Assembly: GCF_020531905.1 (NCBI RefSeq)
Contig: NZ_JAJAWG010000002.1
Coordinates: forward strand, 248,001 to 312,000
Direction of reading: 5' to 3'
Length of the DNA: 64,000 bases
DNA from: Deefgea salmonis
Lineage (GTDB): Bacteria > Pseudomonadota > Gammaproteobacteria > Burkholderiales > Chitinibacteraceae
Shown piece after piece: positions 1 to 64,000 of the stretch (position 1 is the stretch's first letter; every line of letters starts with the position of its first letter). Below the pieces are notes generated by a model. It was not told the origin of the DNA. It ran no database searches and saw nothing but the letters and a program-made list of their open reading frames with translations. The position numbers and the translations under genes are program-made.

Positions 1-311
1 GTTTGGATCGTGTGTTAGCCGCGACGGGATTGTCGCCATTTTTTGAGGTGAGCCGCACTGCGGATGAAGCTTTTTCTAAGCCGCATCCTGCAATGTTGGA
101 ATACATTCTGGATGCATGCGATATCGAAGGACATCGGGCTTTAATGATTGGCGATACCACGCATGATTTACAGCTGGCAATCAATGCCGGAACGGCGAGT
201 GTGGCATTAAGCTATGGTGCACATTCGTTAGAAGAGTTGTTGTCTTTGCAGCCCTTGGCGCATTTTGATGATTTTAGTCGATTGACGGATTGGATTTTGG
301 CGCATGGCTGA
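1..311 (+). CDS. HAD-family hydrolase, C-terminal part (gene cut by window edge)
   Basis: The reading frame is open from the first base, so the start lies before the window. The visible 100 residues contain the final HAD motif GDTTHDLQLAINAG, in which two acidic residues bind the magnesium of the active site, preceded by a lysine (SKPHP) matching HAD motif III. This fits the phosphoglycolate-phosphatase-like subfamily IA, which hydrolyses small phosphomonoesters in the cytoplasm. The substrate cannot be told from this part. The stop codon overlaps the start of the following Rieske gene by 8 bases, so the two are probably translated together. Confidence 0.8.
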   Translation, partial: LDRVLAATGLSPFFEVSRTADEAFSKPHPAMLEYILDACDIEGHRALMIGDTTHDLQLAINAGTASVALSYGAHSLEELLSLQPLAHFDDFSRLTDWILAHG

Positions 312-660
312 GCGCCAAATTTGCGTGTCGACGGATGTGGTTGAGTGTGGCTTGGCGTTTCGCTTTGGTTTGAGACAGCAAGGACGAGAACGTCAAGCCA
401 TCTTGATTCGTTTTCAGGGGGTAGTGTATGGCTACCTCAATGAATGTGCGCATATTCCGATTGAACTCGATTACAATCTCGGCGATGTATTTGACTTGAG
501 CCGACAGTATTTAGTCTGTTCTACCCACGGTGCTTATTACGATCCTCGCAATGGTCTATGTTTAGGTGGCCCATGCGCGGGGAAACGATTGCAATCGATT
601 GCTGTATTTGAACAAGATGAGGCCATTTGGCTGACTGAGGAAGGAAATAGGAATGAATGA
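304..660 (+). CDS. Rieske [2Fe-2S] domain protein
   Basis: A 118-residue protein that is a single Rieske domain. The ligand boxes are C48-A-H50 and C72-S-T-H75, which together hold a [2Fe-2S] cluster through two cysteines and two histidines. There is no signal peptide or membrane segment, so it is a soluble ferredoxin-like electron carrier or assimilatory small subunit; the partner enzyme is unknown. It overlaps the upstream HAD gene by 8 bases and the downstream sppA by 8 bases, an arrangement also familiar from other betaproteobacteria (HAD, Rieske, S49 peptidase). The start at 304 is the only ATG that keeps the whole domain. Confidence 0.85.
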   Translation: MAERQICVSTDVVECGLAFRFGLRQQGRERQAILIRFQGVVYGYLNECAHIPIELDYNLGDVFDLSRQYLVCSTHGAYYDPRNGLCLGGPCAGKRLQSIAVFEQDEAIWLTEEGNRNE

Positions 661-1585
661 AGCGCAAGAGCGTAGTGTTTTGCAAGAGGTGCTCGGCGCC
701 TCGATTAAAGAACAACGTCGCGCACGTCGGTGGGGAATCTTCTTTAAGTTACTGACCTTTAGTTATTTATTTCTCATCTTGGCTTTGCTAATGGGCTGGT
801 TGGGCAAAGATGGTGATAAAGCCAGCATGAAAGCGCATACCGCGGTCGTGGATCTGCAAGGCACAATTGCCGCTGGTGGCGAGGTGACGAGTGCGCTGAT
901 AACCGAAGGTTTGCGCGCTGCGTTTGAGGACAAAAATACCAAAGCAGTTATTTTGCGTGCCAATAGTCCAGGTGGCAGCCCTGTTCAAGCGGGCATGATG
1001 CACGATGAAATTCAGCGGCTCAAAAAACTGCATCCACAAATCCCTTTTTATGTGGTGATTGAAGATATCTGCGCTTCGGGTTGTTATTACGCCGCAGTAA
1101 CCGGTCAACAAATTTATGCGGATAAGGCATCGATTGTGGGGTCGATCGGCGTATTGATGGATGGTTTTGGTTTTACGGGGGCCATGGAAAAAGTCGGGAT
1201 TGAGCGTCGTTTACTCACTGCAGGGGCCAACAAAGGCTTTTTAGATCCATTTTCACCACAAAGCGCTGAACAAAAAGAGCGCGCTATTGATATGCTCGAT
1301 GAAATCCATCAGCAATTTATTGGCGTAGTTAAAGCGGGGCGTGGTAAAAAATTGGCTGACAATCCTGATTTATTCTCGGGTCTTGTTTGGTCAGGTGAAA
1401 CAGGCGTTAAACTTGGTTTAGTCGATGGCTTAGGCTCGGTTGAAAGTGTGGCGCGTGATATTGTCAAAGTCGATAACATCGTTGATTTTACGCCGCAACC
1501 GACTTATGCCGATCGCTTGGCACGTCAATTGGGGGTTGCTGCGGCAACCACTTTAAGCACTCATCTTGGTTTACAAATCAAATAA
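653..1585 (+). CDS. sppA: Signal peptide peptidase SppA-type S49 protease
   Basis: A 310-residue inner-membrane serine protease that degrades signal peptides and membrane fragments. One membrane segment lies at about residues 30-50, after a positively charged N-terminus, so the catalytic part faces the periplasm. The S49 fold follows at about 65-280, with the nucleophile S142 in ICASGCYY and the general base K194 in the GANKGF segment; their 52-residue spacing matches the short bacterial SppA form. NSPGG at 104-108 and GSIGV at 163-167 are further family motifs. The start ATG at 653 overlaps the Rieske stop and follows an AGGA-type ribosome site. Confidence 0.92.
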   Translation: MNEAQERSVLQEVLGASIKEQRRARRWGIFFKLLTFSYLFLILALLMGWLGKDGDKASMKAHTAVVDLQGTIAAGGEVTSALITEGLRAAFEDKNTKAVILRANSPGGSPVQAGMMHDEIQRLKKLHPQIPFYVVIEDICASGCYYAAVTGQQIYADKASIVGSIGVLMDGFGFTGAMEKVGIERRLLTAGANKGFLDPFSPQSAEQKERAIDMLDEIHQQFIGVVKAGRGKKLADNPDLFSGLVWSGETGVKLGLVDGLGSVESVARDIVKVDNIVDFTPQPTYADRLARQLGVAAATTLSTHLGLQIK

Positions 1586-1594
1586 GTAGGCTTT

Positions 1595-2365
1595 ATGGCA
1601 CGCAAACAACGGCATGAAGAGCATGAAAATCATGAAAGATGGCTGGTTTCTTATGCCGACTTTATCACGCTGTTGTTTGCTTTTTTTGTGGTGATGTATG
1701 CGATTTCATCGGTGAATGAGGGCAAGTACAAAGTGCTCTCCAATTCATTAGTCGATGCATTTAAGCCACAGCAAAATCCGCCCGCCGTGCAATTAGATAA
1801 CCAAGCAATCAAAGGTAGTCCACCACAAATTAAATTAGCGCCTCAAACCAGTCCAAACAACCCTAAACTCGAGCAACAAACGCAAAAAATGAAAGGTATG
1901 GCCAATGACTTGCGCGAGTCATTGGGCAGTCTGATTGATCAGGGCAAGGTGAAAGTGACACAGTCAAAACGTGGGATTGCTGTCGAAATTAGTGATTCAA
2001 TTTTATTTGATACTGGACGTGCAGACCTACAAGCCAGCTCAGAAGACGCTTTAAGCACCATTGCCGACTTGGTTAAAGGGAGTGACAACCTTATACAAGT
2101 GGAGGGTCATACCGATAATCAACCGATTCGAGCTGGGCAATTTCCAAGTAATTGGGAGCTTTCAGCCGCTCGCGCGGCGAGTGTGGTGCGTCTATTTGAG
2201 CAGGCAGGCGTTGCGCCGCAGCGAATGGCGGCAATTGGTTTTGGTGAGTTTCGGCCCATGGATACCAACGATGCTGCGCAAGGACGCGCTAAAAATCGCC
2301 GCGTGACCTTAAATATTTTGGCAGATAACAAAGATGAAGTTGCCATCTTGCCGAGCAATCCATAG
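1595..2365 (+). CDS. motD: Flagellar motor protein MotD (MotB/OmpA family)
   Basis: A 256-residue stator B-subunit. The N-terminus (RWLVSYADFITLLFAFFVV) holds the single membrane helix with the ion-conducting aspartate D22 at its start. A linker at about 60-120 leads to a C-terminal OmpA-like peptidoglycan-binding domain with VEGHTDNQPI and the NWELSAARA signature. The N-terminus closely resembles Pseudomonas-type MotD rather than MotB. MotD usually sits directly after its A-subunit MotC, but here the preceding gene is sppA, 9 bp upstream, so the partner must be encoded elsewhere. No other motility gene is visible in the window. Confidence 0.88.
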   Translation: MARKQRHEEHENHERWLVSYADFITLLFAFFVVMYAISSVNEGKYKVLSNSLVDAFKPQQNPPAVQLDNQAIKGSPPQIKLAPQTSPNNPKLEQQTQKMKGMANDLRESLGSLIDQGKVKVTQSKRGIAVEISDSILFDTGRADLQASSEDALSTIADLVKGSDNLIQVEGHTDNQPIRAGQFPSNWELSAARAASVVRLFEQAGVAPQRMAAIGFGEFRPMDTNDAAQGRAKNRRVTLNILADNKDEVAILPSNP

Positions 2366-2908
2366 CCTGAATATTATTTTTCGATAAAGCGGTATGTTAG
2401 CCCGGTAATCTCCCCACTGATTTATTTGAGTATCGCCAAGATGTGTTGATTATTAGCTCGTTCTATCGTTATTTACGCCATTGTATTGCGTGCTGTAGCG
2501 ATCTTCATCGCACGTAAACGTTCTATCTCTCAGTTATTCCCCCGCCTTCCAATTTGTAGTTACCAAAACGGGTATAAGGCCCAGTCCCAAGTATTTTGCG
2601 GCTTCGGGCCTGATACCTCGTATCTTGCCTCTGGCCAAAAGCCGTACAAACCCAGTCGGAAAACAAACCTCAACAGACCCTAATGCAGTGCTACTAAATT
2701 TAGTGATTGATTCTTGAACAAAGTGGTTTAGTGGATTTAAAAACGCGCCGACCATGGTGTTAAATAGAAAATCAAGTAAATACTTTCTTCAGTATTTTTT
2801 TTTAATTAATTTTATCCGTTGAATTGTGACAATTCTCGCAATTTTAAAATTAAGCAACTAACCTGATTGTAGTCATATCGATGTAGGCTGAGTGCCAAGG
2901 GGTGAGCT
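2366..2908. other. Intergenic region with an inverted repeat, no convincing gene
   Basis: 543 bp between motD and the repeat-protein cluster. Two short overlapping frames exist but neither has a ribosome site or recognisable protein features. An imperfect 12-bp inverted repeat (2571-2582 and 2606-2617, GGTATAAGGCCC against GGGCCTGATACC) with one mismatch resembles dispersed-repeat debris. The last 150 bp become very A/T-rich (poly-T around 2790-2805) and probably hold the promoter of the cluster starting at 2909. Confidence 0.5.
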
Positions 2909-4399
2909 TTGCAGGATTTTTCATCGGCGAGTAATGATCAGCTGCCATTTTTTTTTCAGCAGCTTGAGGAGTTATTTTTATTCGATATTGAACAAGCTTA
3001 TGCGGCAAGTTGCGCCTTATTAGCACGCTGTAAGCAAATGGAACTATCGGCACTTCAGTTAACTAAAATGCAGCTACTTCACAGCAAAATGTTATGGGGC
3101 AAGGGGCAATATCATGCTGCTCTATATGCAATAACACAGATACTAAAAAAAATTCAGAATCATTCTTTATTTGAATTAAAAGCTGAAGCTTATTTATGGC
3201 GTGGGCAATGTAATCTTAATTTGAAGCGTCATGTTATTGCCGTGGAAGATTTTACTTATGCCGTAGAATTGGCATTAGAGTATTCTCAGATTAGTATTGC
3301 GATTGAGTCTTATGTGAATATTAGCCAGATTTATTATTTTGCAGAGCAATATGATGCTTCAAAAGAAATATTAATTATTGGGTATCGTTTAGCCGTTTTA
3401 CTAAATGATCACAAGCAAATTACCAAAAGTGGGATTTTTTTATCTAACTATCTAAATGAGTCAGGCGATCATGCCAGTGCACTTTATATTCTTAATCAAA
3501 TAGAATCTAGTGCTCTGCAATATGGCGATATGACATGGGTGGTTGAGGCTGGTGTTAATATTGCTTCTGCGTATGCCGGAATGAATGAAACTGAATTGGC
3601 TGAGGTTTATTTTGAATCCATGCTCGCCATTTCAAATTTTAATCATGCACTTTGGGCAAAATCATTAACATTGTTGAAATATGGTGAGTTTTTAATTTAT
3701 CAAAATCGATTTGAAGAAGCTATTGCTTGCTTAAAAATTGCAGTTGAAGGGATTAATCAATTTGATTATGGCAATGTAAGGCAGCAAAGTGCTAAATTGC
3801 TATTGAATGCATATAAGCACATTGGTGATTTTAAGTCTGCATTGTGTGAAATAAAAAAATATAAGCAATTTTCTGAATCATTATTAAATAATCATTTACT
3901 CCATGACTTAAAAGGAAGCGCATTAAATTTATCAAGACTAGATCGATCTAGAAAAAAAATAATTAAAACGAGGCAGAATTTTGAGCATATGCTGGATTTA
4001 ATTTCCCCTGGAGAATCTAGGGTTCGCTACCAGCAATTTAAATTGAAGTGTTTGAGCGCGACTTGCTCGATTGAAATAATTCATGTTCAGCTACTTGGCT
4101 TGTTATATGTTACAGGACTGTATTTACAGAAAATGAATGCCTTATTGCGTGAGTATTGCTTGGCTGAATCAACATGGACCAAATTACCTAATTTTTCCTA
4201 CTTAATTATTCCGGACCAAGCCTATGTAAATTCCGCGATGGCGTTGAGTCAGCTAGTAAAAATAATCGATGGTTTTCCATGGCGTTGGCATGGGTTAAAT
4301 CCGCCGGCAGTCAAAATTCAATTAATTCCGATTCAGTCCGCAATTGAATTGCTTTCACCTTTGGAAGAGGGAGGCCAAAAAATTGAATTACTTATTTAA
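2909..4399 (+). CDS. TPR-like helical-repeat protein, function unknown (copy 1)
   Basis: A 496-residue cytoplasmic protein with no signal peptide or membrane helix. Residues about 20-330 are TPR-like helix pairs such as AEAYLWRGQCNLNLKRHVIA and VNISQIYYFAEQYDASKE; the last 150 residues form a separate region I do not recognise. I place the start at TTG 2909 because AAGGGGTGAG lies 4-12 bases upstream; no in-frame ATG is better placed. It is a paralogue of the next gene (both carry KSGIFL and a GDMTW block), and the kinase two genes on has the same repeat type. A run of nine T (2948-2956) sits in codons 14-16. Codons are rich in TTA, ATT and AAT compared with the flanking genes. A protein-protein interaction or ligand-sensing partner of the kinase is inferred. 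Confidence 0.75.
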   Translation: MQDFSSASNDQLPFFFQQLEELFLFDIEQAYAASCALLARCKQMELSALQLTKMQLLHSKMLWGKGQYHAALYAITQILKKIQNHSLFELKAEAYLWRGQCNLNLKRHVIAVEDFTYAVELALEYSQISIAIESYVNISQIYYFAEQYDASKEILIIGYRLAVLLNDHKQITKSGIFLSNYLNESGDHASALYILNQIESSALQYGDMTWVVEAGVNIASAYAGMNETELAEVYFESMLAISNFNHALWAKSLTLLKYGEFLIYQNRFEEAIACLKIAVEGINQFDYGNVRQQSAKLLLNAYKHIGDFKSALCEIKKYKQFSESLLNNHLLHDLKGSALNLSRLDRSRKKIIKTRQNFEHMLDLISPGESRVRYQQFKLKCLSATCSIEIIHVQLLGLLYVTGLYLQKMNALLREYCLAESTWTKLPNFSYLIIPDQAYVNSAMALSQLVKIIDGFPWRWHGLNPPAVKIQLIPIQSAIELLSPLEEGGQKIELLI

Positions 4400-5747
4400 T
4401 GAAAAAAACAAATTAGCCTTTACTCAAACCATTGAATCTCAATTTTTTGACGTAGAGAAAGCATATTGGGATGCCGGATCGGATAGTCGTAATTTGTGTG
4501 TAGATTTGCTACAGCGCTGTAAGTATGAAGCACATCCTTGGCTGGGATATGCCTATGCACTCTATGGACGAATTTTATTGGCGTTTGATGAAAATATTAA
4601 AGCATTAACATGGCTACAAAAAGGATATAAGTCTGTTGAAAAAAATAAAGATATCGAGCACCTACCTTTCACCATGTTGTGGCTTGGGGTTGCGTTGGAG
4701 AGAAATAGTAAATACATATTGGCGATTGAGACTTGGGTTAAAACAATTGATTTGGCTTTGGAATTAACTCAATTAGAGTATGGTGTTGAGGCATATTTAA
4801 ATGCCTCAATGGTGTATTATCATTTAGGTCAATATGAAAACGCAGATATTTTAATGCGTAATGGATTGAAATTGGCAGAATCAATTCATAGTAATAAATT
4901 AATTGCTAAAAGTGGCATATTTTTGATGGAGGGTTTGTTACTATCGGAACGGTATGATGCCGCTTTGGCTTTACTGACTCGAATTGAACCCTATGCATTG
5001 GCCCATGGTGATATGACATGGCTGGTGCAAATTTGTAATGGTTATGCGATTTCATATTGGAAAAATGCTAACAATGAATTGGCTGTGTTTTACTATGAAG
5101 CTGCTTTGGCAATCGCCAAGCATTATAAAATGATGTGGGGTTATTGTATTACAGCTATTAACTATGGCGAAGGTTTGCAAGGCAATAATCAGCTGGGTGA
5201 TATTTTCCCTATTTTATTGAGTGCGAAAAAAATATTAAAAGATATTAATCATAATGATTTAGATGCTAGATTGAATTATTTACTTTATCAGGCGTACCGT
5301 GAATATGGTGATTATGCTGCAGCCTTAAGTGTATTACGCGCTTATGAGCGGCAAACCATTCGACATATTACGGATGAAATCGGTGAGAAAGGAGTTAGAT
5401 TAAATTTAAATCGCTTGGATAAGGCGCGTAGTTTATTGATTAGAACGCATATTAAATTTGAAAAACTAGCTGGCTGGGTTGTTCCTGGTGTTTCATTGCA
5501 ACATTTAAGACAGTTTCGTTTGCGATGTGAGTCCGCTGATTTTAGTGATCGAGTGATTGAACTTACATTTGATTTATTGATTGACTCGGTTATTGAACAG
5601 CGTATTTCGATATTACTTAATGATTATTGTGCTTTGAGTGATTTATGGGTCTTTGTACCACCATATCGTTATATTATCTATCCAAAAGAATCGAGTTTCA
5701 TTTTAATGGATTTTGCTCAGTCTTTGTCCTTTGTCCTTTGCCATTGA
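4383..5747 (+). CDS. TPR-like helical-repeat protein, frameshifted at its 3' end (copy 2)
   Basis: About 454 residues, paralogous to the preceding gene over nearly its whole length (shared KSGIFL, HGDMTW, LNLNRLDKA-like blocks). I prefer the TTG start at 4383, since AGAGGGAGG ends 8 bases before it; this overlaps the upstream gene by 17 bases. An ATG at 4344 is possible but lacks a ribosome site. The frame stops at 5747, but removing one unit of the TTTGTCC tandem repeat (5723-5736) restores a frame that continues for about 40 more residues. That tail includes ALPWERYGKDKIKVKF, aligning with FPWRWHGLNPPAVKIQL of copy 1. The restored stop (5869-5871) would overlap the kinase start. The gene is therefore either truncated, phase-variable, or affected by a sequence error. 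Confidence 0.72.
   Translation: MNYLFNEKNKLAFTQTIESQFFDVEKAYWDAGSDSRNLCVDLLQRCKYEAHPWLGYAYALYGRILLAFDENIKALTWLQKGYKSVEKNKDIEHLPFTMLWLGVALERNSKYILAIETWVKTIDLALELTQLEYGVEAYLNASMVYYHLGQYENADILMRNGLKLAESIHSNKLIAKSGIFLMEGLLLSERYDAALALLTRIEPYALAHGDMTWLVQICNGYAISYWKNANNELAVFYYEAALAIAKHYKMMWGYCITAINYGEGLQGNNQLGDIFPILLSAKKILKDINHNDLDARLNYLLYQAYREYGDYAAALSVLRAYERQTIRHITDEIGEKGVRLNLNRLDKARSLLIRTHIKFEKLAGWVVPGVSLQHLRQFRLRCESADFSDRVIELTFDLLIDSVIEQRISILLNDYCALSDLWVFVPPYRYIIYPKESSFILMDFAQSLSFVLCH
5723..5736 (+). repeat. 7-bp tandem duplication TTTGTCC x2 causing a frameshift
   Basis: TTTGTCC occurs twice head to tail (5723-5729, 5730-5736) and is followed by the near copy TTTGCC. Seven bases shift the frame by one. 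Deleting one unit joins SLSFAIEALPW in frame and gives an open frame to 5871, so the duplication is the simplest explanation for the early stop of the surrounding gene. Confidence 0.8.
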
Positions 5748-5863
5748 AGCATTACCATGGGAGCGATATGGAAAAGATAAAATAAAAGTTAAATTTAAAC
5801 TACAGCTTGCCAATGAGACCATGCTTAGACAGGTTGATGTTTTATTGAAAAAGGAGCTGGAGT

Positions 5864-8830
5864 ATGTCTGAGCAACTGGCCAATTTATTATTACAGCAAA
5901 AACAGTTTAGAAGGCATAATTTTCAGCAGGCATTGTTACTGTCAGCACAGTTGATCGAAAAAGCCGAAGAAGTCGATAATGAAACTATATTAGCTCAGGC
6001 GTTGTTTTTACGTGGCGAGGCATTTGAAAAAACAGGAAATTATATTTCCGCTCGGCAGACATTAGAGTCGGCATTAAAAATTACCGTGAAATTGAATTTA
6101 GATGCATTATTGTTAGATATTTATGAGTGCTTAGGTAAAGTTTATTATATTTTAGGTGATTTAAATACGGCATTAAGTACTTGGGGGCAGTGTCTTGAGT
6201 TAGCGCTTGATCAGCATTCTATTGTGCATTACATCAAAGCATATGTTGGTATTGGTGGTGTATATCTGTATTTTGATATGGCTGAAGAATCATTACGGCA
6301 TCATAAAATTGCTTATGATTATGTTCAAGAATTAAATGATGACCAATTACTAATGATGTTGCATTTATGGCTAGGGCATGATTATCAGCGATTAGCACAG
6401 CATGAATTAGCATTGCAGCATTTGGCATCTTGTCGTGCACTTTACTCGCAAACGAATGATGCCGCGATGATGAGTGAAGCGATTATGCATTCTGGTTTTT
6501 CGCAGCTGGGTTTGGGGCGATACAACGAAGCAAGACAGTGCTTTTTACAAACGATTACTTTGTCACAACGCCACCATTATGCATGGTCTACGGTAATGGG
6601 GCAGCTCGGGATTGCTGAGGTTGCCTTATTGCAAGGCGATATGCAGGTAGCTTTGGTTGAATCGCAACATGCACTTGATGCCGCCTATCAAGGCGGTTCA
6701 CAGCATCAAGAAATGAAAGCGAGTCGCATTCAGTCTGCAGTCTATGAGCATATGGGCCAGTTTGAATTGGCGCTCACTTTGTATGAGCGCCATACTGAAT
6801 TGGCGATTAAATTAGCTAAAGAGCGAACTTTTACCCAAATAGAAAGTAGCACGATGCGCAAGATCTCGCGCATGGAAATGCGATTGAAATTATTAAAATC
6901 AGAGCAGCAAAAACAAAATATTTTAAATGAAAGTATTCGACAACAAGCAGAGCACCTTGCTGAGAAAAACACATTAATTGCGATTAATCAGGCGAAAAGT
7001 GATTTCCTAGCATTAATTAGTCATGAGATTCGAACTCCGTTGTCGGGTGTCATTGGCATGCTACGCTTGGCGGGCGGGCAAAAAGAATTGCGACCAGCGA
7101 CGCGTACTCAAGTTCGAATGGGCTTAGAAAATGCAGAGTTATTATTGGAAATAATTAATGATATTCTGGATGCATCAAAGATTGAATCTGGCAAACTATC
7201 GATTGAATCTATTCCGTTTGATTTGATCAAATTATTACACCAAGTGGTCGATTTTTTTACTGCACGCGCAGAGGAAAAAGGCATCACATTTATATTAAAT
7301 ATTGCTCGATTTAGTCCTGCAGGTTGTTTGGGCGATCCAACTCGAATACGGCAGATATTATTTAATTTAATTGGTAATTCAATTAAATTTACCGAGCAAG
7401 GGTCAGTCACAATCACCGCTTATCGTGATCATGAGCAAGTTAAGATCTTGATTAGTGATACCGGTATTGGTATGGATGAAGTAACGATTGGTCGTTTATT
7501 TCAAAAATTTGAACAGGCGGATACTTCAACAACGCGTAAATATGGGGGTACTGGCTTAGGTTTGTCAATTTGTCGTGGCTTAATTGATTTAATGGATGGC
7601 TCTTTGGGAGTAACCAGTGCACCAAATGAAGGTAGTCATTTTAGAGTTGAAGTGCCATTGCCTATCGCAGACGTTCCTATTGAGCTATCAAAATATGAAT
7701 GCCCATTGCAGTCGTTAAATTATAAAATAAAAGTCTTATATGCCGAGGATGTTGAAACTAACCAATTGATTGTGCGTGCATTACTTGAAGAAATGAATCT
7801 TTCGTTGAGTGTCGTGGACAATGGTGAGGAAGCATTACGGGCTTTGTCTGAAATGAATTTTGATGTCGTTTTGATGGATTGGCGAATGCCAATTATGGAT
7901 GGTATGACGGCGACACGTTTGATTCGTGAGGGGGGTAATTTACAATATCGTATTAAAGATCCTGATGTTTATATTGTCGCTTTAACCGCTAATGCCACTG
8001 CCAAAGAGCAAAGTGAGGGTATGGCGATTGGTATGAATGATTATTTAACCAAGCCGGTTTCTTCTCGTGGTTTGCATCAAGCATTAAATCAAGCGATTCA
8101 TTATCAATTGCAGCGCGGTATTGTATTACCACTGATGAAAAAAACTGCTGATCAAGATATGACAAGTTTAAAAAAATCACTATCAGCGTCAGCTCTACAA
8201 TGGATAGATCAATTAACTGATTTAGGTGTTGCTGTTGATGAGGCATTAGATCGATTGAATGGTAATTTATCTCGTTATCAACGCTGGCTATTGCATTTTT
8301 TTACCGAAAATCAAGATTTTTTTACTGCCATTAATCAGCTTAAAGATATCGATCATTTGGATGATTATATTGAAAAAATTCATGCAATGCGTGGTGTGTC
8401 AGGGACATTAGGCTTGATGGATTTTTATCGAACAGCGAGTGAATTAGAGCATGCCTTATTTCAGCAGCAAAAGGAAACGATCAAAAATCTACCTGATTTT
8501 TATGAATTGGAACAAGCATGGTTGCGAGCGAAAAATAAAATACTGCCGTTAATTGAAATTGAATCGATGCCGAGTGCTTTGATTCAAGCTGATGGTATTT
8601 TGCCGATCAGTAGTTTAGCCACTGCTTTAGGGTTGCAAGCGGCCTTGAAAAATAATAGTTTACGCGCTAGAAAATTACTCGTCGCTTTGCAGAAAGAATT
8701 ACCAGAGTCTAAATTTAATTTGCTAGTCGACGTGACGGGTGCCTTAGAAAAATTGGACTATCCTGCTGCACTAGCCGCATTGAATCAACGAATCCCTATG
8801 GCAATGGAAGAGGTGATTATTAATGGATGA
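5864..8830 (+). CDS. Hybrid sensor histidine kinase: TPR-like sensor, HisKA, HATPase, REC, Hpt
   Basis: A 988-residue soluble kinase. Residues about 1-325 are TPR-like repeats of the same type as the two upstream proteins (for example the TWGQCLELAL...IKAYVGIGGVYLYF segment). A coiled coil at about 330-375 leads to the dimerisation domain with H387 in SHEIRTPLSG, the ATPase with N501/N505, DTGIG 532-536 and GGTGLGL 561-567, a receiver with D672 (acid pair E628/D629, K730), and an Hpt domain with H840 in IHAMRG. A full His-Asp-His relay is thus in one chain, with the final aspartate probably on the response regulator encoded next. Its ATG overlaps the restored frame of the upstream gene by 8 bases and its end overlaps the next gene by 8 bases. 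Confidence 0.93.
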   Translation: MSEQLANLLLQQKQFRRHNFQQALLLSAQLIEKAEEVDNETILAQALFLRGEAFEKTGNYISARQTLESALKITVKLNLDALLLDIYECLGKVYYILGDLNTALSTWGQCLELALDQHSIVHYIKAYVGIGGVYLYFDMAEESLRHHKIAYDYVQELNDDQLLMMLHLWLGHDYQRLAQHELALQHLASCRALYSQTNDAAMMSEAIMHSGFSQLGLGRYNEARQCFLQTITLSQRHHYAWSTVMGQLGIAEVALLQGDMQVALVESQHALDAAYQGGSQHQEMKASRIQSAVYEHMGQFELALTLYERHTELAIKLAKERTFTQIESSTMRKISRMEMRLKLLKSEQQKQNILNESIRQQAEHLAEKNTLIAINQAKSDFLALISHEIRTPLSGVIGMLRLAGGQKELRPATRTQVRMGLENAELLLEIINDILDASKIESGKLSIESIPFDLIKLLHQVVDFFTARAEEKGITFILNIARFSPAGCLGDPTRIRQILFNLIGNSIKFTEQGSVTITAYRDHEQVKILISDTGIGMDEVTIGRLFQKFEQADTSTTRKYGGTGLGLSICRGLIDLMDGSLGVTSAPNEGSHFRVEVPLPIADVPIELSKYECPLQSLNYKIKVLYAEDVETNQLIVRALLEEMNLSLSVVDNGEEALRALSEMNFDVVLMDWRMPIMDGMTATRLIREGGNLQYRIKDPDVYIVALTANATAKEQSEGMAIGMNDYLTKPVSSRGLHQALNQAIHYQLQRGIVLPLMKKTADQDMTSLKKSLSASALQWIDQLTDLGVAVDEALDRLNGNLSRYQRWLLHFFTENQDFFTAINQLKDIDHLDDYIEKIHAMRGVSGTLGLMDFYRTASELEHALFQQQKETIKNLPDFYELEQAWLRAKNKILPLIEIESMPSALIQADGILPISSLATALGLQAALKNNSLRARKLLVALQKELPESKFNLLVDVTGALEKLDYPAALAALNQRIPMAMEEVIING

Positions 8831-9728
8831 GGCTTTTATTTTGGTGGTTGATGACCAAATGAATACGATAGAAACATTGGGTGAAGTGCTGGGTGATGAG
8901 CTAGATGTGCATTTTGCTTTGAGTGCTGAGCAGGCATTAAGTCATATTGAGCGGCAATTACCTGAACTGATTTTGCTTGATATTATGATGCCAGAAATTG
9001 ATGGGTTTAAATTTTGTGAGATTCTAAAGTCTAAGTTAGAAACTAGGGATATTCCAATAATTTTTATTAGCTCTTTATCATCCCCTGAGCAAGAAACTCG
9101 GGGTTTAGAGGCGGGGGCTGTTGATTATATTATTAAGCCATTTAATGCCTCAATTGTTCGTGCTCGAGTGCACAATCATTTGGAATTAAAACGGACTAAA
9201 GATTTATTGCGGGTGTTATCGCAAACCGATGTATTAACCGGAATGGCCAATCGCCGGCGATTATTTGAATTACTTGATCAAGTACAAGATCGATCATTGC
9301 GGCTTGCTCAGCCTTTGTCGATTTTGTTAATTGATGTGGATTCGTTTAAACAATATAACGATTTATATGGCCATATTGCGGGCGATGTTTGCTTGCAGCG
9401 CGTGGCTGGGGTGATTCAATCTTCATTACGCTCAGTGACGGATGTGGCGGCGCGATATGGTGGAGAAGAGTTTTGTTGTGTGCTTGAAAACTCAGATCAG
9501 GAGTTGGCGCTACAAATTGCCGAGCGAATTCGTAGCAGTATTGAGGCTTTGCAAATTCCACATTTAAATAGTGCGGTGACCCGTTGCGTGACGGTGAGTA
9601 TTGGCGTGGCCACTTCAACGCCAAGCTGTCGCATTCAACATGCTCAATTATTGATGAATGCTGATAAAGCCTTATATGCGGCCAAAGATTTGGGCCGTAA
9701 TCAAGTTCGTCATTTCCATTGCTTGTAA
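8823..9728 (+). CDS. Response regulator with REC and GGDEF domains (diguanylate cyclase)
   Basis: A 301-residue protein. The receiver (1-120) has the acidic pair D10/D11, phosphoacceptor D53 in LLDIMMPEID and K105 in IIKPF. The GGDEF domain (about 130-300) has an intact active site GGEEF at 213-217, so it should make cyclic di-GMP from two GTP when phosphorylated. The usual inhibitory RxxD site five residues before GGEEF is not intact: the sequence reads RSVTD, with arginine one position too far away, so product inhibition may be weak. It is translationally coupled to the hybrid kinase (8-base overlap), whose Hpt domain is the obvious phosphodonor. Confidence 0.93.
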   Translation: MDEAFILVVDDQMNTIETLGEVLGDELDVHFALSAEQALSHIERQLPELILLDIMMPEIDGFKFCEILKSKLETRDIPIIFISSLSSPEQETRGLEAGAVDYIIKPFNASIVRARVHNHLELKRTKDLLRVLSQTDVLTGMANRRRLFELLDQVQDRSLRLAQPLSILLIDVDSFKQYNDLYGHIAGDVCLQRVAGVIQSSLRSVTDVAARYGGEEFCCVLENSDQELALQIAERIRSSIEALQIPHLNSAVTRCVTVSIGVATSTPSCRIQHAQLLMNADKALYAAKDLGRNQVRHFHCL

Positions 9729-9808
9729 AGCTAACCAGCAAATGGCATGAATGCCTGTTCGCGGGAGATGGCTATTCTCGCTATAGGTCTTTTATTGTGC
9801 AGCGTTAA

Positions 9809-9841
9809 ACTATAGGTGGCATGGGTATTGCCACCTATAGT
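9809..9841. terminator. Bidirectional terminator between convergent genes
   Basis: A perfect 13-bp stem, ACTATAGGTGGCA (9809-9821) and its complement (9829-9841), with a 7-base loop and T-rich sequence (CTATTTTATATT) after it. It sits between the diguanylate cyclase on the plus strand and the efflux pump gene on the minus strand. Confidence 0.8.
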
Positions 9842-9861
9842 CTATTTTATATTCGCTGCTG

Positions 9862-12800
9862 CTATATACCCCGTGATTTGCCAATCTTTTCTAAGGTGAG
9901 ATATAAAACAGGGGTGATGTAGAGCGTGATCAATTGCGAGAAAATCAGTCCGCCGACAATACTCACCCCCAATGGTTGACGTAGTTCAGCGCCTGCGCCC
10001 AAACCCAGTGCCAGAGGCAATGCGCCCATTAGTGCCGCGAGGGTGGTCATCATAATCGGCCGAAAGCGTTTGGCGCTGGCCTCAGTAATGGCATCAATGG
10101 GGCGTAGCGCGTTTTTGCGCTGCGCTTCAAGCGCAAAGTCGATCATCATAATGGCGTTCTTTTTGACAATCCCGACCAACAGCAAAATCCCAATCATCGC
10201 AATAAAAGTCAGCTCTAGCCCAGTGATTTGCAGCGCGAGTAGCGCGCCAATGGCTGCCGATGGAATACCCGCCAAAATGGTAATCGGGTGAATCCAGCTT
10301 TCGTATAACACCCCCAGCACCACATAAATGACGGCAACGGCGATCAAAATCAGCCAGAGCTGGCTCGATTGCGTTTGTTGATACAGTGCGGCATCCCCAG
10401 CAAATGCGCCAAAGATCGAACCGGGCAGGCCGATTTGGCTTTCGCTGGCTTTAATTTCGCGTGCAGCATCCGACAGCGACGCACCTTCGGCTAAGTTAAA
10501 TGAGATCGTAATCGCCGGTAGCTGGCCTTGGTGATTGATTGCCGTGGTAACGGCGGTTCTTTCGATGGTAGCAAAGCTACTTAAAGGCACTAAGGCCCCC
10601 GACTTGCTACGCACTTTAAGTAAATTAAGTGCGTTTTCATCTTGGCGTGCGCTGTCTTTTAGTTGCATCAGCACTGAGTAGCTGTCTTGCGGCGCATAAA
10701 TGGTTGCTACTTCGCGCTCGCCATACGCGCCATACAGTGTGTCGCGTAAGCTTTGCATATCAATGCCTAATTCGCTGGCGCGATCACGATTGATATTGAT
10801 TTTGGCTTGCAGCGTTTTTTGTTCCGAATCAGAGGTCACGTCGCGGAATGTCGGGTTGGCGGCCAGCGTGTTTTTAAGCCGATCGGTCCATGATTCCAGC
10901 TGATCAGAACTCACGGCTTGCAAAGTATATTGATAGCTACTTTTGCCGCTACGCCCACCAATCTGCAAATTTTGGGTCGGGCGATAAAACATACTAATGC
11001 CGGCAATTTTACCCGTTGATTTGCGTAAGCTATCGAGCGTTTTCGCCATGTTTTGACGATCTTGGCGCGGTTTGAGCGTGATAAAGAAACGCCCACCGCT
11101 GCCGCTGCTGCCTAGGCTCGAGGCGACGGTGGCGACATTGGGATTGTCGAGTAAAGCTTGTGCTGCTTTTTGCTGTAATACCAACAGCGCTGGATAGCTG
11201 ATATCCGGCGACGCATCCATGCTTGCTTGCACTTGGCCGATGTCTTCTTGTGGGAAAAAGCCTTTTGGCGCTTGGATGTATAGCGCGGCGGTGGCGGCAA
11301 AAGTGGCAAAGGTGAGTAACAGCATCCAACGTTGATGGCGTAAAGCGACGGCTAAACTGCGCTGATACGCGGCCAGTAAGCGATTAAAACCGGCTTCAAA
11401 ATAGCGACTCCACGCCGGCTCGATTTTTTCTTCGTCGTGCGATTTTAAAAAGCGCGCGGCAAACAGTGGAATTAAGGTGAGCGACACCGCCATTGAAACC
11501 AATACAGCTAAAGACACGACGACGGCAAATTCGTGAAATAACAGGCCGATGGTGCCGGGCATAAAAAAGATCGGAATAAACACTGCAATCAGCGAAATCG
11601 AAATCGAGACCACGGTAAAGCCGACTTCTCCTGCGCCGGTGATAGCGGCTTCCAATGGCGCCATGCCTTCTTCGATATGGCGAACGATGTTTTCCAGTAC
11701 CACAATCGCATCGTCGACCACCAAGCCCAGCGCCACGGTTAGGCCCATTAATGAAATATTATCTAGGCTATACCCCAGCCAGTACATCAACGCAAACGTT
11801 GCCAGCATTGAGATCGGGAGCGATACCGATGGAATTAACGTGGCGGCGGCGCGGCGTAAAAACAGCAATACCGACAACACCACCAAGCCCATGGTGAGTA
11901 GCAAGGTCAAACTCACGTCATGAATCGATTCACGGATCGAGGTTGAACGGTCATTGAGTTTTTTAACTTCAACTGAGGCGGGCATTTGCGACGTCAGTCG
12001 CGGCAACATGGCGTTAATGGCATCTACAGTGGCGACGGTATTGGCGCCGGGCTGGCGCAAAATAGCCAGAATAATCGAGCGCTGACCGTCAATCCAGCTA
12101 CCTGATTTGATGTTTTCAACGCTGTCTTCCACCGTTGCTACATCCGAGAGTCGAATCGGTAAACCATTTTTGGTGGCGATAACGAGTCGGCTAAATTCAG
12201 CGGCATTTTTGAGCTGGGCATTGGCTTCGAGCATTAAGGTTTGGCGCTCGCCCTCAAGCTGGCCGACGGGTGAGTTGGCATTGGCTGTTTTGAGCGCGCT
12301 GGCTAATTCAGGCAAAGATAAATCGCGCGCAGCCAATAAATCCGGATCGACCGCTACGCGCACCGCAAAGCGTTTTTGCCCGTAAATGGTCACTTGAGCC
12401 ACGCCATCAATGGTGGATAAAGCCGGGCCAATCAGGTTGTCTGAGTAATCATTCAGTTGCGCCAGCGATAGCGAAGGCGAGTTAATACTTAGCATCAAAA
12501 TCGGCGCATCCGATGGATTGACTTTGCGATAGCTGGGCGGGCTTTTCATATCGCTCGGCAAGCTGCGATTGGCGCGGTACAGCGCGGCTTGTACGTCGAC
12601 CGCGGCTGATTCAATGTCCCGCGAGGGGGCAAATTCCAAGGTGATATTGGTGCTGCCCAGCTTGCTGGTCGATGTCATCGTCGCCAAGCCCGGGATGGTT
12701 GAAAATTGCTTTTCGAGCGGCGTTGCCACCGCATTGGCCATGGTTTCGGGTGAGGCGCCGGTTAAGCTGGCCGATACGCTAATTGTTGGCGTATCGTAAG

Positions 12801-12921
12801 TCGGCAGTGCGGCAATCGGTAAATGAAACCAAGCAATCGTGCCGGCGACCATCACGGCAATCCACAGCAACAGCGTGGCCACTGGGCGATGAATCGCCCA
12901 CCAAGAAATTCCGTGACTCAT
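9862..12921 (-). CDS. RND efflux pump inner-membrane transporter (HAE1 family)
   Basis: A 1019-residue AcrB/MdtB/MuxB-type drug-proton antiporter. The N-terminal helix (about 11-30) precedes a large periplasmic porter region, then a helix block with the family motif GLVVDDAIVVLEN, whose aspartates carry protons in transmembrane helix 4; the same arrangement repeats in the second half. Length is normal. It begins by the 1-base TAATG overlap with the adaptor gene, so the two are one operon. No outer-membrane TolC-type gene follows, so the pump must use a channel encoded elsewhere. Substrates cannot be told; among relatives it seems nearer to MdtB/MdtC-type than to AcrB, which is only an impression from the N-terminal sequence. 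Confidence 0.93.
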   Translation of the reverse strand: MSHGISWWAIHRPVATLLLWIAVMVAGTIAWFHLPIAALPTYDTPTISVSASLTGASPETMANAVATPLEKQFSTIPGLATMTSTSKLGSTNITLEFAPSRDIESAAVDVQAALYRANRSLPSDMKSPPSYRKVNPSDAPILMLSINSPSLSLAQLNDYSDNLIGPALSTIDGVAQVTIYGQKRFAVRVAVDPDLLAARDLSLPELASALKTANANSPVGQLEGERQTLMLEANAQLKNAAEFSRLVIATKNGLPIRLSDVATVEDSVENIKSGSWIDGQRSIILAILRQPGANTVATVDAINAMLPRLTSQMPASVEVKKLNDRSTSIRESIHDVSLTLLLTMGLVVLSVLLFLRRAAATLIPSVSLPISMLATFALMYWLGYSLDNISLMGLTVALGLVVDDAIVVLENIVRHIEEGMAPLEAAITGAGEVGFTVVSISISLIAVFIPIFFMPGTIGLLFHEFAVVVSLAVLVSMAVSLTLIPLFAARFLKSHDEEKIEPAWSRYFEAGFNRLLAAYQRSLAVALRHQRWMLLLTFATFAATAALYIQAPKGFFPQEDIGQVQASMDASPDISYPALLVLQQKAAQALLDNPNVATVASSLGSSGSGGRFFITLKPRQDRQNMAKTLDSLRKSTGKIAGISMFYRPTQNLQIGGRSGKSSYQYTLQAVSSDQLESWTDRLKNTLAANPTFRDVTSDSEQKTLQAKININRDRASELGIDMQSLRDTLYGAYGEREVATIYAPQDSYSVLMQLKDSARQDENALNLLKVRSKSGALVPLSSFATIERTAVTTAINHQGQLPAITISFNLAEGASLSDAAREIKASESQIGLPGSIFGAFAGDAALYQQTQSSQLWLILIAVAVIYVVLGVLYESWIHPITILAGIPSAAIGALLALQITGLELTFIAMIGILLLVGIVKKNAIMMIDFALEAQRKNALRPIDAITEASAKRFRPIMMTTLAALMGALPLALGLGAGAELRQPLGVSIVGGLIFSQLITLYITPVLYLTLEKIGKSRGI

Positions 12922-14054
12922 TATTTTGACCCTTGCACAGAGGCGGTGTTGCTCGCGGCCACGGACGGACGACTCGCTTCAATCACTTGAGCGCCAGGGC
13001 GCACATTTTGGCCGCCTTCTTTGATGATTTTGGTTTCGGCGGCAATGCCTTCAATCAGCGCTTGATTACCAACATTACGAATGACTTGAATCGGCTTGAC
13101 CTGCGCTTGTTTGTTTTGGTCGATGACATACACAAAGCGCTGCTCAGGGCCGGTTTGAATCGCTTGAATCGGCACAACTAAACCTTTTTGTTCGGCCAAT
13201 TCGATCGTGACGGTGCTGCTGAGTCCTGGCCACAATTGTAAATCGGCGTTGGCAAATTGCGCTTTGGCCAATAAGGTGCCGCTGGCTTTATCGACGGTAT
13301 TATCTAGAAACACCAATTCGCCAAGGCGAGTTTGGCCGTTCGGTAATTGTGTTTGCACCGGAACTTTGCCTTGGCTTTGCGCCGCAAGTAGGGCCGGTAA
13401 GTCGCTTTGATTGATATTAAAGCTGATTTGAATCGGGTCAGTTTGTGAGATCGTCACCAAGGCTTGGGTGGCGTTCGATTGCGCTAAGCTGCCTTGTTTT
13501 AAAGCTATTGCGCCAGTTCGGCCGGTGATTGGCGCATGAATTTGGGTGTAGGACAAATCCACGGCATTGGCGCGCTCATCAGCTTGGGCTGCTGCCACTT
13601 GGGCTTGTAAACTGCCCATTTTAGCGCGTGCGGTATCGACTGCCGATGGTGATAAAAATCCAGCTTGAGCGAGTTCTTCTGTACGTTTTAAATTACGTTC
13701 AGCCTCGGCAAACTCGGCTTTGCTTTTTTCGGTGAGGGCTTTGCTGCGGCCCACTTGGCTTTGCACGCCGCGTGAATCGAGCGTAAACAGCAATTGCCCG
13801 GCTTTGACGATGTCGCCTTCTTTAAAATGAATTTGCGCAATTTGTGCATTCACTTGCGGGCGCACTTCAACCGTTTGTACCGCTTCGGCGTGGCCAACGG
13901 CGCTAATGTGATGCGGCAAGGTGCCGTGCTTGACTTGCGTGCTCACCACCACCACTGGACGCTTGGTATTATTTTTGGTTTCCGGCGCTTTCCCGCAGGC
14001 ACTTAATCCTAAAACACAACAGCAACTGAGTACTGCGAGGCTGAATCTATTCAT
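12921..14054 (-). CDS. RND efflux periplasmic adaptor, lipoprotein
   Basis: A 377-residue HlyD/AcrA-type membrane fusion protein that joins the inner-membrane pump to the outer-membrane channel. The N-terminus ends in a lipobox LSAC with C20 as lipidation site. The barrel-sandwich half-motifs (about 60-95 and 165-205) flank an alpha-helical hairpin at about 95-165, and a beta-barrel region follows. It is the first gene of the operon and its stop overlaps the start of the RND gene by one base. No regulator is encoded beside it; the next upstream gene, lplT, is on the same strand but more than 1.0 kb away in coding terms and separated by a hairpin. Confidence 0.92.
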   Translation of the reverse strand: MNRFSLAVLSCCCVLGLSACGKAPETKNNTKRPVVVVSTQVKHGTLPHHISAVGHAEAVQTVEVRPQVNAQIAQIHFKEGDIVKAGQLLFTLDSRGVQSQVGRSKALTEKSKAEFAEAERNLKRTEELAQAGFLSPSAVDTARAKMGSLQAQVAAAQADERANAVDLSYTQIHAPITGRTGAIALKQGSLAQSNATQALVTISQTDPIQISFNINQSDLPALLAAQSQGKVPVQTQLPNGQTRLGELVFLDNTVDKASGTLLAKAQFANADLQLWPGLSSTVTIELAEQKGLVVPIQAIQTGPEQRFVYVIDQNKQAQVKPIQVIRNVGNQALIEGIAAETKIIKEGGQNVRPGAQVIEASRPSVAASNTASVQGSK

Positions 14055-14106
14055 TTAATTCGCTCAATTCAATGGTTTAAAGCGCCGTTTGTGCGGGACT
14101 GTTGCT

Positions 14107-14134
14107 GTTTGGCGTCCCGCTGTGGGAGCCAAAC
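14107..14134 (-). terminator. Hairpin between lplT and the efflux operon
   Basis: GTTTGGC-TCCC pairs with GGGA-GCCAAAC around a 5-base loop, with one bulged base. It lies 12 bases after the lplT stop in the direction of transcription. No T-run follows, so it may be a weak or Rho-assisted terminator or just an RNA stabiliser. Confidence 0.4.
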
Positions 14135-14145
14135 GTTAACAGACT

Positions 14146-15435
14146 CTAACGACGATGGGTCAATACTTGTCGATGGTGATGCACCATAATCGCGCTCATC
14201 GTGATGATGACCAGTAGGCCAAAGCTAATTAGTATCATTTGCATCGGGGGCACGCCATGCGTGGCGTATTGTACTTGCAGTAGCGCGCTACTGTTCGGTG
14301 CCAGTGGCAGGCTGAGGTATTTAATCATTAAAGCGTGCAGACCGACCATGATTAAAATGCCCAAATTTTCATTGAAGTTTTGCACTGCAATCGAATGTCC
14401 AGCTCCCATCAGCTGCTGGCCACGGTGTTGCAAAACCGCATTTAATGGCACAACAAAAAACCCCGATAAAATCCCAATCAGCAGCAGCAATAACGCAGCG
14501 ACAGCAATTTGGTTGACCCACAACATAAAAATAAGTAATACCCCCATCAATAGGCCGGCAGGCATGACGCGAAAAGCATGGGGTAATGACACGTATCGCC
14601 CAGCCAATAAGGCGCCAATGGCAATACCCACCGCAACGACGGCAATTAAGCGAGTGGCAGATTCTAAATCAATGGCCAGCCATAACAGCGCCCAATTGAG
14701 CACCACCAAGCGCATGGTGGCGCCCGCACCCCAAAATAAAGTGGTAATAGCCATTGATACTTGTCCTTGCGGATCACGCCATAGCCGCCAGAGGCAGTCG
14801 TAAAAGACGGCGATCTGATAACGAGGGCTAAGGTAGAGTGGCTTGAGGGCGGTAGTAGGGCGGGCAATCGCGGCATTAATTGCTGCGGCAATGCTGTAGA
14901 GCAGGCTGATGATGAGAATAGAAAATTCGATGCCGTTGAGGTAGTGACCAAGGGTATTACCCGCTAGCCATTGGCTAACAAACGATCCAGATAAATACCC
15001 ACCAAGCAAAGTACCAAGAATAATGGCAAATACGGTTGAGCTTTCTAGCCAGCCATTGGCGGCAACCAATTGCGCTGGCGCTAGGCTTTCGGTGATTAAG
15101 CCGTATTTAGCGGGCGAGTAGGCCGCCGCACCCAAACCGACCAAGGCATAAGCCCATAAAGGAGACGCGCCCAAGCCCATCAGTAGGCAAGCGAATAATT
15201 TGATGCCATTGCAAATCATCATCACTTGATTTTTGGGTCTGGCGTCGGCCAGCGCGCCGGCATAAGGCGCAATGAGTACATAAGAAACCGTAAAACCCCA
15301 CAGCAACATCGAGAGGTGCCATTCAGGGGCTTGTTGTGATTTGAGTAAGGCCAAAGCGGCAAAAAACAGCGCGTTATCGGCCAAGGCGGAGAAAAACTGT
15401 GCGGCTAAGATTTTATAAAATCCGGCTTGCATCAT
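14146..15435 (-). CDS. lplT: Lysophospholipid transporter LplT (MFS)
   Basis: A 429-residue major-facilitator protein with about 12 hydrophobic helices. The N-terminus FYKILAAQFFSALADNALFF and the segment GLGAAAYSPAKYGLITE are characteristic of LplT, which flips lysophosphatidylethanolamine into the cytosol for reacylation. The acyltransferase Aas that often accompanies it in enterobacteria is not present in this window. The gene is divergent from the DedA-family gene, with 130-150 bp between them, and close to alr, an association also seen in other Neisseriales by my recollection. Two adjacent ATG codons are possible starts. Confidence 0.87.
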   Translation of the reverse strand: MMQAGFYKILAAQFFSALADNALFFAALALLKSQQAPEWHLSMLLWGFTVSYVLIAPYAGALADARPKNQVMMICNGIKLFACLLMGLGASPLWAYALVGLGAAAYSPAKYGLITESLAPAQLVAANGWLESSTVFAIILGTLLGGYLSGSFVSQWLAGNTLGHYLNGIEFSILIISLLYSIAAAINAAIARPTTALKPLYLSPRYQIAVFYDCLWRLWRDPQGQVSMAITTLFWGAGATMRLVVLNWALLWLAIDLESATRLIAVVAVGIAIGALLAGRYVSLPHAFRVMPAGLLMGVLLIFMLWVNQIAVAALLLLLIGILSGFFVVPLNAVLQHRGQQLMGAGHSIAVQNFNENLGILIMVGLHALMIKYLSLPLAPNSSALLQVQYATHGVPPMQMILISFGLLVIITMSAIMVHHHRQVLTHRR

Positions 15436-15585
15436 TTAAACCTTGCACTGTGCTGATGGATGATTGTGAATTTATATCAACAAAATATGACAAAACTACC
15501 GCCTCTGACGGTGGCGTAAGATTAAAGTCCGCTGTTTTGCGTGGTATGATCGCAGGCGTCACAATTGAAAAGCTTGGACGCTGCA

Positions 15586-16194
15586 ATGGATATCCTGCAG
15601 TTTTTAGTTACGATTTTTACCGATTACGGCTATCTGGCTGTATTTACGGTGTTATTAATCTGTGGTTTTGGCGTACCCATTCCAGAAGACGTGTCTTTGG
15701 TCGCCGGCGGCGTGATTTCGGGGCTGGGTTATGCCCATGTGCACACCATGTTTGCTGTGGGCATGCTGGGCGTATTGATTGGTGATAGTTGTATGTTTTT
15801 AGCCGGCCGTTATTTTGGCGCGCGCTTATTACAACACCGCTACTTTGCGCGCATGATGACTCCCGAGCGATATGCTGCGGTACAAGATAAATTTGAGCGC
15901 TATGGCAATCGCGTCTTGTTTGTGGCGCGCTTTTTGCCTGGATTACGTACGCCGATTTACCTGACTGCGGGGATGTCGGGACGTATTTCTTATTTCCGCT
16001 TTTTACTGCTCGATGGTTTAGCCGCGCTGATTAGTGTTCCGATCTGGGTGTACTTGGGGTATTACGGTGCGTCCAATCATGAATGGTTAATTAAATGGCT
16101 AGGTCGAGGCCAGTCGGCGATTATGGTGTTAGTCGCGCTGGTCGCGGTGATTGTCGCGGTATGGTATTTCCGTCATTGTCGTAAACCGAAGTAA
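15586..16194 (+). CDS. DedA family membrane protein
   Basis: About 202 residues with 4-5 hydrophobic segments. The family signature is clear: a conserved N-terminal GFGVPIPEDVSLVAGG and FVARFLPGLRTPIYLTAG, with the arginine and proline residues typical of DedA/SNARE-associated (VTT) proteins, which act in undecaprenyl-phosphate or phospholipid translocation and membrane-potential homeostasis. I prefer ATG 15586 because the residues from there begin the conserved hydrophobic N-terminus; a TTG at 15565 would add seven residues. It stands alone, divergent from lplT. Confidence 0.88.
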   Translation: MDILQFLVTIFTDYGYLAVFTVLLICGFGVPIPEDVSLVAGGVISGLGYAHVHTMFAVGMLGVLIGDSCMFLAGRYFGARLLQHRYFARMMTPERYAAVQDKFERYGNRVLFVARFLPGLRTPIYLTAGMSGRISYFRFLLLDGLAALISVPIWVYLGYYGASNHEWLIKWLGRGQSAIMVLVALVAVIVAVWYFRHCRKPK

Positions 16195-16220
16195 TGCTCA
16201 GTGGTGGAGCAGAAGTCTTT

Positions 16221-16303
16221 TGCCGCGTGACCGCGCCTTGTCGTATTCAATGTACGGTCTGCCGCGTGACCGCGCCTTGTCGTATTCAATGTACGGTCTG
16301 CCG
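16221..16303. repeat. 39-bp direct tandem repeat, 2.1 copies
   Basis: Two identical 39-bp units (16221-16259 and 16260-16298), beginning TGCCGCGTGACCGCGCCTTG, followed by the first five bases of a third. It lies between the DedA gene and alr. The unit length is a multiple of three and keeps a short frame open, but that frame has no ribosome site and no protein character. Confidence 0.9.
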
Positions 16304-16378
16304 CTGAGACGCTTTGCCATAACACGTTTGTACGTGTAGTTATTTCTGTTATTTCTGAATTTCTATATTGAAGCCAAT

Positions 16379-17449
16379 ATGTCTCGCCCGATCCAAGCTC
16401 GCTTTAATTCACTGGCCTTAGCACACAATTATCAAATGATTCAGCAAAGCGCGCCGACGGCGCGCGTTTTTGCGGTGATTAAAGCCAATGCCTACGGGCA
16501 TGGCGTTGAACGGGTGGTGGCGGCATTACCGGATGCTGATGGCTTTGCTATTTTAGAAATCAACGCGGCGATTGAATTACGCCGTCTCGGTGTTCAGCAA
16601 CCTATTTTGCTGTTGGAAGGGGTGTTTAGTGCCGCTGAATTAACGGCGTGTGCCGAATTTGATTTAGCCATTGCGCTGCATTTACCGGTGCATATTGAAT
16701 GGTTAGAGCAAGCCCAATTAAGTCGGCCGATAGCGGTTTTTCTCAAGCTCAATACCGGCATGAATCGCTTGGGTTTTCCAGCCGAATCGGCGCTAGCTTG
16801 GGCGGAACGTTTGGCGCGTTGCCAAAATGTCGCCAGCGTGACGGTAATGACGCACTTTGCGTGCGCTGATGAGCCAAGCAAAGGCATTGATGCCCAGTGG
16901 CAGCGCTTTATTGCTGCGACACAATCGTTAGCATTGCCAACCTCATCGGCCAATTCAGCGGCGATATTTGCGTATCCGCAAACGCATGGCACGTGGGTGC
17001 GGCCGGGTCTGGCGCTGTATGGCGCATCGCCGTTTAGCGATCAAACGGCGGCGAGCTTAGGTTTACAAACGGTGATGTCGCTGTGCTCGGAAGTGATTGC
17101 CACGCAAAATGTCGCCGCAGGCGAGTCGGTCGGTTATGGTGCGACCTTTATTGCGCCTGTGCCGATGAAAATTGGGATTGTGGCGTGTGGTTATGCCGAT
17201 GGTTACCCACGGCATGCGCCGACAGGGACGCCAGTGTGGGTCGCCGGACACACAACGCGTCTATTGGGACGTGTGTCGATGGATATGCTGTGCATTGATT
17301 TAACGCCATGGACCGAACTCGATGTCGGTAGTCCGGTTGAGCTGTGGGGTGAGCATTTGCCGATTGATGAGGTGGCCTGTGCTGCCGGGACTTTAAGTTA
17401 TGAGTTAATGTGCGCGATCGCTGCGCGAGTTCCTGTTTATACATTATAA
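16379..17449 (+). CDS. alr: Alanine racemase
   Basis: A 356-residue PLP enzyme that interconverts L- and D-alanine for peptidoglycan. The cofactor lysine is K35 in AVIKANAYGHG and the second catalytic base is Y253 in SVGYGATF. The length is typical for the short betaproteobacterial Alr. The ATG at 16379 follows a weak GAAG ribosome site. An imperfect ACACGT-TTGT-ACGTGT inverted repeat (about 16322-16337) lies 40 bp upstream and could be an operator or the terminator of the preceding gene. Confidence 0.96.
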   Translation: MSRPIQARFNSLALAHNYQMIQQSAPTARVFAVIKANAYGHGVERVVAALPDADGFAILEINAAIELRRLGVQQPILLLEGVFSAAELTACAEFDLAIALHLPVHIEWLEQAQLSRPIAVFLKLNTGMNRLGFPAESALAWAERLARCQNVASVTVMTHFACADEPSKGIDAQWQRFIAATQSLALPTSSANSAAIFAYPQTHGTWVRPGLALYGASPFSDQTAASLGLQTVMSLCSEVIATQNVAAGESVGYGATFIAPVPMKIGIVACGYADGYPRHAPTGTPVWVAGHTTRLLGRVSMDMLCIDLTPWTELDVGSPVELWGEHLPIDEVACAAGTLSYELMCAIAARVPVYTL

Positions 17450-17779
17450 AAGCGGGCCGATATCTTATTTGGCGTTCGCGTTTTACTCGCCTTAAGCCGG
17501 GGCGTTTTTATATCGAACGATCAATGATGGCATAAACAATTAAATGCATTAGCTCAGGCCTAAAAGTGCTATAGAAAATTGCGGCTATCGAGTGTTTAAT
17601 TTTTTTGCATTATTTTTATCAGCAGTGTTGTAATTAAATCATTTTTTTTGTTTTATTCGTGCTGTTGATTCTCAGTCTAAATAAATTCTTCATAAATCAA
17701 TTCAATTGCCACTCCCCAAGCGGGGGGGCTTCCTTTACAATTAGTCTGTTTCTTTTAATCCCGCCCTGCAGGTTGAATC
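17450..17779. other. Intergenic region upstream of lysC
   Basis: 330 bp, A/T-rich in its centre. The first 60 bp contain short GC-rich inverted segments ending in GGGGCGTTTTT (about 17500-17507), a possible weak terminator for alr. A run of seven G at about 17724-17730 lies just ahead of lysC. I found no lysine-riboswitch-like set of paired elements by eye, and no gene. Confidence 0.5.
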
Positions 17780-19006
17780 ATGGCATTGATCGTCCAGAAA
17801 TACGGTGGCACATCGGTGGGTACGACCGACCGAATTAAAAATGTGGCTCGCCGCGTCGCCAAACATAAAGCACAAGGTCACGATATTGTTGTCGTGCTGT
17901 CTGCCATGTCTGGTGAAACCAATCGTTTGATTGGCCTCGCTAAAGAAATGCAAGTCAATCCTGATCCGCGTGAGCTTGACGTCATCGTCTCGACCGGTGA
18001 GCAGGTCACCATTGGCTTGCTGGTTATGGCTTTGAAAGACATCGGCATCGATGCGATTTCATACACTGGCGCTCAAGTGAAAATCTTGACCGATAGCGCG
18101 CACACCAAAGCACGTATTCAGCATATTGATGATGCCAATATGCGTGCGGATTTAAGTGCCGGTAAAGTGGTCGTGGTTGCTGGCTTTCAAGGTGTTGATC
18201 CTGATGGCAACATCACGACGTTGGGTCGTGGTGGCTCAGACACCACCGGTGTGGCTTTAGCGGCAGCATTAAAAGCCGATGAGTGCCAAATCTATACTGA
18301 CGTGGATGGGGTTTACACTACCGACCCACGCGTGGTGCCAGAGGCCAAAAAGCTAACAACGATTACTTTTGAAGAAATGCTGGAAATGGCCAGCTTGGGT
18401 TCAAAAGTATTGCAAATTCGCTCTGTTGAATTTGCTGGTAAATATAATGTGAAATTGCGCGTGTTGTCTTCCTTCCAAGAAGAAGGCGAGGGCACGCTGA
18501 TTACCTTCGAGGAAGACTCTACCGTGGAAAAACCAGTCATCTCCGGCATCGCTTTTAATCGCGACGAAGCCCGTGTCAACGTTATTGGTGTTCCTGATAA
18601 GCCCGGTATCGCTTACCAAATTTTAGGCCCAGTGGCTGATGCCAATATTGATGTCGACATGATTATCCAAAATGTTGGTCAAGACGGCACCACCGATTTC
18701 TCGTTCACGGTGCCTAAAGGTGAGCTCGCGCGCACGATTAAGGTTCTGGAAGGCGTGCAAAGCCATATTGGCGGTCAATCGGTTTCGGGTGACGACAAAA
18801 TTTGTAAAGTCTCGATTGTTGGCGTAGGCATGCGCTCGCACGTTGGCGTTGCGTCAACGATGTTCCGCACTTTGGCGGAAGAAGGCATCAATATTCAAAT
18901 GATTTCGACGTCTGAAATCAAAATTTCTGTCGTTTTAGACGAGAAATACTTGGAATTGGCCGTTCGTGTATTGCATAAAGCGTTTGGTTTAGACCGTACG
19001 CTGTAA
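17780..19006 (+). CDS. lysC: Aspartate kinase
   Basis: A 408-residue enzyme that phosphorylates aspartate, the first step to lysine, threonine and methionine. The N-terminal kinase domain starts with the nucleotide-binding KYGGTSVG (7-14) and includes the substrate region SAMSGETNRL and GRGGSDTTGVALAAAL. The C-terminal third (about 265-408) holds two ACT domains that bind feedback inhibitors. It is monofunctional, with no fused homoserine dehydrogenase. It stands alone and is followed by a tRNA cluster on the same strand. Confidence 0.96.
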   Translation: MALIVQKYGGTSVGTTDRIKNVARRVAKHKAQGHDIVVVLSAMSGETNRLIGLAKEMQVNPDPRELDVIVSTGEQVTIGLLVMALKDIGIDAISYTGAQVKILTDSAHTKARIQHIDDANMRADLSAGKVVVVAGFQGVDPDGNITTLGRGGSDTTGVALAAALKADECQIYTDVDGVYTTDPRVVPEAKKLTTITFEEMLEMASLGSKVLQIRSVEFAGKYNVKLRVLSSFQEEGEGTLITFEEDSTVEKPVISGIAFNRDEARVNVIGVPDKPGIAYQILGPVADANIDVDMIIQNVGQDGTTDFSFTVPKGELARTIKVLEGVQSHIGGQSVSGDDKICKVSIVGVGMRSHVGVASTMFRTLAEEGINIQMISTSEIKISVVLDEKYLELAVRVLHKAFGLDRTL

Positions 19007-19185
19007 TTTAAGCCTGATTGAAGTGTTGCTTTTGGCTGCGCCATTTAAAAATGTCGTTTCAGGCTAAAAAATACACTTGTTGTAAAATCAGTAGCTTACG
19101 TAGTTAATCGACATTTCATCAGAAATATTCAATTAGAAGTGTTGACGGAGGCCGATAGTGTGTATATTATTCGGTCTCCCTGAAC

Positions 19186-19277
19186 GGAGATGTGGATGAG
19201 TGGCTGAAATCACCGCCCTGCTAAGGCGACATACGGGGTAACCTGTATCGAGGGTTCGAATCCCTCCGTCTCCGCCA
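19186..19277 (+). tRNA. tRNA-Ser (GCT)
   Basis: A 92-nt class II tRNA with a 7-bp acceptor stem GGAGATG/CGTCTCC (one T-G pair), long variable arm, GGTTCGAATCC T-arm and encoded CCA. The anticodon loop CTGCTAA gives anticodon GCT, reading AGC and AGT. Confidence 0.95.
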
Positions 19278-19297
19278 GGATCTTTAAGTTGTACAGT

Positions 19298-19374
19298 GCG
19301 CCCGTAGCTCAGTTGGATAGAGTATCTGGCTACGAACCAGAGGGTCGGGCGTTCGAATCGCTCCGGGCGCACCA
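19298..19374 (+). tRNA. tRNA-Arg (ACG), copy 1
   Basis: A 77-nt tRNA with acceptor stem GCGCCCG/CGGGCGC, anticodon stem TCTGG/CCAGA and loop CTACGAA, giving anticodon ACG (read as ICG after deamination). CCA is encoded. It is identical to the copy at 19511. Confidence 0.95.
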
Positions 19375-19395
19375 ACACTTAAAGCGTTTTACAAA

Positions 19396-19471
19396 GTCTC
19401 CATCGTCTAGAGGCCTAGGACACTGCCCTTTCACGGCGGCGACCGGGGTTCGAATCCCCGTGGAGACGCCA
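19396..19471 (+). tRNA. tRNA-Glu (TTC), copy 1
   Basis: A 76-nt tRNA with acceptor GTCTCCA/TGGAGAC, anticodon loop CTTTCAC giving TTC, and encoded CCA. It differs from the second tRNA-Glu at 19614 in the acceptor stem and D-arm. Confidence 0.94.
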
Positions 19472-19510
19472 ACTGTCGAGTTGGTGAGTTTTAAAAGTTT
19501 GAAATACAGT

Positions 19511-19587
19511 GCGCCCGTAGCTCAGTTGGATAGAGTATCTGGCTACGAACCAGAGGGTCGGGCGTTCGAATCGCTCCGGGCGCACCA
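19511..19587 (+). tRNA. tRNA-Arg (ACG), copy 2
   Basis: Identical over all 77 nt to the tRNA-Arg at 19298, including encoded CCA. The six bases before each copy (TACAGT) are also the same, which points to local duplication of an Arg-Glu pair. Confidence 0.95.
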
Positions 19588-19613
19588 ATTTCTTACTGCA
19601 TTAGATCTACAGA

Positions 19614-19688
19614 GTTCCCATAGTTTAGCGGTTAGAACACTGCCCTTTCACGGCGGCGGCCGGGGTTCGATTCCCCGTGGGAACGCCA
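19614..19688 (+). tRNA. tRNA-Glu (TTC), copy 2
   Basis: A 75-nt tRNA with acceptor GTTCCCA/TGGGAAC, loop CTTTCAC (anticodon TTC) and encoded CCA. It is a different isodecoder from the Glu gene at 19396. Confidence 0.94.
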
Positions 19689-19702
19689 AAATTCGAATGA
19701 AT

Positions 19703-19733
19703 AACGACTTAAGCGCAAGCTAAGTCGTTTTTT
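19703..19733 (+). terminator. Terminator of the tRNA cluster
   Basis: AACGACTTA (19703-19711) pairs with TAAGTCGTT (19721-19729) and runs into a seven-T tract (19727-19733), 14 bases after the last tRNA. Confidence 0.85.
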
Positions 19734-19986
19734 ATTGCCTGTCACTTTAGCCGCGCAGTGAATTTCGTCATCCAGCACCGGTCATCACCGTGTTTTCCCC
19801 GCTTTGCCAATGAAATCAATCCAGTCAGAATCAATTTAAGCCATGAAAGCCATTGGCATGCAAAGCAGACCTTACTGTGTGACGATTTTTTACGACGCTA
19901 GCCACCAATTCAGTCTCGCTACGCTGTCAGCTGGGTTTAAATCAGGTACATTAGGCTAGGATTAAATCAAGAATAAGGATGAGACA

Positions 19987-20310
19987 GTGAAAAAAAATAA
20001 TCTAGTGCTGGCAAGTTTGCTGTGTTTGAGTTTGATGGCGTGTGGTGAAAAGCCTGCTGCGACGCAGCTTGACGCCAATTCAGTTGATTCCAAGTATCAA
20101 AATCCATTACTGAATATCGATCCCGCCCAATTTAGTGCGGTGCTCGGTGAATGTGGCAAAGTGCTCTACGCCGCTTCAGCCCCGATTGATGAGACCTGTC
20201 GCAACGACGTGAAGGCCAGAGCGGCGAAGCAAGGCATTATGCTCACCGATACGCATTTAAATGAACCTTTGGTGCATGACCGTTATCAATACAGCACGCG
20301 CGCGCAGTAA
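19987..20310 (+). CDS. Small lipoprotein of unknown function
   Basis: A 107-residue protein that starts at GTG 19987 after AAGGATGAG. The signal peptide ends in the lipobox LMAC with C19 as the lipid-modified cysteine, so it is anchored in a membrane facing the periplasm. The mature part has two further cysteines (in GECGK and ETCRN), which could form a disulfide. I recognise no domain. It is monocistronic, with a strong terminator 40 bp after the stop. Confidence 0.7.
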   Translation: MKKNNLVLASLLCLSLMACGEKPAATQLDANSVDSKYQNPLLNIDPAQFSAVLGECGKVLYAASAPIDETCRNDVKARAAKQGIMLTDTHLNEPLVHDRYQYSTRAQ

Positions 20311-20349
20311 GTTGCATCATCGCGGATTTAGCGCGTTCAAACGGAGAAT

Positions 20350-20383
20350 AAAAAAGGGTGCAGATTGAACTGCACCCTTTTTT
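20350..20383. terminator. Bidirectional terminator
   Basis: A perfect stem AAAAAAGGGTGCAG / CTGCACCCTTTTTT with a 6-base loop (ATTGAA). It separates the lipoprotein gene from the convergent heme-island oxidoreductase gene and has T-runs for both directions. Confidence 0.92.
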
Positions 20384-20401
20384 ATCGTCTGGCGTTTAGG
20401 T

Positions 20402-21046
20402 TTATTTTTTTCCTAACACAGTAATGGTTTTCCGGCTGTTGTCTGAGCACAAGGCAAGTTGTAGTAATGCCAGCGCCGCGTCGGCGCGTGGCAAATAATC
20501 GCAGCTATCTGGCGCTGCTGTTGTTTCGTCCTCAATCACATAGTGGCCAGTGGCTGCTTGATGCGTGAGCCCGCCGGGACGAACAATCAGCCAATCTAGC
20601 TGGCTGCGACGTAAATGCTGTTCGGCGCGGGTTTTCGCTTGCAGCGCTTCGCCCAATGCTGCTTGCGCTGCTGGTGATAAACGTGACCATTGTTCATCGC
20701 AGCCCAAAGACGTCAGCAACACAAATCGACATGCATGACTGGCTTGCTGCGCGGCATGAATGGCATTGATATTGCCAATCTCGTCAACACGGCGGCCTTC
20801 AGCATTCTTGCCGCCAAGTAGACTAATTAATAAAGGCGCCGCCGCCGCTGCAATGGCATTTTGGCAGTCATTCAAATTAAACGCATCGCCGTGCAAAATG
20901 GTCACGCCGGCAGCAGCCAGTGCTTGGGTATCGCGACCAGCGCGCACCATGCAGGCAACGCGCAAGCCTTGGCGGCGGGCGTGTTGCACTAAATGCCAGC
21001 CAGTATTGGCCGCGCCACCCAAAATTAATAGATCGTGTTGTTTCAT
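20402..21046 (-). CDS. NAD(P)-binding SDR/NmrA-like oxidoreductase in the heme island
   Basis: A 214-residue Rossmann-fold protein resembling short atypical dehydrogenases. The N-terminal LLILGGAANTGWHLVQHA is a dinucleotide-binding loop of the GxxxxTG type, and VLLTSLGCDE plus LIVRPGGLT match later strands of the family. It overlaps hutX by four bases (ATGA), so it is the last gene of the hutW-hutX operon. A role as the NAD(P)H-dependent reductase of heme breakdown is suggested by position only; relatives also include sugar-nucleotide and flavin reductases. Confidence 0.8.
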   Translation of the reverse strand: MKQHDLLILGGAANTGWHLVQHARRQGLRVACMVRAGRDTQALAAAGVTILHGDAFNLNDCQNAIAAAAAPLLISLLGGKNAEGRRVDEIGNINAIHAAQQASHACRFVLLTSLGCDEQWSRLSPAAQAALGEALQAKTRAEQHLRRSQLDWLIVRPGGLTHQAATGHYVIEDETTAAPDSCDYLPRADAALALLQLALCSDNSRKTITVLGKK

Positions 21047-21567
21047 GCTAATTTACAATATTGCGCGGCAAATTGGCGTAATGCATCGAGTTGATCTTGG
21101 CGCAACTCACCAGCTTCATTACGACCAACAAAGATTTTAAACATTGGGTCGCCATTTAAATTGCAAAAAATAAGGCAAGCGGTTGGCTTATTCATAAATG
21201 GCCGCTCAATCCAATAGATGGCGCTGCATTGGCTAAAGCGTAAATGGCCGTGTAAACCGATGCTGTTTTTCCAGTTATAAAAACCGTGACTGACTTCGCC
21301 GTAGGGGAGTGGGCCGGTAAATTCTAAAATCGCATCATTGCTATTACTGATCACCGTCACGCTGCTTTGCCAAGCATGCATCATGTCCAATAGCGGGACA
21401 AACTGGCTGCCAGCCATTTTTTGCCACAGGGTGTTAGGCAGGCATTCGATCACGGTTTGTAGCGGGCACGCGAGGCTATCGGCCAATTGCTCTAAAACAA
21501 TCCCTGGGTTTTTAGCCAGGCGGCTTTGTAGGGCGGTGATTTGTTCGGCATTTAAAGTGGGGTTCAT
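21043..21567 (-). CDS. hutX: Heme utilization carrier protein HutX
   Basis: A 174-residue cytosolic heme-binding protein of the HutX/ChuX family, thought to receive heme from the importer and pass it to degradation enzymes. The central part (ISNSNDAILEFTGPLPYGEV and GFYNWKNSIGLHGHLRF) and the C-terminal FKIFVGRNEAGELRQDQL are typical. I chose ATG 21567 because it follows a TGGAG ribosome site and gives the normal family length; the longer frame would run back into hutW. It lies 17 bp after hutW and overlaps the oxidoreductase gene by four bases. Confidence 0.88.
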   Translation of the reverse strand: MNPTLNAEQITALQSRLAKNPGIVLEQLADSLACPLQTVIECLPNTLWQKMAGSQFVPLLDMMHAWQSSVTVISNSNDAILEFTGPLPYGEVSHGFYNWKNSIGLHGHLRFSQCSAIYWIERPFMNKPTACLIFCNLNGDPMFKIFVGRNEAGELRQDQLDALRQFAAQYCKLA

Positions 21568-21584
21568 GGTGGCTCCAGACAGCA

Positions 21585-22850
21585 TTAAAGTAATACAGCA
21601 AGTTCGCGGGTGAGTGTTGGTGACCAGAATCGGCCAGCAATACTCAGTGCGGCGTGTTGACCATCGATATTGAGTAAGCCTGCGACTTGCCATTCATTGA
21701 TTTTTTCTAGTGCAGCGGGGTAGGCGGCGAGTCGTTCGAGTGACAACACGCCACGATCAAGTTCGCCCTGAATCTGGCCGAAAATGCGTTTTTTATCGCT
21801 CACGCCGGCGATATAGCTCAAAGGTTTGCTGGTGCTGGCCAAATAGGCAGTTAATTCGCCCTGCACTTGATAGCTCAAACCCGAGTGGCAGCCACCCGCG
21901 CCCGAGCCAAAGGCGAGGCAGTCGTGACCGGTTTTAATCGCGCTGTTGTAGCGGTTGCGCTCGTTTTTTTGCGGATTGGCAAAATGACTATTACTCACTT
22001 GCACCCAACCAGCCGCTTGCATTTTATGCACGGCGTAGGCGTATTGACGCGCTTGTGTGGCCAAATCAGGCAAAGGCTTGAGCGCGCCTTTTGCTATCAT
22101 GCGATTGATCGGCAAAGACGGAAAAGCATTAAACGCATAAATATCCAGTCCTGAAAGCCCTAATGACAATGCCACATCCAAATCGTGCGTCCATTTCTCA
22201 TCATCTTGGCCCGGTAGGCCAAGCATTAAATCGGCCACAATCACGGCATCACAGTCTTGGCATAAAGCGCGCAAATAATCGGCAGCCGCTTCACCGCTAT
22301 GGTGGCGGCCTAAACGGCGGCGCAGTTGGCTATCAAAACTTTGCACGCCAATCGAGATCCGATTGGCGCCCGCCGCGAGGCAAGCGTCGACTTTGTCGCG
22401 ATCAAAATGCGAAATCCGCCCTTCGATGGTGATTTCGCAATCATCGGTCAGTGGCAAATACTGGCGAGCGGCGCTCAATAGTCGCGTTAAATCGTTGGCA
22501 GAGAGTGCCGTTGGCGTGCCGCCGCCAAAATACAGCGCTTGAATACTGCCGCCAGTAGGGCGAGTGCTGGCGTCTTGAGCGAGCTCGGCAATCAAGCGAT
22601 CGACATAGGGCGTGCCGTGTTTTTCTTGCCATGCATTGCGATAAAAACCGCAGAACACACAATGATTGGCACAAAATGGGATATGAAAATAAGCCAAAGC
22701 GCCGTCGCTAATGGCCGCTTGCGTTAGCGTGGCTTGCATCTGCGGCCATTGCTCAGCAGGAATCGGATTGGCGCCCCACATCGGCATCAGTGCTTTGCGC
22801 TCTGTAAAAGCGTCGGGTAATACATCGTTGTTGCAGGTGAATGGCTTCAT
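21585..22850 (-). CDS. hutW: Heme-degrading radical SAM enzyme HutW (ChuW family)
   Basis: A 421-residue radical SAM protein related to HemN. The [4Fe-4S]-SAM cluster is held by C60, C64 and C67 in FCANHCVFC, followed by GGGTPT for SAM binding. ChuW-type enzymes open the heme ring anaerobically by methyl transfer to free the iron. It is the first gene of a hutW-hutX-oxidoreductase operon, with a Fur-box-like palindrome starting 16 bp upstream of its ATG. Its own promoter lies in the 200 bp between it and hmuV. Confidence 0.9.
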   Translation of the reverse strand: MKPFTCNNDVLPDAFTERKALMPMWGANPIPAEQWPQMQATLTQAAISDGALAYFHIPFCANHCVFCGFYRNAWQEKHGTPYVDRLIAELAQDASTRPTGGSIQALYFGGGTPTALSANDLTRLLSAARQYLPLTDDCEITIEGRISHFDRDKVDACLAAGANRISIGVQSFDSQLRRRLGRHHSGEAAADYLRALCQDCDAVIVADLMLGLPGQDDEKWTHDLDVALSLGLSGLDIYAFNAFPSLPINRMIAKGALKPLPDLATQARQYAYAVHKMQAAGWVQVSNSHFANPQKNERNRYNSAIKTGHDCLAFGSGAGGCHSGLSYQVQGELTAYLASTSKPLSYIAGVSDKKRIFGQIQGELDRGVLSLERLAAYPAALEKINEWQVAGLLNIDGQHAALSIAGRFWSPTLTRELAVLL

Positions 22851-22866
22851 GGTCTAGGGTTTAAAT

Positions 22867-22885
22867 ATTAATGATATTCATTATC
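22867..22885 (-). promoter_or_regulatory. Fur box upstream of hutW
   Basis: The 19-mer ATTAATGATATTCATTATC matches the classical Fur consensus at 16 of 19 positions. It is centred about 25 bp ahead of the hutW start, where Fur with iron would block transcription. Confidence 0.8.
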
Positions 22886-22944
22886 ATTTGAATTGGGTTA
22901 AATTTTTTGATTTAAATCAATTCAAATCCGATCGAGGCTGAACA

Positions 22945-23076
22945 ATGGCGATCAACTGGGGTGTGATTGTGGTCTGGCGCTACTTGTTTATTACGCTGGG
23001 TTTGGCGATCCAACGCGCAGGATGTTCCGCCTCAACGAGGCGTCACGCCGTCCTTAGTGGGGTGGCGATAGGTTAG
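22945..23076 (+). CDS. Possible small membrane protein, 43 residues
   Basis: A short ATG frame that begins INWGVIVVWRYLFITLGLAI, a plausible membrane helix, followed by a short basic tail. GAGG lies 8-11 bases before the start. It is antisense to nothing known and fills most of the gap between hutW and hmuV, starting some 60 bp from the Fur box on the opposite strand. It may be chance; no homologue is known to me. Confidence 0.25.
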   Translation: MAINWGVIVVWRYLFITLGLAIQRAGCSASTRRHAVLSGVAIG

Positions 23077-23077
23077 C

Positions 23078-23866
23078 TTAACCGTCAAATAACACCAAAG
23101 GCCGCTGTGGGTCTTGCGGATGGGCGATCACGGTGGCGGCGAGTTGATACGTTTGCTGTAAATGTTCAGGGGTTAAAACATCTTGGGGTATACCGCTGGC
23201 AATAATGTCGCCCTTGGCCAGCATGGCAATACGGCTACAGTAGCGTGCGGCCAAATTCACATCATGTAATACCGCAACCACGGCAATACCGGCCTCACGG
23301 GTGAGTTTTTGCGCCGCAGCCAAGAGGCCATGTTGATGCAATGGATCTAAACTCGACGTTGGCTCGTCCAGCAATACACAGCGATATTCCCCCACTTGTT
23401 GCGCTGCCAAGGCTTGCACCAAGATGCGGGCAAATTGCACGCGCTGCTGCTCGCCACCGGATAAAGTTGGGTAGCGCCGCCCAGTGAGGTGGCTAACATC
23501 AGCCCATTGCTGCGCCGCATGCGCCACCTCGGCCACCGCACTGGGCGACAATTCGGCAAACGGATACGCGCCCATGGCAATCACTTCATCGACCGATAAA
23601 TTAAACCCCAGCCCAGGATTTTGTGGCAAAACGGCACGAACGCGCGCCAATTGCTGGCTGTCGAACTCACGGACATCTTGCCCGGCCCAGCGCACATGGC
23701 CGTGCTGGGGCGTCAGCTCGCCTGAAAGTAAGGACAGCAGTGTGGATTTGCCTGCGCCATTGGCGCCCAGAATCGCGGTGAATTCGCCGGCAGGAATTGC
23801 CAGTGACACCTGATTTAAAATCGGCCGATGGCAGCGTGCAAAAGAAACTTGATCGAGAGTTAACAT
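23078..23866 (-). CDS. hmuV: Heme ABC transporter ATP-binding protein
   Basis: A 262-residue ATPase of the iron-chelate type. The Walker A is GANGAGKST (about 34-42), the signature LSGGEQQRV, and Walker B VLLDEPTSSLD, with the H-loop histidine in VAVLHDVNLA. It energises heme import through HmuU. It is 8 bp after the permease gene in the hmuTUV order. The length and C-terminus are normal. Confidence 0.92.
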   Translation of the reverse strand: MLTLDQVSFARCHRPILNQVSLAIPAGEFTAILGANGAGKSTLLSLLSGELTPQHGHVRWAGQDVREFDSQQLARVRAVLPQNPGLGFNLSVDEVIAMGAYPFAELSPSAVAEVAHAAQQWADVSHLTGRRYPTLSGGEQQRVQFARILVQALAAQQVGEYRCVLLDEPTSSLDPLHQHGLLAAAQKLTREAGIAVVAVLHDVNLAARYCSRIAMLAKGDIIASGIPQDVLTPEHLQQTYQLAATVIAHPQDPQRPLVLFDG

Positions 23867-23874
23867 AAATCAGC

Positions 23875-24882
23875 TTAAGACTTGCGGCTAAGTAATAGCC
23901 AAAGAAAAAACGGCCCGCCAATCAAGCTAGTGACGACGCCAATGGGGAGCTCGGCCGGTGCCACGGCGATGCGGGCGATATAGTCGGCGAGCACTAAAGC
24001 GATGGCACCGAGTAAAAATGAAGCCGGTAATAAGCGCCGATGATCGGCACCCAACAGCATGCGCGCGCAATGCGGCACCACTAAACCGACAAAACCAATG
24101 CCACCGGTGGCGGCGACTAAAGGGCCAATTAATAGCGCCACTAACACAATCAATTTGCGGCGTAAGCCTTTAATCGCAAAACCCAAATGCAAGGCTTCGC
24201 GCTCACCGAGCAGTAGCGCATTCATGGCGCGCCAATAGCGCATAATCCAGATTGAAATTAGCAATAAAAAGGGCGCAAGCATCGCCAATCGTTGCCAGCT
24301 GGCACCCGCTAAACTGCCCATATTCCAAAAAGTCAGGCTACGCAATTGATTGTCGTCGGCCAGATAAGTAAATAGCCCCATCAAGCTGCCACAAATGGCG
24401 TTAATCGCAATACCCGCGAGTAATAAACCGGCCATGCCGGCGTAACGCCGACCAAGGTGATACGCCAAAGCGGTGGCTAAAATACTGCCTAGAAAAGCCG
24501 CAGGCGCTAAAATCGCAAAACTACCCCCCCCCAGTACAATCGCACAGACCGCACCCAGAGAAGCGCCGGACGATATACCTATTAGTCCCGGTTCAGCCAA
24601 TGGATTGCGAAACAGCGCTTGCATTGTCGCCCCCGCGAGCGCCAAAACGCCGCCGGCTAAAGCGGCAAACAGCACGCGTGGCAAACGGATTTCGAGCAAA
24701 ACATCGCGCCAAAACTGCTGCTCATCGTTCAATTTTTGCGCCGTGCTGAACAACAAACTCGGGATGGCATTGAGGGGAATTTGCACCGTACCGTGGCTAG
24801 CGGTAAAGATGAGCAGGGCGAGCAATACGCCGACGCCCAACAGCCAGTTAATTGAATGGGCAAACTGAAGTCGACAGCACAT
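23875..24882 (-). CDS. hmuU: Heme ABC transporter permease (FecCD family)
   Basis: A 335-residue permease with about 9-10 membrane helices. Family marks are RLPRVLFAALAGGVLALAGATMQ, NPLAEPGLIGISSGASLGAV and GGIGFVGLVVPH. It begins in a one-base TAATG overlap with hmuT. A tract of nine G (plus-strand C at 24524-24532) encodes the glycines 118-120 in LGGGSFA; the frame is intact here, but a change of one base would end the protein early. Confidence 0.93.
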   Translation of the reverse strand: MCCRLQFAHSINWLLGVGVLLALLIFTASHGTVQIPLNAIPSLLFSTAQKLNDEQQFWRDVLLEIRLPRVLFAALAGGVLALAGATMQALFRNPLAEPGLIGISSGASLGAVCAIVLGGGSFAILAPAAFLGSILATALAYHLGRRYAGMAGLLLAGIAINAICGSLMGLFTYLADDNQLRSLTFWNMGSLAGASWQRLAMLAPFLLLISIWIMRYWRAMNALLLGEREALHLGFAIKGLRRKLIVLVALLIGPLVAATGGIGFVGLVVPHCARMLLGADHRRLLPASFLLGAIALVLADYIARIAVAPAELPIGVVTSLIGGPFFLWLLLSRKS

Positions 24883-25727
24883 TAATATTTCGCCGCGTTA
24901 ATGAGTTGACGTAACGCTTCTGGCAGGCGCGGGCCAAAGCCAAGCAGTAATAAATCATCCATCACAATCACGCGTTTATTTTTGGCCGCAGGCGATTGCG
25001 CCAAGCCGGGGCGCGCCAATAAACCGGCCATCCCACCCATGCTGCTTAAAGTGCTGGTGGTGGTGATAATCACGTCGGGGCGCAGCGCCGCCATGCCTTC
25101 GCGTGACAATGGCTTATAGCCTTGTTGCTGCGCTAGCACATTGTGTAAACCGGCCAATTGCATCATCGCGTCGGCGCTGGTGTTTTTACCGGCGCCTTCT
25201 GGCTCGCCACTGCGACTCATCAGCATTAACGCGCTGCTGGTACTGGTGATTGTGCTGGTAGTAGGCTGCAATGCTTTGACTTCTTGGCTGATTTTATTGG
25301 CCAATTGCTCGCCTTGTTGCGGTAGATTAAGCGCCGCAGCGACCCCGCGAATGCGTTGCGATAATGCTGAAAGATTGGCTTGGCCGGGCAAAATAATCAC
25401 TTTGATGCCCATCTTGCGTAGCTGGGCTAAGGCTTGTGGTGGACCGGCTTGATCGGTCGCCAACACGATATCGGCCTTGCTGGCCAATACGCCTTCAAGC
25501 GAAAACTGCCGGTAATAGCCAACTTTCGGTAGTTGATTGGCTGCTGCTGGATACACACTGGATTGATCGACGGCGACCAGATGCTGCTCGGCGTTCAGTG
25601 CGTAAATAATTTCAGTCAGCGGGCCACCTAAACTCACCACGCGGGGTGGTTTAGCTAGAGCAAGTGCGCTGAAACTAGCAATAAAAAAGAGCAGCAAAAG
25701 GGAGGTCAAAGAATAATAAATACGCAT
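24882..25727 (-). CDS. hmuT: Heme ABC transporter periplasmic binding protein
   Basis: A 281-residue BtuF/HmuT-type binding protein with an N-terminal signal peptide that ends near ALALA. The segments RVVSLGGPLTEIIYAL and ADIVLATDQAGPPQALAQLRKMGIKV belong to the first lobe, and GAGKNTSADAMMQLAG and LRPDVIITTTSTL to the second. It carries heme from the outer-membrane receptor to HmuUV. It lies 93 bp after hmuS and overlaps hmuU by one base. Confidence 0.9.
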   Translation of the reverse strand: MRIYYSLTSLLLLFFIASFSALALAKPPRVVSLGGPLTEIIYALNAEQHLVAVDQSSVYPAAANQLPKVGYYRQFSLEGVLASKADIVLATDQAGPPQALAQLRKMGIKVIILPGQANLSALSQRIRGVAAALNLPQQGEQLANKISQEVKALQPTTSTITSTSSALMLMSRSGEPEGAGKNTSADAMMQLAGLHNVLAQQQGYKPLSREGMAALRPDVIITTTSTLSSMGGMAGLLARPGLAQSPAAKNKRVIVMDDLLLLGFGPRLPEALRQLINAAKY

Positions 25728-25820
25728 GATATATCCAGCAGTAAACGAGTTATGGACTCAAGCTCGCTGGGTTTGGCTTGCCATAACGTGGCAGCTCAAA
25801 CCCAAGTTCAGTACAGCAAT

Positions 25821-26867
25821 TTATTGCGCCAAAGGCGTGTGGCATAAGTTTTCTAGCAAGGTGCGCCAAGCCGCCAGCTCCGGCACGCCCGGTTTTCGCA
25901 CACCAAAGAACTGCACGATTAATTCTTCGCTTTCGCTATACACCTCAAGCGAAGTAACCCAACCATCGACGGTGGGTTTATTGACGATCCAGCACGAAGC
26001 AATGGCGGTGGTATTGAGGTGTAGATTAAATTTCTCATCCAAAATATTGAACCAAGGGCCGGTGCGCAGCAGTTTTTTGACTGGGCCAGAGTGAATCTGC
26101 ACCATGCCGCGATTGCCAACAAAACACATAATCGCCAACTCTGAATCGGCCGCTTGTTGCAGCATGGTTTCAACGGCATCAATCGCTACCGCTTGGGCTA
26201 AATCAGCACCCGCTGCACGTAAAGCACCTAAACGGCTGACTTGGTTTTTGCGTAGCATCGGAAAAAATCCATGCGTGTCGGTCAATGCCAACCATGCGGC
26301 ACGCAGCGCCGCTGGATCGGCGGCATCACGCGGCATCGCGTCGATAGGGTAGGCGGCGATCTCGGGCCAAGCTGGTGCTGCATCGGTGAATTTTGCGACC
26401 AAAGCTTGGTAAGCTGCGATATTGCTGTTGGCGGTCATAAAGATTTTATGCACGGCAACCCCGGCGCCATCAAAAAATTGCAGGCTGAGGCGCTCGCCTT
26501 CTTGCACCGCAAAATGGCTTTGCCAAGCATTAAAAAACATCCGTAAATCTAAATCCGCGCCCAGCACCATGCCGATGGCTTTTTCGGCTTCGATTTGTTC
26601 GTATTCGCCATGACGCTCGTGCACGCACCATTCATTACGGCTCAATACCATCACTTCGCCCAAAGGGGCTAAGTCGCGGAAAATGGCTTGGGCTGTGCCT
26701 TTGAGTGGGGTGGCCTTTACGCCGCATTCGGCGGCCACCAGCTCAGCTTCACTCACTTGCAGGCGTAGCGCCCGATCACGGATACGCAGTTTGGGTTCGG
26801 TTTGGCGTAAAGCTTGATCGGCGGTTTGCAATGTGGCGGCGCGTTCGGAATAAGTCATCGCGTTCAT
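25821..26867 (-). CDS. hmuS: Hemin-degrading factor HmuS/HemS
   Basis: A 348-residue cytoplasmic heme-handling protein built of two similar halves (about 25-175 and 195-345). The first half has RNEWCVHERHGEYE and the second CFVGNRGMVQIHSGPV, both typical of HemS/ChuS/PhuS, which bind heme and either store it or open the ring. I place the start at 26867, since AAGGACA lies just upstream and the length is then normal; the longer frame runs into the receptor gene. It lies 113 bp after the receptor gene. Confidence 0.92.
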   Translation of the reverse strand: MNAMTYSERAATLQTADQALRQTEPKLRIRDRALRLQVSEAELVAAECGVKATPLKGTAQAIFRDLAPLGEVMVLSRNEWCVHERHGEYEQIEAEKAIGMVLGADLDLRMFFNAWQSHFAVQEGERLSLQFFDGAGVAVHKIFMTANSNIAAYQALVAKFTDAAPAWPEIAAYPIDAMPRDAADPAALRAAWLALTDTHGFFPMLRKNQVSRLGALRAAGADLAQAVAIDAVETMLQQAADSELAIMCFVGNRGMVQIHSGPVKKLLRTGPWFNILDEKFNLHLNTTAIASCWIVNKPTVDGWVTSLEVYSESEELIVQFFGVRKPGVPELAAWRTLLENLCHTPLAQ

Positions 26868-26980
26868 GGGGTGTCCTTGTGGTTTTGCTACGGTGAAATG
26901 GCGAGGGCAGGGCGGTAAGCTTGCCGCGTCGCCTTGGCGCTCGGTGGCTTTTGAGCGACCGAGCCATTGATTGTTGTGGT

Positions 26981-29131
26981 TTAGAATTTCCAATCGACGC
27001 TCAGGCGCAGATTGCGACCGGGTTGAGTGAGCCGATCCATATTGGCGCTTGAGCTCGCTAGGCTACGCACATCGCTATCAATCCAATATTTGCGATCACC
27101 TAAGTTGAAGACGCCGCCGGTGATTTTGAGATCTTTGCGCGGCGTCCACCATGCGATTAAATCGACCAAGCCATAGCCGGGCGCTTTAAAATCGGCTTCG
27201 CCGGCGACTTTGTCTTGGCCTTTTACTGCGGTGAATAAGATTTGCCCGCCCCATTGCGCGTGTTGGTAGCCCAAGCCAGTAACGGCTTTAAGCGGGGCGA
27301 CACTGCCGAGCGGTCTATCATTGGTTTGATTTAAGCCGACCGCCCAAGCGGCGTTAGCCCATGTATGCCAACCTTGGCCGATTTGCCAGTTCATTCTGAC
27401 TTCAGCACCATAAATCCGCGCTTGGCTGATGTTTTGGTTTTGGTAGGTGGTGTTGGTACCTGGCACGCACAAGGCATTGCCCGGGCAAGTGACGCTGACT
27501 TGCTCAATAAAGTTGTCGTACTGATTATTAAACGCGGCGATGCTGCCGCCGAGTGCTGAATTGCCAAAGCGGCCGCCCAGCTCAATGCCGTGACTGGTTT
27601 CAGGTTTGAGGTTCGGATTGGCAATGGCGGCGTAGCCCATTGGTGAGATATAGCTGCCGTTTAATTCCATCGCATTGGGCGCACGAAAACCCGCGCTGTA
27701 TTGGGCAAATAAAGTGCTCATGTCATTGACTTGCCACGCGGCGGCTAGCTTGGGGGACAGCGCCGAATCAGTCAGCGCCACCGCTTGCCCGCCGCCAGAA
27801 CTAAATTGCGTATCAACGTCGGGCTTGAGTTGGTAATGATCAAAACGTAAACCCGGCGTGAGGGTGAATTGGCCGCCAGCAAAGCTCAGCTCGTTTTGCG
27901 CGTAAATACCCCATTGCGTGGTTTTGGTTTTGGGGACATCGCGCACATTGAGCGTGCTCGAGCTTGGCGTGCCGTCGCGTAATTCAGTTAAATCGCTTTG
28001 GAACCATTCCGCGCCCAGCGTCCAATGCTGGGCGATGGCACCGGCGATTTTCTTTTCAACCAGACCATTGATGCCGACGGTGTCTTGGTCATACGTTGAA
28101 GTGCGGCTCCAGTTGGGCGTGAGCACTTTGCCTTGTTGGCGAACTTGGAATGATTTTTGCGTGGTGGCCATATCTTGGCGATAAACCATCGCTTGCGCGC
28201 CATCGATCCAGCCATTTTGATCGGGCGCGGTGTATTGATAATCCAGTGAAATGCGGCGGCGCGTTTGTTCGTCCTCGGCACGGCTCGATTTCACCGAGCT
28301 CATCATCGGCGCGCCAATATCGGTATACATCGTGGTGTCGACGCTTTTTTGATTCATCTCGGCGGTCAAGCCCAGCTTGTGGCCGCCATCGAGATAATGC
28401 TGCAATTTGACTAAGGCGCTGCGTTGTTCGGTATCTTGTGGATTGGCGGTGGTGCGGCCATATTTTTGCGTATCGACCGTACCCATGGTGGCCAATTCAT
28501 GGCCACGGCGACCCGCCACTTGCACTAAACCTAAAGTATTTTCACCCATGGCAAACGCCACCGCCGCTTGCGCGCCGTAGCTTTGGTCGGCGCTGGCGTA
28601 ATCGGCTTTTACTTGGCCGGCGACATCGCCTCGGCCTTGTAATAAATCGGCAGGATTGGTGGTGCGCATCCCGACCACGCCGCCTAAGGCATCGGAGCCA
28701 TACAACGTTGACGCTGGGCCACGTAAAACTTCAATTGCCGAAAGTTGCGAAAAATCGACTTGGTCGCGGCCACTATTAAGGTAAGAGCCAAAAGAGAAGG
28801 CATCCGGTAGGCGAATGCCATCGACCATCATCAAGACGCGGTTACTGTCTAAGCCGCGGATACTGACGCTGGACAAACCATAACGGCCATTTTGCCGAAT
28901 ATTCACGCCCGGTTCGGCGCGCGAAAAATCACGAAAATCGTCAATCATCTCGTCATCGAGCACCGCTCTGCTCGTCGTCGTGATCGATGGTGGCAACGCG
29001 CTGAGCTCTTTTTCGGTACGGGTGCCAATCACCACGATTGGATCAAGCGCCGGAAATACCGGCTCTGCTGCGGCAAACGCGTGTTGCATCGCGGCAGAAA
29101 GTAGCGTCAAAGTCAAAACCGTGGCTTTCAT
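26981..29131 (-). CDS. hmuR: TonB-dependent heme/hemoglobin receptor
   Basis: A 716-residue outer-membrane receptor. A signal peptide (about 1-21, ending HAFA) is followed by a TonB box (DPIVVIGTRT), a plug domain (about 30-150, with RGLDSNRVLMMVDGIRLPD) and a 22-strand barrel ending in phenylalanine (SVDWKF). The FRAP and NPNL boxes of heme receptors are present (GFRAPNAMELN, NPNLKPETS). The histidine usually found between those boxes is missing. ATG 29131, after GGACA, is the best start. It heads the hmuRSTUV series, and Fur-box-like sequences lie upstream. Confidence 0.9.
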   Translation of the reverse strand: MKATVLTLTLLSAAMQHAFAAAEPVFPALDPIVVIGTRTEKELSALPPSITTTSRAVLDDEMIDDFRDFSRAEPGVNIRQNGRYGLSSVSIRGLDSNRVLMMVDGIRLPDAFSFGSYLNSGRDQVDFSQLSAIEVLRGPASTLYGSDALGGVVGMRTTNPADLLQGRGDVAGQVKADYASADQSYGAQAAVAFAMGENTLGLVQVAGRRGHELATMGTVDTQKYGRTTANPQDTEQRSALVKLQHYLDGGHKLGLTAEMNQKSVDTTMYTDIGAPMMSSVKSSRAEDEQTRRRISLDYQYTAPDQNGWIDGAQAMVYRQDMATTQKSFQVRQQGKVLTPNWSRTSTYDQDTVGINGLVEKKIAGAIAQHWTLGAEWFQSDLTELRDGTPSSSTLNVRDVPKTKTTQWGIYAQNELSFAGGQFTLTPGLRFDHYQLKPDVDTQFSSGGGQAVALTDSALSPKLAAAWQVNDMSTLFAQYSAGFRAPNAMELNGSYISPMGYAAIANPNLKPETSHGIELGGRFGNSALGGSIAAFNNQYDNFIEQVSVTCPGNALCVPGTNTTYQNQNISQARIYGAEVRMNWQIGQGWHTWANAAWAVGLNQTNDRPLGSVAPLKAVTGLGYQHAQWGGQILFTAVKGQDKVAGEADFKAPGYGLVDLIAWWTPRKDLKITGGVFNLGDRKYWIDSDVRSLASSSANMDRLTQPGRNLRLSVDWKF

Positions 29132-29189
29132 TTTTTGTCCTTCAGCGGCCACTTGCAGTGCAAAAGCAAGTCAGTAACAGGGCCGATTT

Positions 29190-29248
29190 AAATATGAATA
29201 GGAATCGTTATCAATAACGTGCCGCACATGGTAATGATATTAATTCTC
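29190..29248. promoter_or_regulatory. Fur-box-like sites between hmuR and chaN
   Basis: Two sites lie in the 180-bp divergent control region. The better one, GGTAATGATATTAATTCTC (29230-29248), matches the Fur consensus at 14 of 19 positions; a second, weaker one ends in AATCGTTATC near 29215 (about 12 of 19). Both genes handle heme, so shared iron control is likely. Confidence 0.65.
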
Positions 29249-29311
29249 ATTTGCAAGTTATATTGTTTGCCACTAAAATTGACGTCCCCCTCCCATGGCC
29301 ACAATCTGCGA

Positions 29312-30100
29312 ATGAAACGAATCTATCCACTGTTATTACTTAGCTTACTGGCAGCCTGTCAGTCGCCCGCCACTTTGACCCCAGCAGCGCCGCCTAAGCA
29401 CCCCGTGGTTTTATTGGGTGAAGTCCACGACAATGCGCTGGGCCATCAACAACGCTATGCATGGTTAAAAGCCCAAATAAAAGCCGGCTGGCGACCGGCG
29501 ATTGCGATGGAGCAATTTGACGTTGAGCGGCAAGCCGACATGGATCAAGCGCGCGCCAAGCGCCCCAAAGACGTCGATTTTCTAATTAAAAAAGCCGGTG
29601 GCACGCGCTGGGATTGGCCTTTATATCGGCCGGTAATTCAGCTGGCTTTGCAATATGATTTGCCCTTGCTGGCGGCGAATTTATCGCGCCAAGACGCAGC
29701 GATCTTGATGAAAAATCCGCAAGCGAGTTTAGTTAGTTTGGCGGGAATGGATTTAAACGCGGATATTGCGCCTGCCGTTTTAGCTGGACAGCGCCAAGCG
29801 GTGCAAGCAGGACATTGTGGAAAATTACCGCTGGCGATGGAAGAACCCATGGCGCGCGCACAAATCGCTAGAGATCGTTTAATGGCGCAAGTGATGACAC
29901 CGTATCTGTCGCAAGGCGTTGTGCTGATTGCCGGTAACGGACATACCCGCCGTGATATTGGCGTAGGCCAATGGTTGCCGCAAGCGTATTCGGTGGGATT
30001 TGTTGAGTCAGAACAAGACCATGATTTTGATGAAGTCCACATCATTGCTGCAACCCCGCGCCCAGATCCTTGCGCGACATTGCAATTAAAACCGTCGTAA
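29312..30100 (+). CDS. ChaN-family lipoprotein
   Basis: A 262-residue DUF399 protein. The start at ATG 29312 gives a signal peptide with lipobox LAAC (C16), and the conserved LLGEVHDNALGHQQR follows. The C-terminal half has VLIAGNGHTRRDIGVG. In Campylobacter the ChaN protein is an iron-regulated, heme-binding outer-membrane lipoprotein, so a helper role for the divergently encoded receptor is likely. Codons before 29312 lie in the Fur-box region and are not believed to be translated. Confidence 0.87.
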   Translation: MKRIYPLLLLSLLAACQSPATLTPAAPPKHPVVLLGEVHDNALGHQQRYAWLKAQIKAGWRPAIAMEQFDVERQADMDQARAKRPKDVDFLIKKAGGTRWDWPLYRPVIQLALQYDLPLLAANLSRQDAAILMKNPQASLVSLAGMDLNADIAPAVLAGQRQAVQAGHCGKLPLAMEEPMARAQIARDRLMAQVMTPYLSQGVVLIAGNGHTRRDIGVGQWLPQAYSVGFVESEQDHDFDEVHIIAATPRPDPCATLQLKPS

Positions 30101-30119
30101 ATACGGTTTTTTTTACTCA

Positions 30120-30148
30120 GGGCGCGACCGGTTCGCGTCCTTTTTTTT
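30120..30148 (+). terminator. Terminator after chaN
   Basis: GGGCGCGA pairs with TCGCGTCC (one G-T pair) around CCGGT and runs into eight T. It also separates chaN from the convergent small gene at 30180. Confidence 0.8.
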
Positions 30149-30179
30149 GCCTAGCGCCTCGGCGTTGCAGGTGCGCGGT

Positions 30180-30503
30180 TTAGATTAAGCCATCGTCGTT
30201 GTCGACTAAAATATTCAGTGAATTTTTTAAGGTGTTCCGCACTTTTTTACGCGAGAGTAATTTGGTTTGTGCTGGTAGCGGTAAATCGGTCAGTCGCAGT
30301 ACATTTTTATCAATCAACACATCGACCAAATCTTCGATCACGCGAATTAAATCGGTGTCGAGCGAATAAAATATTTCATCCGATTTAACCAAAAAATTGA
30401 CCACATCAGGGTGATTGCTCTCGAGCTTTTCTTGGTTTTCTGCTGATGCTTCGACTGAAAGAGTGATGATTTCACCTTGGGCATTTCGACGGGCATAAAA
30501 CAT
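30180..30503 (-). CDS. Conserved small protein of unknown function
   Basis: A 107-residue cytoplasmic protein, divergent from msrB. The N-terminal MFYARRNAQGEIITLSVEAS and the ESNHPDVVNFL segment match a small family common in betaproteobacteria and sometimes misnamed tryptophan-synthase-beta-like. I prefer the start at 30503, which aligns with that family; the frame back to 30599 would overlap the msrB start. No catalytic motif is visible, and its function is unknown. Confidence 0.7.
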   Translation of the reverse strand: MFYARRNAQGEIITLSVEASAENQEKLESNHPDVVNFLVKSDEIFYSLDTDLIRVIEDLVDVLIDKNVLRLTDLPLPAQTKLLSRKKVRNTLKNSLNILVDNDDGLI

Positions 30504-30582
30504 AATGGTAGGCTCATAAGAAACATTTAAGTTTGATGTTAGCATTTTCACCGTAGGCTGTAGATGATCTAAGGAGGTTTGA

Positions 30583-30975
30583 ATGGAAAAAGTCAGCAAA
30601 ACCGATGAGCAGTGGCAGGCTCAGCTCAGCCCTGCAGCGTATTACGTCACGCGGCAAAGCGGCACCGAGCGCCCATTTAGCGGCCAATACGAAAAAAACC
30701 GTGCCGCAGGGCAATATCACTGCATCTGCTGTGGTGCGCTGTTGTTTGATGCTGCCGATCAATTTGACGCTGGCTGCGGCTGGCCGAGTTTCTCGTTGGC
30801 GGCCGACGAATCCGGCGTCACACGCATTGTCGATCGCAGCCACGGCATGGAGCGGATTGAAGTGCGCTGCACACAATGCGACGCGCACTTAGGCCACGTC
30901 TTCCCCGACGGCCCAGCACCTAGTGGCGAGCGCTATTGTATTAATTCAGTAGCGCTGGATTTTGAGGCCAAATAG
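30583..30975 (+). CDS. msrB: Peptide methionine-(R)-S-oxide reductase
   Basis: A 130-residue MsrB that repairs oxidised methionine. The zinc site is C47-I-C-C50 with C96-T-Q-C99, and the catalytic cysteine is C119 in GERYCINS. The conserved CGWPSF motif is at 65-70. A near-perfect AAGGAGG ribosome site lies 6 bases before the ATG. It stands alone and is closed by a terminator. Confidence 0.96.
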
Positions 30976-31044
30976 AGGGTATGTATTTGATTGTGGCCCT
31001 TTAAATTCATAGTCTAGATGGCAATACATCAATGTAGCCATCAA

Positions 31045-31071
31045 AAAAGCCGCACTCATAGTGCGGCTTTT
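31045..31071. terminator. Bidirectional terminator between msrB and aroA
   Basis: A perfect 12-bp stem AAAAGCCGCACT / AGTGCGGCTTTT with a 3-base loop, between convergent genes. Confidence 0.9.
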
Positions 31072-31090
31072 GCATTTCGAATTTGGGTGT

Positions 31091-32383
31091 TTAATCCGAA
31101 ATCCGTGCCAATTCTTCAAAATACGTTGGGAAGGTTTTGGCGGTGCATTTGGGGTCGTTAATGCGGACCGGTACGCCTTTGATCGCCACCAGTGAGAAGC
31201 ACATCGCCATGCGGTGATCGTCGTAGGTGTCGATTTCGGCGTTGGCGGTGAGCGCTTCAGGTGGCGTTACCGAGATCCAATCTTGGCCTTCAACCACGGT
31301 GGCACCGACTTTACGCAGCTCAGTCGCCATGGCCGAAAGGCGGTCGGTTTCTTTCACGCGCCAGCTTTCGATGTTGCGGATGGTGGTGGTGCCTTTGGCG
31401 TAGAGCGCGGCAATGGCAATGGTCATCGCCGCGTCAGGGATGTGGTTGAGATCAACGTCAATTGCGGTGAGCTGGCCGCTCGCTGGTGGTGCCGCTTCAA
31501 TCCAATTGGGGCCCCAAGTAATCACAGCGCCCATTTCTGCCAAGGTATCGGCAAAACGTTTATCGCCTTGAATGCTGGTTGAACCCACGCCTTCCACGCG
31601 CACCACGCCGCCACCGATGGCACCGGCTGCGAGGAAGTAAGACGCGCTGGATGCGTCGCCTTCAACGTGGATTTCGCCGGGGCTGGTGTAACTTTGGCCG
31701 CCGGGGATGAAAAATTCGTTCCAGCTTTTACGCTCGACTTTTAGGCCAAATTTGGCCATTAAATTCAGTGTGATTTCGATATAGGGTTTAGAGATCAATT
31801 CACCGATCACATCAATCGTCATATCGCGTTGGGTGAGGGGTATCGCCATCAACAGCCCAGTCAGAAACTGGCTGGAGACATTACCCTTCACGGCAATGCG
31901 GTTGCTAGTGATGCTGCCCGGGCGAATTTGTAGTGGCGGGAAGCCTTCGTTGCCCAAATATTCGATATTGCAGCCCGCTTGCTGTAAGCCGGTTACCAAG
32001 TCACCAATCGGGCGCTCGTGCATGCGTGGCACGCCAGAAAGACGGTAATCGCCGCCCGCAAAGGCCAGCGCCGCAGTCAATGGGCGAAACGCCGTGCCCG
32101 CGTTACCAAGGAATAAATCGGCTTGTTTAACCGGGAATTCACCGCCACAGCCATGGACGATAAAATCACGGCTGTTGCCGATTTGCTCGATCTGGATGCC
32201 AAGCGCCGTAAGGGCTTCGAGCATGCGTTCGGTGTCGTCCGAAGCGAGTAAACCCAAAACACGGGTGCTGCCTTGGCACAATGCCGCCAGTAATAAGGTA
32301 CGATTTGAAATGCTTTTTGAGCCGGGCAGGGCAACGCTGCCATTCACGCCCGCAATCGGGGCAAGATCCAGAAATTCCATCAT
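31091..32383 (-). CDS. aroA: 3-phosphoshikimate 1-carboxyvinyltransferase (EPSP synthase)
   Basis: A 430-residue enzyme joining shikimate-3-phosphate and phosphoenolpyruvate in chorismate synthesis. [18 protein letters not shown] near the N-terminus binds shikimate-3-phosphate; [10 protein letters not shown] and the C-terminal TYDDHRMAM are further active-site segments. AGGAAA precedes two adjacent ATG codons. The gene is preceded on the same strand by waaF, with 140 bp and a hairpin between. Confidence 0.97.
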
Positions 32384-32473
32384 GGTTTCCTAAAAAGTAA
32401 CACGGTGTGTGGGCAGCGCTGCGATCGATGCAAAGCTGAGCAGTGATTGCAAATGAATGATCGATGCTGATTG

Positions 32474-32514
32474 GCTTGCCAACGCAGCTGGTATCCATCG
32501 CGGCGTTGGCAAGC
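32474..32514 (-). terminator. Hairpin after waaF
   Basis: A perfect 12-bp inverted repeat, GCTTGCCAACGC (32474-32485) and GCGTTGGCAAGC (32503-32514), with a 17-base loop, just after the waaF stop. There is no T-run, so it may be an attenuator, an operator or part of an aroA leader rather than a classical terminator. Confidence 0.45.
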
Positions 32515-32525
32515 GGTGGTGCAAA

Positions 32526-33533
32526 CTATGCGGTCAATTTATTGAGTGCGGTATACACCAGATCAGCGTCCAGTTGATTGAGGCAGTTCATATGCCCCAG
32601 CGGGCAAACGCGGGCAAAGCAGGGGCTGCATTCTAAATCAAGAGTCACAATCTTGGCTTTAATCGCCAGCGGCGGGGTAAAACTCGGTGAGCTCGAACCA
32701 AACACGGCCACTAAAGGGCGCTGTAATGCCGCGGCCACATGCATTAAACCCGAGTCATTACACACCACACTACTGGCGAGCGACATTAAATCAATCGCTT
32801 CGGCCAGACTGGTTTTGCCGGCTAAATCGAGCACTTGCGGCGCGAGCTGGCGAATTTCGCTGCAAATTTCTTGGTCTTTATTCGACCCCAATAGCCAAAC
32901 TTGCTGGCCTTCGGCGATCAATCGATTGGCCAATGCTGCGGCGTGGATGGCAGGCCAGCGTTTGGCCGGGCCGTATTCTGCGCCGGGGCATATCGCCACG
33001 ATCGGCGTGTCCAGACTTAAACCGAGTTTACGTACCGTGGCATCGCGCGCATCGGTGTTGATGGTGAGCACCGGAAACGGCATGGCTTCAGTGAGCGGCA
33101 CGCCGGCATCGGCACCCAGAGCGTAAAAGCGCTGCGCCATTTGCGGCAGCAAAATCGGGTCTAGCTCGCGCGCATCATTGAGTAAGCCATAGCGCATTTC
33201 ACCCAACCAACCGGTGCGCTGAGGGATGCCAGCCAAAAACGGCACTAAGGCCGACTTGAGTGAGTTCGGCAGCACAATCACTTGCTGGTAGCCACGCGCT
33301 TTGATTTGCCGGGCTAGCGCCCAGCGTTCACGCAATTTGAGTTCGCCGTGGGTAAATGGCGCGTCGATCAAATCGTTAATTTCGGCCATCCGCGCATGCA
33401 GCGGTCGCGTCCATGCGGGCGCGAGCACGTCGATTAGCGCATCAGGGTGGCGCGCTTTGATTCGGGCATACAGGGGTTGCGCCATAATGGCATCGCCCAC
33501 CCAAGCGGGAGCGACGATGAGAATTCGTTTCAA
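32526..33533 (-). CDS. waaF: ADP-heptose:LPS heptosyltransferase II
   Basis: A 335-residue GT9 enzyme that adds the second heptose to the LPS inner core. The N-terminus LKRILIVAPAWVGDAIMAQPL and the C-terminal VCNDSGLMHVAAALQRPLVAVFGSSS are typical. The likely start is TTG 33533, with TAGGA about 9 bases upstream; longer frames add a non-conserved tail. With this start the length is normal. The next upstream gene on the same strand is the CHCC zinc-finger gene, 235 bp away. Confidence 0.93.
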   Translation of the reverse strand: MKRILIVAPAWVGDAIMAQPLYARIKARHPDALIDVLAPAWTRPLHARMAEINDLIDAPFTHGELKLRERWALARQIKARGYQQVIVLPNSLKSALVPFLAGIPQRTGWLGEMRYGLLNDARELDPILLPQMAQRFYALGADAGVPLTEAMPFPVLTINTDARDATVRKLGLSLDTPIVAICPGAEYGPAKRWPAIHAAALANRLIAEGQQVWLLGSNKDQEICSEIRQLAPQVLDLAGKTSLAEAIDLMSLASSVVCNDSGLMHVAAALQRPLVAVFGSSSPSFTPPLAIKAKIVTLDLECSPCFARVCPLGHMNCLNQLDADLVYTALNKLTA

Positions 33534-33768
33534 AATTAAATTTCCTAATGACTGCGCGGTGTTAACGCGGGTCGTCACCGCGTGGCAAAGCCCTATTTTA
33601 CGCCGGATCAACGACAAAAGCGGCGCATGACGCCGCTGGATGACAATGCTATTGGCGAGCGACTGTATTGGGCGTTAGCAGGCGGCGTGAAGCGCGTATT
33701 GAGAGTTCACTTTAGCGCTGCCTGTGGCCTGTTCTGCTACCGTGAGTTTCGCCAAACAGGCGGGTATA

Positions 33769-33966
33769 TCAATGACCCTTAATGATTTCGCCAGCTTTAA
33801 GGCGATACGTCGTGCCACAGTATGGGCATTGGGCGGCACCGGTTTTGCTGACATCAAGAAACACCCGAGGATGCGAATTCCAGCTGCTCATGTCTGGCAT
33901 TGGGCAATGCAGTGGCAAGTCTTTGGCCAATACTTCGATGTCTGTTTGCGATTCTTTAACGCTCAT
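33769..33966 (-). CDS. CHCC-type zinc-finger protein
   Basis: A 65-residue protein with the four ligands C21, H32, C47 and C50 (HCPMPD, SHPRVF, CPYC). This zf-CHCC fold resembles the zinc-binding domain of NADH dehydrogenase subunit NDUFS6 and is widespread in proteobacteria, where its role is unknown. GGAG lies 6 bases before the ATG. It is 85 bp after ilvE on the same strand, an association often seen in betaproteobacteria. Confidence 0.88.
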   Translation of the reverse strand: MSVKESQTDIEVLAKDLPLHCPMPDMSSWNSHPRVFLDVSKTGAAQCPYCGTTYRLKAGEIIKGH

Positions 33967-34051
33967 GGGGTACTCCGAATGATGTTGTTGTTAGGTGTCG
34001 CGCAGCGTAACCACGACCGTCGAGTTACGCCTTGGACTCACCCGACGTGCA

Positions 34052-34972
34052 TTAGCAGGCAGTGAGCCAATCTGCATGATGGCTGTCACGGCCTTGAACG
34101 ATATCAAAATACCGCTTTTGGATTTCAGTCGTCATCGGGCCACGGCTACCGCAACCGATTGTGCGGTTGTCGAGCTCGCGAATCGGCGTGACTTCGGCGG
34201 CGGTGCCGGTAAAGAACGCTTCGTCACAGATATACACTTCATCGCGGGTGATGCGTTTTTCGATCACTTGGACGCCCATCTCAGAGGCGATTTGGAAAAT
34301 CGTATTGCGGGTAATCCCGTCCAAGCACGAGGTCAAGTCAGGCGTGTACAGCTTGCCATTGCGAACGACGAAAATATTTTCGCCCGAGCCTTCAGCGACA
34401 AAACCATCCACGTCCAGTAGTAGCGCTTCGTCGTAACCATCGGCCGCAGCTTCATCGTGCGCCATGATCGAATTCATATAATTGCCGTTGGCTTTGGCTT
34501 TGCACATCGTGACGTTGACGTGGTGGCGCGAAAAGCTCGAGGTTTTTACGCGAATGCCTTTGGCCAAACCTTCTTCACCCAAATACGCACCCCAAGGCCA
34601 AGCGGCAACGATGATGTGCACGTCTTTTTTCGGTGGCGCGATGCCGAGTTTTTCTGAACCGTAAAACGCCATTGGGCGCATATAGCCTGATTTTAAACCG
34701 TTTTCTTTAATTACCGCGATGTGCGCGGCGTTAATTTCTTCGCGGGTGAACGGCAAAGTCATATTCAGAATTTTGGCCGAATTAAATAGGCGATTGGTGT
34801 GATCTTGCAGGCGGAAGATCGCAGGGCCGGTACTGGTTTCGTAAGCGCGAACGCCTTCAAAAACGCCCATGCCGTAATGCAAAGTGTGGGTCAGCACATG
34901 GGTCGTGGCTTCGCGCCAAGGTACCATTTTGCCGTCATACCAAATAACGCCGTCGCGATCTGCCATTGACAT
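34052..34972 (-). CDS. ilvE: Branched-chain amino acid aminotransferase
   Basis: A 306-residue fold-type IV PLP enzyme that makes valine, leucine and isoleucine from their keto acids. The N-terminal YGMGVFEGVRAY, the PLP-lysine K160 in MCKAKANGNYMNS, and the SGENIFVVRNG motif identify it. AGGAGAG lies upstream of the ATG. It is the first gene of an ilvE / zinc-finger / waaF series on the minus strand. Confidence 0.95.
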   Translation of the reverse strand: MSMADRDGVIWYDGKMVPWREATTHVLTHTLHYGMGVFEGVRAYETSTGPAIFRLQDHTNRLFNSAKILNMTLPFTREEINAAHIAVIKENGLKSGYMRPMAFYGSEKLGIAPPKKDVHIIVAAWPWGAYLGEEGLAKGIRVKTSSFSRHHVNVTMCKAKANGNYMNSIMAHDEAAADGYDEALLLDVDGFVAEGSGENIFVVRNGKLYTPDLTSCLDGITRNTIFQIASEMGVQVIEKRITRDEVYICDEAFFTGTAAEVTPIRELDNRTIGCGSRGPMTTEIQKRYFDIVQGRDSHHADWLTAC

Positions 34973-35207
34973 CGATGCTCTCCTGCCTAAGTTCTGGGTT
35001 TCTAATAAAGACGGTGATTGTAACTGAAAAATAGGGGATTCTGCGTAGCGCCGTACACAGAGTTACACGCTGCTGGGGCCTGCGTAAGATTTAGGATTTA
35101 AACCCCGATTTTTGGCGCTGGCAACAGGCCCGATTTGAATTCATACCGTGGCGGCCGCAAGGTTTGGGGCGGCAGGAAAATCCAAACTATATCGGCGCAT
35201 CGGCCAA

Positions 35208-35256
35208 AGTGCTTGCCGCGCGGGGGGCCACGGTCGGGCCACGGTCGGCAAGCACT
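35208..35256. repeat. Inverted repeat with an 11-bp tandem repeat in the loop
   Basis: AGTGCTTGCCG (35208-35218) pairs with CGGCAAGCACT (35246-35256). The loop contains two exact copies of GGGCCACGGTC (35225-35235, 35236-35246). It lies in the 299-bp gap between ilvE (divergent start) and the small exported protein at 35272, right behind the latter's stop, and could act as its terminator although no T-run follows. Confidence 0.6.
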
Positions 35257-35271
35257 ACGCTGGATTCGGGT

Positions 35272-35649
35272 TTATTGTAGCGTTAGCCGCGCTTGTTCTA
35301 ATTTTTGCCCGGCGAGGGTGTATTGAATAATCGCCACGCTGCCCGATAGCGCGGCAAAGTCGCCTTGGCTACTGAGTTGATTACTGCCGCTGGGGGTGAG
35401 TGTCACGCGGCGTTGTTGTTGCTTGGTTTGCAAAATCACTTCCGCGTTGGCACCACTGGTTTTAAGCGGGCGGCCGTCGTGATCTTTGAGATACAAGGTG
35501 AGCGTATCCGGGCGGTAACTGAGTTCCAGTTGATGGCCAGCAGCAGATTCTTTGACCGTGCCGCCGTGTTCGGCTTGCAGTGGGGTATCGCTGTGTGCGT
35601 AAAGAGGGGCGCAAGCTAACAGCAGGACGATCAGCAGTGGTTTAGGCAT
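35272..35649 (-). CDS. Small exported protein of unknown function
   Basis: A 125-residue protein with a signal peptide ending near PLYAHS. The mature part, HGGTVKESAAGHQLEL and LYLKDHDGRPLKTSGANAEV, looks like a compact beta-sandwich with two histidines near the N-terminus; similar proteins are found near metal-efflux genes. No such genes are next to it here. It is 69 bp after another small exported protein on the same strand, but a terminator lies between. Confidence 0.65.
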   Translation of the reverse strand: MPKPLLIVLLLACAPLYAHSDTPLQAEHGGTVKESAAGHQLELSYRPDTLTLYLKDHDGRPLKTSGANAEVILQTKQQQRRVTLTPSGSNQLSSQGDFAALSGSVAIIQYTLAGQKLEQARLTLQ

Positions 35650-35673
35650 GGTGTGGGATTCTTATTGGCGGCG

Positions 35674-35703
35674 AAAAAAAGGCATGCGTTGCATACGCAT
35701 GCC
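35674..35703 (-). terminator. Terminator of the 35718 gene
   Basis: GGCATGCGT (35681-35689) pairs with ACGCATGCC (35695-35703); on the minus strand a seven-T run (35674-35680) follows the stem. Confidence 0.85.
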
Positions 35704-35717
35704 GATTGCGGTGAAGT

Positions 35718-35966
35718 TTAGCGATTGTTTTCGCAAAAACTATGGAAGTTTTCTGCCGTGAGTTCGAGGTCATTGTCGATGAGCACTTTGCTGGGGCGAA
35801 CGCATTGTTGTTGTTTTACGCACCACGAATAGCCTTCTTCACCCACGCAGCCATGATGGTCTTTGGCCAGTTGGGTGGGCTCGGTTGTCGCGCTGGCGCT
35901 GGCCAAACCGGCAACAAGCAGGAATCCCAAACCGAGGAGTCCGTATTTTTTAGTAGAAAATTTCAT
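35718..35966 (-). CDS. Small exported cysteine-containing protein
   Basis: An 82-residue protein with a signal peptide ending around ASASA. The mature part has four cysteines (HHGCVGEEGYSWCVKQQQC and SFCENN), probably paired in the periplasm. The GYSWC..QQ.CVRP pattern is found in other small secreted proteins, often of unknown role. GAGGT lies before the ATG. It has its own terminator. Confidence 0.65.
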   Translation of the reverse strand: MKFSTKKYGLLGLGFLLVAGLASASATTEPTQLAKDHHGCVGEEGYSWCVKQQQCVRPSKVLIDNDLELTAENFHSFCENNR

Positions 35967-36418
35967 GGGTATACCTCGCTATGCGTTTATTTGTGGTGTT
36001 TAGAGCTAGATACCTAATTGGAAGGCTTGACTTGCGTATTGCTGGTGCTGGCTAGTTTTCGGTGCTGAATTACCTTTTGGGTTTAGCTTATTTTGTCAGC
36101 GATTGCCAGCTTGGGCTAGGTCAATACGGGTAAGAGCTTAGCGAATAAGCCAAGCCAGCGGCAAAATTTTTGACAGCGCTTCGCACTTTTTGCGGCACAT
36201 CGTACGTTGCCGCAAGCTGGCTTAGAATGACAATGTGGCGCTGACTACGCCTTGATTCGCCGCGAAAATCGCGTAAGCAGCAGCGGAAAACCAAACGTCA
36301 ACCGACCCTCGGTGATCTTTACTCGTTTTATCGGGCCAGACCGAGTAAAATGCGGCCTTCACCGCCCATACTCTGATTGATATGTGGCGGTTGTTTTTTT
36401 GATACTTGGAGTGGGTCT
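35967..36418. other. Intergenic region ahead of the USG-1 gene
   Basis: About 450 bp containing no convincing gene. It must hold the promoters of the small exported protein (minus) and of the USG-1 gene (plus). I see only short imperfect repeats around AGCTGGCTTAG and nothing I can name. Confidence 0.4.
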
Positions 36419-37342
36419 ATGTCTGAAGCTATTGCAGTTGCTCTTGTTGGGGCTGATACCCCTGCATCTCAAGCATTTTTAGATGTATTGGGTGAAATGC
36501 CATTGGCTTTGACCGCACTGTATCCTTTGTCGGATGACGAAGAAGCTGTCTCGGTTGAGTTGCGTCATCAAAGCCTGCCGATGATTGACGTTGCCAGTTT
36601 TGACTGGAAAAAAGCCGACGCAGTGGTGTTTGTTGGCGCGCCGGAATTGGCCAAACGTTACGCTCAAGCAGCGTGCGATGCCGGTGCTGCGGTGATTGAT
36701 TTAACCGGGGCCACGGGCAGTCAATCCGGTAAGCCGCAACGCGGCCAAATCGTGGGTTTACCGCATGTATTGACGTCGATGATTTCTGCGCCATTGGCGG
36801 CATTGCATGCGTTGGGGGCGATTGATTTTGCTGGCGCAACGGCGATGTTGTCGGTGTCCGAAGATGGCCAAGCGGCGATTGAAGCATTGTCGATGCAAAC
36901 GCGGCAATTGTTTGCGCAGCAAGAAGTTGAGCTCGCCGGTTATCCTAAACGTTTGGCGTTTAATTTATTGCCGACCGCCGATTGCGGCGAAGAGCTGCGC
37001 ATCGCCGCAGAGTTGACGGCCGTGGGTACGCCGCTCAATTGCATTACGGTGAGCCGTGTACCGGTGTTTTTTGGCCACGCGGTGAGTTTGAATGTGTTGA
37101 TGCACGATGAGGTGACGCTCGAGCAAATCGAGGCGGCAATCCAAGCGTCGCCAGCGCTGTATTATCTGAAAGCCGATGGCGCCGCCGGGATTGCGACGCC
37201 GCAAGACGCGATAGGTGGCGATAAAGTGTGGCTCAATCAATTGCAAGTGGCGGCTGATGGTCGTTCAGTACAAATGTGGTTGGTGGCCGATAATGCCCGC
37301 TTGCCAGCGCGCGCTGCAGTGTTGCTATTGGCTTTGCTGTAA
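36419..37342 (+). CDS. USG-1-like paralogue of aspartate-semialdehyde dehydrogenase
   Basis: A 307-residue protein with the Asd fold: an N-terminal NAD-like domain (IAVALVGADTPASQAFL) and a C-terminal domain. The catalytic cysteine of true Asd (in NPNC) is replaced: the matching place reads GLPHVLTSM. The protein is therefore probably not a dehydrogenase; USG-1 proteins often sit beside asd, fimV or truA, none of which is here. ATG 36419 follows TTGGAG and starts at the conserved N-terminus; an upstream frame begins at 36377 but is less likely. Confidence 0.85.
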   Translation: MSEAIAVALVGADTPASQAFLDVLGEMPLALTALYPLSDDEEAVSVELRHQSLPMIDVASFDWKKADAVVFVGAPELAKRYAQAACDAGAAVIDLTGATGSQSGKPQRGQIVGLPHVLTSMISAPLAALHALGAIDFAGATAMLSVSEDGQAAIEALSMQTRQLFAQQEVELAGYPKRLAFNLLPTADCGEELRIAAELTAVGTPLNCITVSRVPVFFGHAVSLNVLMHDEVTLEQIEAAIQASPALYYLKADGAAGIATPQDAIGGDKVWLNQLQVAADGRSVQMWLVADNARLPARAAVLLLALL

Positions 37343-37386
37343 GGCTGTTGTGTTGGTCGACATGAATAAATAGTGGCTCAGCGCCG

Positions 37387-37425
37387 AAAAAATGCCGTTC
37401 ATCTTGCGATTGAACGGCATTTTTT
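37387..37425. terminator. First terminator after the USG-1 gene
   Basis: AAAAAATGCCGTTCA (37387-37401) pairs perfectly with TGAACGGCATTTTTT (37411-37425), with a 9-base loop and T-run. Confidence 0.92.
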
Positions 37426-37452
37426 ATGGCTTAAATATTGGGCTTGCGGCTT

Positions 37453-37490
37453 AATGCCGTTCACTTAGGCCAAGTGAGCGGCATTTTTTT
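37453..37490 (+). terminator. Second tandem terminator
   Basis: AATGCCGTTCACTT (37453-37466) pairs with AAGTGAGCGGCATT (37471-37484), followed by T to 37490. It shares AATGCCGTTCA with the first terminator, which suggests duplication. Confidence 0.85.
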
Positions 37491-37517
37491 CCTCGATTTC
37501 ATTGCAGTTGTCGCTTT

Positions 37518-37604
37518 TGACGCAAAGGTACAGAGAAAATCAATCGAAAAACCCTGATTTTCCTCCGCGCCTCTGCGCCTCTGCGTCAGGTTTTCAGGGT
37601 TTGT
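37518..37604. repeat. Imperfect inverted repeat of CCTCTGCG type
   Basis: ACGCAAAGGTACAGAGAAAATCA and TGATTTTCCTCCGCGCCTCTGC face each other around a short centre, with mismatches; TGATTTTC and GAAAATCA pair exactly. Sequences of this CCTCTGCGCCTCTGCG style are dispersed in many proteobacterial genomes. It sits behind the terminators, ahead of the convergent rlmD stop. Confidence 0.5.
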
Positions 37605-37639
37605 CGTTAAGTGAACTGTATTTGGGCTTGCGGCTGGGC

Positions 37640-38965
37640 TTATGCTTTTTCAAACCAAGCAATGCTTTCCACATGCGCCGTATGGGGGAACATATTAATC
37701 ACGCCGCAGCTTTTGAGTGTGTAGCCTTTGGTGTTGACCAAAATATCGGCGTCGCGTGCCAGCGTTGCCGGGCTGCATGAGACATAAACAATGCGTTTTG
37801 GGCCGTGCTCAACACTGATCGATTGGCACAAAGCCATCGCGCCATCGCGTGGTGGATCGATCAGCATTTTGTCAAAACGACCGAGTTGATCGAGCCACTT
37901 TTCGGTCATTTCAAATAAGTTGGCGATTTCATAGCTAGTGAGGTGATCGAGTTGATTGTGGATCGCGCCTTCAAGCGCACGCTCGACCAATTGCTTACTG
38001 CCTTCCATACCCAACACTTTGGCACCGCTGCGCGCAATCGGTAGCGTGAAATTGCCCAAACCACAGAACATATCGGCAATGATTTCACCCGGTTGCGGAT
38101 CGAGTAAATTCATCGCGCGCGCCACCATCACGCGATTGATTTCATAATTGACTTGGGTAAATTCAGTCGGTTTGAATGGCATTTCGATGCCAAATTCAGG
38201 CAGCGAATAGGTCAGTGCGGGCGCATCGAGCGGGTAGAGCGGGTAGGCCGAATCGGGGCCTTGCGGTTGCAGCCAGATTTGCACTTGCCAGCGATCGGCA
38301 TAGGCTTTGAATAAGGCCAAATCCGCGTCGTTAATCTCCGTCATGATGCGAAACACGAGGACGGTGACATTCTCGCCGACGGCCAGCTCGATTTGCGGCA
38401 TGTCGTGGGCAATCGATAGCGCGCTGATTAATTCACGCAGCGGCAATAGTTGATCCGACATGGATTGGGGTAACACATGGCACTCGCTCATATCGGCGAT
38501 AAAGCCAGAGCGGCGCTCGTGAAAGCCAACCAAGACTTGTTCTTTTTTGGCGACATAGCGCGCTGAGAGTCGACCGCGCGAGCGATAAGCCCAGGCTTGG
38601 CCATAAATGGCGGGCAGCATGGTTTCGGCGCGAACCTTGCCAATGCGCCGCAGATTGTCTTCCAGAATGCGTTGTTTACTGGCCACTTGTGCGCCAAATT
38701 CCATGTGTTGCATCGAACACCCACCGCAAACGCCAAAGTGTGGGCATTTGGGCTTGACGCGCATAAAGCTGTCATTATGAATAGTCACCGCATGGGCGTT
38801 TTCAAAGCTGGGTTTTTTGCGATAACTCAGAAATGAAATCGTTTCAAAAGGTAAACCACCGTCAATAAAAATGGTTTTGCCTTGATAGCGTGCGACGCCA
38901 TGGCCTTCATGGTCTAACGATTCAACCGTGGCAATGGGGTGGGTTTGGGGTGCAGATGGATTCAT
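37640..38965 (-). CDS. rlmD: 23S rRNA (uracil-1939-C5)-methyltransferase
   Basis: A 441-residue enzyme. A TRAM RNA-binding domain (about 5-65) is followed by a [4Fe-4S] cluster site (C74, C80, C83 in [10 protein letters not shown], and probably C162), and by the SAM methylase domain with DMFCGLGNF (about 298-306), LIDPPRDGA (368-376) and the nucleophile C397 in [12 protein letters not shown]. The methylated base is in 23S rRNA. It is transcribed alone and is convergent to the USG-1 gene and divergent from the hybrid kinase. Confidence 0.95.
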
Positions 38966-39070
38966 GACAAACTAACTTCTAATAGATAGCCCTACAGTAT
39001 AACGCAGTCGATGCTGCGCTTGGTGCTGAGTCATACTCAGCGTGATTTTTGCTCAAAATCAAGGTTGGCA

Positions 39071-41653
39071 ATGCAATTGATGCAACTCGAATCGCTACTT
39101 AATTTACGTGCACTATTAGAAGCCGATAGCTGGGATCAGTTTGCCGCCACGTTGGTGGGCGCTGTGCGAGATTCATTTACGGCCAAAAGGGTGTATTTGA
39201 TTTTGCCCAATGAGTCGTTCACCAACGTGGCGATTTATGCTGAGGCCGTCATCGGCCAGCGGCCTTTGGCGTTTGCCGAGCCACAACAAGCAACCGGATT
39301 TTTTGGCGTGCCAGTCGATGAGCTGACTTGGCAAATGCGCGAACCGGCGGTGTCGATTCGGCCGGTTAGCTATCAAATGCAAGAAATCTGGGATGTGCCC
39401 GATGACGCGCCGATTGCTTTATCGCGCTTGATTTTACCGTTGCTGGCGAGCCAAGGATTGCAGGCTTTGCTTTACGTTGAGTTAAGCGATGTGGTGCGCT
39501 TACAAGCGTATTTAGATACCGCGGCATTTCGCATTGAATGCGAGGCTTTGGCCGAAATGCTGCAAGAGCGGGTGGCGGCTTTATTGTATGGACACAATTT
39601 AGAGCGCGATGAAATGACGCGCCGCCTGCAGCAAAGCTTGCAACGCGCTGAAGAGTATCGTGAGTTATTACAAAAATTACATCAAGTGACGCTGCGCCTC
39701 ACTCAAACGCCCTCTTTAGATGATTTGTATCGCAACGTGGTTGCGGCGGCGATTGGTGATTTAGGCATTGATCGCGCCGCTTTATTTACGGCTGATTTGC
39801 AAACCGATGAAATGTGCGGCACCTATGGCACCGATAACAATGGTGAGTTGTGTAATGAAGCGTGGTATCGCAGCCCAACGCCGCAGCATCAAATTTTTCA
39901 TGATGCTTTAGCGCAGCCGGGCGAAGTGATGGTCAAAGAAGACGCGGCGATTTATTACAATAAAGTCGTCGTTGGCCGTGGCTGGAATTCTTTAGTGGCG
40001 CTGTATGCCGACAACACTTTATTGGGTTGGATGGCGGCGGATAATTTTTTGCATCGCCGCAGCTTGATGCCGTACCAGCGCGAAGTGATGAAGCTGTTTG
40101 CGGCGATTGTGTCGCAATTGATTCGGGCCAAACAAGTACAAGAACAATTACGCCAAGCCAATGAACGGTTGTTATTGCAAAGTGATTCTTTGGCCGTGGC
40201 GCGCGATGCGGCTGAAGCGGCCAATCGGGCGAAGTCGAATTTTTTGGCGACGATGAGCCATGAAATTCGCACGCCGCTCAATGGTATTTTGGGTTTTGTG
40301 CAATTACTGGGTAATACCGCGCTCAACGCCGAGCAGGCTGAATACGTCGCCAATGTGCATAAATCCGGTGATTCATTGGTGTTGTTGGTCAATGATTTAC
40401 TCGATTTTTCTAAAATTGAAGCCGGTAAACTTGAGCTGATTAAAGCGCCGTTTGAATTGGCGCAAGTGATCGAAGACGCCGCAGCCGTGTTAGCGTCGCG
40501 CGCGGTTGAAGCGCGACTCGATGTGCTGCTCGATATCGATCCGCAGCTGCCCGCTTGGTATTTTGGTGATGCTTTGCGTTTAAAGCAGGTGTTGATTAAT
40601 TTAATCTCCAATGCGATTAAATTCACCGAGCATGGTTTTGTGCGCATTGCGGCGTATTGCGATCAACAACAGATTTGCATCGCAGTGCAAGACAGCGGCA
40701 TTGGCATCGATATCGCCAGTGCCAATCAATTATTTCAGCGTTTTTACCAAGCCGAATCGGGCTCAACGCGGCGCTTTAGCGGCACAGGTTTGGGATTGGC
40801 GATTTCTAAATCGTTGCTGGCGTTGATGGATGGCGATATTCAGCTGCGCTCGGTGTTGGGGCAGGGCTCTGAATTTATCGTCAGCTTGCCACAGCAGCAT
40901 TTGGCGCAACCGCGTGAGTTTGCCGATTATCATTTGCAAGGCAAAACCGTGCTGTGGTTGGGCAAAGCCGACGGCATTGCGCGCACGGTCTTGCCGTGTT
41001 TGGCGCGGGTAGGTGTTCGATTACTGACGACGCCGCCAGCGTCGATCAATTGCGTTGATTTATTGATGATTGAAGAGGCGCAACTGCTGCAGCTGTGGCC
41101 TCAATTGCCAAGTTTATTACTGGGCTGGCAAATGCCCGATGTGCCGCTACAGCCGCAGCAGGCTTTTTTGTGCAAAGTGGCGTTGGCCGAGCATACGGTA
41201 TTGCGAACAGTGGCTGAGTTATTAAATTGTGTAGAGGTATCTGCTGCTAGACCAGTAAATAGAAAGTCTACAGTGCAATACATTGGTAAAATATTAGTCG
41301 CAGAAGACAATAAAATTAATCAGCGCGTGGTGCAGGCTTTTTTGAGCAAATTGGGCTGTCAGGTAGTGGTGGCAGAAAATGGCCGCGAAGCACTGCTGGC
41401 CGCCGATGCCGAAATCTTTGATTTGGTGCTAATGGATTGGCAAATGCCCGAAATGGACGGCTTGGCAGCAACGCGGATTTTACGCAGCCAAGCGCATACT
41501 CGCGCCTTGCCGATTATCGCCCTTACTGCCAATGCGTTTGAGCATAGCGAAAACGAATGTTTGGCGGCTGGCATGGACGGCTTTTTAGCCAAGCCGCTGA
41601 ACTTAGTTAAATTGCAGCAGATCGTGGCGCAATATTTGCCCGCATCGGAGTGA
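39071..41653 (+). CDS. Hybrid sensor histidine kinase with GAF-like sensor and receiver
   Basis: A 860-residue cytoplasmic kinase. Two GAF-like sensor regions (about 1-170 and 205-355) precede a coiled coil, the HisKA domain with H397 in SHEIRTPLNG, the ATPase (NLISNAIKF, DSGIGI, FSGTGLGLAI) and a C-terminal receiver with phosphoacceptor D789 in LMDWQMP and lysine in AKPL. A degenerate receiver-like stretch lies between. No Hpt domain is present, so phosphotransfer must go through another protein. ATG 39071, after AAGG, is preferred over 39011. No response regulator or effector gene is next to it, so the signal and output are unknown. Confidence 0.9.
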   Translation: MQLMQLESLLNLRALLEADSWDQFAATLVGAVRDSFTAKRVYLILPNESFTNVAIYAEAVIGQRPLAFAEPQQATGFFGVPVDELTWQMREPAVSIRPVSYQMQEIWDVPDDAPIALSRLILPLLASQGLQALLYVELSDVVRLQAYLDTAAFRIECEALAEMLQERVAALLYGHNLERDEMTRRLQQSLQRAEEYRELLQKLHQVTLRLTQTPSLDDLYRNVVAAAIGDLGIDRAALFTADLQTDEMCGTYGTDNNGELCNEAWYRSPTPQHQIFHDALAQPGEVMVKEDAAIYYNKVVVGRGWNSLVALYADNTLLGWMAADNFLHRRSLMPYQREVMKLFAAIVSQLIRAKQVQEQLRQANERLLLQSDSLAVARDAAEAANRAKSNFLATMSHEIRTPLNGILGFVQLLGNTALNAEQAEYVANVHKSGDSLVLLVNDLLDFSKIEAGKLELIKAPFELAQVIEDAAAVLASRAVEARLDVLLDIDPQLPAWYFGDALRLKQVLINLISNAIKFTEHGFVRIAAYCDQQQICIAVQDSGIGIDIASANQLFQRFYQAESGSTRRFSGTGLGLAISKSLLALMDGDIQLRSVLGQGSEFIVSLPQQHLAQPREFADYHLQGKTVLWLGKADGIARTVLPCLARVGVRLLTTPPASINCVDLLMIEEAQLLQLWPQLPSLLLGWQMPDVPLQPQQAFLCKVALAEHTVLRTVAELLNCVEVSAARPVNRKSTVQYIGKILVAEDNKINQRVVQAFLSKLGCQVVVAENGREALLAADAEIFDLVLMDWQMPEMDGLAATRILRSQAHTRALPIIALTANAFEHSENECLAAGMDGFLAKPLNLVKLQQIVAQYLPASE

Positions 41654-41705
41654 GGCGTTGGCAAAATGGCGCGTGGATTGCCATCCACGCGGTGAGCGGC
41701 GTCGT

Positions 41706-42644
41706 TTAATTCTCTTGGGCTTCACACAGCAATGCCGCTTGCACCACGTTGCGGTTTAAGTGTGGGGCAAACAGCTCGATGAAATCGTAGCCATAACCGC
41801 GTAAATAAGCGTCTTTGCGCACGCCAATGTGCGTGGTGGAGGGCTCAAATAAATGGCTCACATCGATCGATGTAAGCTGAGTATCGCGCTCGGGCTCATA
41901 CGCCATGCTGGCCAAAATACCGATCCCCAAACCGAGTCCAACATAAGTTTTAATCACATCCGAATCAATCGCGGTCAGCACAATATTGGGGTTGAGATGT
42001 TTTAGCTCAAAAGCGCGGTTAATTTTTGAGCGTCCAGCAAAAGCAAAGTCATACGTGATTAAAGGCCACGTGGCGATATCCTCCAGCGTGATCAGCCGTT
42101 GCAGTGTCGCTAAAGGATGGCCATTGGGTACGACCACAATCCGATTCCACGAATAACAATCGAGCGTGGCCAGCTCTGGGTAATGATCGATGCCTTCGGT
42201 GGCAATCGCGATATCGGCAGTGCCATCGACCACCATTTCTGAAATTTGGGTTGGATTACCTTGCTTGATCGAGAGGCGTACTTTGGGGTAACGCTGCATA
42301 AAGGCTTGAATGGTCTTGGGCAGCGCATAACGCGCTTGGGTGTGCGTGGTGGCAATAATTAAGCTGCCACCTTCAACGTTCACAAATTCTTCGCCAATGC
42401 GCTTTAGATTGCGCGATTGCATCAAAATACGCTCAGCAATCCGTAAAATTTCACGCCCCGGTGCGGTGATATCGACCACGCGTTTGCCGTTGCGAATAAA
42501 AATCTGCACGCCAAGCTCGTCTTCCAGTAAACGGATTTGCTTGGAAATCCCCGGTTGCGAGGTATGCAGTTTTTCCGCCGCTTCTGAAACATTGAGCCCT
42601 TGCTTTGCGACTTCGACCAAATAACGGAGTTGTTGTAATTTCAT
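41706..42644 (-). CDS. cysB: LysR-type regulator CysB
   Basis: A 312-residue regulator of sulfur assimilation. The N-terminal winged helix is MKLQQLRYLVEVAKQGLNVS with SQPGISKQIRLLEDELG, and the effector domain follows, where N-acetylserine binds in relatives. The YDFAFAGRSKINRAF segment is typical of CysB/Cbl. It is divergent from a TauE-family gene and cysH, so it probably controls them; the Cbl alternative cannot be excluded, but only one such gene is visible. Confidence 0.88.
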   Translation of the reverse strand: MKLQQLRYLVEVAKQGLNVSEAAEKLHTSQPGISKQIRLLEDELGVQIFIRNGKRVVDITAPGREILRIAERILMQSRNLKRIGEEFVNVEGGSLIIATTHTQARYALPKTIQAFMQRYPKVRLSIKQGNPTQISEMVVDGTADIAIATEGIDHYPELATLDCYSWNRIVVVPNGHPLATLQRLITLEDIATWPLITYDFAFAGRSKINRAFELKHLNPNIVLTAIDSDVIKTYVGLGLGIGILASMAYEPERDTQLTSIDVSHLFEPSTTHIGVRKDAYLRGYGYDFIELFAPHLNRNVVQAALLCEAQEN

Positions 42645-42781
42645 ATCGTGGACTCGTGAAAGAATTGACTGAGAATTTTTAGTTCTAAAATCCTAACATA
42701 TTTGTCTAAGGTGTTATAAGTATAATTGCTATGATGCAAGGCTGACTAAAACAGCAAAGCCAGTAGGCCTGAGGATGTAAG

Positions 42782-43567
42782 ATGGACGTTGGAATTTTAG
42801 GCTTTGTCATTGCAGGCTTAGTCGTCGGTTTTATTGTGGGCATGACTGGCGTTGGCGGAGGCTCATTAATGACGCCGATCTTGCTCTGGTTTGGGATTCC
42901 GCCTGCCGCCGCAGTCGGCACCGACTTACTCTATGCATCCATTACCAAGGCCGGTGGTGTGTATGTGCATCAAAAAAATAACAATATTGATTGGTCGATT
43001 ACCGGCTATTTATCTTTAGGCAGCGTGCCAGCGGCGGCTTTGACTTTGCTGGTGCTGCACTATCTGCATACCGATACCAAAACCTTAAATGCTGTGATTA
43101 AGCATGGTTTGGGCGTGGCCTTATTGTTTACCGCAGTGGCGATTGTGTTTAAGCAGCAAATCATCGCGTTGGCGAGCCAGCATGCGGGTGATCGCTTTAA
43201 AATGAGCGGCAGGCGTTTAAATGCATTGACGGTACTCACCGGCGTTGTACTCGGGGCGATTGTGACGTTAACGTCGATTGGCGCTGGTGCATTAGGTACG
43301 GTGGCGCTATTTTTACTGTATCCCTTGATGACCACCAAACGCTTAGTCGGCACCGAAATCGCGCATGCGGTACCGCTGACTTTAGTGGCTGGTTTAGGGC
43401 ATGCCAGCATGGGCAATATGGATTGGAGTTTATTGGCGTATTTATTAATGGGCTCTTTGCCGGGTATTTATTTTGGCAGTCATTTATCGGGCGTGATTTC
43501 TGATCGTGTGTTGCGGCCTTGCTTGGCTACCATGCTGGTATTCATTGGCTACAAACTGATATTTTAA
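42782..43567 (+). CDS. TauE/SafE-family sulfite exporter-like membrane protein
   Basis: A 261-residue protein with about 8 membrane helices. The N-terminal GMTGVGGGSLMTPILLWFG and the repeat GAIVTLTSIGAGALGTVALF are the family's glycine-rich halves. GAGGATG precedes the ATG. It lies between cysB (divergent) and cysH (14 bp on), so export or uptake of sulfite, sulfate or an organosulfonate is likely. Confidence 0.87.
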   Translation: MDVGILGFVIAGLVVGFIVGMTGVGGGSLMTPILLWFGIPPAAAVGTDLLYASITKAGGVYVHQKNNNIDWSITGYLSLGSVPAAALTLLVLHYLHTDTKTLNAVIKHGLGVALLFTAVAIVFKQQIIALASQHAGDRFKMSGRRLNALTVLTGVVLGAIVTLTSIGAGALGTVALFLLYPLMTTKRLVGTEIAHAVPLTLVAGLGHASMGNMDWSLLAYLLMGSLPGIYFGSHLSGVISDRVLRPCLATMLVFIGYKLIF

Positions 43568-43581
43568 TTTTGGGGTTTATT

Positions 43582-44286
43582 ATGGATTTTTCGCAAAAAT
43601 TAGCGCAGACCATCGCTTTATTAGAACGGATTGCAGCGCAATATAGTCCAGCTACATTCGCTAATTCTTTTGGCGCTGAAGATATGGTGATTACGCATTT
43701 ATTAGCTAAGCAAAATGTCGCCGTGAGTATATTTAGTCTCGATACTGGCCGTTTACCCAGCGAAACCTATACCTTGATGCAAAAAGTAGCCGAGCAATAT
43801 CCATCGCACCCCATTACGGTGTATTTCCCACAAACGGCGGCGGTTGAGCAGTATGTCAATAGCAATGGCATCAATGCATTTTATAACTCGGTTGAACTGA
43901 GAAAGTCCTGCTGCCATATTCGTAAAATTGAGCCTTTACAACGCGCTTTGCAAGGCAAAAAAGCCTGGATTACCGGTTTACGCCGTGAGCAATCGCCAAC
44001 GCGCACCGATTTAGCGTCGCAAGAATTTGATGCCGGTAATGGCTTAGAAAAATTTAATCCTTTGCTCGAATGGACTGAAAAAGAAGTCTGGGCTTTTATT
44101 CGCGACAATCAAATCCCTTATAACGCGCTACACGATCAGCACGTGCCTTCAATTGGTTGCGCACCCTGTACCCGACCGATTGCAATGGGTGAGGATATTC
44201 GTGCCGGTCGCTGGTGGTGGGAAAATCCAGAAAATAAAGAATGCGGTTTGCACGTGAAAGACAGCGCGGTGAGTCTACTTAAATAA
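43582..44286 (+). CDS. cysH: Adenylyl-sulfate (APS) reductase, CysH
   Basis: A 234-residue PAPS/APS reductase family enzyme. Two cysteine pairs C110-C111 (KSCCHIRK) and C193/C196 (GCAPC) are those that bind the [4Fe-4S] cluster of APS-specific enzymes, and the catalytic cysteine is C221 in KECGLH. It reduces activated sulfate to sulfite using thioredoxin. The ATG at 43582 gives the normal length; the earlier ATG overlaps the exporter gene. It forms an operon with the exporter and is closed by a terminator. The other steps (cysD/N, cysI/J) are not in the window. Confidence 0.93.
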   Translation: MDFSQKLAQTIALLERIAAQYSPATFANSFGAEDMVITHLLAKQNVAVSIFSLDTGRLPSETYTLMQKVAEQYPSHPITVYFPQTAAVEQYVNSNGINAFYNSVELRKSCCHIRKIEPLQRALQGKKAWITGLRREQSPTRTDLASQEFDAGNGLEKFNPLLEWTEKEVWAFIRDNQIPYNALHDQHVPSIGCAPCTRPIAMGEDIRAGRWWWENPENKECGLHVKDSAVSLLK

Positions 44287-44354
44287 CGGGTTTTAGATCA
44301 ATCGATTGCAGTCGGCTTTAAACTTTTATCGGTCAGCTGATTATGTTTGCAAAC

Positions 44355-44380
44355 AAACGCCCGAGTGATCGGGCGTTTTT
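44355..44380 (+). terminator. Terminator after cysH
   Basis: AAACGCCCGA (44355-44364) pairs with TCGGGCGTTT (44369-44378) around GTGA, followed by T. Confidence 0.9.
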
Positions 44381-44589
44381 CTTGTCTGGTGTAATTGACA
44401 AGTTAGGCAGGTCTCACTAAATTGGTATGCTTATTTCGGCGCACTGTAAATTAAATGTAATCTTAAAAGCGCAATTTAATTGATGTGCTGAACGCGTTTA
44501 ATTGAAAATAATATCAAGTGGTCTGCAAGTTCTAAGCTAATTCGCTCTTTTGGGGAGGGCGGCTTCTCAACGCATATAGGATAAAAAAA
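44381..44589 (+). promoter_or_regulatory. Control region of the amino-sugar kinase gene
   Basis: About 210 bp. An 8-bp inverted repeat AATTAAAT / ATTTAATT (44449-44456, 44474-44481) and a TGGTCT half-site (44519-44524) similar to those bound by GntR regulators of N-acetylglucosamine genes are visible. AGGA lies 9 bases ahead of the ATG. I see no clear -35/-10 pair. Confidence 0.4.
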
Positions 44590-45468
44590 ATGAGCTCTAT
44601 TCAATACTTAATCGGCGTGGATGGCGGTGGTACCGGAACACGAATTTGTATCGCAGGTTTGGATGGTGTGGAAAAAGTGCGCGCTCAAGCGGGCCCTTCT
44701 GCACTAGGACAGGGCATAGAAAAAGCTTGGCACAATATTACACAGGCGATTGTAGAAGGCTTTAAAGCTATTGGTGTGAATGAGCCAGACTTTGCGCAGT
44801 GTGCGGTTGGTTTTGGTTTGTCTGGCGTTACAGTTAAGGCCTGGGCCGATGCGTTTGCCAGTCAAAACCCGGGTTTTGCCAAAGTGGTGATTGAAACTGA
44901 TGGCTATTCCACATTATTGGGCGCACACAATGGCCAGCATGGCGGCATTATTGCGATTGGAACCGGCTCGATTGGTGAGGCGTGGCTTAGCGATGGTACG
45001 CGCTTAGAGGTTGGCGGTTGGGGTTTTCCAACTTCAGACGAAGGCTCTGGCGCTTATTTGGGTTTAAAAGCCATTAACCATGTGCAACGCTTAATGGATG
45101 GTCGTCGCCCAATGACGGCATTTGGCCAAAAACTGTTGTCGATTACGGGTGATACCCGTGAACAAGTATTCGCCTGGATGGGCACAATGAAGCAAAGCGA
45201 ATGCGCGTCTTTGTCGCCAATCGTGCTGGAGTTTGCCGATACCGATGAATTTGCCAAAGCATTTGTATTGGATGCCGGCCGCGAAATTGAAAATATCGCC
45301 AGCGCTTTACGTGCCAGCGCAGCTGATTTACCGATTGCGATTTGTGGCGGGGGTTTGTCCGAGGCATTGCGTCCATATATGCCAAGTGACTTTTTGGCGA
45401 GTACGACGCGCGCGCAAAAAGATTCATGTGCCGGTGCTTTAATCTTAATTACGCGTGAATTTAAGTAA
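44590..45468 (+). CDS. N-acetylglucosamine kinase-like protein (BadF/BcrA family)
   Basis: A 292-residue ASKHA sugar kinase. The phosphate-1 loop is GVDGGGTGTRICIAG near the N-terminus, with GTGSIGEAW and the C-terminal ICGGGLSEAL as further ATP-binding segments. The family includes eukaryotic GlcNAc kinase and bacterial glucosamine kinases. It is followed 14 bp on by a GntR regulator and then by a sugar ABC transporter, so phosphorylation of imported GlcNAc or glucosamine is likely; the substrate was not proven by the sequence. Confidence 0.87.
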   Translation: MSSIQYLIGVDGGGTGTRICIAGLDGVEKVRAQAGPSALGQGIEKAWHNITQAIVEGFKAIGVNEPDFAQCAVGFGLSGVTVKAWADAFASQNPGFAKVVIETDGYSTLLGAHNGQHGGIIAIGTGSIGEAWLSDGTRLEVGGWGFPTSDEGSGAYLGLKAINHVQRLMDGRRPMTAFGQKLLSITGDTREQVFAWMGTMKQSECASLSPIVLEFADTDEFAKAFVLDAGREIENIASALRASAADLPIAICGGGLSEALRPYMPSDFLASTTRAQKDSCAGALILITREFK

Positions 45469-45482
45469 TTCAGGAGTAGGGG

Positions 45483-46223
45483 ATGCAAAATCAAAACAAG
45501 CTTTTGGTGCTCAAGCCCGATAGTGACAGTGCAACACCATTGTATTTGCAGTTTGGGCATAAGCTTGCTGCCGCCATTCATGCTGGATTTTGGAAAGCGG
45601 ATGATCCCCTGCCTTCAGAGCGCACCTTTTGCGATGTGCTCGGCATTTCACGCGTCACGGCCCGTAAAGCACTTGATTTATTACTTGAGCAAGGCTTGAT
45701 TATTCGTCGCCAAGGTTCTGGCACCTATATCACGCCAAAGTTAGAGCAGCCACTCACTCGGCTGACTAATTTATCTGAAATGCTTAAGCAGCGCGGCTTT
45801 CGCCCATCTTCCAAATGGCTAAAGCGTGAATTGGCCTTGGCTGGATCAGAAGAGTTGTTGCGCCTGAATCTCACGCCCAATAGTCGTGTAGTGCACTTAG
45901 AGCGCTTACGTTTTGCCAATGACGTGGTGATGGCGGTGGAATTCACCGCTTTGCCCTATCACTACGTGCCTGAACCAGAAAAAATCGGCGAGTCTTTATA
46001 TGAATACATGCGAGACGCCAATTTGACTGTGGTACGGGCGATTCAAAACATTGGCGCAGTTAATGCTTCAGAAGAAATGGCACAACTTACCGGCGTACCC
46101 ACCGGCACGGCGATGTTACATCTCACGCGAGTTGGTTATTTAGAAGATGGCACGGCGATAGAACTCACGCATTCGTGGTTTCGTAGCGATTATTACGATT
46201 TTGTGGTGGAGTTATATCGCTAA
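45483..46223 (+). CDS. GntR/HutC-family regulator (NagR-like)
   Basis: A 246-residue repressor. The winged helix (about 15-85) has LPSERTFCDVLGISRVTARK, and the UTRA ligand domain (about 100-240) follows, where relatives bind glucosamine-6-phosphate. It is the second gene after the kinase, with AGGAG before the ATG, and lies just ahead of the 700-bp control region of the sugar transporter, so it probably controls both. A terminator closes the pair. Confidence 0.88.
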   Translation: MQNQNKLLVLKPDSDSATPLYLQFGHKLAAAIHAGFWKADDPLPSERTFCDVLGISRVTARKALDLLLEQGLIIRRQGSGTYITPKLEQPLTRLTNLSEMLKQRGFRPSSKWLKRELALAGSEELLRLNLTPNSRVVHLERLRFANDVVMAVEFTALPYHYVPEPEKIGESLYEYMRDANLTVVRAIQNIGAVNASEEMAQLTGVPTGTAMLHLTRVGYLEDGTAIELTHSWFRSDYYDFVVELYR

Positions 46224-46245
46224 AGATCGGCTACTCCGGTTTTTT

Positions 46246-46279
46246 AATGGCGTACGGCGAAGGCCGATACGCCATTTTT
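46246..46279 (+). terminator. Terminator after the GntR gene
   Basis: AATGGCGTA (46246-46254) pairs with TACGCCATT (46268-46276); a short inner stem GGC/GCC closes the loop and T follow the stem. Confidence 0.85.
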
Positions 46280-46301
46280 ATTGCAGGGTGTTGCAAGGAA
46301 G

Positions 46302-46415
46302 ATACAAAAAAATACATTGGTAACTTTACACATACAGTGTGATTTTTGCACAAAACTTGAACAGTGTTTACTAATTTCGCGATTGATTTGTCAGTAAGAA
46401 TGTATTTTTTTGTAT
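46302..46415. repeat. Perfect 17-bp inverted repeat, arms 80 bp apart
   Basis: ATACAAAAAAATACATT at 46302-46318 is the exact reverse complement of 46399-46415. The arms are A/T-rich and each contains a TGTAT / ATACA pair spaced by about five bases. It could be a paired operator for a looping regulator. Confidence 0.85.
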
Positions 46416-46648
46416 AAAAATGCCAAAAACATAAGGGATTTCCTACATTTTTAGACTTTGCTTACGCGATATTTCCTTGTTTTGTAGTGCTTTTTCTTAA
46501 AACGCAAATAGGCTAAATGTAGTTTTAAAAAAGCATTAGGGCTTTTGCCTACAGATTTTTCTTATTGAGTTGATCTCGGATATTGGGCTGGCAGAGCGAG
46601 CTCTGATGGCCGCGCCAGCGCAAGCGCAAGCGTGCCCTTAGTGACAAT

Positions 46649-46696
46649 GTTCACTCATCTGGTGAATTACGGTAATCTAGATTCCGTAGTGTGAAC
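46649..46696. promoter_or_regulatory. Nested palindrome, candidate operator
   Basis: The core AATCTAGATT (46674-46683) is a perfect palindrome, extended by ACGG and CCGT with one bulged base, and enclosed by GTTCAC (46649-46654) and GTGAAC (46691-46696). TCTAGA cores of this kind occur in NagR/DasR-type operators, and the GntR gene is immediately upstream. Confidence 0.55.
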
Positions 46697-46923
46697 CCAG
46701 TGGCTTACGAAAAAAACGCTAGCCGCCGAGTGATCAAGGCGGTTTGATGAAATTAAAAGTATGGATCGCATTCAGAAGATTGCAATCTGTGAAAAGAAAA
46801 TCATCAGTGCGGCTTGACGTGGGGTTACTCTGAAATTTGTTCTGGTTTACGTTGTTGTTGATTTGCGCCTTTTTCCTGCGACCTTGTGTTGCTCGTATTC
46901 AATGTTAAATGTTAGGAGTTGTT

Positions 46924-48174
46924 ATGAACTTTAAACGTTCCGTTCTTGTTGGTGCTGCCCTGTTTGCGGCTTCTGTTGTATCAGCTCAAGCTGCGACTAA
47001 AGTTGAGTTCTGGTCTCACTCTTTGGCTCCAACTTACGATGCATACCACAAAGAACTTGTGGCTAAATTCAACAGTTCACAAAAAGAAATCGACTTAACT
47101 TGGAAAGACCTTGGTTGGGGCGCAATGAAGCCAGCAATCGTTGCTGCTGTTGCTGAAGGTAATGTTCCAGGATTGGCATTGGTTCCGACTGACTGGATGA
47201 ACGAAATGGCGCCTAAGCTATTGACGCCAGTAACTAAAATCATTGCGCCATTCAAAGGTCAATACACTGATGCAGCTTTGGCTAATGCCACGGTTGACGG
47301 TCAAATCTACGGCTTCCCATCGTACCAAGTTACTGCCGTTATGGTTTACAACAAAGACATGTTGGCTAAAGCTGGCGTGAAACCAGAATTCAAAACTTTG
47401 GATGATGTATTTAACGCATCGAAACAAATCAAAGCAAAAACTGGCAAACCAGGCTGGGCTTCTAAGCTTCAAGACGGTTTCCAAGGCTGGTTCATGTTTG
47501 AAGGTTTGCCTATCGTTTCAGGTGGCAAAGCCGTATTTAACAGCCCAAAACACGTAGCTTTAGTTCAAAAATTTGCTGATGCATACAAAGAAGGCACCAT
47601 CGTTAAAGATGTGAACCTTGACTTTGACAAGCAAATCGCTGGCTTTGCTAACGGTAGCTTCGCCATGTTCGCTGAAGGCGGCCATGCAGTTAAGAAAATT
47701 AAAGATGCCAACCCAGCAGCCTACGCTGCAGCGGATGTAACGACTTTCCCATTGGGTGACAATGGCAAGTTCGCATTCGGCGGCTGGACTACGATGTACG
47801 TTGTGCCAAAAGGTCAAAAAGACTTGGCTTCTGTCGCTAAAGTAGCTCAGTTCATCACTGGCGAAGAAGCACAAGCGATGTTCTCTAAAGCGTCTTACAC
47901 TTTTGCATCGACTAAAAACGCCAATGCAATCGTAGCTAAAGACGTTGCAATGAACGATGACAAAGATCCAGGTAAAAAAGCCTTCAAAATGGGTGGTTCT
48001 GTCATTAGCAAAACTCGCCACTTCATGTTGAAAGATTTGCCAGCGGGTGCTGATGAAGCTGCTTTGGGTAAAGTAATGAACGACAAGATCGATGCTGCGA
48101 TCCAAGGTCGTATCCCAGTTAAGCAAGCTTTGGATGAAGCTGTTGCTGCTTGGAACGTTCAATTCGCTAAATAA
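46924..48174 (+). CDS. Sugar ABC transporter substrate-binding protein
   Basis: A 416-residue family-1 (MalE-like) binding protein. The signal peptide (about 1-23, ending SAQA) is of the ordinary type without lipobox, so the protein is free in the periplasm. The mature start KVEFWSHSLAPTYDAY and the hinge segments MVYNKDMLAKAGVKPEF and FMFEGLPIVSGGKAVF are typical. Codon use is notably different from neighbours (frequent AAA, GCT, GAA and few rare codons), as in highly expressed genes. Nearby kinase and regulator suggest GlcNAc or chitobiose as ligand. Confidence 0.9.
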   Translation: MNFKRSVLVGAALFAASVVSAQAATKVEFWSHSLAPTYDAYHKELVAKFNSSQKEIDLTWKDLGWGAMKPAIVAAVAEGNVPGLALVPTDWMNEMAPKLLTPVTKIIAPFKGQYTDAALANATVDGQIYGFPSYQVTAVMVYNKDMLAKAGVKPEFKTLDDVFNASKQIKAKTGKPGWASKLQDGFQGWFMFEGLPIVSGGKAVFNSPKHVALVQKFADAYKEGTIVKDVNLDFDKQIAGFANGSFAMFAEGGHAVKKIKDANPAAYAAADVTTFPLGDNGKFAFGGWTTMYVVPKGQKDLASVAKVAQFITGEEAQAMFSKASYTFASTKNANAIVAKDVAMNDDKDPGKKAFKMGGSVISKTRHFMLKDLPAGADEAALGKVMNDKIDAAIQGRIPVKQALDEAVAAWNVQFAK

Positions 48175-48186
48175 TATTTAGTTAAT

Positions 48187-48225
48187 TAAAAAAAGCGGTA
48201 ATGCGTTATGCATTACCGCTTTTTT
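48187..48225 (+). terminator. Terminator or attenuator between binding protein and permeases
   Basis: AAAAAAGCGGTAATGC (ending 48204) pairs with GCATTACCGCTTTTTT (48210-48225) around a 5-base loop. A strong terminator here lets the binding protein be made in excess of the permeases. Confidence 0.88.
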
Positions 48226-48537
48226 GTGCGCTGCAAAAATGAAATTGCAGTACTTAATTAGTCTTTACTAATGAAGTAAATAAACGCGCACCAAAATGTT
48301 GCGCAATTATCAAAAATAGCAGCGCTTGTTGTGATGCTTATTTTTTGTGGTTTGTACTATAGATTTTTTAGTTACAATTGACTTGTTTAAAAAACACAAT
48401 GCAAATGTGCAAAATTTGTATTGCTTAAGTTATAATCTCTGTTCTGAATGTCACATGGGTTTGGTTAATATCAAGTCACAAAATGTGTGGATTGAGTTAT
48501 TATCTATCTTGTCTGTAACGCACTGAAGAGTCGAAAC
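48226..48537 (+). promoter_or_regulatory. A/T-rich gap ahead of the permease genes
   Basis: About 310 bp, without a gene. TATAAT at 48431-48436 is a perfect -10-like hexamer, but no good -35 lies 17 bp upstream, which would fit an activated promoter. A GTG at 48538 follows GAAGAG. Confidence 0.45.
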
Positions 48538-49416
48538 GTGAAAAACTCCAATTTGTTAGCCTATTTCTTCTTGGCACCTGCCTTGATCTTTATGGGTGTT
48601 TTTGTTTTTTGGCCGGTGGGTTTTAACACCTATTTGGCTTTTCATACCTACGAAATTGCAGGTGGTGCAACAGAGTGGAATAACTTTGAGAATTTTAAAT
48701 ATATTTGGGAAGAACCACTATTTCATTCCGCAGTTAAAAATTCATTATTATTTTTGATTGTTGTGCCAGTAATTCAATTGGCATCTTTATTGATTGCTAA
48801 GCTAGTCAATAATAAATTAGTCGGCATGACTTTCTTTCGTGCGGTTTACTACATTCCTGTAATTACTGCAATTTCCATTGCCGGTGTGGTGTGGTCATTT
48901 GTATTTAATTACACCGGTATGCTGAATGCCATTCTTTCTAGCGTGGGTCATTTCTTGCATTTAATGCCAGAAACCAAAATGGTAGAAATCGATTGGCTTG
49001 GCGATCCAAAATATGCCATGTATTCAATTATGGTCTTTACCTTCTGGAAAGGGATTGGCTATTACATGGTGCTCTACCTCGCAGGCCTGCAAGCAATCCC
49101 GGCTGAAGTAGAAGAAGCGGCGATTTTGGATGGTGCAACCGTTTGGGATCGTTTCTGGAAAATCACCGTACCGATGGTTAAGCCAACGATTTTGCTGTGT
49201 ACCATGCTGTCAACGATTGGCGCATTAAAAGTGTTCCAAGAAGTGGTGGTGTTAACCGGTGGTAAAGCCGATACCTATACCGCGCTCTTTTATGTTTACG
49301 ATCAAGCGTTTAAACAATATAACTTCGGTGTTTCCGCTGCAGCGGGTCTAGTCGTGACATTCTTTTGTATGCTTCTGGCCATGGCTCAATTTCGCTTCTT
49401 TGGCGAAAAACAATAA
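48538..49416 (+). CDS. Sugar ABC transporter permease 1 (MalF-like)
   Basis: A 292-residue permease with six membrane helices. The start is GTG 48538. The cytoplasmic EAA loop is VEEAAILDGATVWDRFWKIT, which contacts the ATPase. It is the first of three adjacent genes for the importer core, separated from the binding-protein gene by a terminator and gap. Confidence 0.9.
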   Translation: MKNSNLLAYFFLAPALIFMGVFVFWPVGFNTYLAFHTYEIAGGATEWNNFENFKYIWEEPLFHSAVKNSLLFLIVVPVIQLASLLIAKLVNNKLVGMTFFRAVYYIPVITAISIAGVVWSFVFNYTGMLNAILSSVGHFLHLMPETKMVEIDWLGDPKYAMYSIMVFTFWKGIGYYMVLYLAGLQAIPAEVEEAAILDGATVWDRFWKITVPMVKPTILLCTMLSTIGALKVFQEVVVLTGGKADTYTALFYVYDQAFKQYNFGVSAAAGLVVTFFCMLLAMAQFRFFGEKQ

Positions 49417-49436
49417 GAATATCGAGGAGAATTGTT

Positions 49437-50369
49437 ATGTTTAAGAGTAAAACACTGACTCGTGCTCTGGTCATGGGCAGTCAGTATGCAAGCTTGATTT
49501 TATTTGCCTTGTTTACGACGTTTCCGCTGCTTTGGGCTTTGTCGTTTGGTTTGTCGACCGATGGTTCAACGGCCTATTTGTTCCCGCAAGGCTTTATTCC
49601 GCACATTGCTGATGCGGAAGGTAATTACAATCTCGGCGTGACACTTAGCTGGTTTGAACGGGTTTTTGTTGAGATTCCATTCTCTACCTACTTCAAAAAC
49701 TCGATGATTATGTCGACGGCGTCGGTATTGGGAACGGTGCTGATTTCGGTCTTAGCTGCATATCCATTGTCGCGAATGAGGTTCTTTGGGCGTAATTTCA
49801 TCTTTATCGCCATTATTGCGACGATGATGTTGCCATCAGAAGCGAGCTTGGTGCCGAACTACATCACGGTGACGACTTTGGGTCGTTGGGCCAATTCATT
49901 GCAAGCCATGCTCGGTAGTGATGCCGAAACTTGGCGTCGTTTTGTCGGCATTAACAGCTACTTTGCGGCGATTGCCCCTGGTTTGGCCGGCGCTTTTGGT
50001 ATTTTCTTGATGAAGCAAGCGTTTGAAGCGGTGCCACAAGATTTGATCGACGCCGCCCGTGTTGATGGCGCGACTGAAATGCAAATCTTATGGCGCATCA
50101 TGTTGCCAGTGACAACGCCTTCAATTGCGGCTTTGAGTATCTTTACTTTGGTGAATGCGTGGAATGACTTCTTGTGGCCATCGATTATCATGCGCTCGAA
50201 AGAAATGCAGCCTTTGGCGGTCGGGGTCTTTAACGATTTGACCGGCCCATTGTCAGGCTCACAAAACACACTGATGGCGGCCATTGTATTGACTGTTATT
50301 CCAGTATTGATTTTCTTCTCCTTTACTCAGCGCTACTTTATCTCTGGTATGGATGGCGCGGTTAAATAA
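49437..50369 (+). CDS. Sugar ABC transporter permease 2 (MalG-like)
   Basis: A 310-residue permease with about six helices; its EAA loop is DLIDAARVDGATEMQILWRI. The start at ATG 49437 follows CGAGGAG and removes a non-conserved stretch of the longer frame, which would overlap permease 1. It pairs with permease 1 as the membrane channel. Confidence 0.9.
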   Translation: MFKSKTLTRALVMGSQYASLILFALFTTFPLLWALSFGLSTDGSTAYLFPQGFIPHIADAEGNYNLGVTLSWFERVFVEIPFSTYFKNSMIMSTASVLGTVLISVLAAYPLSRMRFFGRNFIFIAIIATMMLPSEASLVPNYITVTTLGRWANSLQAMLGSDAETWRRFVGINSYFAAIAPGLAGAFGIFLMKQAFEAVPQDLIDAARVDGATEMQILWRIMLPVTTPSIAALSIFTLVNAWNDFLWPSIIMRSKEMQPLAVGVFNDLTGPLSGSQNTLMAAIVLTVIPVLIFFSFTQRYFISGMDGAVK

Positions 50370-50427
50370 GATGCTCTTGTATTGGCGCTTTACAAAATAC
50401 CCAATTCAGAATTAAGGAATATTAAAA

Positions 50428-51531
50428 ATGGCTAGCATTACCCTTAAAAATATTAAAAAGAACTACACCAAAGACGTTTGTGTGATCAAAGGTGTTGATT
50501 TAGAGATTAAAGACGGCGAGTTCGTCGTATTTGTAGGTCCATCAGGCTGCGGTAAATCGACCTTGATGCGCATGATTGCTGGTTTGGAAGACATCACCGC
50601 CGGTGAGCTTTACATTGGCGACACCTTGTCCAATGACTTGCACGCCTCAAAACGCGGTATCGCGATGGTGTTCCAGTCTTACGCTTTGTATCCGCACATG
50701 AGCGTGTATGACAATATGGCTTTTGCCTTGAAGCTAGCTGGCACACCAAAACCAGAAATCGATCAACGGGTTAAAAAAGCCGCTGACATTTTGCAAATGA
50801 CGCATTTGCTAGAACGTAAACCAAAAGCGTTGTCCGGTGGTCAGCGTCAACGGGTGGCGATTGGTCGGGCGATTGTGCGTAATCCAAAAGTGTTCTTATT
50901 GGATGAGCCATTGTCGAATTTAGATGCTTCACTGCGTTTGAACATGCGGGTTGAATTGTCAAAACTGCACCAAGAACTCAAAACCACCATGCTGTATGTG
51001 ACGCATGATCAAGTGGAAGCGATGACGTTGGCGGATCGTATTGTGGTGTTTAATGCCGGTATCATTCAGCAAGTGGGTAGCCCGCTTGAAATGTATGAAA
51101 ACCCATCGAACTTATTCGTTGCTAGTTTCTTGGGTTCACCAAAAATGAACTTATTTGAAGCGCAATTGGTTGGCGTTGAGCAAGATGCTGCCGTAGTTCG
51201 CTTGCCAAAAGGCATTACAGCGCGCGCAGCGGTACACCCAGGTAGCGCCAAAGTGGGCGATAAAGTGACTTTGGGGATTCGTCCAGAGCACATTGAATTG
51301 GCCGACGAAAGCGTTGCCGGTTCAATCCCAGCTAAAGTGGATTTGGTTGAACATTTGGGCGACACCGTTTTGGCTTATGTTGAAATCCCTGGCGTAAATG
51401 AAATCATTTGCATGAAATTGCCAGCACATATGACCGGCCTGAAGTTTGGCGATATGGTTCGCATCGTGTTCCCAGAGAAACACAGCATGCTGTTTGATGC
51501 TGAAGGTTTGGCATTTAAACGCAATCGTTAA
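50428..51531 (+). CDS. Sugar ABC transporter ATP-binding protein (MsmK/UgpC type)
   Basis: A 367-residue ATPase. Walker A GPSGCGKST is at 37-45, followed by the Q-loop [33 protein letters not shown] and VTHDQ. The C-terminal third (about 240-367) is the MalK-type regulatory domain. AAGGAATATT lies before the ATG. It closes the operon and is followed by a strong terminator. Such ATPases often serve several sugar importers. Confidence 0.93.
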   Translation: MASITLKNIKKNYTKDVCVIKGVDLEIKDGEFVVFVGPSGCGKSTLMRMIAGLEDITAGELYIGDTLSNDLHASKRGIAMVFQSYALYPHMSVYDNMAFALKLAGTPKPEIDQRVKKAADILQMTHLLERKPKALSGGQRQRVAIGRAIVRNPKVFLLDEPLSNLDASLRLNMRVELSKLHQELKTTMLYVTHDQVEAMTLADRIVVFNAGIIQQVGSPLEMYENPSNLFVASFLGSPKMNLFEAQLVGVEQDAAVVRLPKGITARAAVHPGSAKVGDKVTLGIRPEHIELADESVAGSIPAKVDLVEHLGDTVLAYVEIPGVNEIICMKLPAHMTGLKFGDMVRIVFPEKHSMLFDAEGLAFKRNR

Positions 51532-51543
51532 ACGCAGCAGCAT

Positions 51544-51578
51544 AAAAAAACCCGCAATGCGTATTGCGGGTTTTTTTT
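51544..51578. terminator. Terminator after the sugar transporter operon
   Basis: AAAAAAACCCGCAAT pairs with ATTGCGGGTTTTTTT around GCGT. It works in both directions between convergent genes. Confidence 0.92.
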
Positions 51579-51630
51579 ATGCCCAATGTTTTGGGTAATG
51601 CCATTACATTGATACTCGATATGAAAATAA

Positions 51631-52668
51631 CTACTGAGCAGGGCTCGGTGACAAACGATGAATCGCTTCAATTTCGGCCAGCAAGCTGTCACTTAATGTG
51701 AGTTGACTGCTGGCGATATTTTCAGCGAGCTGCGCCATCGTGGTGGCACCAATAATGGTACTGGCCACATACCAACGGCTTTGCAGCCAAGCCAAAGCCA
51801 TCTGGGCGGGATTGATTTGGTGACGCTCGGCCAAAGCAGTAAAGGCGGCAATTGCGGCGGGCACTTGTGGTTTTAAATAGCGCTGACCAAAATTGGCAAA
51901 GCGCGTCATGCGGCCATCCGCCTTGGCGTCGTGTAAATACTTGCCACTGAGTAAACCAAAAGCCAGTGGGCTATACGCCAACAAACTCACTTGCTCACGA
52001 TGGCAAACCTCAGCCAAACCATAGTCATATGTGCGGTTGATCAGATTGTAAACATTCTGAATCGTCGCAATCCGTGGCAATTGATATTGCTCGGCTAGCC
52101 GCGTCATGGCCATCACGCCCCATGGCGTTTCATTGGAAACGCCGACATAACGGACCTTTCCCTGATCGACCAATTCTTTGAGCGCCGCTAATTGCGCGTG
52201 TAACTCAGGTGCATCGGGATATTCTTGGCTCGGCTCGTAATAAGTTTGCCCAAACATCGGTACATGCCGTGCTGGCCAGTGCAATTGATACAGGTCGATA
52301 TAGTCGGTATTGAGCCGCAGCAGGCTGGCATCACAGGCTGCAAGGATATGCCCCCTGGTGAGTTGCGGGCCACCGCGAATCCATTCCATGCCGCGATTGG
52401 GGCCAGCTACTTTGGTGGCAACAATCAACTGATCGCGAGGCTGCTGTTTAAGCCAGCTGCCGACATAGGATTCGGTTAAGCCTTGGGTTTTTCCATTGGC
52501 TGGCACCGGATACATTTCGGCGGTATCAATAAAGTTAATCCCGTGCGAGCGCGCAAAATCCAGCTGGGCATGCGCCTGATTTTCGGTATTTTGCTCGCCA
52601 TAAGTCATCGTGCCTAAGCATAGGCTGGACACGGTTAAATCCGTGCCGGGTAAGGTTTTCATCTGCAT
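51631..52668 (-). CDS. tas: Aldo-keto reductase of the Tas type
   Basis: A 345-residue NADP(H)-dependent oxidoreductase. The aldo-keto catalytic residues appear as D48, Y53 (DTAEMY), K86 (VATKV) and H130 (LYQLHWP). LGTMTYGEQN at the N-terminus is shared with E. coli Tas. Its physiological substrate is unknown. It starts 5 bp after the TraB/GumN-like gene, so the two share a transcript. Confidence 0.88.
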   Translation of the reverse strand: MQMKTLPGTDLTVSSLCLGTMTYGEQNTENQAHAQLDFARSHGINFIDTAEMYPVPANGKTQGLTESYVGSWLKQQPRDQLIVATKVAGPNRGMEWIRGGPQLTRGHILAACDASLLRLNTDYIDLYQLHWPARHVPMFGQTYYEPSQEYPDAPELHAQLAALKELVDQGKVRYVGVSNETPWGVMAMTRLAEQYQLPRIATIQNVYNLINRTYDYGLAEVCHREQVSLLAYSPLAFGLLSGKYLHDAKADGRMTRFANFGQRYLKPQVPAAIAAFTALAERHQINPAQMALAWLQSRWYVASTIIGATTMAQLAENIASSQLTLSDSLLAEIEAIHRLSPSPAQ

Positions 52669-52673
52669 ATGAT

Positions 52674-53576
52674 TTATTTCGCTGAAGTAAAGGCGCTCAG
52701 GCGATAGCCCGCAGCACGTAGTTTTGCTAGTAAACCCTCTTTGCCGGGTAATTGGGCCGCGCTAATGCCAACGAAAGAATCGCCTTTTTCAAATGGAATT
52801 TGAAGGCGCTGGACGATGACTGTATTACGTTGATTGAAGGTATCGGTGCGCCACTGGCGATACCAAGCACGATCTGCTTCGGGTAGCGCCAATGCTTCGA
52901 TTTGCAATAATTTTTGGATTTGATTTAAATCTTGCTTTAAATAAGCCGCAACAATTAGTTTGTAATTTTGCTCCAGCTTGGCTTCATTTTTAATCAGCGT
53001 TTTGAGTAATGGAATTTGTTTTGCCGTTGGAATGGCTTGGTAGGGCGCTAATTGCTGCTCAACACTTTCAATGCCAAAATATTTACGGCCATTTTCCATT
53101 GAATATTTGAGTAAACGATCATCCATTGGAATTAAATCTTTAGCCGGGCGCGGCGACAGTAACATCATAATCGCTGCCCACGGCTTTAATTTGGCCGTCA
53201 CCGATGCAGGATAGCCACGGCTTTCAATTAAAGGTAATAATTTAGCATAATCGGCCGCGCCTAAAGTTTGCGCTAAGCTGGGTTTTTCATCGAGCATGGC
53301 GTGCGCCATATCCACCACTGAATTAATATCATTATGAAATTCAGTGCCAATATATTTAGCACCACCGAGTGCCGCCATGGTTGAGGGCGTAAATTCAGCG
53401 GCTTGGCCATCGGTGGTTTGAATGGTGGCTAATATCCATGACGGTGGTGTATTGGCTTTTTCAACTTTCCATAAAATGGCGGATTGATCGCCTTGATCGG
53501 CCAATGCCGGTGGCACCACAGTAAAACTAAGTGCGGTCATTGCGGCAAATAATGATGAGCTAAATCGAGCAAGCAT
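52674..53576 (-). CDS. TraB/GumN-family protein, periplasmic
   Basis: A 300-residue protein with a signal peptide that ends near PALA. The TraB/GumN fold is suggested by ILWKVEKANTPPSWILATI near the N-terminus and the C-terminal FVGISAAQLPGKEGLLAKLRAAGYRL. The usual GxxH motif of the catalytic-like site (GTxH) is replaced by ATIQ, so if it is an enzyme relative it has lost its metal ligand. It follows a hypothetical gene by 59 bp. Confidence 0.75.
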   Translation of the reverse strand: MLARFSSSLFAAMTALSFTVVPPALADQGDQSAILWKVEKANTPPSWILATIQTTDGQAAEFTPSTMAALGGAKYIGTEFHNDINSVVDMAHAMLDEKPSLAQTLGAADYAKLLPLIESRGYPASVTAKLKPWAAIMMLLSPRPAKDLIPMDDRLLKYSMENGRKYFGIESVEQQLAPYQAIPTAKQIPLLKTLIKNEAKLEQNYKLIVAAYLKQDLNQIQKLLQIEALALPEADRAWYRQWRTDTFNQRNTVIVQRLQIPFEKGDSFVGISAAQLPGKEGLLAKLRAAGYRLSAFTSAK

Positions 53577-53635
53577 TAGAGCGAACCTAGTAAAAATAGA
53601 TAGATTCTTAGTATATCGCCGTGCTGCTCATTAGG

Positions 53636-54172
53636 CTATTTCATCAGTGTTTTAATGGCTTTTAAGTATTGTTCAGCTTGCATTTGGCCATTTTTTGATT
53701 CACGCAGGCTTAAATTCCACTGCGCAATCGCCGGACTCAGTTGCCCTGCATCTTCAATCGCATTAATTTTTTCGATCAAAGTATTGGCGAAAATACCCAA
53801 TAATATTTTTGAGCTATCAATCATCAATTGCTTAATCGCATTTAAGCGCTCGATATCTAAAGGCATTACTGCAAGTTGAGGGCGATTGGTGTCAATGCTA
53901 ATGACATCATTAGGCACGGGTATTGGCTGAATCAATAAAGGGGTGGCGCTGGCTTGGCCAATTAAACCTAATTTAAGCAATTCGTCAATTAATCGATCCA
54001 GTTCAATGGTTGCGAGTAATTGACTGAGTTGCGCATGGCTCTTTTTGCCATCGATGAGAATCAAGGCCTGTCTTTGTTTGCTCAATAATCCGTGTTGGCG
54101 CGTTGCAATTTCATGTTCACCCGCCGCCGTTTTGCAGTAGATGATACTGAGTTGATTCGCGGTGGATAGCAT
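53636..54172 (-). CDS. Hypothetical protein, function unknown
   Basis: A 178-residue cytoplasmic protein. The N-terminal half (CKTAAGEHEIATRQHGLLSK and ALILIDGKKSHAQL) resembles the N-terminus of betaproteobacterial hypotheticals with a winged-helix-like domain; the C-terminal half is helical. I do not recognise a function. It is first in a three-gene series with the GumN-like and Tas genes. Confidence 0.65.
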   Translation of the reverse strand: MLSTANQLSIIYCKTAAGEHEIATRQHGLLSKQRQALILIDGKKSHAQLSQLLATIELDRLIDELLKLGLIGQASATPLLIQPIPVPNDVISIDTNRPQLAVMPLDIERLNAIKQLMIDSSKILLGIFANTLIEKINAIEDAGQLSPAIAQWNLSLRESKNGQMQAEQYLKAIKTLMK

Positions 54173-54492
54173 GATTCATCGGCTCGTTTGACGTGAAAAC
54201 CAGCAGAATAATGACAATGTGTTTCACGAGTAAGACGAATTGCTTTTGTTTGTTGTCAGTTTTTGGCGGGTCATGGCGATTTGATCGCTCGGATCTTGGC
54301 CGATCAGCAGCGAGACTTAAGCTGAGCTTTTGGTAAAAATCGCGAGACGGATCATTTCAGGATGATTTCAATGCTGACACTAAGACGAATTGTATATTCT
54401 TTTTTAGTATATTAATTTAATTAAAAAATATTAATGATTATATGTAAAGCATGACATGATCATTTTCATCTTTTACTTTTTGGTGAATTATC
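54173..54492 (+). promoter_or_regulatory. Control region of the first sulfate-binding protein gene
   Basis: 320 bp, without a gene. TATATTCTTTTTTAGTATAT at 54393-54412 resembles the motif at 55632-55641 ahead of the second binding-protein gene and is a candidate CysB site. The last 100 bp are very A/T-rich. Confidence 0.45.
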
Positions 54493-55488
54493 ATGCATAA
54501 AACAACCGTGCTGCTCCTTGCTTTAGCCATTACAGCGCCCAGTTACGCTGCCAATATCGAGTTGCTGAATGTGTCTTATGATCCAACCCGAGAGCTTTAT
54601 CAAGATTACAACAAAGCTTTTTCGGCTTACTACAAAAAGAAAACCGGCGACGACGTAACAATTAAACAATCGCACGGTGGCTCGGGTAAACAGGCGCGTT
54701 CAGTGCTCGATGGTTTGGATGCCGATATTGTGACCTTGGCTTTAGCTTCTGACATTGATGTCTTGGCCGAGCATGGCAAATTGCTCAAACCCGATTGGCA
54801 AAAGCAGTTTCCTGACAACGCTTCGCCCTATACATCGACGATTTTATTTTTAGTCAAAAAGGGCAATCCCAAAGGGATTAAAGATTGGAATGATTTAATT
54901 CGTGCCGATGTGAAAGTGATTACCCCAAATCCAAAAACTTCGGGCGGGGCGCGCTGGAATTATTTGGCAGCGTGGGGTTGGGCCAAAAAGAATTATGGCT
55001 CGGATGAAAAAGCCCGCGAATTTGTGCAAAAACTATATAAGAATGTACCGGTTTTAGATACTGGCGCACGGGGCTCAACCGTGACCTTTACGCAGCGTGG
55101 TATTGGCGATGTTTTGGTGACGTGGGAAAACGAGGCTGAATTGGTATTTCGTGAATTAGGCCGCGATCAATTTGAAATAATTGCGCCGTCATTGTCGATT
55201 AAAGCGGAACCACCGGTGGCGATTGTTGATAAAAATGTAGATCGAAAAGGTAGCCGTAAAGTCGCGACTGAATACCTCAATTATTTGTATTCCAAAGCAG
55301 GCCAAGAAATCGCCGCGCAAAATTATTATCGACCGATTGATAAAGAGATTGCCGCTAAATATGCCAAGCAATTTCCGGTGATTCAACGTTTTGATATTGA
55401 TGATGTTTTTGGTGGTTGGCGCAAAGCGCAAAAGTTGCATTTTGCCGATGGCGGTATCTTTGATCAAATCACTAATGCCAACCAATAA
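54493..55488 (+). CDS. sbp: Sulfate ABC transporter substrate-binding protein (copy 1)
   Basis: A 331-residue periplasmic sulfate or thiosulfate binding protein. The signal peptide ends near PSYA; the mature start is [36 protein letters not shown] and [18 protein letters not shown] contain ligand-binding loops. It is about half identical by eye to the next gene. Two binding proteins for one permease pair suggests sulfate and thiosulfate specialisation. Confidence 0.93.
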
Positions 55489-55611
55489 ACACATCGCTAT
55501 TTGAGCCGCAGTGTTTTGGCCGTGCAATAAGCCAAACCATTGCGGCGGATTGTCGCGTTCGATGTTGAGCAAGTCTTTGTTTTTATTCAAATTAAAATTA
55601 AATTCAAACAA

Positions 55612-55641
55612 AAAGAATATAGAAATAGATTTATATTCTTT
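55612..55641. promoter_or_regulatory. Perfect 10-bp inverted repeat ahead of the second sulfate-binding gene
   Basis: AAAGAATATA (55612-55621) and TATATTCTTT (55632-55641) are exact complements 10 bases apart. ATATTCTTT also occurs upstream of the first binding-protein gene. Size and symmetry suit a LysR-type regulator such as CysB. Confidence 0.6.
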
Positions 55642-55697
55642 GTCGCGCTACTACCAAGTTGTTACAGTCGCTCGTATTCAAATAAAGGAAGCGCATC

Positions 55698-56708
55698 ATG
55701 TCCAAATTTAAACAAATCGTATTGGCGATTTCGCTCAGTGGTTTAACTGCATTCAGTTGGGCTGATACCACGGTATTGAATGTGTCGTATGACGTGATGC
55801 GTGATTTTTATAAAGACTATAACCCGGTTTTTCAAAAATATTACGAAGCGAAATACAAAGATAAATTAACCATTCAGCAATCGCATGGTGGTTCAAGTAA
55901 ACAAGCGCGCTCGGTGATTGATGGGCTAGAAGCGGATGTGGTCACGATGAATCAAAGTACCGATATTGATGCCATTGTGGAAAAAGGCCGACAAATTAAT
56001 CCGGGCTGGGAAAAGAAATACGCTGATGAAGCGGCGCCTTTTTCGAGTCTGCAAGTTTTAATTGTGCGTAAAGGCAATCCGAAGGGTATTAAAGATTGGG
56101 CGGACTTGATTAAACCGAATGTGCAAGTGGTGGTGCCAAATCCGAAAACCAGTGGCAATGGCCGCTATACCTTTTTGGCCGCATGGGGCGCAGCGCTCAA
56201 GCAAAATGGCGGCAATGAAGCCAAAGCGCGTGAATTTACTCGTGCGGTCTTTGCCAATGTGCCGTTGCTTGATGCCGGTGGTCGCGCAGCAACGACGACC
56301 TTTATGCAGCGGCAAATGGGCGATGTATTGGTGACGTTTGAAAACGAAGCCGAAATGATTGCGCGTGAGTTTGGCCGGGGTAATTTTGAAGTGATTTATC
56401 CATCGGTGTCGATTGACGCGGATTTGCCGGTGGCGGTGGTGGATAAAGTGGTTGATAAACGCGGTACGCGCAAAGTGGCGGATGAATATTTACGCTACCT
56501 CTGGAGCCCAGAAGGACAAGAAGTCGCCGCACAAAACTATCTACGCCCACGCAATGCCGCAGTGAGCGCCAAATATGCCAAGCAGTTTCCACCGATTAAA
56601 TTATTTGGTGTGGCTGAGTTTGGTGGCATGAAAGCGGCGCAGAAAAAGTTCTTTGACGACGGCGCAATTTACGACCAAATCTCGGCAGAAATCGCTAAAA
56701 ATCGTTGA
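55698..56708 (+). CDS. Sulfate ABC transporter substrate-binding protein (copy 2)
   Basis: A 336-residue paralogue of the preceding gene. The signal peptide ends near FSWA; the mature part begins TTVLNVSYDVMRDFYKDYN, and has QSHGGSSKQARSVIDGLEAD and PNPKTSGNGRYTFLAAW. AAGGAAG lies before the ATG. Its own promoter-like region and the 290 bp of repeats behind it suggest separate control from the permease genes. Confidence 0.93.
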   Translation: MSKFKQIVLAISLSGLTAFSWADTTVLNVSYDVMRDFYKDYNPVFQKYYEAKYKDKLTIQQSHGGSSKQARSVIDGLEADVVTMNQSTDIDAIVEKGRQINPGWEKKYADEAAPFSSLQVLIVRKGNPKGIKDWADLIKPNVQVVVPNPKTSGNGRYTFLAAWGAALKQNGGNEAKAREFTRAVFANVPLLDAGGRAATTTFMQRQMGDVLVTFENEAEMIAREFGRGNFEVIYPSVSIDADLPVAVVDKVVDKRGTRKVADEYLRYLWSPEGQEVAAQNYLRPRNAAVSAKYAKQFPPIKLFGVAEFGGMKAAQKKFFDDGAIYDQISAEIAKNR

Positions 56709-56847
56709 TGCAGGTCGATGGGAAACTTGGGTATATCCGTCTAGCCTTTGCTAATCATAGATTTGATAGATATACCCATAAGAAGGTGATGTTCAGATTT
56801 GGTGTTGATGCTTACATCACAAGCGCTTGAGCCGATCGACTGCAGCT

Positions 56848-56948
56848 CCTTCCCCCTCGATGGGGGAAGGTTGGGATGGGGGTGTTGAGCTGACAAAACA
56901 CGCCGGCGGATCACCCTCACCCTAACCCTCTCCCATCAAGGGAGAGGG
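56848..56948. repeat. Paired hairpin repeat (REP-like)
   Basis: Two perfect 9-bp hairpins face each other: CCTTCCCCC/GGGGGAAGG (56848-56870) and CCCTCTCCC/GGGAGAGGG (56926-56948). The sequence between includes GGTTGGGATGGGGGT and ACCCTCACCCTAACC, also complementary. Elements of this form are dispersed in proteobacterial genomes. It lies between copy 2 of the binding protein and cysT and may lower downstream expression or stabilise the upstream RNA. Confidence 0.75.
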
Positions 56949-57004
56949 AATGCCGCGACGCTGACCATCAGCACGCAATCTGAACATTGCCATAAGGAAT
57001 CAGT

Positions 57005-57829
57005 ATGAAATGGAAGCAAAGCAGCGTTTTACCCGGGTTTAATTTATCGCTCGGCTATAGCGTGCTGTATTTATCGTTGATTGTCTTGCTGCCATTGGCC
57101 GCTTTGATTAGTAAATCGATGGGTTTGGATTGGGCGTCGTTTTGGGCCATTGTCACCGAGCCGCGGGTGGTGGCCAGTTATAAAGTCACTTTTGGCGCTT
57201 CATTGATCGCGGCGCTGATTAATCTATTTGTCGGTTTGCTGATTGCTTGGGTGTTGGTGCGCTATGCCTTTCCCGGCAAACGCTTTATCGACGCCTTGGT
57301 GGATTTGCCATTTGCATTGCCTACGGCGGTGGCAGGGATTGCTTTGGCTACGCTGTATGCGCCCAATGGTTTTTTGGGTGCGCCGTTAGATCGGCTCGGC
57401 ATCAAGATTGCGTTTACCCCGGCCGGCATTGTGTTGGCGCTGACCTTTATCACCTTGCCGTTTGTGGTGCGCACGGTGCAGCCAGTGCTCGAGGACATGG
57501 AAAAAGAGCTTGAAGAAGCGGCATCTAGCTTGGGGGCGACCCGCTGGCAGATTTTTTGCAAAGTGATTTTACCGACGATTTTTCCGGCGCTATTGACCGG
57601 ATTCACGCTGGCCTTTGCTCGGGCGATTGGTGAGTTTGGTTCGGTGATTTTTATTGCGGGCAATATGCCGTTTAAATCCGAAATCACGCCTTTGATGATT
57701 ATCTCCAAATTGGAGCAATACGATTATTTGGGCGCTACAGCAATTGCGGTGGTGATGCTGGTGGTTTCATTTGCATTATTACTACTGATTAATGGTTTGC
57801 AGTGGTGGATGACACGGCATCGTCGCTAG
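57005..57829 (+). CDS. cysT: Sulfate ABC transporter permease CysT
   Basis: A 274-residue permease with about six helices. LPLAALISKSMGLDWASFW and the EAA loop (ELEEAASSLGATRWQIFCK) are typical. It forms the channel with CysW, whose gene starts 14 bp on. The ATG at 57005 follows AAGGAATC. Confidence 0.94.
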   Translation: MKWKQSSVLPGFNLSLGYSVLYLSLIVLLPLAALISKSMGLDWASFWAIVTEPRVVASYKVTFGASLIAALINLFVGLLIAWVLVRYAFPGKRFIDALVDLPFALPTAVAGIALATLYAPNGFLGAPLDRLGIKIAFTPAGIVLALTFITLPFVVRTVQPVLEDMEKELEEAASSLGATRWQIFCKVILPTIFPALLTGFTLAFARAIGEFGSVIFIAGNMPFKSEITPLMIISKLEQYDYLGATAIAVVMLVVSFALLLLINGLQWWMTRHRR

Positions 57830-57843
57830 TTTAGGGGAATAAA

Positions 57844-58713
57844 ATGGCAACACAGATTGCAAAAAGAGTAGTTACGACTGAAGCGCCGTGGGTGCGCTAT
57901 ACGCTGACCGGCTTGGCTTTGTTATTGATCGGCTTCATGCTGATTATCCCGTTGTTTTCGGTGTTTTTTGAAGCTTTGCATCAAGGCTGGGGCTTGTATC
58001 AAGCGGCCTTGGTTGAAAGCGATGCGCTGGCGGCGATTCAACTCACGCTGATGGTGGCGGCGATTGCGCTGCCGTTAAATTTAACCTTTGGTGTGGCTGC
58101 CGCATGGGCGATTGCCAAGTTTGAATTTAAAGGCAAAAGCCTGTTGATTACCTTAATTGACTTGCCGTTTGCCGTGTCGCCGGTGGTGGCGGGTTTGATT
58201 TATGTGCTGCTATTTGGCGCGCAGGGCTGGTGGGGCGAGTGGCTGGCCGAACACAATATTAAGGTCATTTTTGCCGTTCCCGGCATTGTCTTGGCAACGA
58301 TTTTTGTGACGTTTCCGTTTGTGGCGCGTGAGTTGATTCCATTGATGCAGGCGCAAGGCTCTGATGAAGAACAAGCGGCGCTGGTGCTCGGTGCAAGCGG
58401 TTGGCAAACGTTTTGGTATGTCACCTTACCCAATATTAAATGGGGCTTGCTCTATGGCGTGATTTTGGCCAATGCCCGGGCGATGGGGGAGTTTGGTGCG
58501 GTGTCGGTGGTGTCGGGGCATATTCGCGGCATGACCAATACGGTGCCGTTGCACGTTGAGATTTTGTACAACGAATACAATTTTGTCGGTGCTTTTGCCT
58601 GCGCGTCGATTTTGGCTTTATTGGCGCTACTGACTTTGGCAATCAAAAGCTATATCGAGTGGCGTACCGAGCAGCAAGCAATCGCCGATCGTCGTTCGGC
58701 AACGCAAGCCTAA
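57844..58713 (+). CDS. cysW: Sulfate ABC transporter permease CysW
   Basis: A 289-residue permease. The EAA loop is EEQAALVLGASGWQTFWYVT, and GEFGAVSVVSGHIRG is the CysW mark. It follows cysT closely and precedes cysA by 150 bp, in which three CAATTGA motifs recur within 30 bp (about 58740-58770). Confidence 0.94.
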   Translation: MATQIAKRVVTTEAPWVRYTLTGLALLLIGFMLIIPLFSVFFEALHQGWGLYQAALVESDALAAIQLTLMVAAIALPLNLTFGVAAAWAIAKFEFKGKSLLITLIDLPFAVSPVVAGLIYVLLFGAQGWWGEWLAEHNIKVIFAVPGIVLATIFVTFPFVARELIPLMQAQGSDEEQAALVLGASGWQTFWYVTLPNIKWGLLYGVILANARAMGEFGAVSVVSGHIRGMTNTVPLHVEILYNEYNFVGAFACASILALLALLTLAIKSYIEWRTEQQAIADRRSATQA

Positions 58714-58864
58714 ATCAAGCACCGTGTCGCCCAATTGAGCTCAATTGAACCCAATTGAAAGTCGCGGCACGGCAAAGCAAAAATCGATCAAAAACCGAAT
58801 AGATCAGTCACCGTATTGGTGGTCTTAGCATATCGCCCTGATACGGTGGCACGAGGAATAAACC

Positions 58865-59905
58865 ATGAGCATCGAAATTCGCAATATCGTTAAAACATTT
58901 GGCGACTTTAAAGCGCTCAATGACTTGAGCTTGAATGTTGCATCTGGAGAATTAATTGCATTGCTTGGCCCATCCGGTTGCGGCAAAACGTCTTTGCTGC
59001 GGGTGATTGCTGGGCTAGAAACGCCAGACTCTGGGCAGATTTTATTTCACGGCGAAGATACCACCGATAGGCATGTGCGTGAACGCCAAGTGGGCTTTGT
59101 CTTTCAGCACTATGCCCTGTTTCGCCATATGACAGTATTTGAGAACGTGGCGTTTGGCCTACGCGTGCGCCCGAAATCCACTCGGCCGAGCGATGCGGAA
59201 ATCAAACGCAAAGTGCATGAATTACTCAATCTGGTGCAACTCGATTGGTTGGCCGATCGTTATCCTGCGCAACTGTCTGGCGGGCAAAGACAGCGCATTG
59301 CATTAGCGCGGGCTTTGGCGGTTGAACCTAAAGTCTTGCTGCTCGATGAGCCATTTGGCGCGCTCGACACCAAGGTACGTAAAGAGTTACGCCGTTGGTT
59401 GCGCCGCCTACACGATGAAATCAATGTCACCTCGGTATTTGTGACCCACGATCAAGAAGAAGCACTAGAAGTCGCCGATCGCGTGGTGGTGATGAATCAA
59501 GGCCAAATTGAGCAAATTGGTACGCCAAGCCAAGTTTACGACACGCCAGCCAGCCCGTTTGTGTATCAATTTTTGGGCGATGTGAATTTATTTCATTCTC
59601 GGGTACACGAAGGCTGGGCCAAGGTGGGCAGCGCTCAATTTGCCGCCGAGCCAGGCGAGCACGCTACCGTGTATGTGCGCCCGCACGAAATTGATTTGAG
59701 CCGTATTGCCAGCCTGCATGCGATTGAAGGCACCATCACCCATATTCGTTTATTGGGCGCGACGGTGAGGCTTGAAGTTGAAGTGGCAGATCATGAAGTA
59801 GTTGAAGTTGAACTCACCCGCGAGCGACAACTCGAAGGCGCGTGGCAAGTCGCCGAAACCGTTTACCTCGTACCACGCGAAGTCAAAATCAGCACCGCAG
59901 TTTAA
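58865..59905 (+). CDS. cysA: Sulfate ABC transporter ATP-binding protein CysA
   Basis: A 346-residue ATPase. Walker [10 protein letters not shown], the Q-loop [33 protein letters not shown] and [14 protein letters not shown] identify the CysA/PotA group, and the C-terminal part is the CysA-type regulatory domain. It is the last gene of the sulfate importer; a terminator lies 70 bp after the stop. Confidence 0.94.
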
Positions 59906-59974
59906 TGCGTTTAGCTCAGCCCAATATCAAGGTGGATATTGGGTGAGCGATGAACCTACACCCTTGCCATTAAC

Positions 59975-60010
59975 GAAGTCATTGTCATTAGGCAATGACT
60001 TCTATTTTTT
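59975..60010 (+). terminator. Terminator after cysA
   Basis: GAAGTCATTG (59975-59984) pairs with CAATGACTTC (59993-60002), followed by TATTTTTT. Confidence 0.88.
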
Positions 60011-60140
60011 GGCCGCTCATTACGACAAACGATGGTTAATGCAACGATACATACAGCTAAGTCGTGTGATTTTGGTGGGCAAGTTAAACTGGCTATCAGC
60101 GACCATTGTCGGCCCAGAAAAGAAAGTGTTTGTAGCTTGG

Positions 60141-60209
60141 TGCTGAGCTTGCGAAGCCCAACAATCGCGGTAAACGTTGGGCTGCATTTCATTTAGCCCA
60201 ACCTACGTG
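60141..60209. repeat. Dispersed repeat of GTAGGTTGGGCT type
   Basis: Read on the minus strand this begins GTAGGTTGGGCT and contains AGCCCAAC / GTTGGGCT in inverted order (about 60156-60184). Sequences of this form are well known as dispersed repeats in many proteobacteria. It lies ahead of the Sel1 gene. Confidence 0.65.
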
Positions 60210-60270
60210 CTGTAGATATTAAAAGTAATTAGTTTTTGTTTTTATTCGTCACTTTTATTTTGGATTTTTT

Positions 60271-61005
60271 ATGCTTAATAAGTTATGTATTTTATTTTTT
60301 TCTATCACTGTTGTTTTTAATCAAGCCGGAGCCGAAGGTATTGATTTTGCCGAAATAATAAAAAACATAAAGCCAACAAAGGAAGAACTATTAAAAGAAA
60401 ATAAACGGATGCAGGTTGTGACGAAAAAAGCTAACAATGGAAATATGAATGCTCAGTATGAGTTAGGCTTATATGAGAATTCGCGTGGAAATGGCACTGT
60501 TGCTGCTGTTTGGTTCCTTGCCGCTGCTCAGCAAGGTTTAGCTGAAGCTCAGTTTAAAATAGGCCAGAAGGAATATATTGGTAGGGATATTCCACAAAAT
60601 AAAGATAATGCGATTACTTGGTTTCAAATGGCAGGAAACCAAGGCCATGCAGAAGCTCAAATAATGAGTGGCTTTATGTATCAGAATGGAGAGGCTGGAG
60701 CAAAAGACGATATTACGGCGGCTAATTGGTATGCAAAGTCTATAGGTAGTGGGGATTTAAGGGGGCGTTTTTTATTGGCTACAATGTATGCAAATGGTTC
60801 TGGCGTTGAGAAAAACTTAATAATTGCTTATGGCTTAGCTAATGGCACTACTTTTGATCCATCTTTTGTTAGTAAGCTTGAAGATATATTAACAGTTGAG
60901 GAGAAGAAGCTAGGGCAGTGCCTTACAAGGCTTATTAGCCGAAATTTAAGTTTAGACGATGCGGTAATTATACTAGACTCCCCATCTTTAAATGGGAAAT
61001 GTTAA
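60271..61005 (+). CDS. Sel1-repeat protein with signal peptide
   Basis: A 244-residue protein with an N-terminal signal peptide (ending near QAGA). Residues about 55-205 hold four Sel1-like repeats, such as AQYELGLYENSRGNG, AAAQQGLAEAQFKIG and AGNQGHAEAQIMSGF. Sel1 proteins mediate protein interactions in the periplasm or cell envelope. The gene is visibly more A/T-rich (TTA, ATA, AAT codons) than its neighbours and is flanked on both sides by dispersed repeats, so it may have been acquired. Confidence 0.8.
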   Translation: MLNKLCILFFSITVVFNQAGAEGIDFAEIIKNIKPTKEELLKENKRMQVVTKKANNGNMNAQYELGLYENSRGNGTVAAVWFLAAAQQGLAEAQFKIGQKEYIGRDIPQNKDNAITWFQMAGNQGHAEAQIMSGFMYQNGEAGAKDDITAANWYAKSIGSGDLRGRFLLATMYANGSGVEKNLIIAYGLANGTTFDPSFVSKLEDILTVEEKKLGQCLTRLISRNLSLDDAVIILDSPSLNGKC

Positions 61006-61015
61006 TAAAATCAAA

Positions 61016-61163
61016 GGGGTCAGAGTCGATTGATTTGCTTTCACCACGTACGTCGCAATACTGTAGGGTGCTGATGAGCGTAGCGAATCGCGCCGTTGCG
61101 ATGTTTATTTACGGCTAATGCGGCGCAATTCGCTGCGCTCATTGTCGCCCTACGGCAGATTTA
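61016..61163. repeat. Dispersed repeats behind the Sel1 gene
   Basis: First AAAGGGGTCAGAGTCGATTG, a sequence that recurs beside REP-associated transposases in other genomes, and then a long inverted repeat: GTAGGGTG...ATGAGCGTAGCGAATCGCGCCG against GCGGCGCAATTCGCTGCGCTCAT...CCCTAC (about 61061-61155). No transposase is encoded. Confidence 0.6.
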
Positions 61164-61308
61164 ACTCGGCGGACATCTGCCACCCACCAAACCATTTAAG
61201 CGGTGACTTTGGCGGTGCAGCATTTGCTCCGTGCCGATTTCATGCCTAAGCAAACAACTCGTTTTCTGCATGAAAGAGGCCGGATCTGGTTTTTTACTGA
61301 GTTAAAGC

Positions 61309-62505
61309 TTACCAATTGGTCTCGCGCTCGGGGCTGGTTGAGGTTTGGTGGATGCTTAAGTCGGCGCCGTTAAATTCTTCTTCGTCAGTCAGACGAATGC
61401 CGACGGTTTTTTTCAATACGCCATACACCAGATAGCCACCAGCAAAAGCAATTACCACGCCGAGTAGGGTGCCGACCAATTGCGCTAGGATACTTACCCC
61501 ACCTATACCGCCCAAGTAGGTGCTACCAAAAATTCCTGCAGCAATACCCCCCCATGCACCGCAAATACCATGCAGTGGCCAGACGCCAAGTACGTCGTCG
61601 ATTTTCCAGCGGTTTTGCGTCAGGGTAAATAGCCAAACAAACAGTCCGCCGGCAATGCCGCCAACAACCAGCGCGCCTAAGGGATGCATGATGTCGGAGC
61701 CGGCACACACTGCGACTAAGCCGGCGAGTGGGCCGTTATGAATAAAGCCCGGATCGTTTTTGCCGACCACGGTGGCGACTAAGGTGCCGCCGACCATCGC
61801 CATGAGTGAGTTCATGGCCACTAGGCCGGAAATGCCTTCGATTTTTTGCGCGCTCATCACGTTAAAGCCAAACCAGCCGACGATCAAAATCCAAGCGCCT
61901 AAGGCTAAAAATGGGATGCTTGATGGTGGATGCGCGGCGATACGGCCTTCTTTGCTGTAACGACCACGGCGCGCGCCCAGATGCAGCACGGCGGCAAGGC
62001 CAATCCAACCGCCGACGGCATGCACCACCACCGAGCCGGCAAAGTCATGAAAGGGCGCGCCAAACCAAGCTTTAAACACATCTTGCATGCCGAAATTATT
62101 ATTCCACACCATGCCTTCAAAAAAGGGATAGATAAAGCCGACCAGTAAAAAAGTCGCTGCCGATTGTGGATGAAACTTGGCGCGCTCGGCAATGCCGCCA
62201 GAAACAATGGCCGGAATGGCGGCAGCAAAAGTGAGTAAAAAGAAAAATCGAACCAGCTCAAAACCATGGTTTTGCAGCATGTCGCTGGCGGGGCCAAAAA
62301 AATGCACGCCGTAGGCGATGCCGTAGCCAATAAAAAAATAAGCGATGGCGGATACGGCAAAGTCGGTCAAAATTTTAACTAAGGCATTGACCTGATTTTT
62401 TTTGCGTACCGTACCTAATTCCAAAAAAGCAAAGCCGGCATGCATCGCCAAAATCATAATGGCGCCTAATAAAATAAATAAAACGTCGACACTACTCGCA
62501 CTCAT
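61309..62505 (-). CDS. amtB: Ammonium transporter
   Basis: A 398-residue Amt protein with about 11 helices and no signal peptide. The twin histidines of the pore are H162 (VVVHAVGG) and H312 (PLHGICGAWGG). AAGGGAG lies before the ATG. A sigma-54-type promoter upstream (62551-62566) fits nitrogen-limitation control. No glnK (P-II) gene is next to it, unlike in many bacteria, so its regulator is encoded elsewhere. Confidence 0.93.
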   Translation of the reverse strand: MSASSVDVLFILLGAIMILAMHAGFAFLELGTVRKKNQVNALVKILTDFAVSAIAYFFIGYGIAYGVHFFGPASDMLQNHGFELVRFFFLLTFAAAIPAIVSGGIAERAKFHPQSAATFLLVGFIYPFFEGMVWNNNFGMQDVFKAWFGAPFHDFAGSVVVHAVGGWIGLAAVLHLGARRGRYSKEGRIAAHPPSSIPFLALGAWILIVGWFGFNVMSAQKIEGISGLVAMNSLMAMVGGTLVATVVGKNDPGFIHNGPLAGLVAVCAGSDIMHPLGALVVGGIAGGLFVWLFTLTQNRWKIDDVLGVWPLHGICGAWGGIAAGIFGSTYLGGIGGVSILAQLVGTLLGVVIAFAGGYLVYGVLKKTVGIRLTDEEEFNGADLSIHQTSTSPERETNW

Positions 62506-62550
62506 TGCTTGCTCCCTTAGTGATCAGCTTGAAAACGGATCGGCACTAAA

Positions 62551-62566
62551 AGCAAGCATTATGCCA
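62551..62566 (-). promoter_or_regulatory. Sigma-54-like promoter of amtB
   Basis: On the minus strand TGGCATAATGCTTGCT matches TGGCAC-N5-TTGCW at all but one base. It lies 45 bp ahead of the amtB ATG, giving a leader of about 35 nt. Confidence 0.7.
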
Positions 62567-62676
62567 TTGCCATCAAGTGATTGATTTAATAGGTTTATGG
62601 CATTGGGTGCGGCAGATTGGTGCTCGATTACTGGCACTGCTGGTGCCAGCGGCGTGCCGCAATGGTGCGTTCGAGT

Positions 62677-63462
62677 TTATTTTGGTGCGCTTTTTTGCCG
62701 TGCATGGCGAAAATAGCGGGTGTTGGCATAAAAGTCGGCGTCTTGCTCGGGCCACCATTGCGGGATGCCCAAATAAGGCAGTGGCGGCAATTGGCGCGGG
62801 GTTTGTAGCGCGTGTTGCTCGATTTGTTCGGCAATTCGGCGATCGAGTTCTTGGCGCTGCGCGATTAAATCAAGCGCAAAAAAATCTGTATCGACTTGAA
62901 TCGGCCAGCATTTACCGGTTAGGCCAATAAATGGTTGTAATAGGTTCTCTAGCGTAGCGTGGCCAAAAACAAAGGCGCTGATTTCTTGGCCCCATGCTTT
63001 GGCTTCGTCAACAAATAAGGTCTGCCATTGATGCGCGACCATCAGCTCAAGCAGCGCCGGGCGGCTATACGGCAAAATTAGGCCGCATTCATCAAATAAG
63101 GTGGCGGCATCGCGTACTGGCCCACGGATTTTGCTATCGGGATCGGCTTGCATCGCTTTAAAGTGCAGCGCATTGAGTGCCACTTTGCTTTTGGGATAGG
63201 CTTGCCAAATGGTGGCGTTAAACGTGTCATGCCAGTTTAAGCGCGTCGCGACACGGCCTTTTTGGTAGATTTCAAGCTCGTAATATTCGGTGATGCTATC
63301 GGGATCAACAAACTGAATACGTGCGCCACCGTGAGTTTGGATCGGCTCGCTGACCGTTAGCCAATCGGCGTGCAATGGGGCTTGGGAAAAGCGTTGTAGA
63401 TAGGGTAAAACCGGTGCAAAAGCAGGGGTGGTCGAGAAAAAATCAAGGGGCCAAGAGGTCAT
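62677..63462 (-). CDS. DUF3025 protein
   Basis: A 261-residue protein. AWPKSKVALNALHFKAM-like text (YPKSKVALNALHFKAM) and RGPVRDAATLFDECGL are the conserved segments of DUF3025, a family of unknown function found in beta- and gammaproteobacteria. ATG 63462 is preferred over a TTG three codons earlier. It follows tpx on the same strand with a hairpin between. Confidence 0.85.
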   Translation of the reverse strand: MTSWPLDFFSTTPAFAPVLPYLQRFSQAPLHADWLTVSEPIQTHGGARIQFVDPDSITEYYELEIYQKGRVATRLNWHDTFNATIWQAYPKSKVALNALHFKAMQADPDSKIRGPVRDAATLFDECGLILPYSRPALLELMVAHQWQTLFVDEAKAWGQEISAFVFGHATLENLLQPFIGLTGKCWPIQVDTDFFALDLIAQRQELDRRIAEQIEQHALQTPRQLPPLPYLGIPQWWPEQDADFYANTRYFRHARQKSAPK

Positions 63463-63479
63463 AAAATTCAAAAATCAAG

Positions 63480-63509
63480 CAGGGTTAAACAGTGCGAAGT
63501 TTAACCCTG
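63480..63509 (-). terminator. Hairpin after tpx
   Basis: CAGGGTTAAAC (63480-63490) and GTTTAACCCTG (63499-63509) form a perfect 11-bp stem with 8-base loop just after the tpx stop, followed on the minus strand by CTTGATTTTT. Confidence 0.75.
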
Positions 63510-63518
63510 ATCGGGCGC

Positions 63519-64000
63519 TTAAGCTAAAACTTTCAATGCTGCTTCATAGTTAGGCTCGTCTTTAATGTCGGCAACGAGTTCAGCATGCAGCACTTGATCA
63601 TTGCCATCCAACACAATCACCGCACGTGCAGCAACGCCAGCCAGTGGTGCGCTGGTGATGTCAACGCCGTAATTGGCCAAAAACTCACGGCCGCGCATGG
63701 TGGATAAATTCACTACATTTTCAATGCCTTCGGCACCGCAAAAGCGGCTTTGCGCGAATGGCAAATCAGCAGAAATGCACAATACCACGGTGTTTTCGAG
63801 TTTGGCGGCCGACTCGTTGAAATGACGCACTGACATCGCGCAAGTTGGGGTGTCAACGCTAGGGAAAATATTCAAAACTTTACGTTTGCCGGCCAGACTG
63901 GCCAAGCTCACGTCAGAAAGATCTTTAGCCACCAAGCTAAATGCCGGTGCGATGCTGCCAACGGTAGGGAAAGTACCGTTGAGGGTGACTGGATTGCCAC
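63519..64000 (-). CDS. tpx: Thiol peroxidase Tpx (gene cut by window edge)
   Basis: The frame is open to the window end; only a few N-terminal residues are missing. The visible 160 residues include [17 protein letters not shown], the peroxidatic cysteine in [12 protein letters not shown] and the resolving cysteine in SRFCGAEG. Tpx reduces lipid and other hydroperoxides using thioredoxin. The shorter ATG frame starting at 63935 would lack the N-terminal strand and is not believed. Confidence 0.93.

Follow-up and report, generated by a model that had tools for sequence, protein, structure and literature searches.

Gene organization of the locus

The window, that is, the entire 64,000-nucleotide stretch of the Deefgea salmonis genome analysed here, carries a cluster of four genes (Table 1): two encoding TPR proteins (A and B below), followed by a hybrid histidine kinase and a response-regulator diguanylate cyclase. 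By Pfam, A and B contain TPRs, as does the N-terminal part of the kinase, which also has HisKA, HATPase_c, REC and Hpt domains; the last protein has REC plus GGDEF. A and B overlap by 17 bases, and kinase and cyclase by 8 bases. The preliminary description of this DNA had reported four overlapping genes with helical repeats in the first three, and both the coordinates and the Pfam assignments bear this out. Its reading of the repeats as one common type also holds, with A of genome G001 being related beyond chance to B of the window (30%, 191 bits) and to the kinase TPR region (21%, 53.5 bits).

Table 1. Features of the cluster and its flanks (window coordinates unless residues are given).
Feature	Position	Strand	Description
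Conserved element upstream of A	2833-2864	+	TTCTCGCAnTTT then AGCAnCTAnnCT; invariant columns in 7/7 Deefgea
Gene A	2909-4399	+	496 aa, TTG start; RcbA-like
Gene A domains	residues ~9-334; ~364-483		TPR superhelix; putative degenerate GGDEF
Gene B	4383-5747	+	TTG at 4383 in frame to stop, 454 aa; second RcbA-like protein
Gene B domains			TPR and putative degenerate GGDEF
7-bp tandem duplication	5722-5740	+	+7, shifts the frame of B
Hybrid kinase	5864-8830	+	988 aa; RcbB-type TPR, HisKA, HATPase_c, REC, Hpt
Hybrid kinase tail			~110 residues without assigned domain, after Hpt
REC-GGDEF response-regulator diguanylate cyclase	8823-9728	+	301 aa; GGEEF; RxxxD at the I-site place
Terminator-like stem, 3' of cyclase gene	9809-9841	+	13 pairs

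In the window, a frameshift caused by the tandem duplication costs B about its last 39 residues. The duplication is absent from the two relatives compared at the DNA level (L006 and L032), and B is open in the 14 other copies seen. An 8-base overlap of B with the kinase had been predicted for the restored frame, and this is what the sister genome L006 has, where the intact B ends at 12956 and the kinase starts at 12949; the overlap is 8 bases in L007 as well. Because it is broken there, B may be dispensable in the window genome.

The element upstream of A is kept although the preceding gene differs among the seven Deefgea, and it is perhaps a promoter or a regulator site; a promoter scan gave results at chance level. 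The stem behind the cyclase gene lies in a region where terminator-like sites are about as frequent (6 observed) as in shuffled sequence (5.8), and Rfam at its gathering threshold returned five tRNAs and nothing else.

Relationship of A, B and the kinase to RcbAB

RcbAB is a recently described Vibrio pair (Vibrio vulnificus) that controls biofilm formation. According to that description (PMC12282931), RcbA and RcbB bind each other TPR to TPR, the TPR of RcbB is repressive, RcbA de-represses the cyclase RcbB through both its TPR and its C-terminus, the self-interaction of RcbA does not go through the TPR, and the C-terminus is said to bear no identifiable domains. No paper naming the nature of this C-terminus was found in the literature searched. 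A and B carry both features of RcbA, i.e., TPRs at the N-terminus (Pfam) and a homologue of its C-terminal domain (A/B vs. RcbA C-terminal profiles: 94.5%, E 7.7e-8). The comparison supports viewing A and B as RcbA-like proteins that combine a TPR with a GGDEF-type domain without catalytic motif, and the kinase as an RcbB-type TPR joined to HisKA-HATPase-REC-Hpt in place of GGDEF.

The C-termini of A and B, previously left unassigned, are most likely degenerate GGDEF domains, judging from profile comparisons and a predicted structure. hmmscan against Pfam and NCBIfam found nothing above cut-off in them (Sec20, E 0.084, and RbfA, E 0.024, were weak chance matches that neared no cut-off), and the RcbA C-terminus likewise gave nothing near cut-off in these two collections. 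The HMM-HMM search that the preliminary description had proposed does reach GGDEF with a profile that combines A and B with two RcbA rows (91.8% in hhalign; controls below 0.5%), and homology to REC, Hpt or kinase domains was rejected (below 0.5% each). Against two GGDEF sets, profiles of A only (10.9% and 47.8%) and B only (31.9% and 2.7%) gave weak matches, and three Vibrio RcbA C-termini alone gave 14%. We also searched PDB sequences with an RcbA C-terminal profile built without A, B and the L100 protein, the latter being excluded since its recognisable GGDEF half could drive the matches. Of the 19 matches obtained (best E 2.5e-6), two SadC chains fell below 1e-4 and the other 17 between 0.009 and 1; 18 of the 19 are GGDEF proteins, and one is not. 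The same search by hmmsearch with A and B only found no GGDEF chain and one unrelated match (E 0.83), an outcome that counts against a direct sequence link to GGDEF.

The structural evidence for the fold covers A, with B entering through the profiles. In the AlphaFold model of A (moderate confidence, pLDDT 71.9), the TPR part forms eight helix pairs, and the C-terminus aligns with GGDEF chains at Z up to 9.6 (rmsd 3.2 over 116), to be read with the caution that best Z values of 7-8 are common with this aligner for models without a clear match. Among the 50 matches listed (Z 8.1 to 9.6), 49 are GGDEF-domain chains by title or name, and one is PelD; Foldseek alone was weak for GGDEF (best E 0.01). 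A GG[DE]EF signature, sought as a relaxed motif across A, B and RcbA (35 rows, 33 distinct proteins), was found in none, and the domain is under purifying selection in A (dN/dS 0.044 and 0.052) and B (0.078). A match of the C-termini to a known family with another role had been named as speaking against the original reading; they do match a known fold, in degenerate form, but the role it suggests fits c-di-GMP.

For the TPR domains, the kinase groups with RcbB (support 100/99), and this grouping is kept (99) after removal of A, B and four long rows, in trees that carry a long-branch warning. In the TPR tree, A, B, RcbA and the L100 protein come together at 57/57, and A, B and RcbA alone have a p-AU of 0.308; support for A and B as sisters of RcbA is low on TPRs alone.

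Distribution and conservation of the cluster

Fifteen of the 43 Chitinibacteraceae genomes searched carry A and B, which adjoin the kinase in all 15, while the cyclase is part of the cluster in 14, with no gene found in G025. The separation of repeat proteins from kinase that would have spoken against a common unit was thus not found, and the gene order that the preliminary description proposed to look for recurs in relatives, with the kinase in every carrier and the cyclase in all but one. One genus has A and B fused, in both of its genomes. The H-box His, N-box Asn, REC Asp and Hpt His are intact in all 14 kinase rows (the alignment leaves out G036, whose frame is interrupted), as are the REC Asp and GGEEF in all 14 cyclase rows. 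With the phosphorelay and cyclase residues kept, the earlier proposal of a unit expected to lead to c-di-GMP is supported, and the unit is co-inherited.

A fifth gene, HKx, encoding a membrane hybrid kinase without Hpt, stands before A in 9 of the 15 carriers; in the window, tblastn of the interval from motD to A gave no convincing HKx remnant. motD itself lies upstream of the cluster in 11 of the 15. It is not beside the cluster in two g11 genomes, nor among the listed genes in L041 and L042, where an opposite-strand frame may mask it.

The window genome also has a canonical rcbAB elsewhere. In a class-wide search that scored no more than four candidates in each genome, the A profile (at 1e-15) and RcbA (at 1e-8) each matched in one of 369 genomes, the window's own, a result that sets no bound on the spread of these genes. 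A had three matches in a plasmid collection, all of them Vibrio RcbA genes (best E 3e-4, spanning A residues 118-488), and one query with RcbA found none in phage records.

Proposed mechanism and alternatives

Our best explanation is that the cluster is paralogous to the RcbAB c-di-GMP switch but wired through a kinase, an account that, taken in full, we consider about evenly balanced between right and wrong. Under this hypothesis, the TPR domain of the kinase would restrain the kinase core; A and B would bind this TPR domain through their own TPRs and thereby alter what the kinase puts out. Contact between their dead GGDEF domains probably joins A to B; the resulting dimer would span the kinase dimer and may in addition contact the GGDEF domain of the separately encoded cyclase, keeping that enzyme near the kinase. 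Phosphate would pass from His to Asp to the Hpt His and on to the receiver Asp of the cyclase, leading to c-di-GMP synthesis, and HKx could feed the same Hpt where it is present. A more specific version, offered tentatively and rather unlikely in our view, is a two-partner pseudo-cyclase clamp, in which the A/B pair joined by dead GGDEFs extends one TPR arm to each kinase protomer and docks its pseudo-GGDEF pair on the cyclase GGDEF, the scaffold gating the kinase and handing the cyclase its phosphate. If so, RcbAB would be the single-enzyme form of a general plan in which TPR-pseudoGGDEF proteins determine the output module that a TPR is given.

Alternatively, A and B might be negative regulators, either decoys that sit on a shared partner or on the TPR of the kinase, or Rap-like REC binders that drain phosphate, so that c-di-GMP falls. 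Rap proteins act on phosphorelays, and the model of A matches several of them, including RapH with Spo0F (Foldseek E 3.3e-6 to 3.6e-5); the competition with the kinase suggested in the preliminary description is of the same type. However, the Rap likeness is a general TPR resemblance, with LGN chains ranking above Rap chains, and RcbA, which among studied proteins is the nearest relative, raises output (PMC12282931), so we regard this alternative as unlikely. It seems quite improbable that A and B serve as receptors for c-di-GMP or GTP, with a degenerate GGDEF that would bind nucleotide and feed its level to the kinase via the TPR: degenerate GGDEF domains are known generally as effectors (as stated in PMC12282931), but no GG[DE]EF-like motif is present in the proteins compared above. 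Similarly doubtful is a plain phosphorelay with A and B as polar or flagellar anchors that place kinase and cyclase without gating activity, which the upstream motD and the anchoring of RcbB at the flagellar pole by RcbA in Vibrio (PMC12282931) would favor, but which the two g11 genomes without an adjacent motD do not.

If the RcbA C-terminus is a worn-out GGDEF, this would give a direct, testable reason for the self-assembly of RcbA and its effect on RcbB. The kinase version points to the same TPR pairing being usable in a phosphorelay, a domain swap made by nature that bears on the rewiring of second-messenger control in bacteria.

Comparison with known systems

The kinase shares the HisKA-HATPase-REC-Hpt order and residues with unorthodox hybrid kinases of the BarA, ArcB and TorS type but differs in its TPR input and in having no predicted membrane segment, and it falls short of the curated cut-offs (TorS, 345 of 676.5; BarA, 339 of 890). 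Like members of the FimS TPR kinase family (NF053520), it has a TPR region followed by a kinase; scores for this family are 13.7 (A), 31.8 (B) and 111.4 bits (kinase) against a cut-off of 600 bits, and the match ends with the kinase domain, whereas the cluster kinase adds REC-Hpt. The cyclase has in common with PleD, WspR and DgcR a REC with Asp and a GGEEF, stays under the PleD and DgcR cut-offs, and differs in the spacing of the R and D at its I-site place (RxxxD, as opposed to the usual RxxD).

The closest parallel is RcbAB, which the earlier statement that no system of this make-up had been described overlooks, A and B being relatives of RcbA and the kinase carrying an RcbB-type TPR (PMC12282931). 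The kinase-wired variant itself was not found described in the literature searched, although the Deefgea entries of that paper may include this locus. The two systems share adjacent TPR proteins, a partner of RcbA type, C-terminal domain included, an RcbB-type TPR on the protein so partnered, overlapping genes (as in the Vibrio pair L104) and, as expected here, a c-di-GMP output. They differ in that RcbB is TPR-GGDEF, whereas its counterpart in the cluster is TPR-HisKA-HATPase-REC-Hpt, the cyclase being a separate REC-GGDEF protein and the RcbA-like proteins being two, fused in one genus.

Gene content and conservation of the cluster

Gene calling and Pfam bore out the genes, overlaps and domains of the four-gene cluster described preliminarily (table below). 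A and B overlap by 17 bases and kinase and cyclase by 8, and B and the kinase overlap by 8 in two related loci with an intact B (L006 and L007). Neither the C-termini of A and B nor the kinase tail beyond Hpt (window 8489-8827, residues about 876-988) has a Pfam match, above the cut-off in the case of A and B. A is 95% identical to its counterpart in an uncultured Deefgea and 66% to that of Deefgea rivuli, the two named relatives found, and a short DNA element 5' of A (window 2833-2864) is common to all seven Deefgea, irrespective of the preceding gene. Elsewhere, window 19186-19688 holds a series of tRNAs in the order Ser-Arg-Glu-Arg-Glu, Arg(acg) and Glu(ttc) each occurring twice.

Genes of the cluster, with window coordinates and Pfam domains
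Gene	Position	Strand	Domains
A	2909-4399	+	TPR repeats
B	4383-5747	+	TPR repeats
Kinase	5864-8830	+	N-terminal TPR, then HisKA-HATPase-REC-Hpt
Cyclase	8823-9728	+	REC-GGDEF

Among 43 Chitinibacteraceae genomes (11 genera, including Deefgea, g6 and g11), the family profile had matches in 33, mostly to other TPR proteins, and tandem A and B occurred in 15 (Deefgea 7/7, g6 6/6, g11 2/2). The kinase adjoins A/B in all 15 carriers and the cyclase in 14. In genome G025 (locus L038), which has a fused A-B and the kinase, no cyclase gene was found within the roughly 6 kb downstream examined. A contig end separates kinase from cyclase in genome G036 (L039:9909-11726; L092:1-906), where the cyclase lies at the beginning of its contig and the kinase frame stops early, at 605 residues. 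Both g11 genomes encode A and B as a single open frame (965 and 966 residues) that retains both C-terminal regions. The membrane hybrid kinase HKx, with five hydrophobic segments and no Hpt match in Pfam, directly precedes A in nine of the carriers (8083-9819 in L007); it does not adjoin A in the window, its three closest relatives (G001, G002, G005) or the two g11 genomes, and window 2366-2908 holds no convincing remnant of it before A.

The reading frame of B in the window is disrupted by a 7-bp tandem duplication (5722-5740), missing from both close relatives compared at the DNA level, and B is intact in all 14 other carriers, as part of the fusion in two of them. The loss of frame may be genuine or may stem from an error in sequencing. 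Phosphorelay residues are retained in 14/14 kinase rows (the G036 row was excluded because its frame is interrupted), as are the cyclase residues in 14/14 rows. At the place of the I-site, the cyclase has R and D in RxxxD spacing, as opposed to RxxD in PleD.

Relationship to RcbAB

The rcbAB pair was described in Vibrio vulnificus (PMC12282931): RcbA combines TPRs with a C-terminus in which no domain could be identified, and RcbB, a TPR-GGDEF protein, is repressed by its own TPR; RcbA lifts this repression with the involvement of both its halves. According to the same report, the two bind through the TPRs of both, the TPR is dispensable for RcbA self-interaction, and Deefgea is among the genera with rcbAB homologues (PMC12282931). 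RcbA is present in 7/7 Deefgea. The genome of the window carries a canonical rcbAB on a separate contig (C21, locus L051), and yet another contig (C25, L050) has an rcbBA-like pair. The genes ahead of the rcbBA-like pair are presumably PTS components. L051:5600-9400 is 99% identical to G002, vs. 93% for window 9862-14054, a difference that may reflect recent between-species exchange or a mixed assembly.

In a tree of 61 TPR domains (excluding window B, the A/B parts of fused proteins and A/B of genome G428), the kinase TPR groups with that of RcbB (100/99) and A with B (100/100); the former grouping persisted (99) when the tree was reduced by removing A, B and four long rows, both trees carrying long-branch warnings. 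The tree is compatible with, without establishing, a single clade of A, B and RcbA. Against a plasmid collection, A matched three records, every one at Vibrio RcbA genes (best E 3e-4).

Identity of the C-terminal domains

The C-termini that the preliminary description could not assign probably represent, as in RcbA, a degenerate GGDEF domain. A combined profile of A, B and two RcbA C-termini matched GGDEF at 91.8%, and the profile of ten Chitinibacteraceae RcbA rows at 96.3%; depending on the GGDEF set used, A alone reached 10.9% or 47.8% and B alone 31.9% or 2.7%. The A/B and RcbA profiles match each other at 94.5%. Against PDB, the ten rows plus three Vibrio RcbA gave 19 matches, all but one to GGDEF proteins (the best at E 2.5e-6, only the first two not above 0.009), and the A/B profile alone found no GGDEF chain. 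REC, kinase and Hpt, considered as other identities, scored <0.5% each with the combined profile, as did reversed controls.

The C-terminus of A was modelled with AlphaFold2 together with four relatives; in this moderately confident model (pLDDT 71.9), strands and helices follow the order of GGDEF domains. Of the 50 matches listed among solved chains, 49 were GGDEF-domain proteins and the remaining one PelD, the best reaching Z 9.6 with an rmsd of 3.2 across 116 residues, on an aligner for which best Z values of 7 to 8 are common where a model lacks a clear match; Foldseek was weaker (E 0.01). Across 35 rows of A, B and RcbA, which amount to 33 distinct proteins, a motif of GGDEF type was not found. 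A TPR protein adjoining an RcbB-like gene (L100:3779-5326), in which Pfam still detects GGDEF (E 1.6e-11) with the motif absent from its sequence, is a half-way form with a half-degenerate domain. The C-terminal domain is under purifying selection, with dN/dS in the nearer pairs of 0.044 and 0.052 for A (one pair with a high dS of 1.6), 0.078 for B and 0.178 for RcbA, wider pairs being saturated at silent sites, and it does not resemble a domain in decay.

Proposed mechanism and comparison with known systems

Comparison supports the gene linkage, the domain identities, the intact catalytic residues, the RcbB-type TPR of the kinase and a motif-less, probably GGDEF-type domain in A and B. By analogy with RcbAB, TPRs would bind each other here as well, and repression would be relieved. 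A and B may pair via their dead GGDEF domains, as both the self-interaction of RcbA outside its TPR and the existence of an A-B fusion suggest, and would grip the kinase by its TPR, altering an output that would pass through Hpt to the REC-GGDEF protein and c-di-GMP. We regard this mechanism as a whole as evenly balanced between right and wrong, the homology part taken alone being more certain.

The main reading of the preliminary description, a dedicated c-di-GMP path with TPR partners, stands, while its view that no system of such make-up had been described gives way to the RcbAB precedent. What is new is that the cluster is a kinase-wired variant of RcbAB, steadily conserved in three genera, and that the RcbA-type C-terminus is probably a GGDEF domain in degenerate form.
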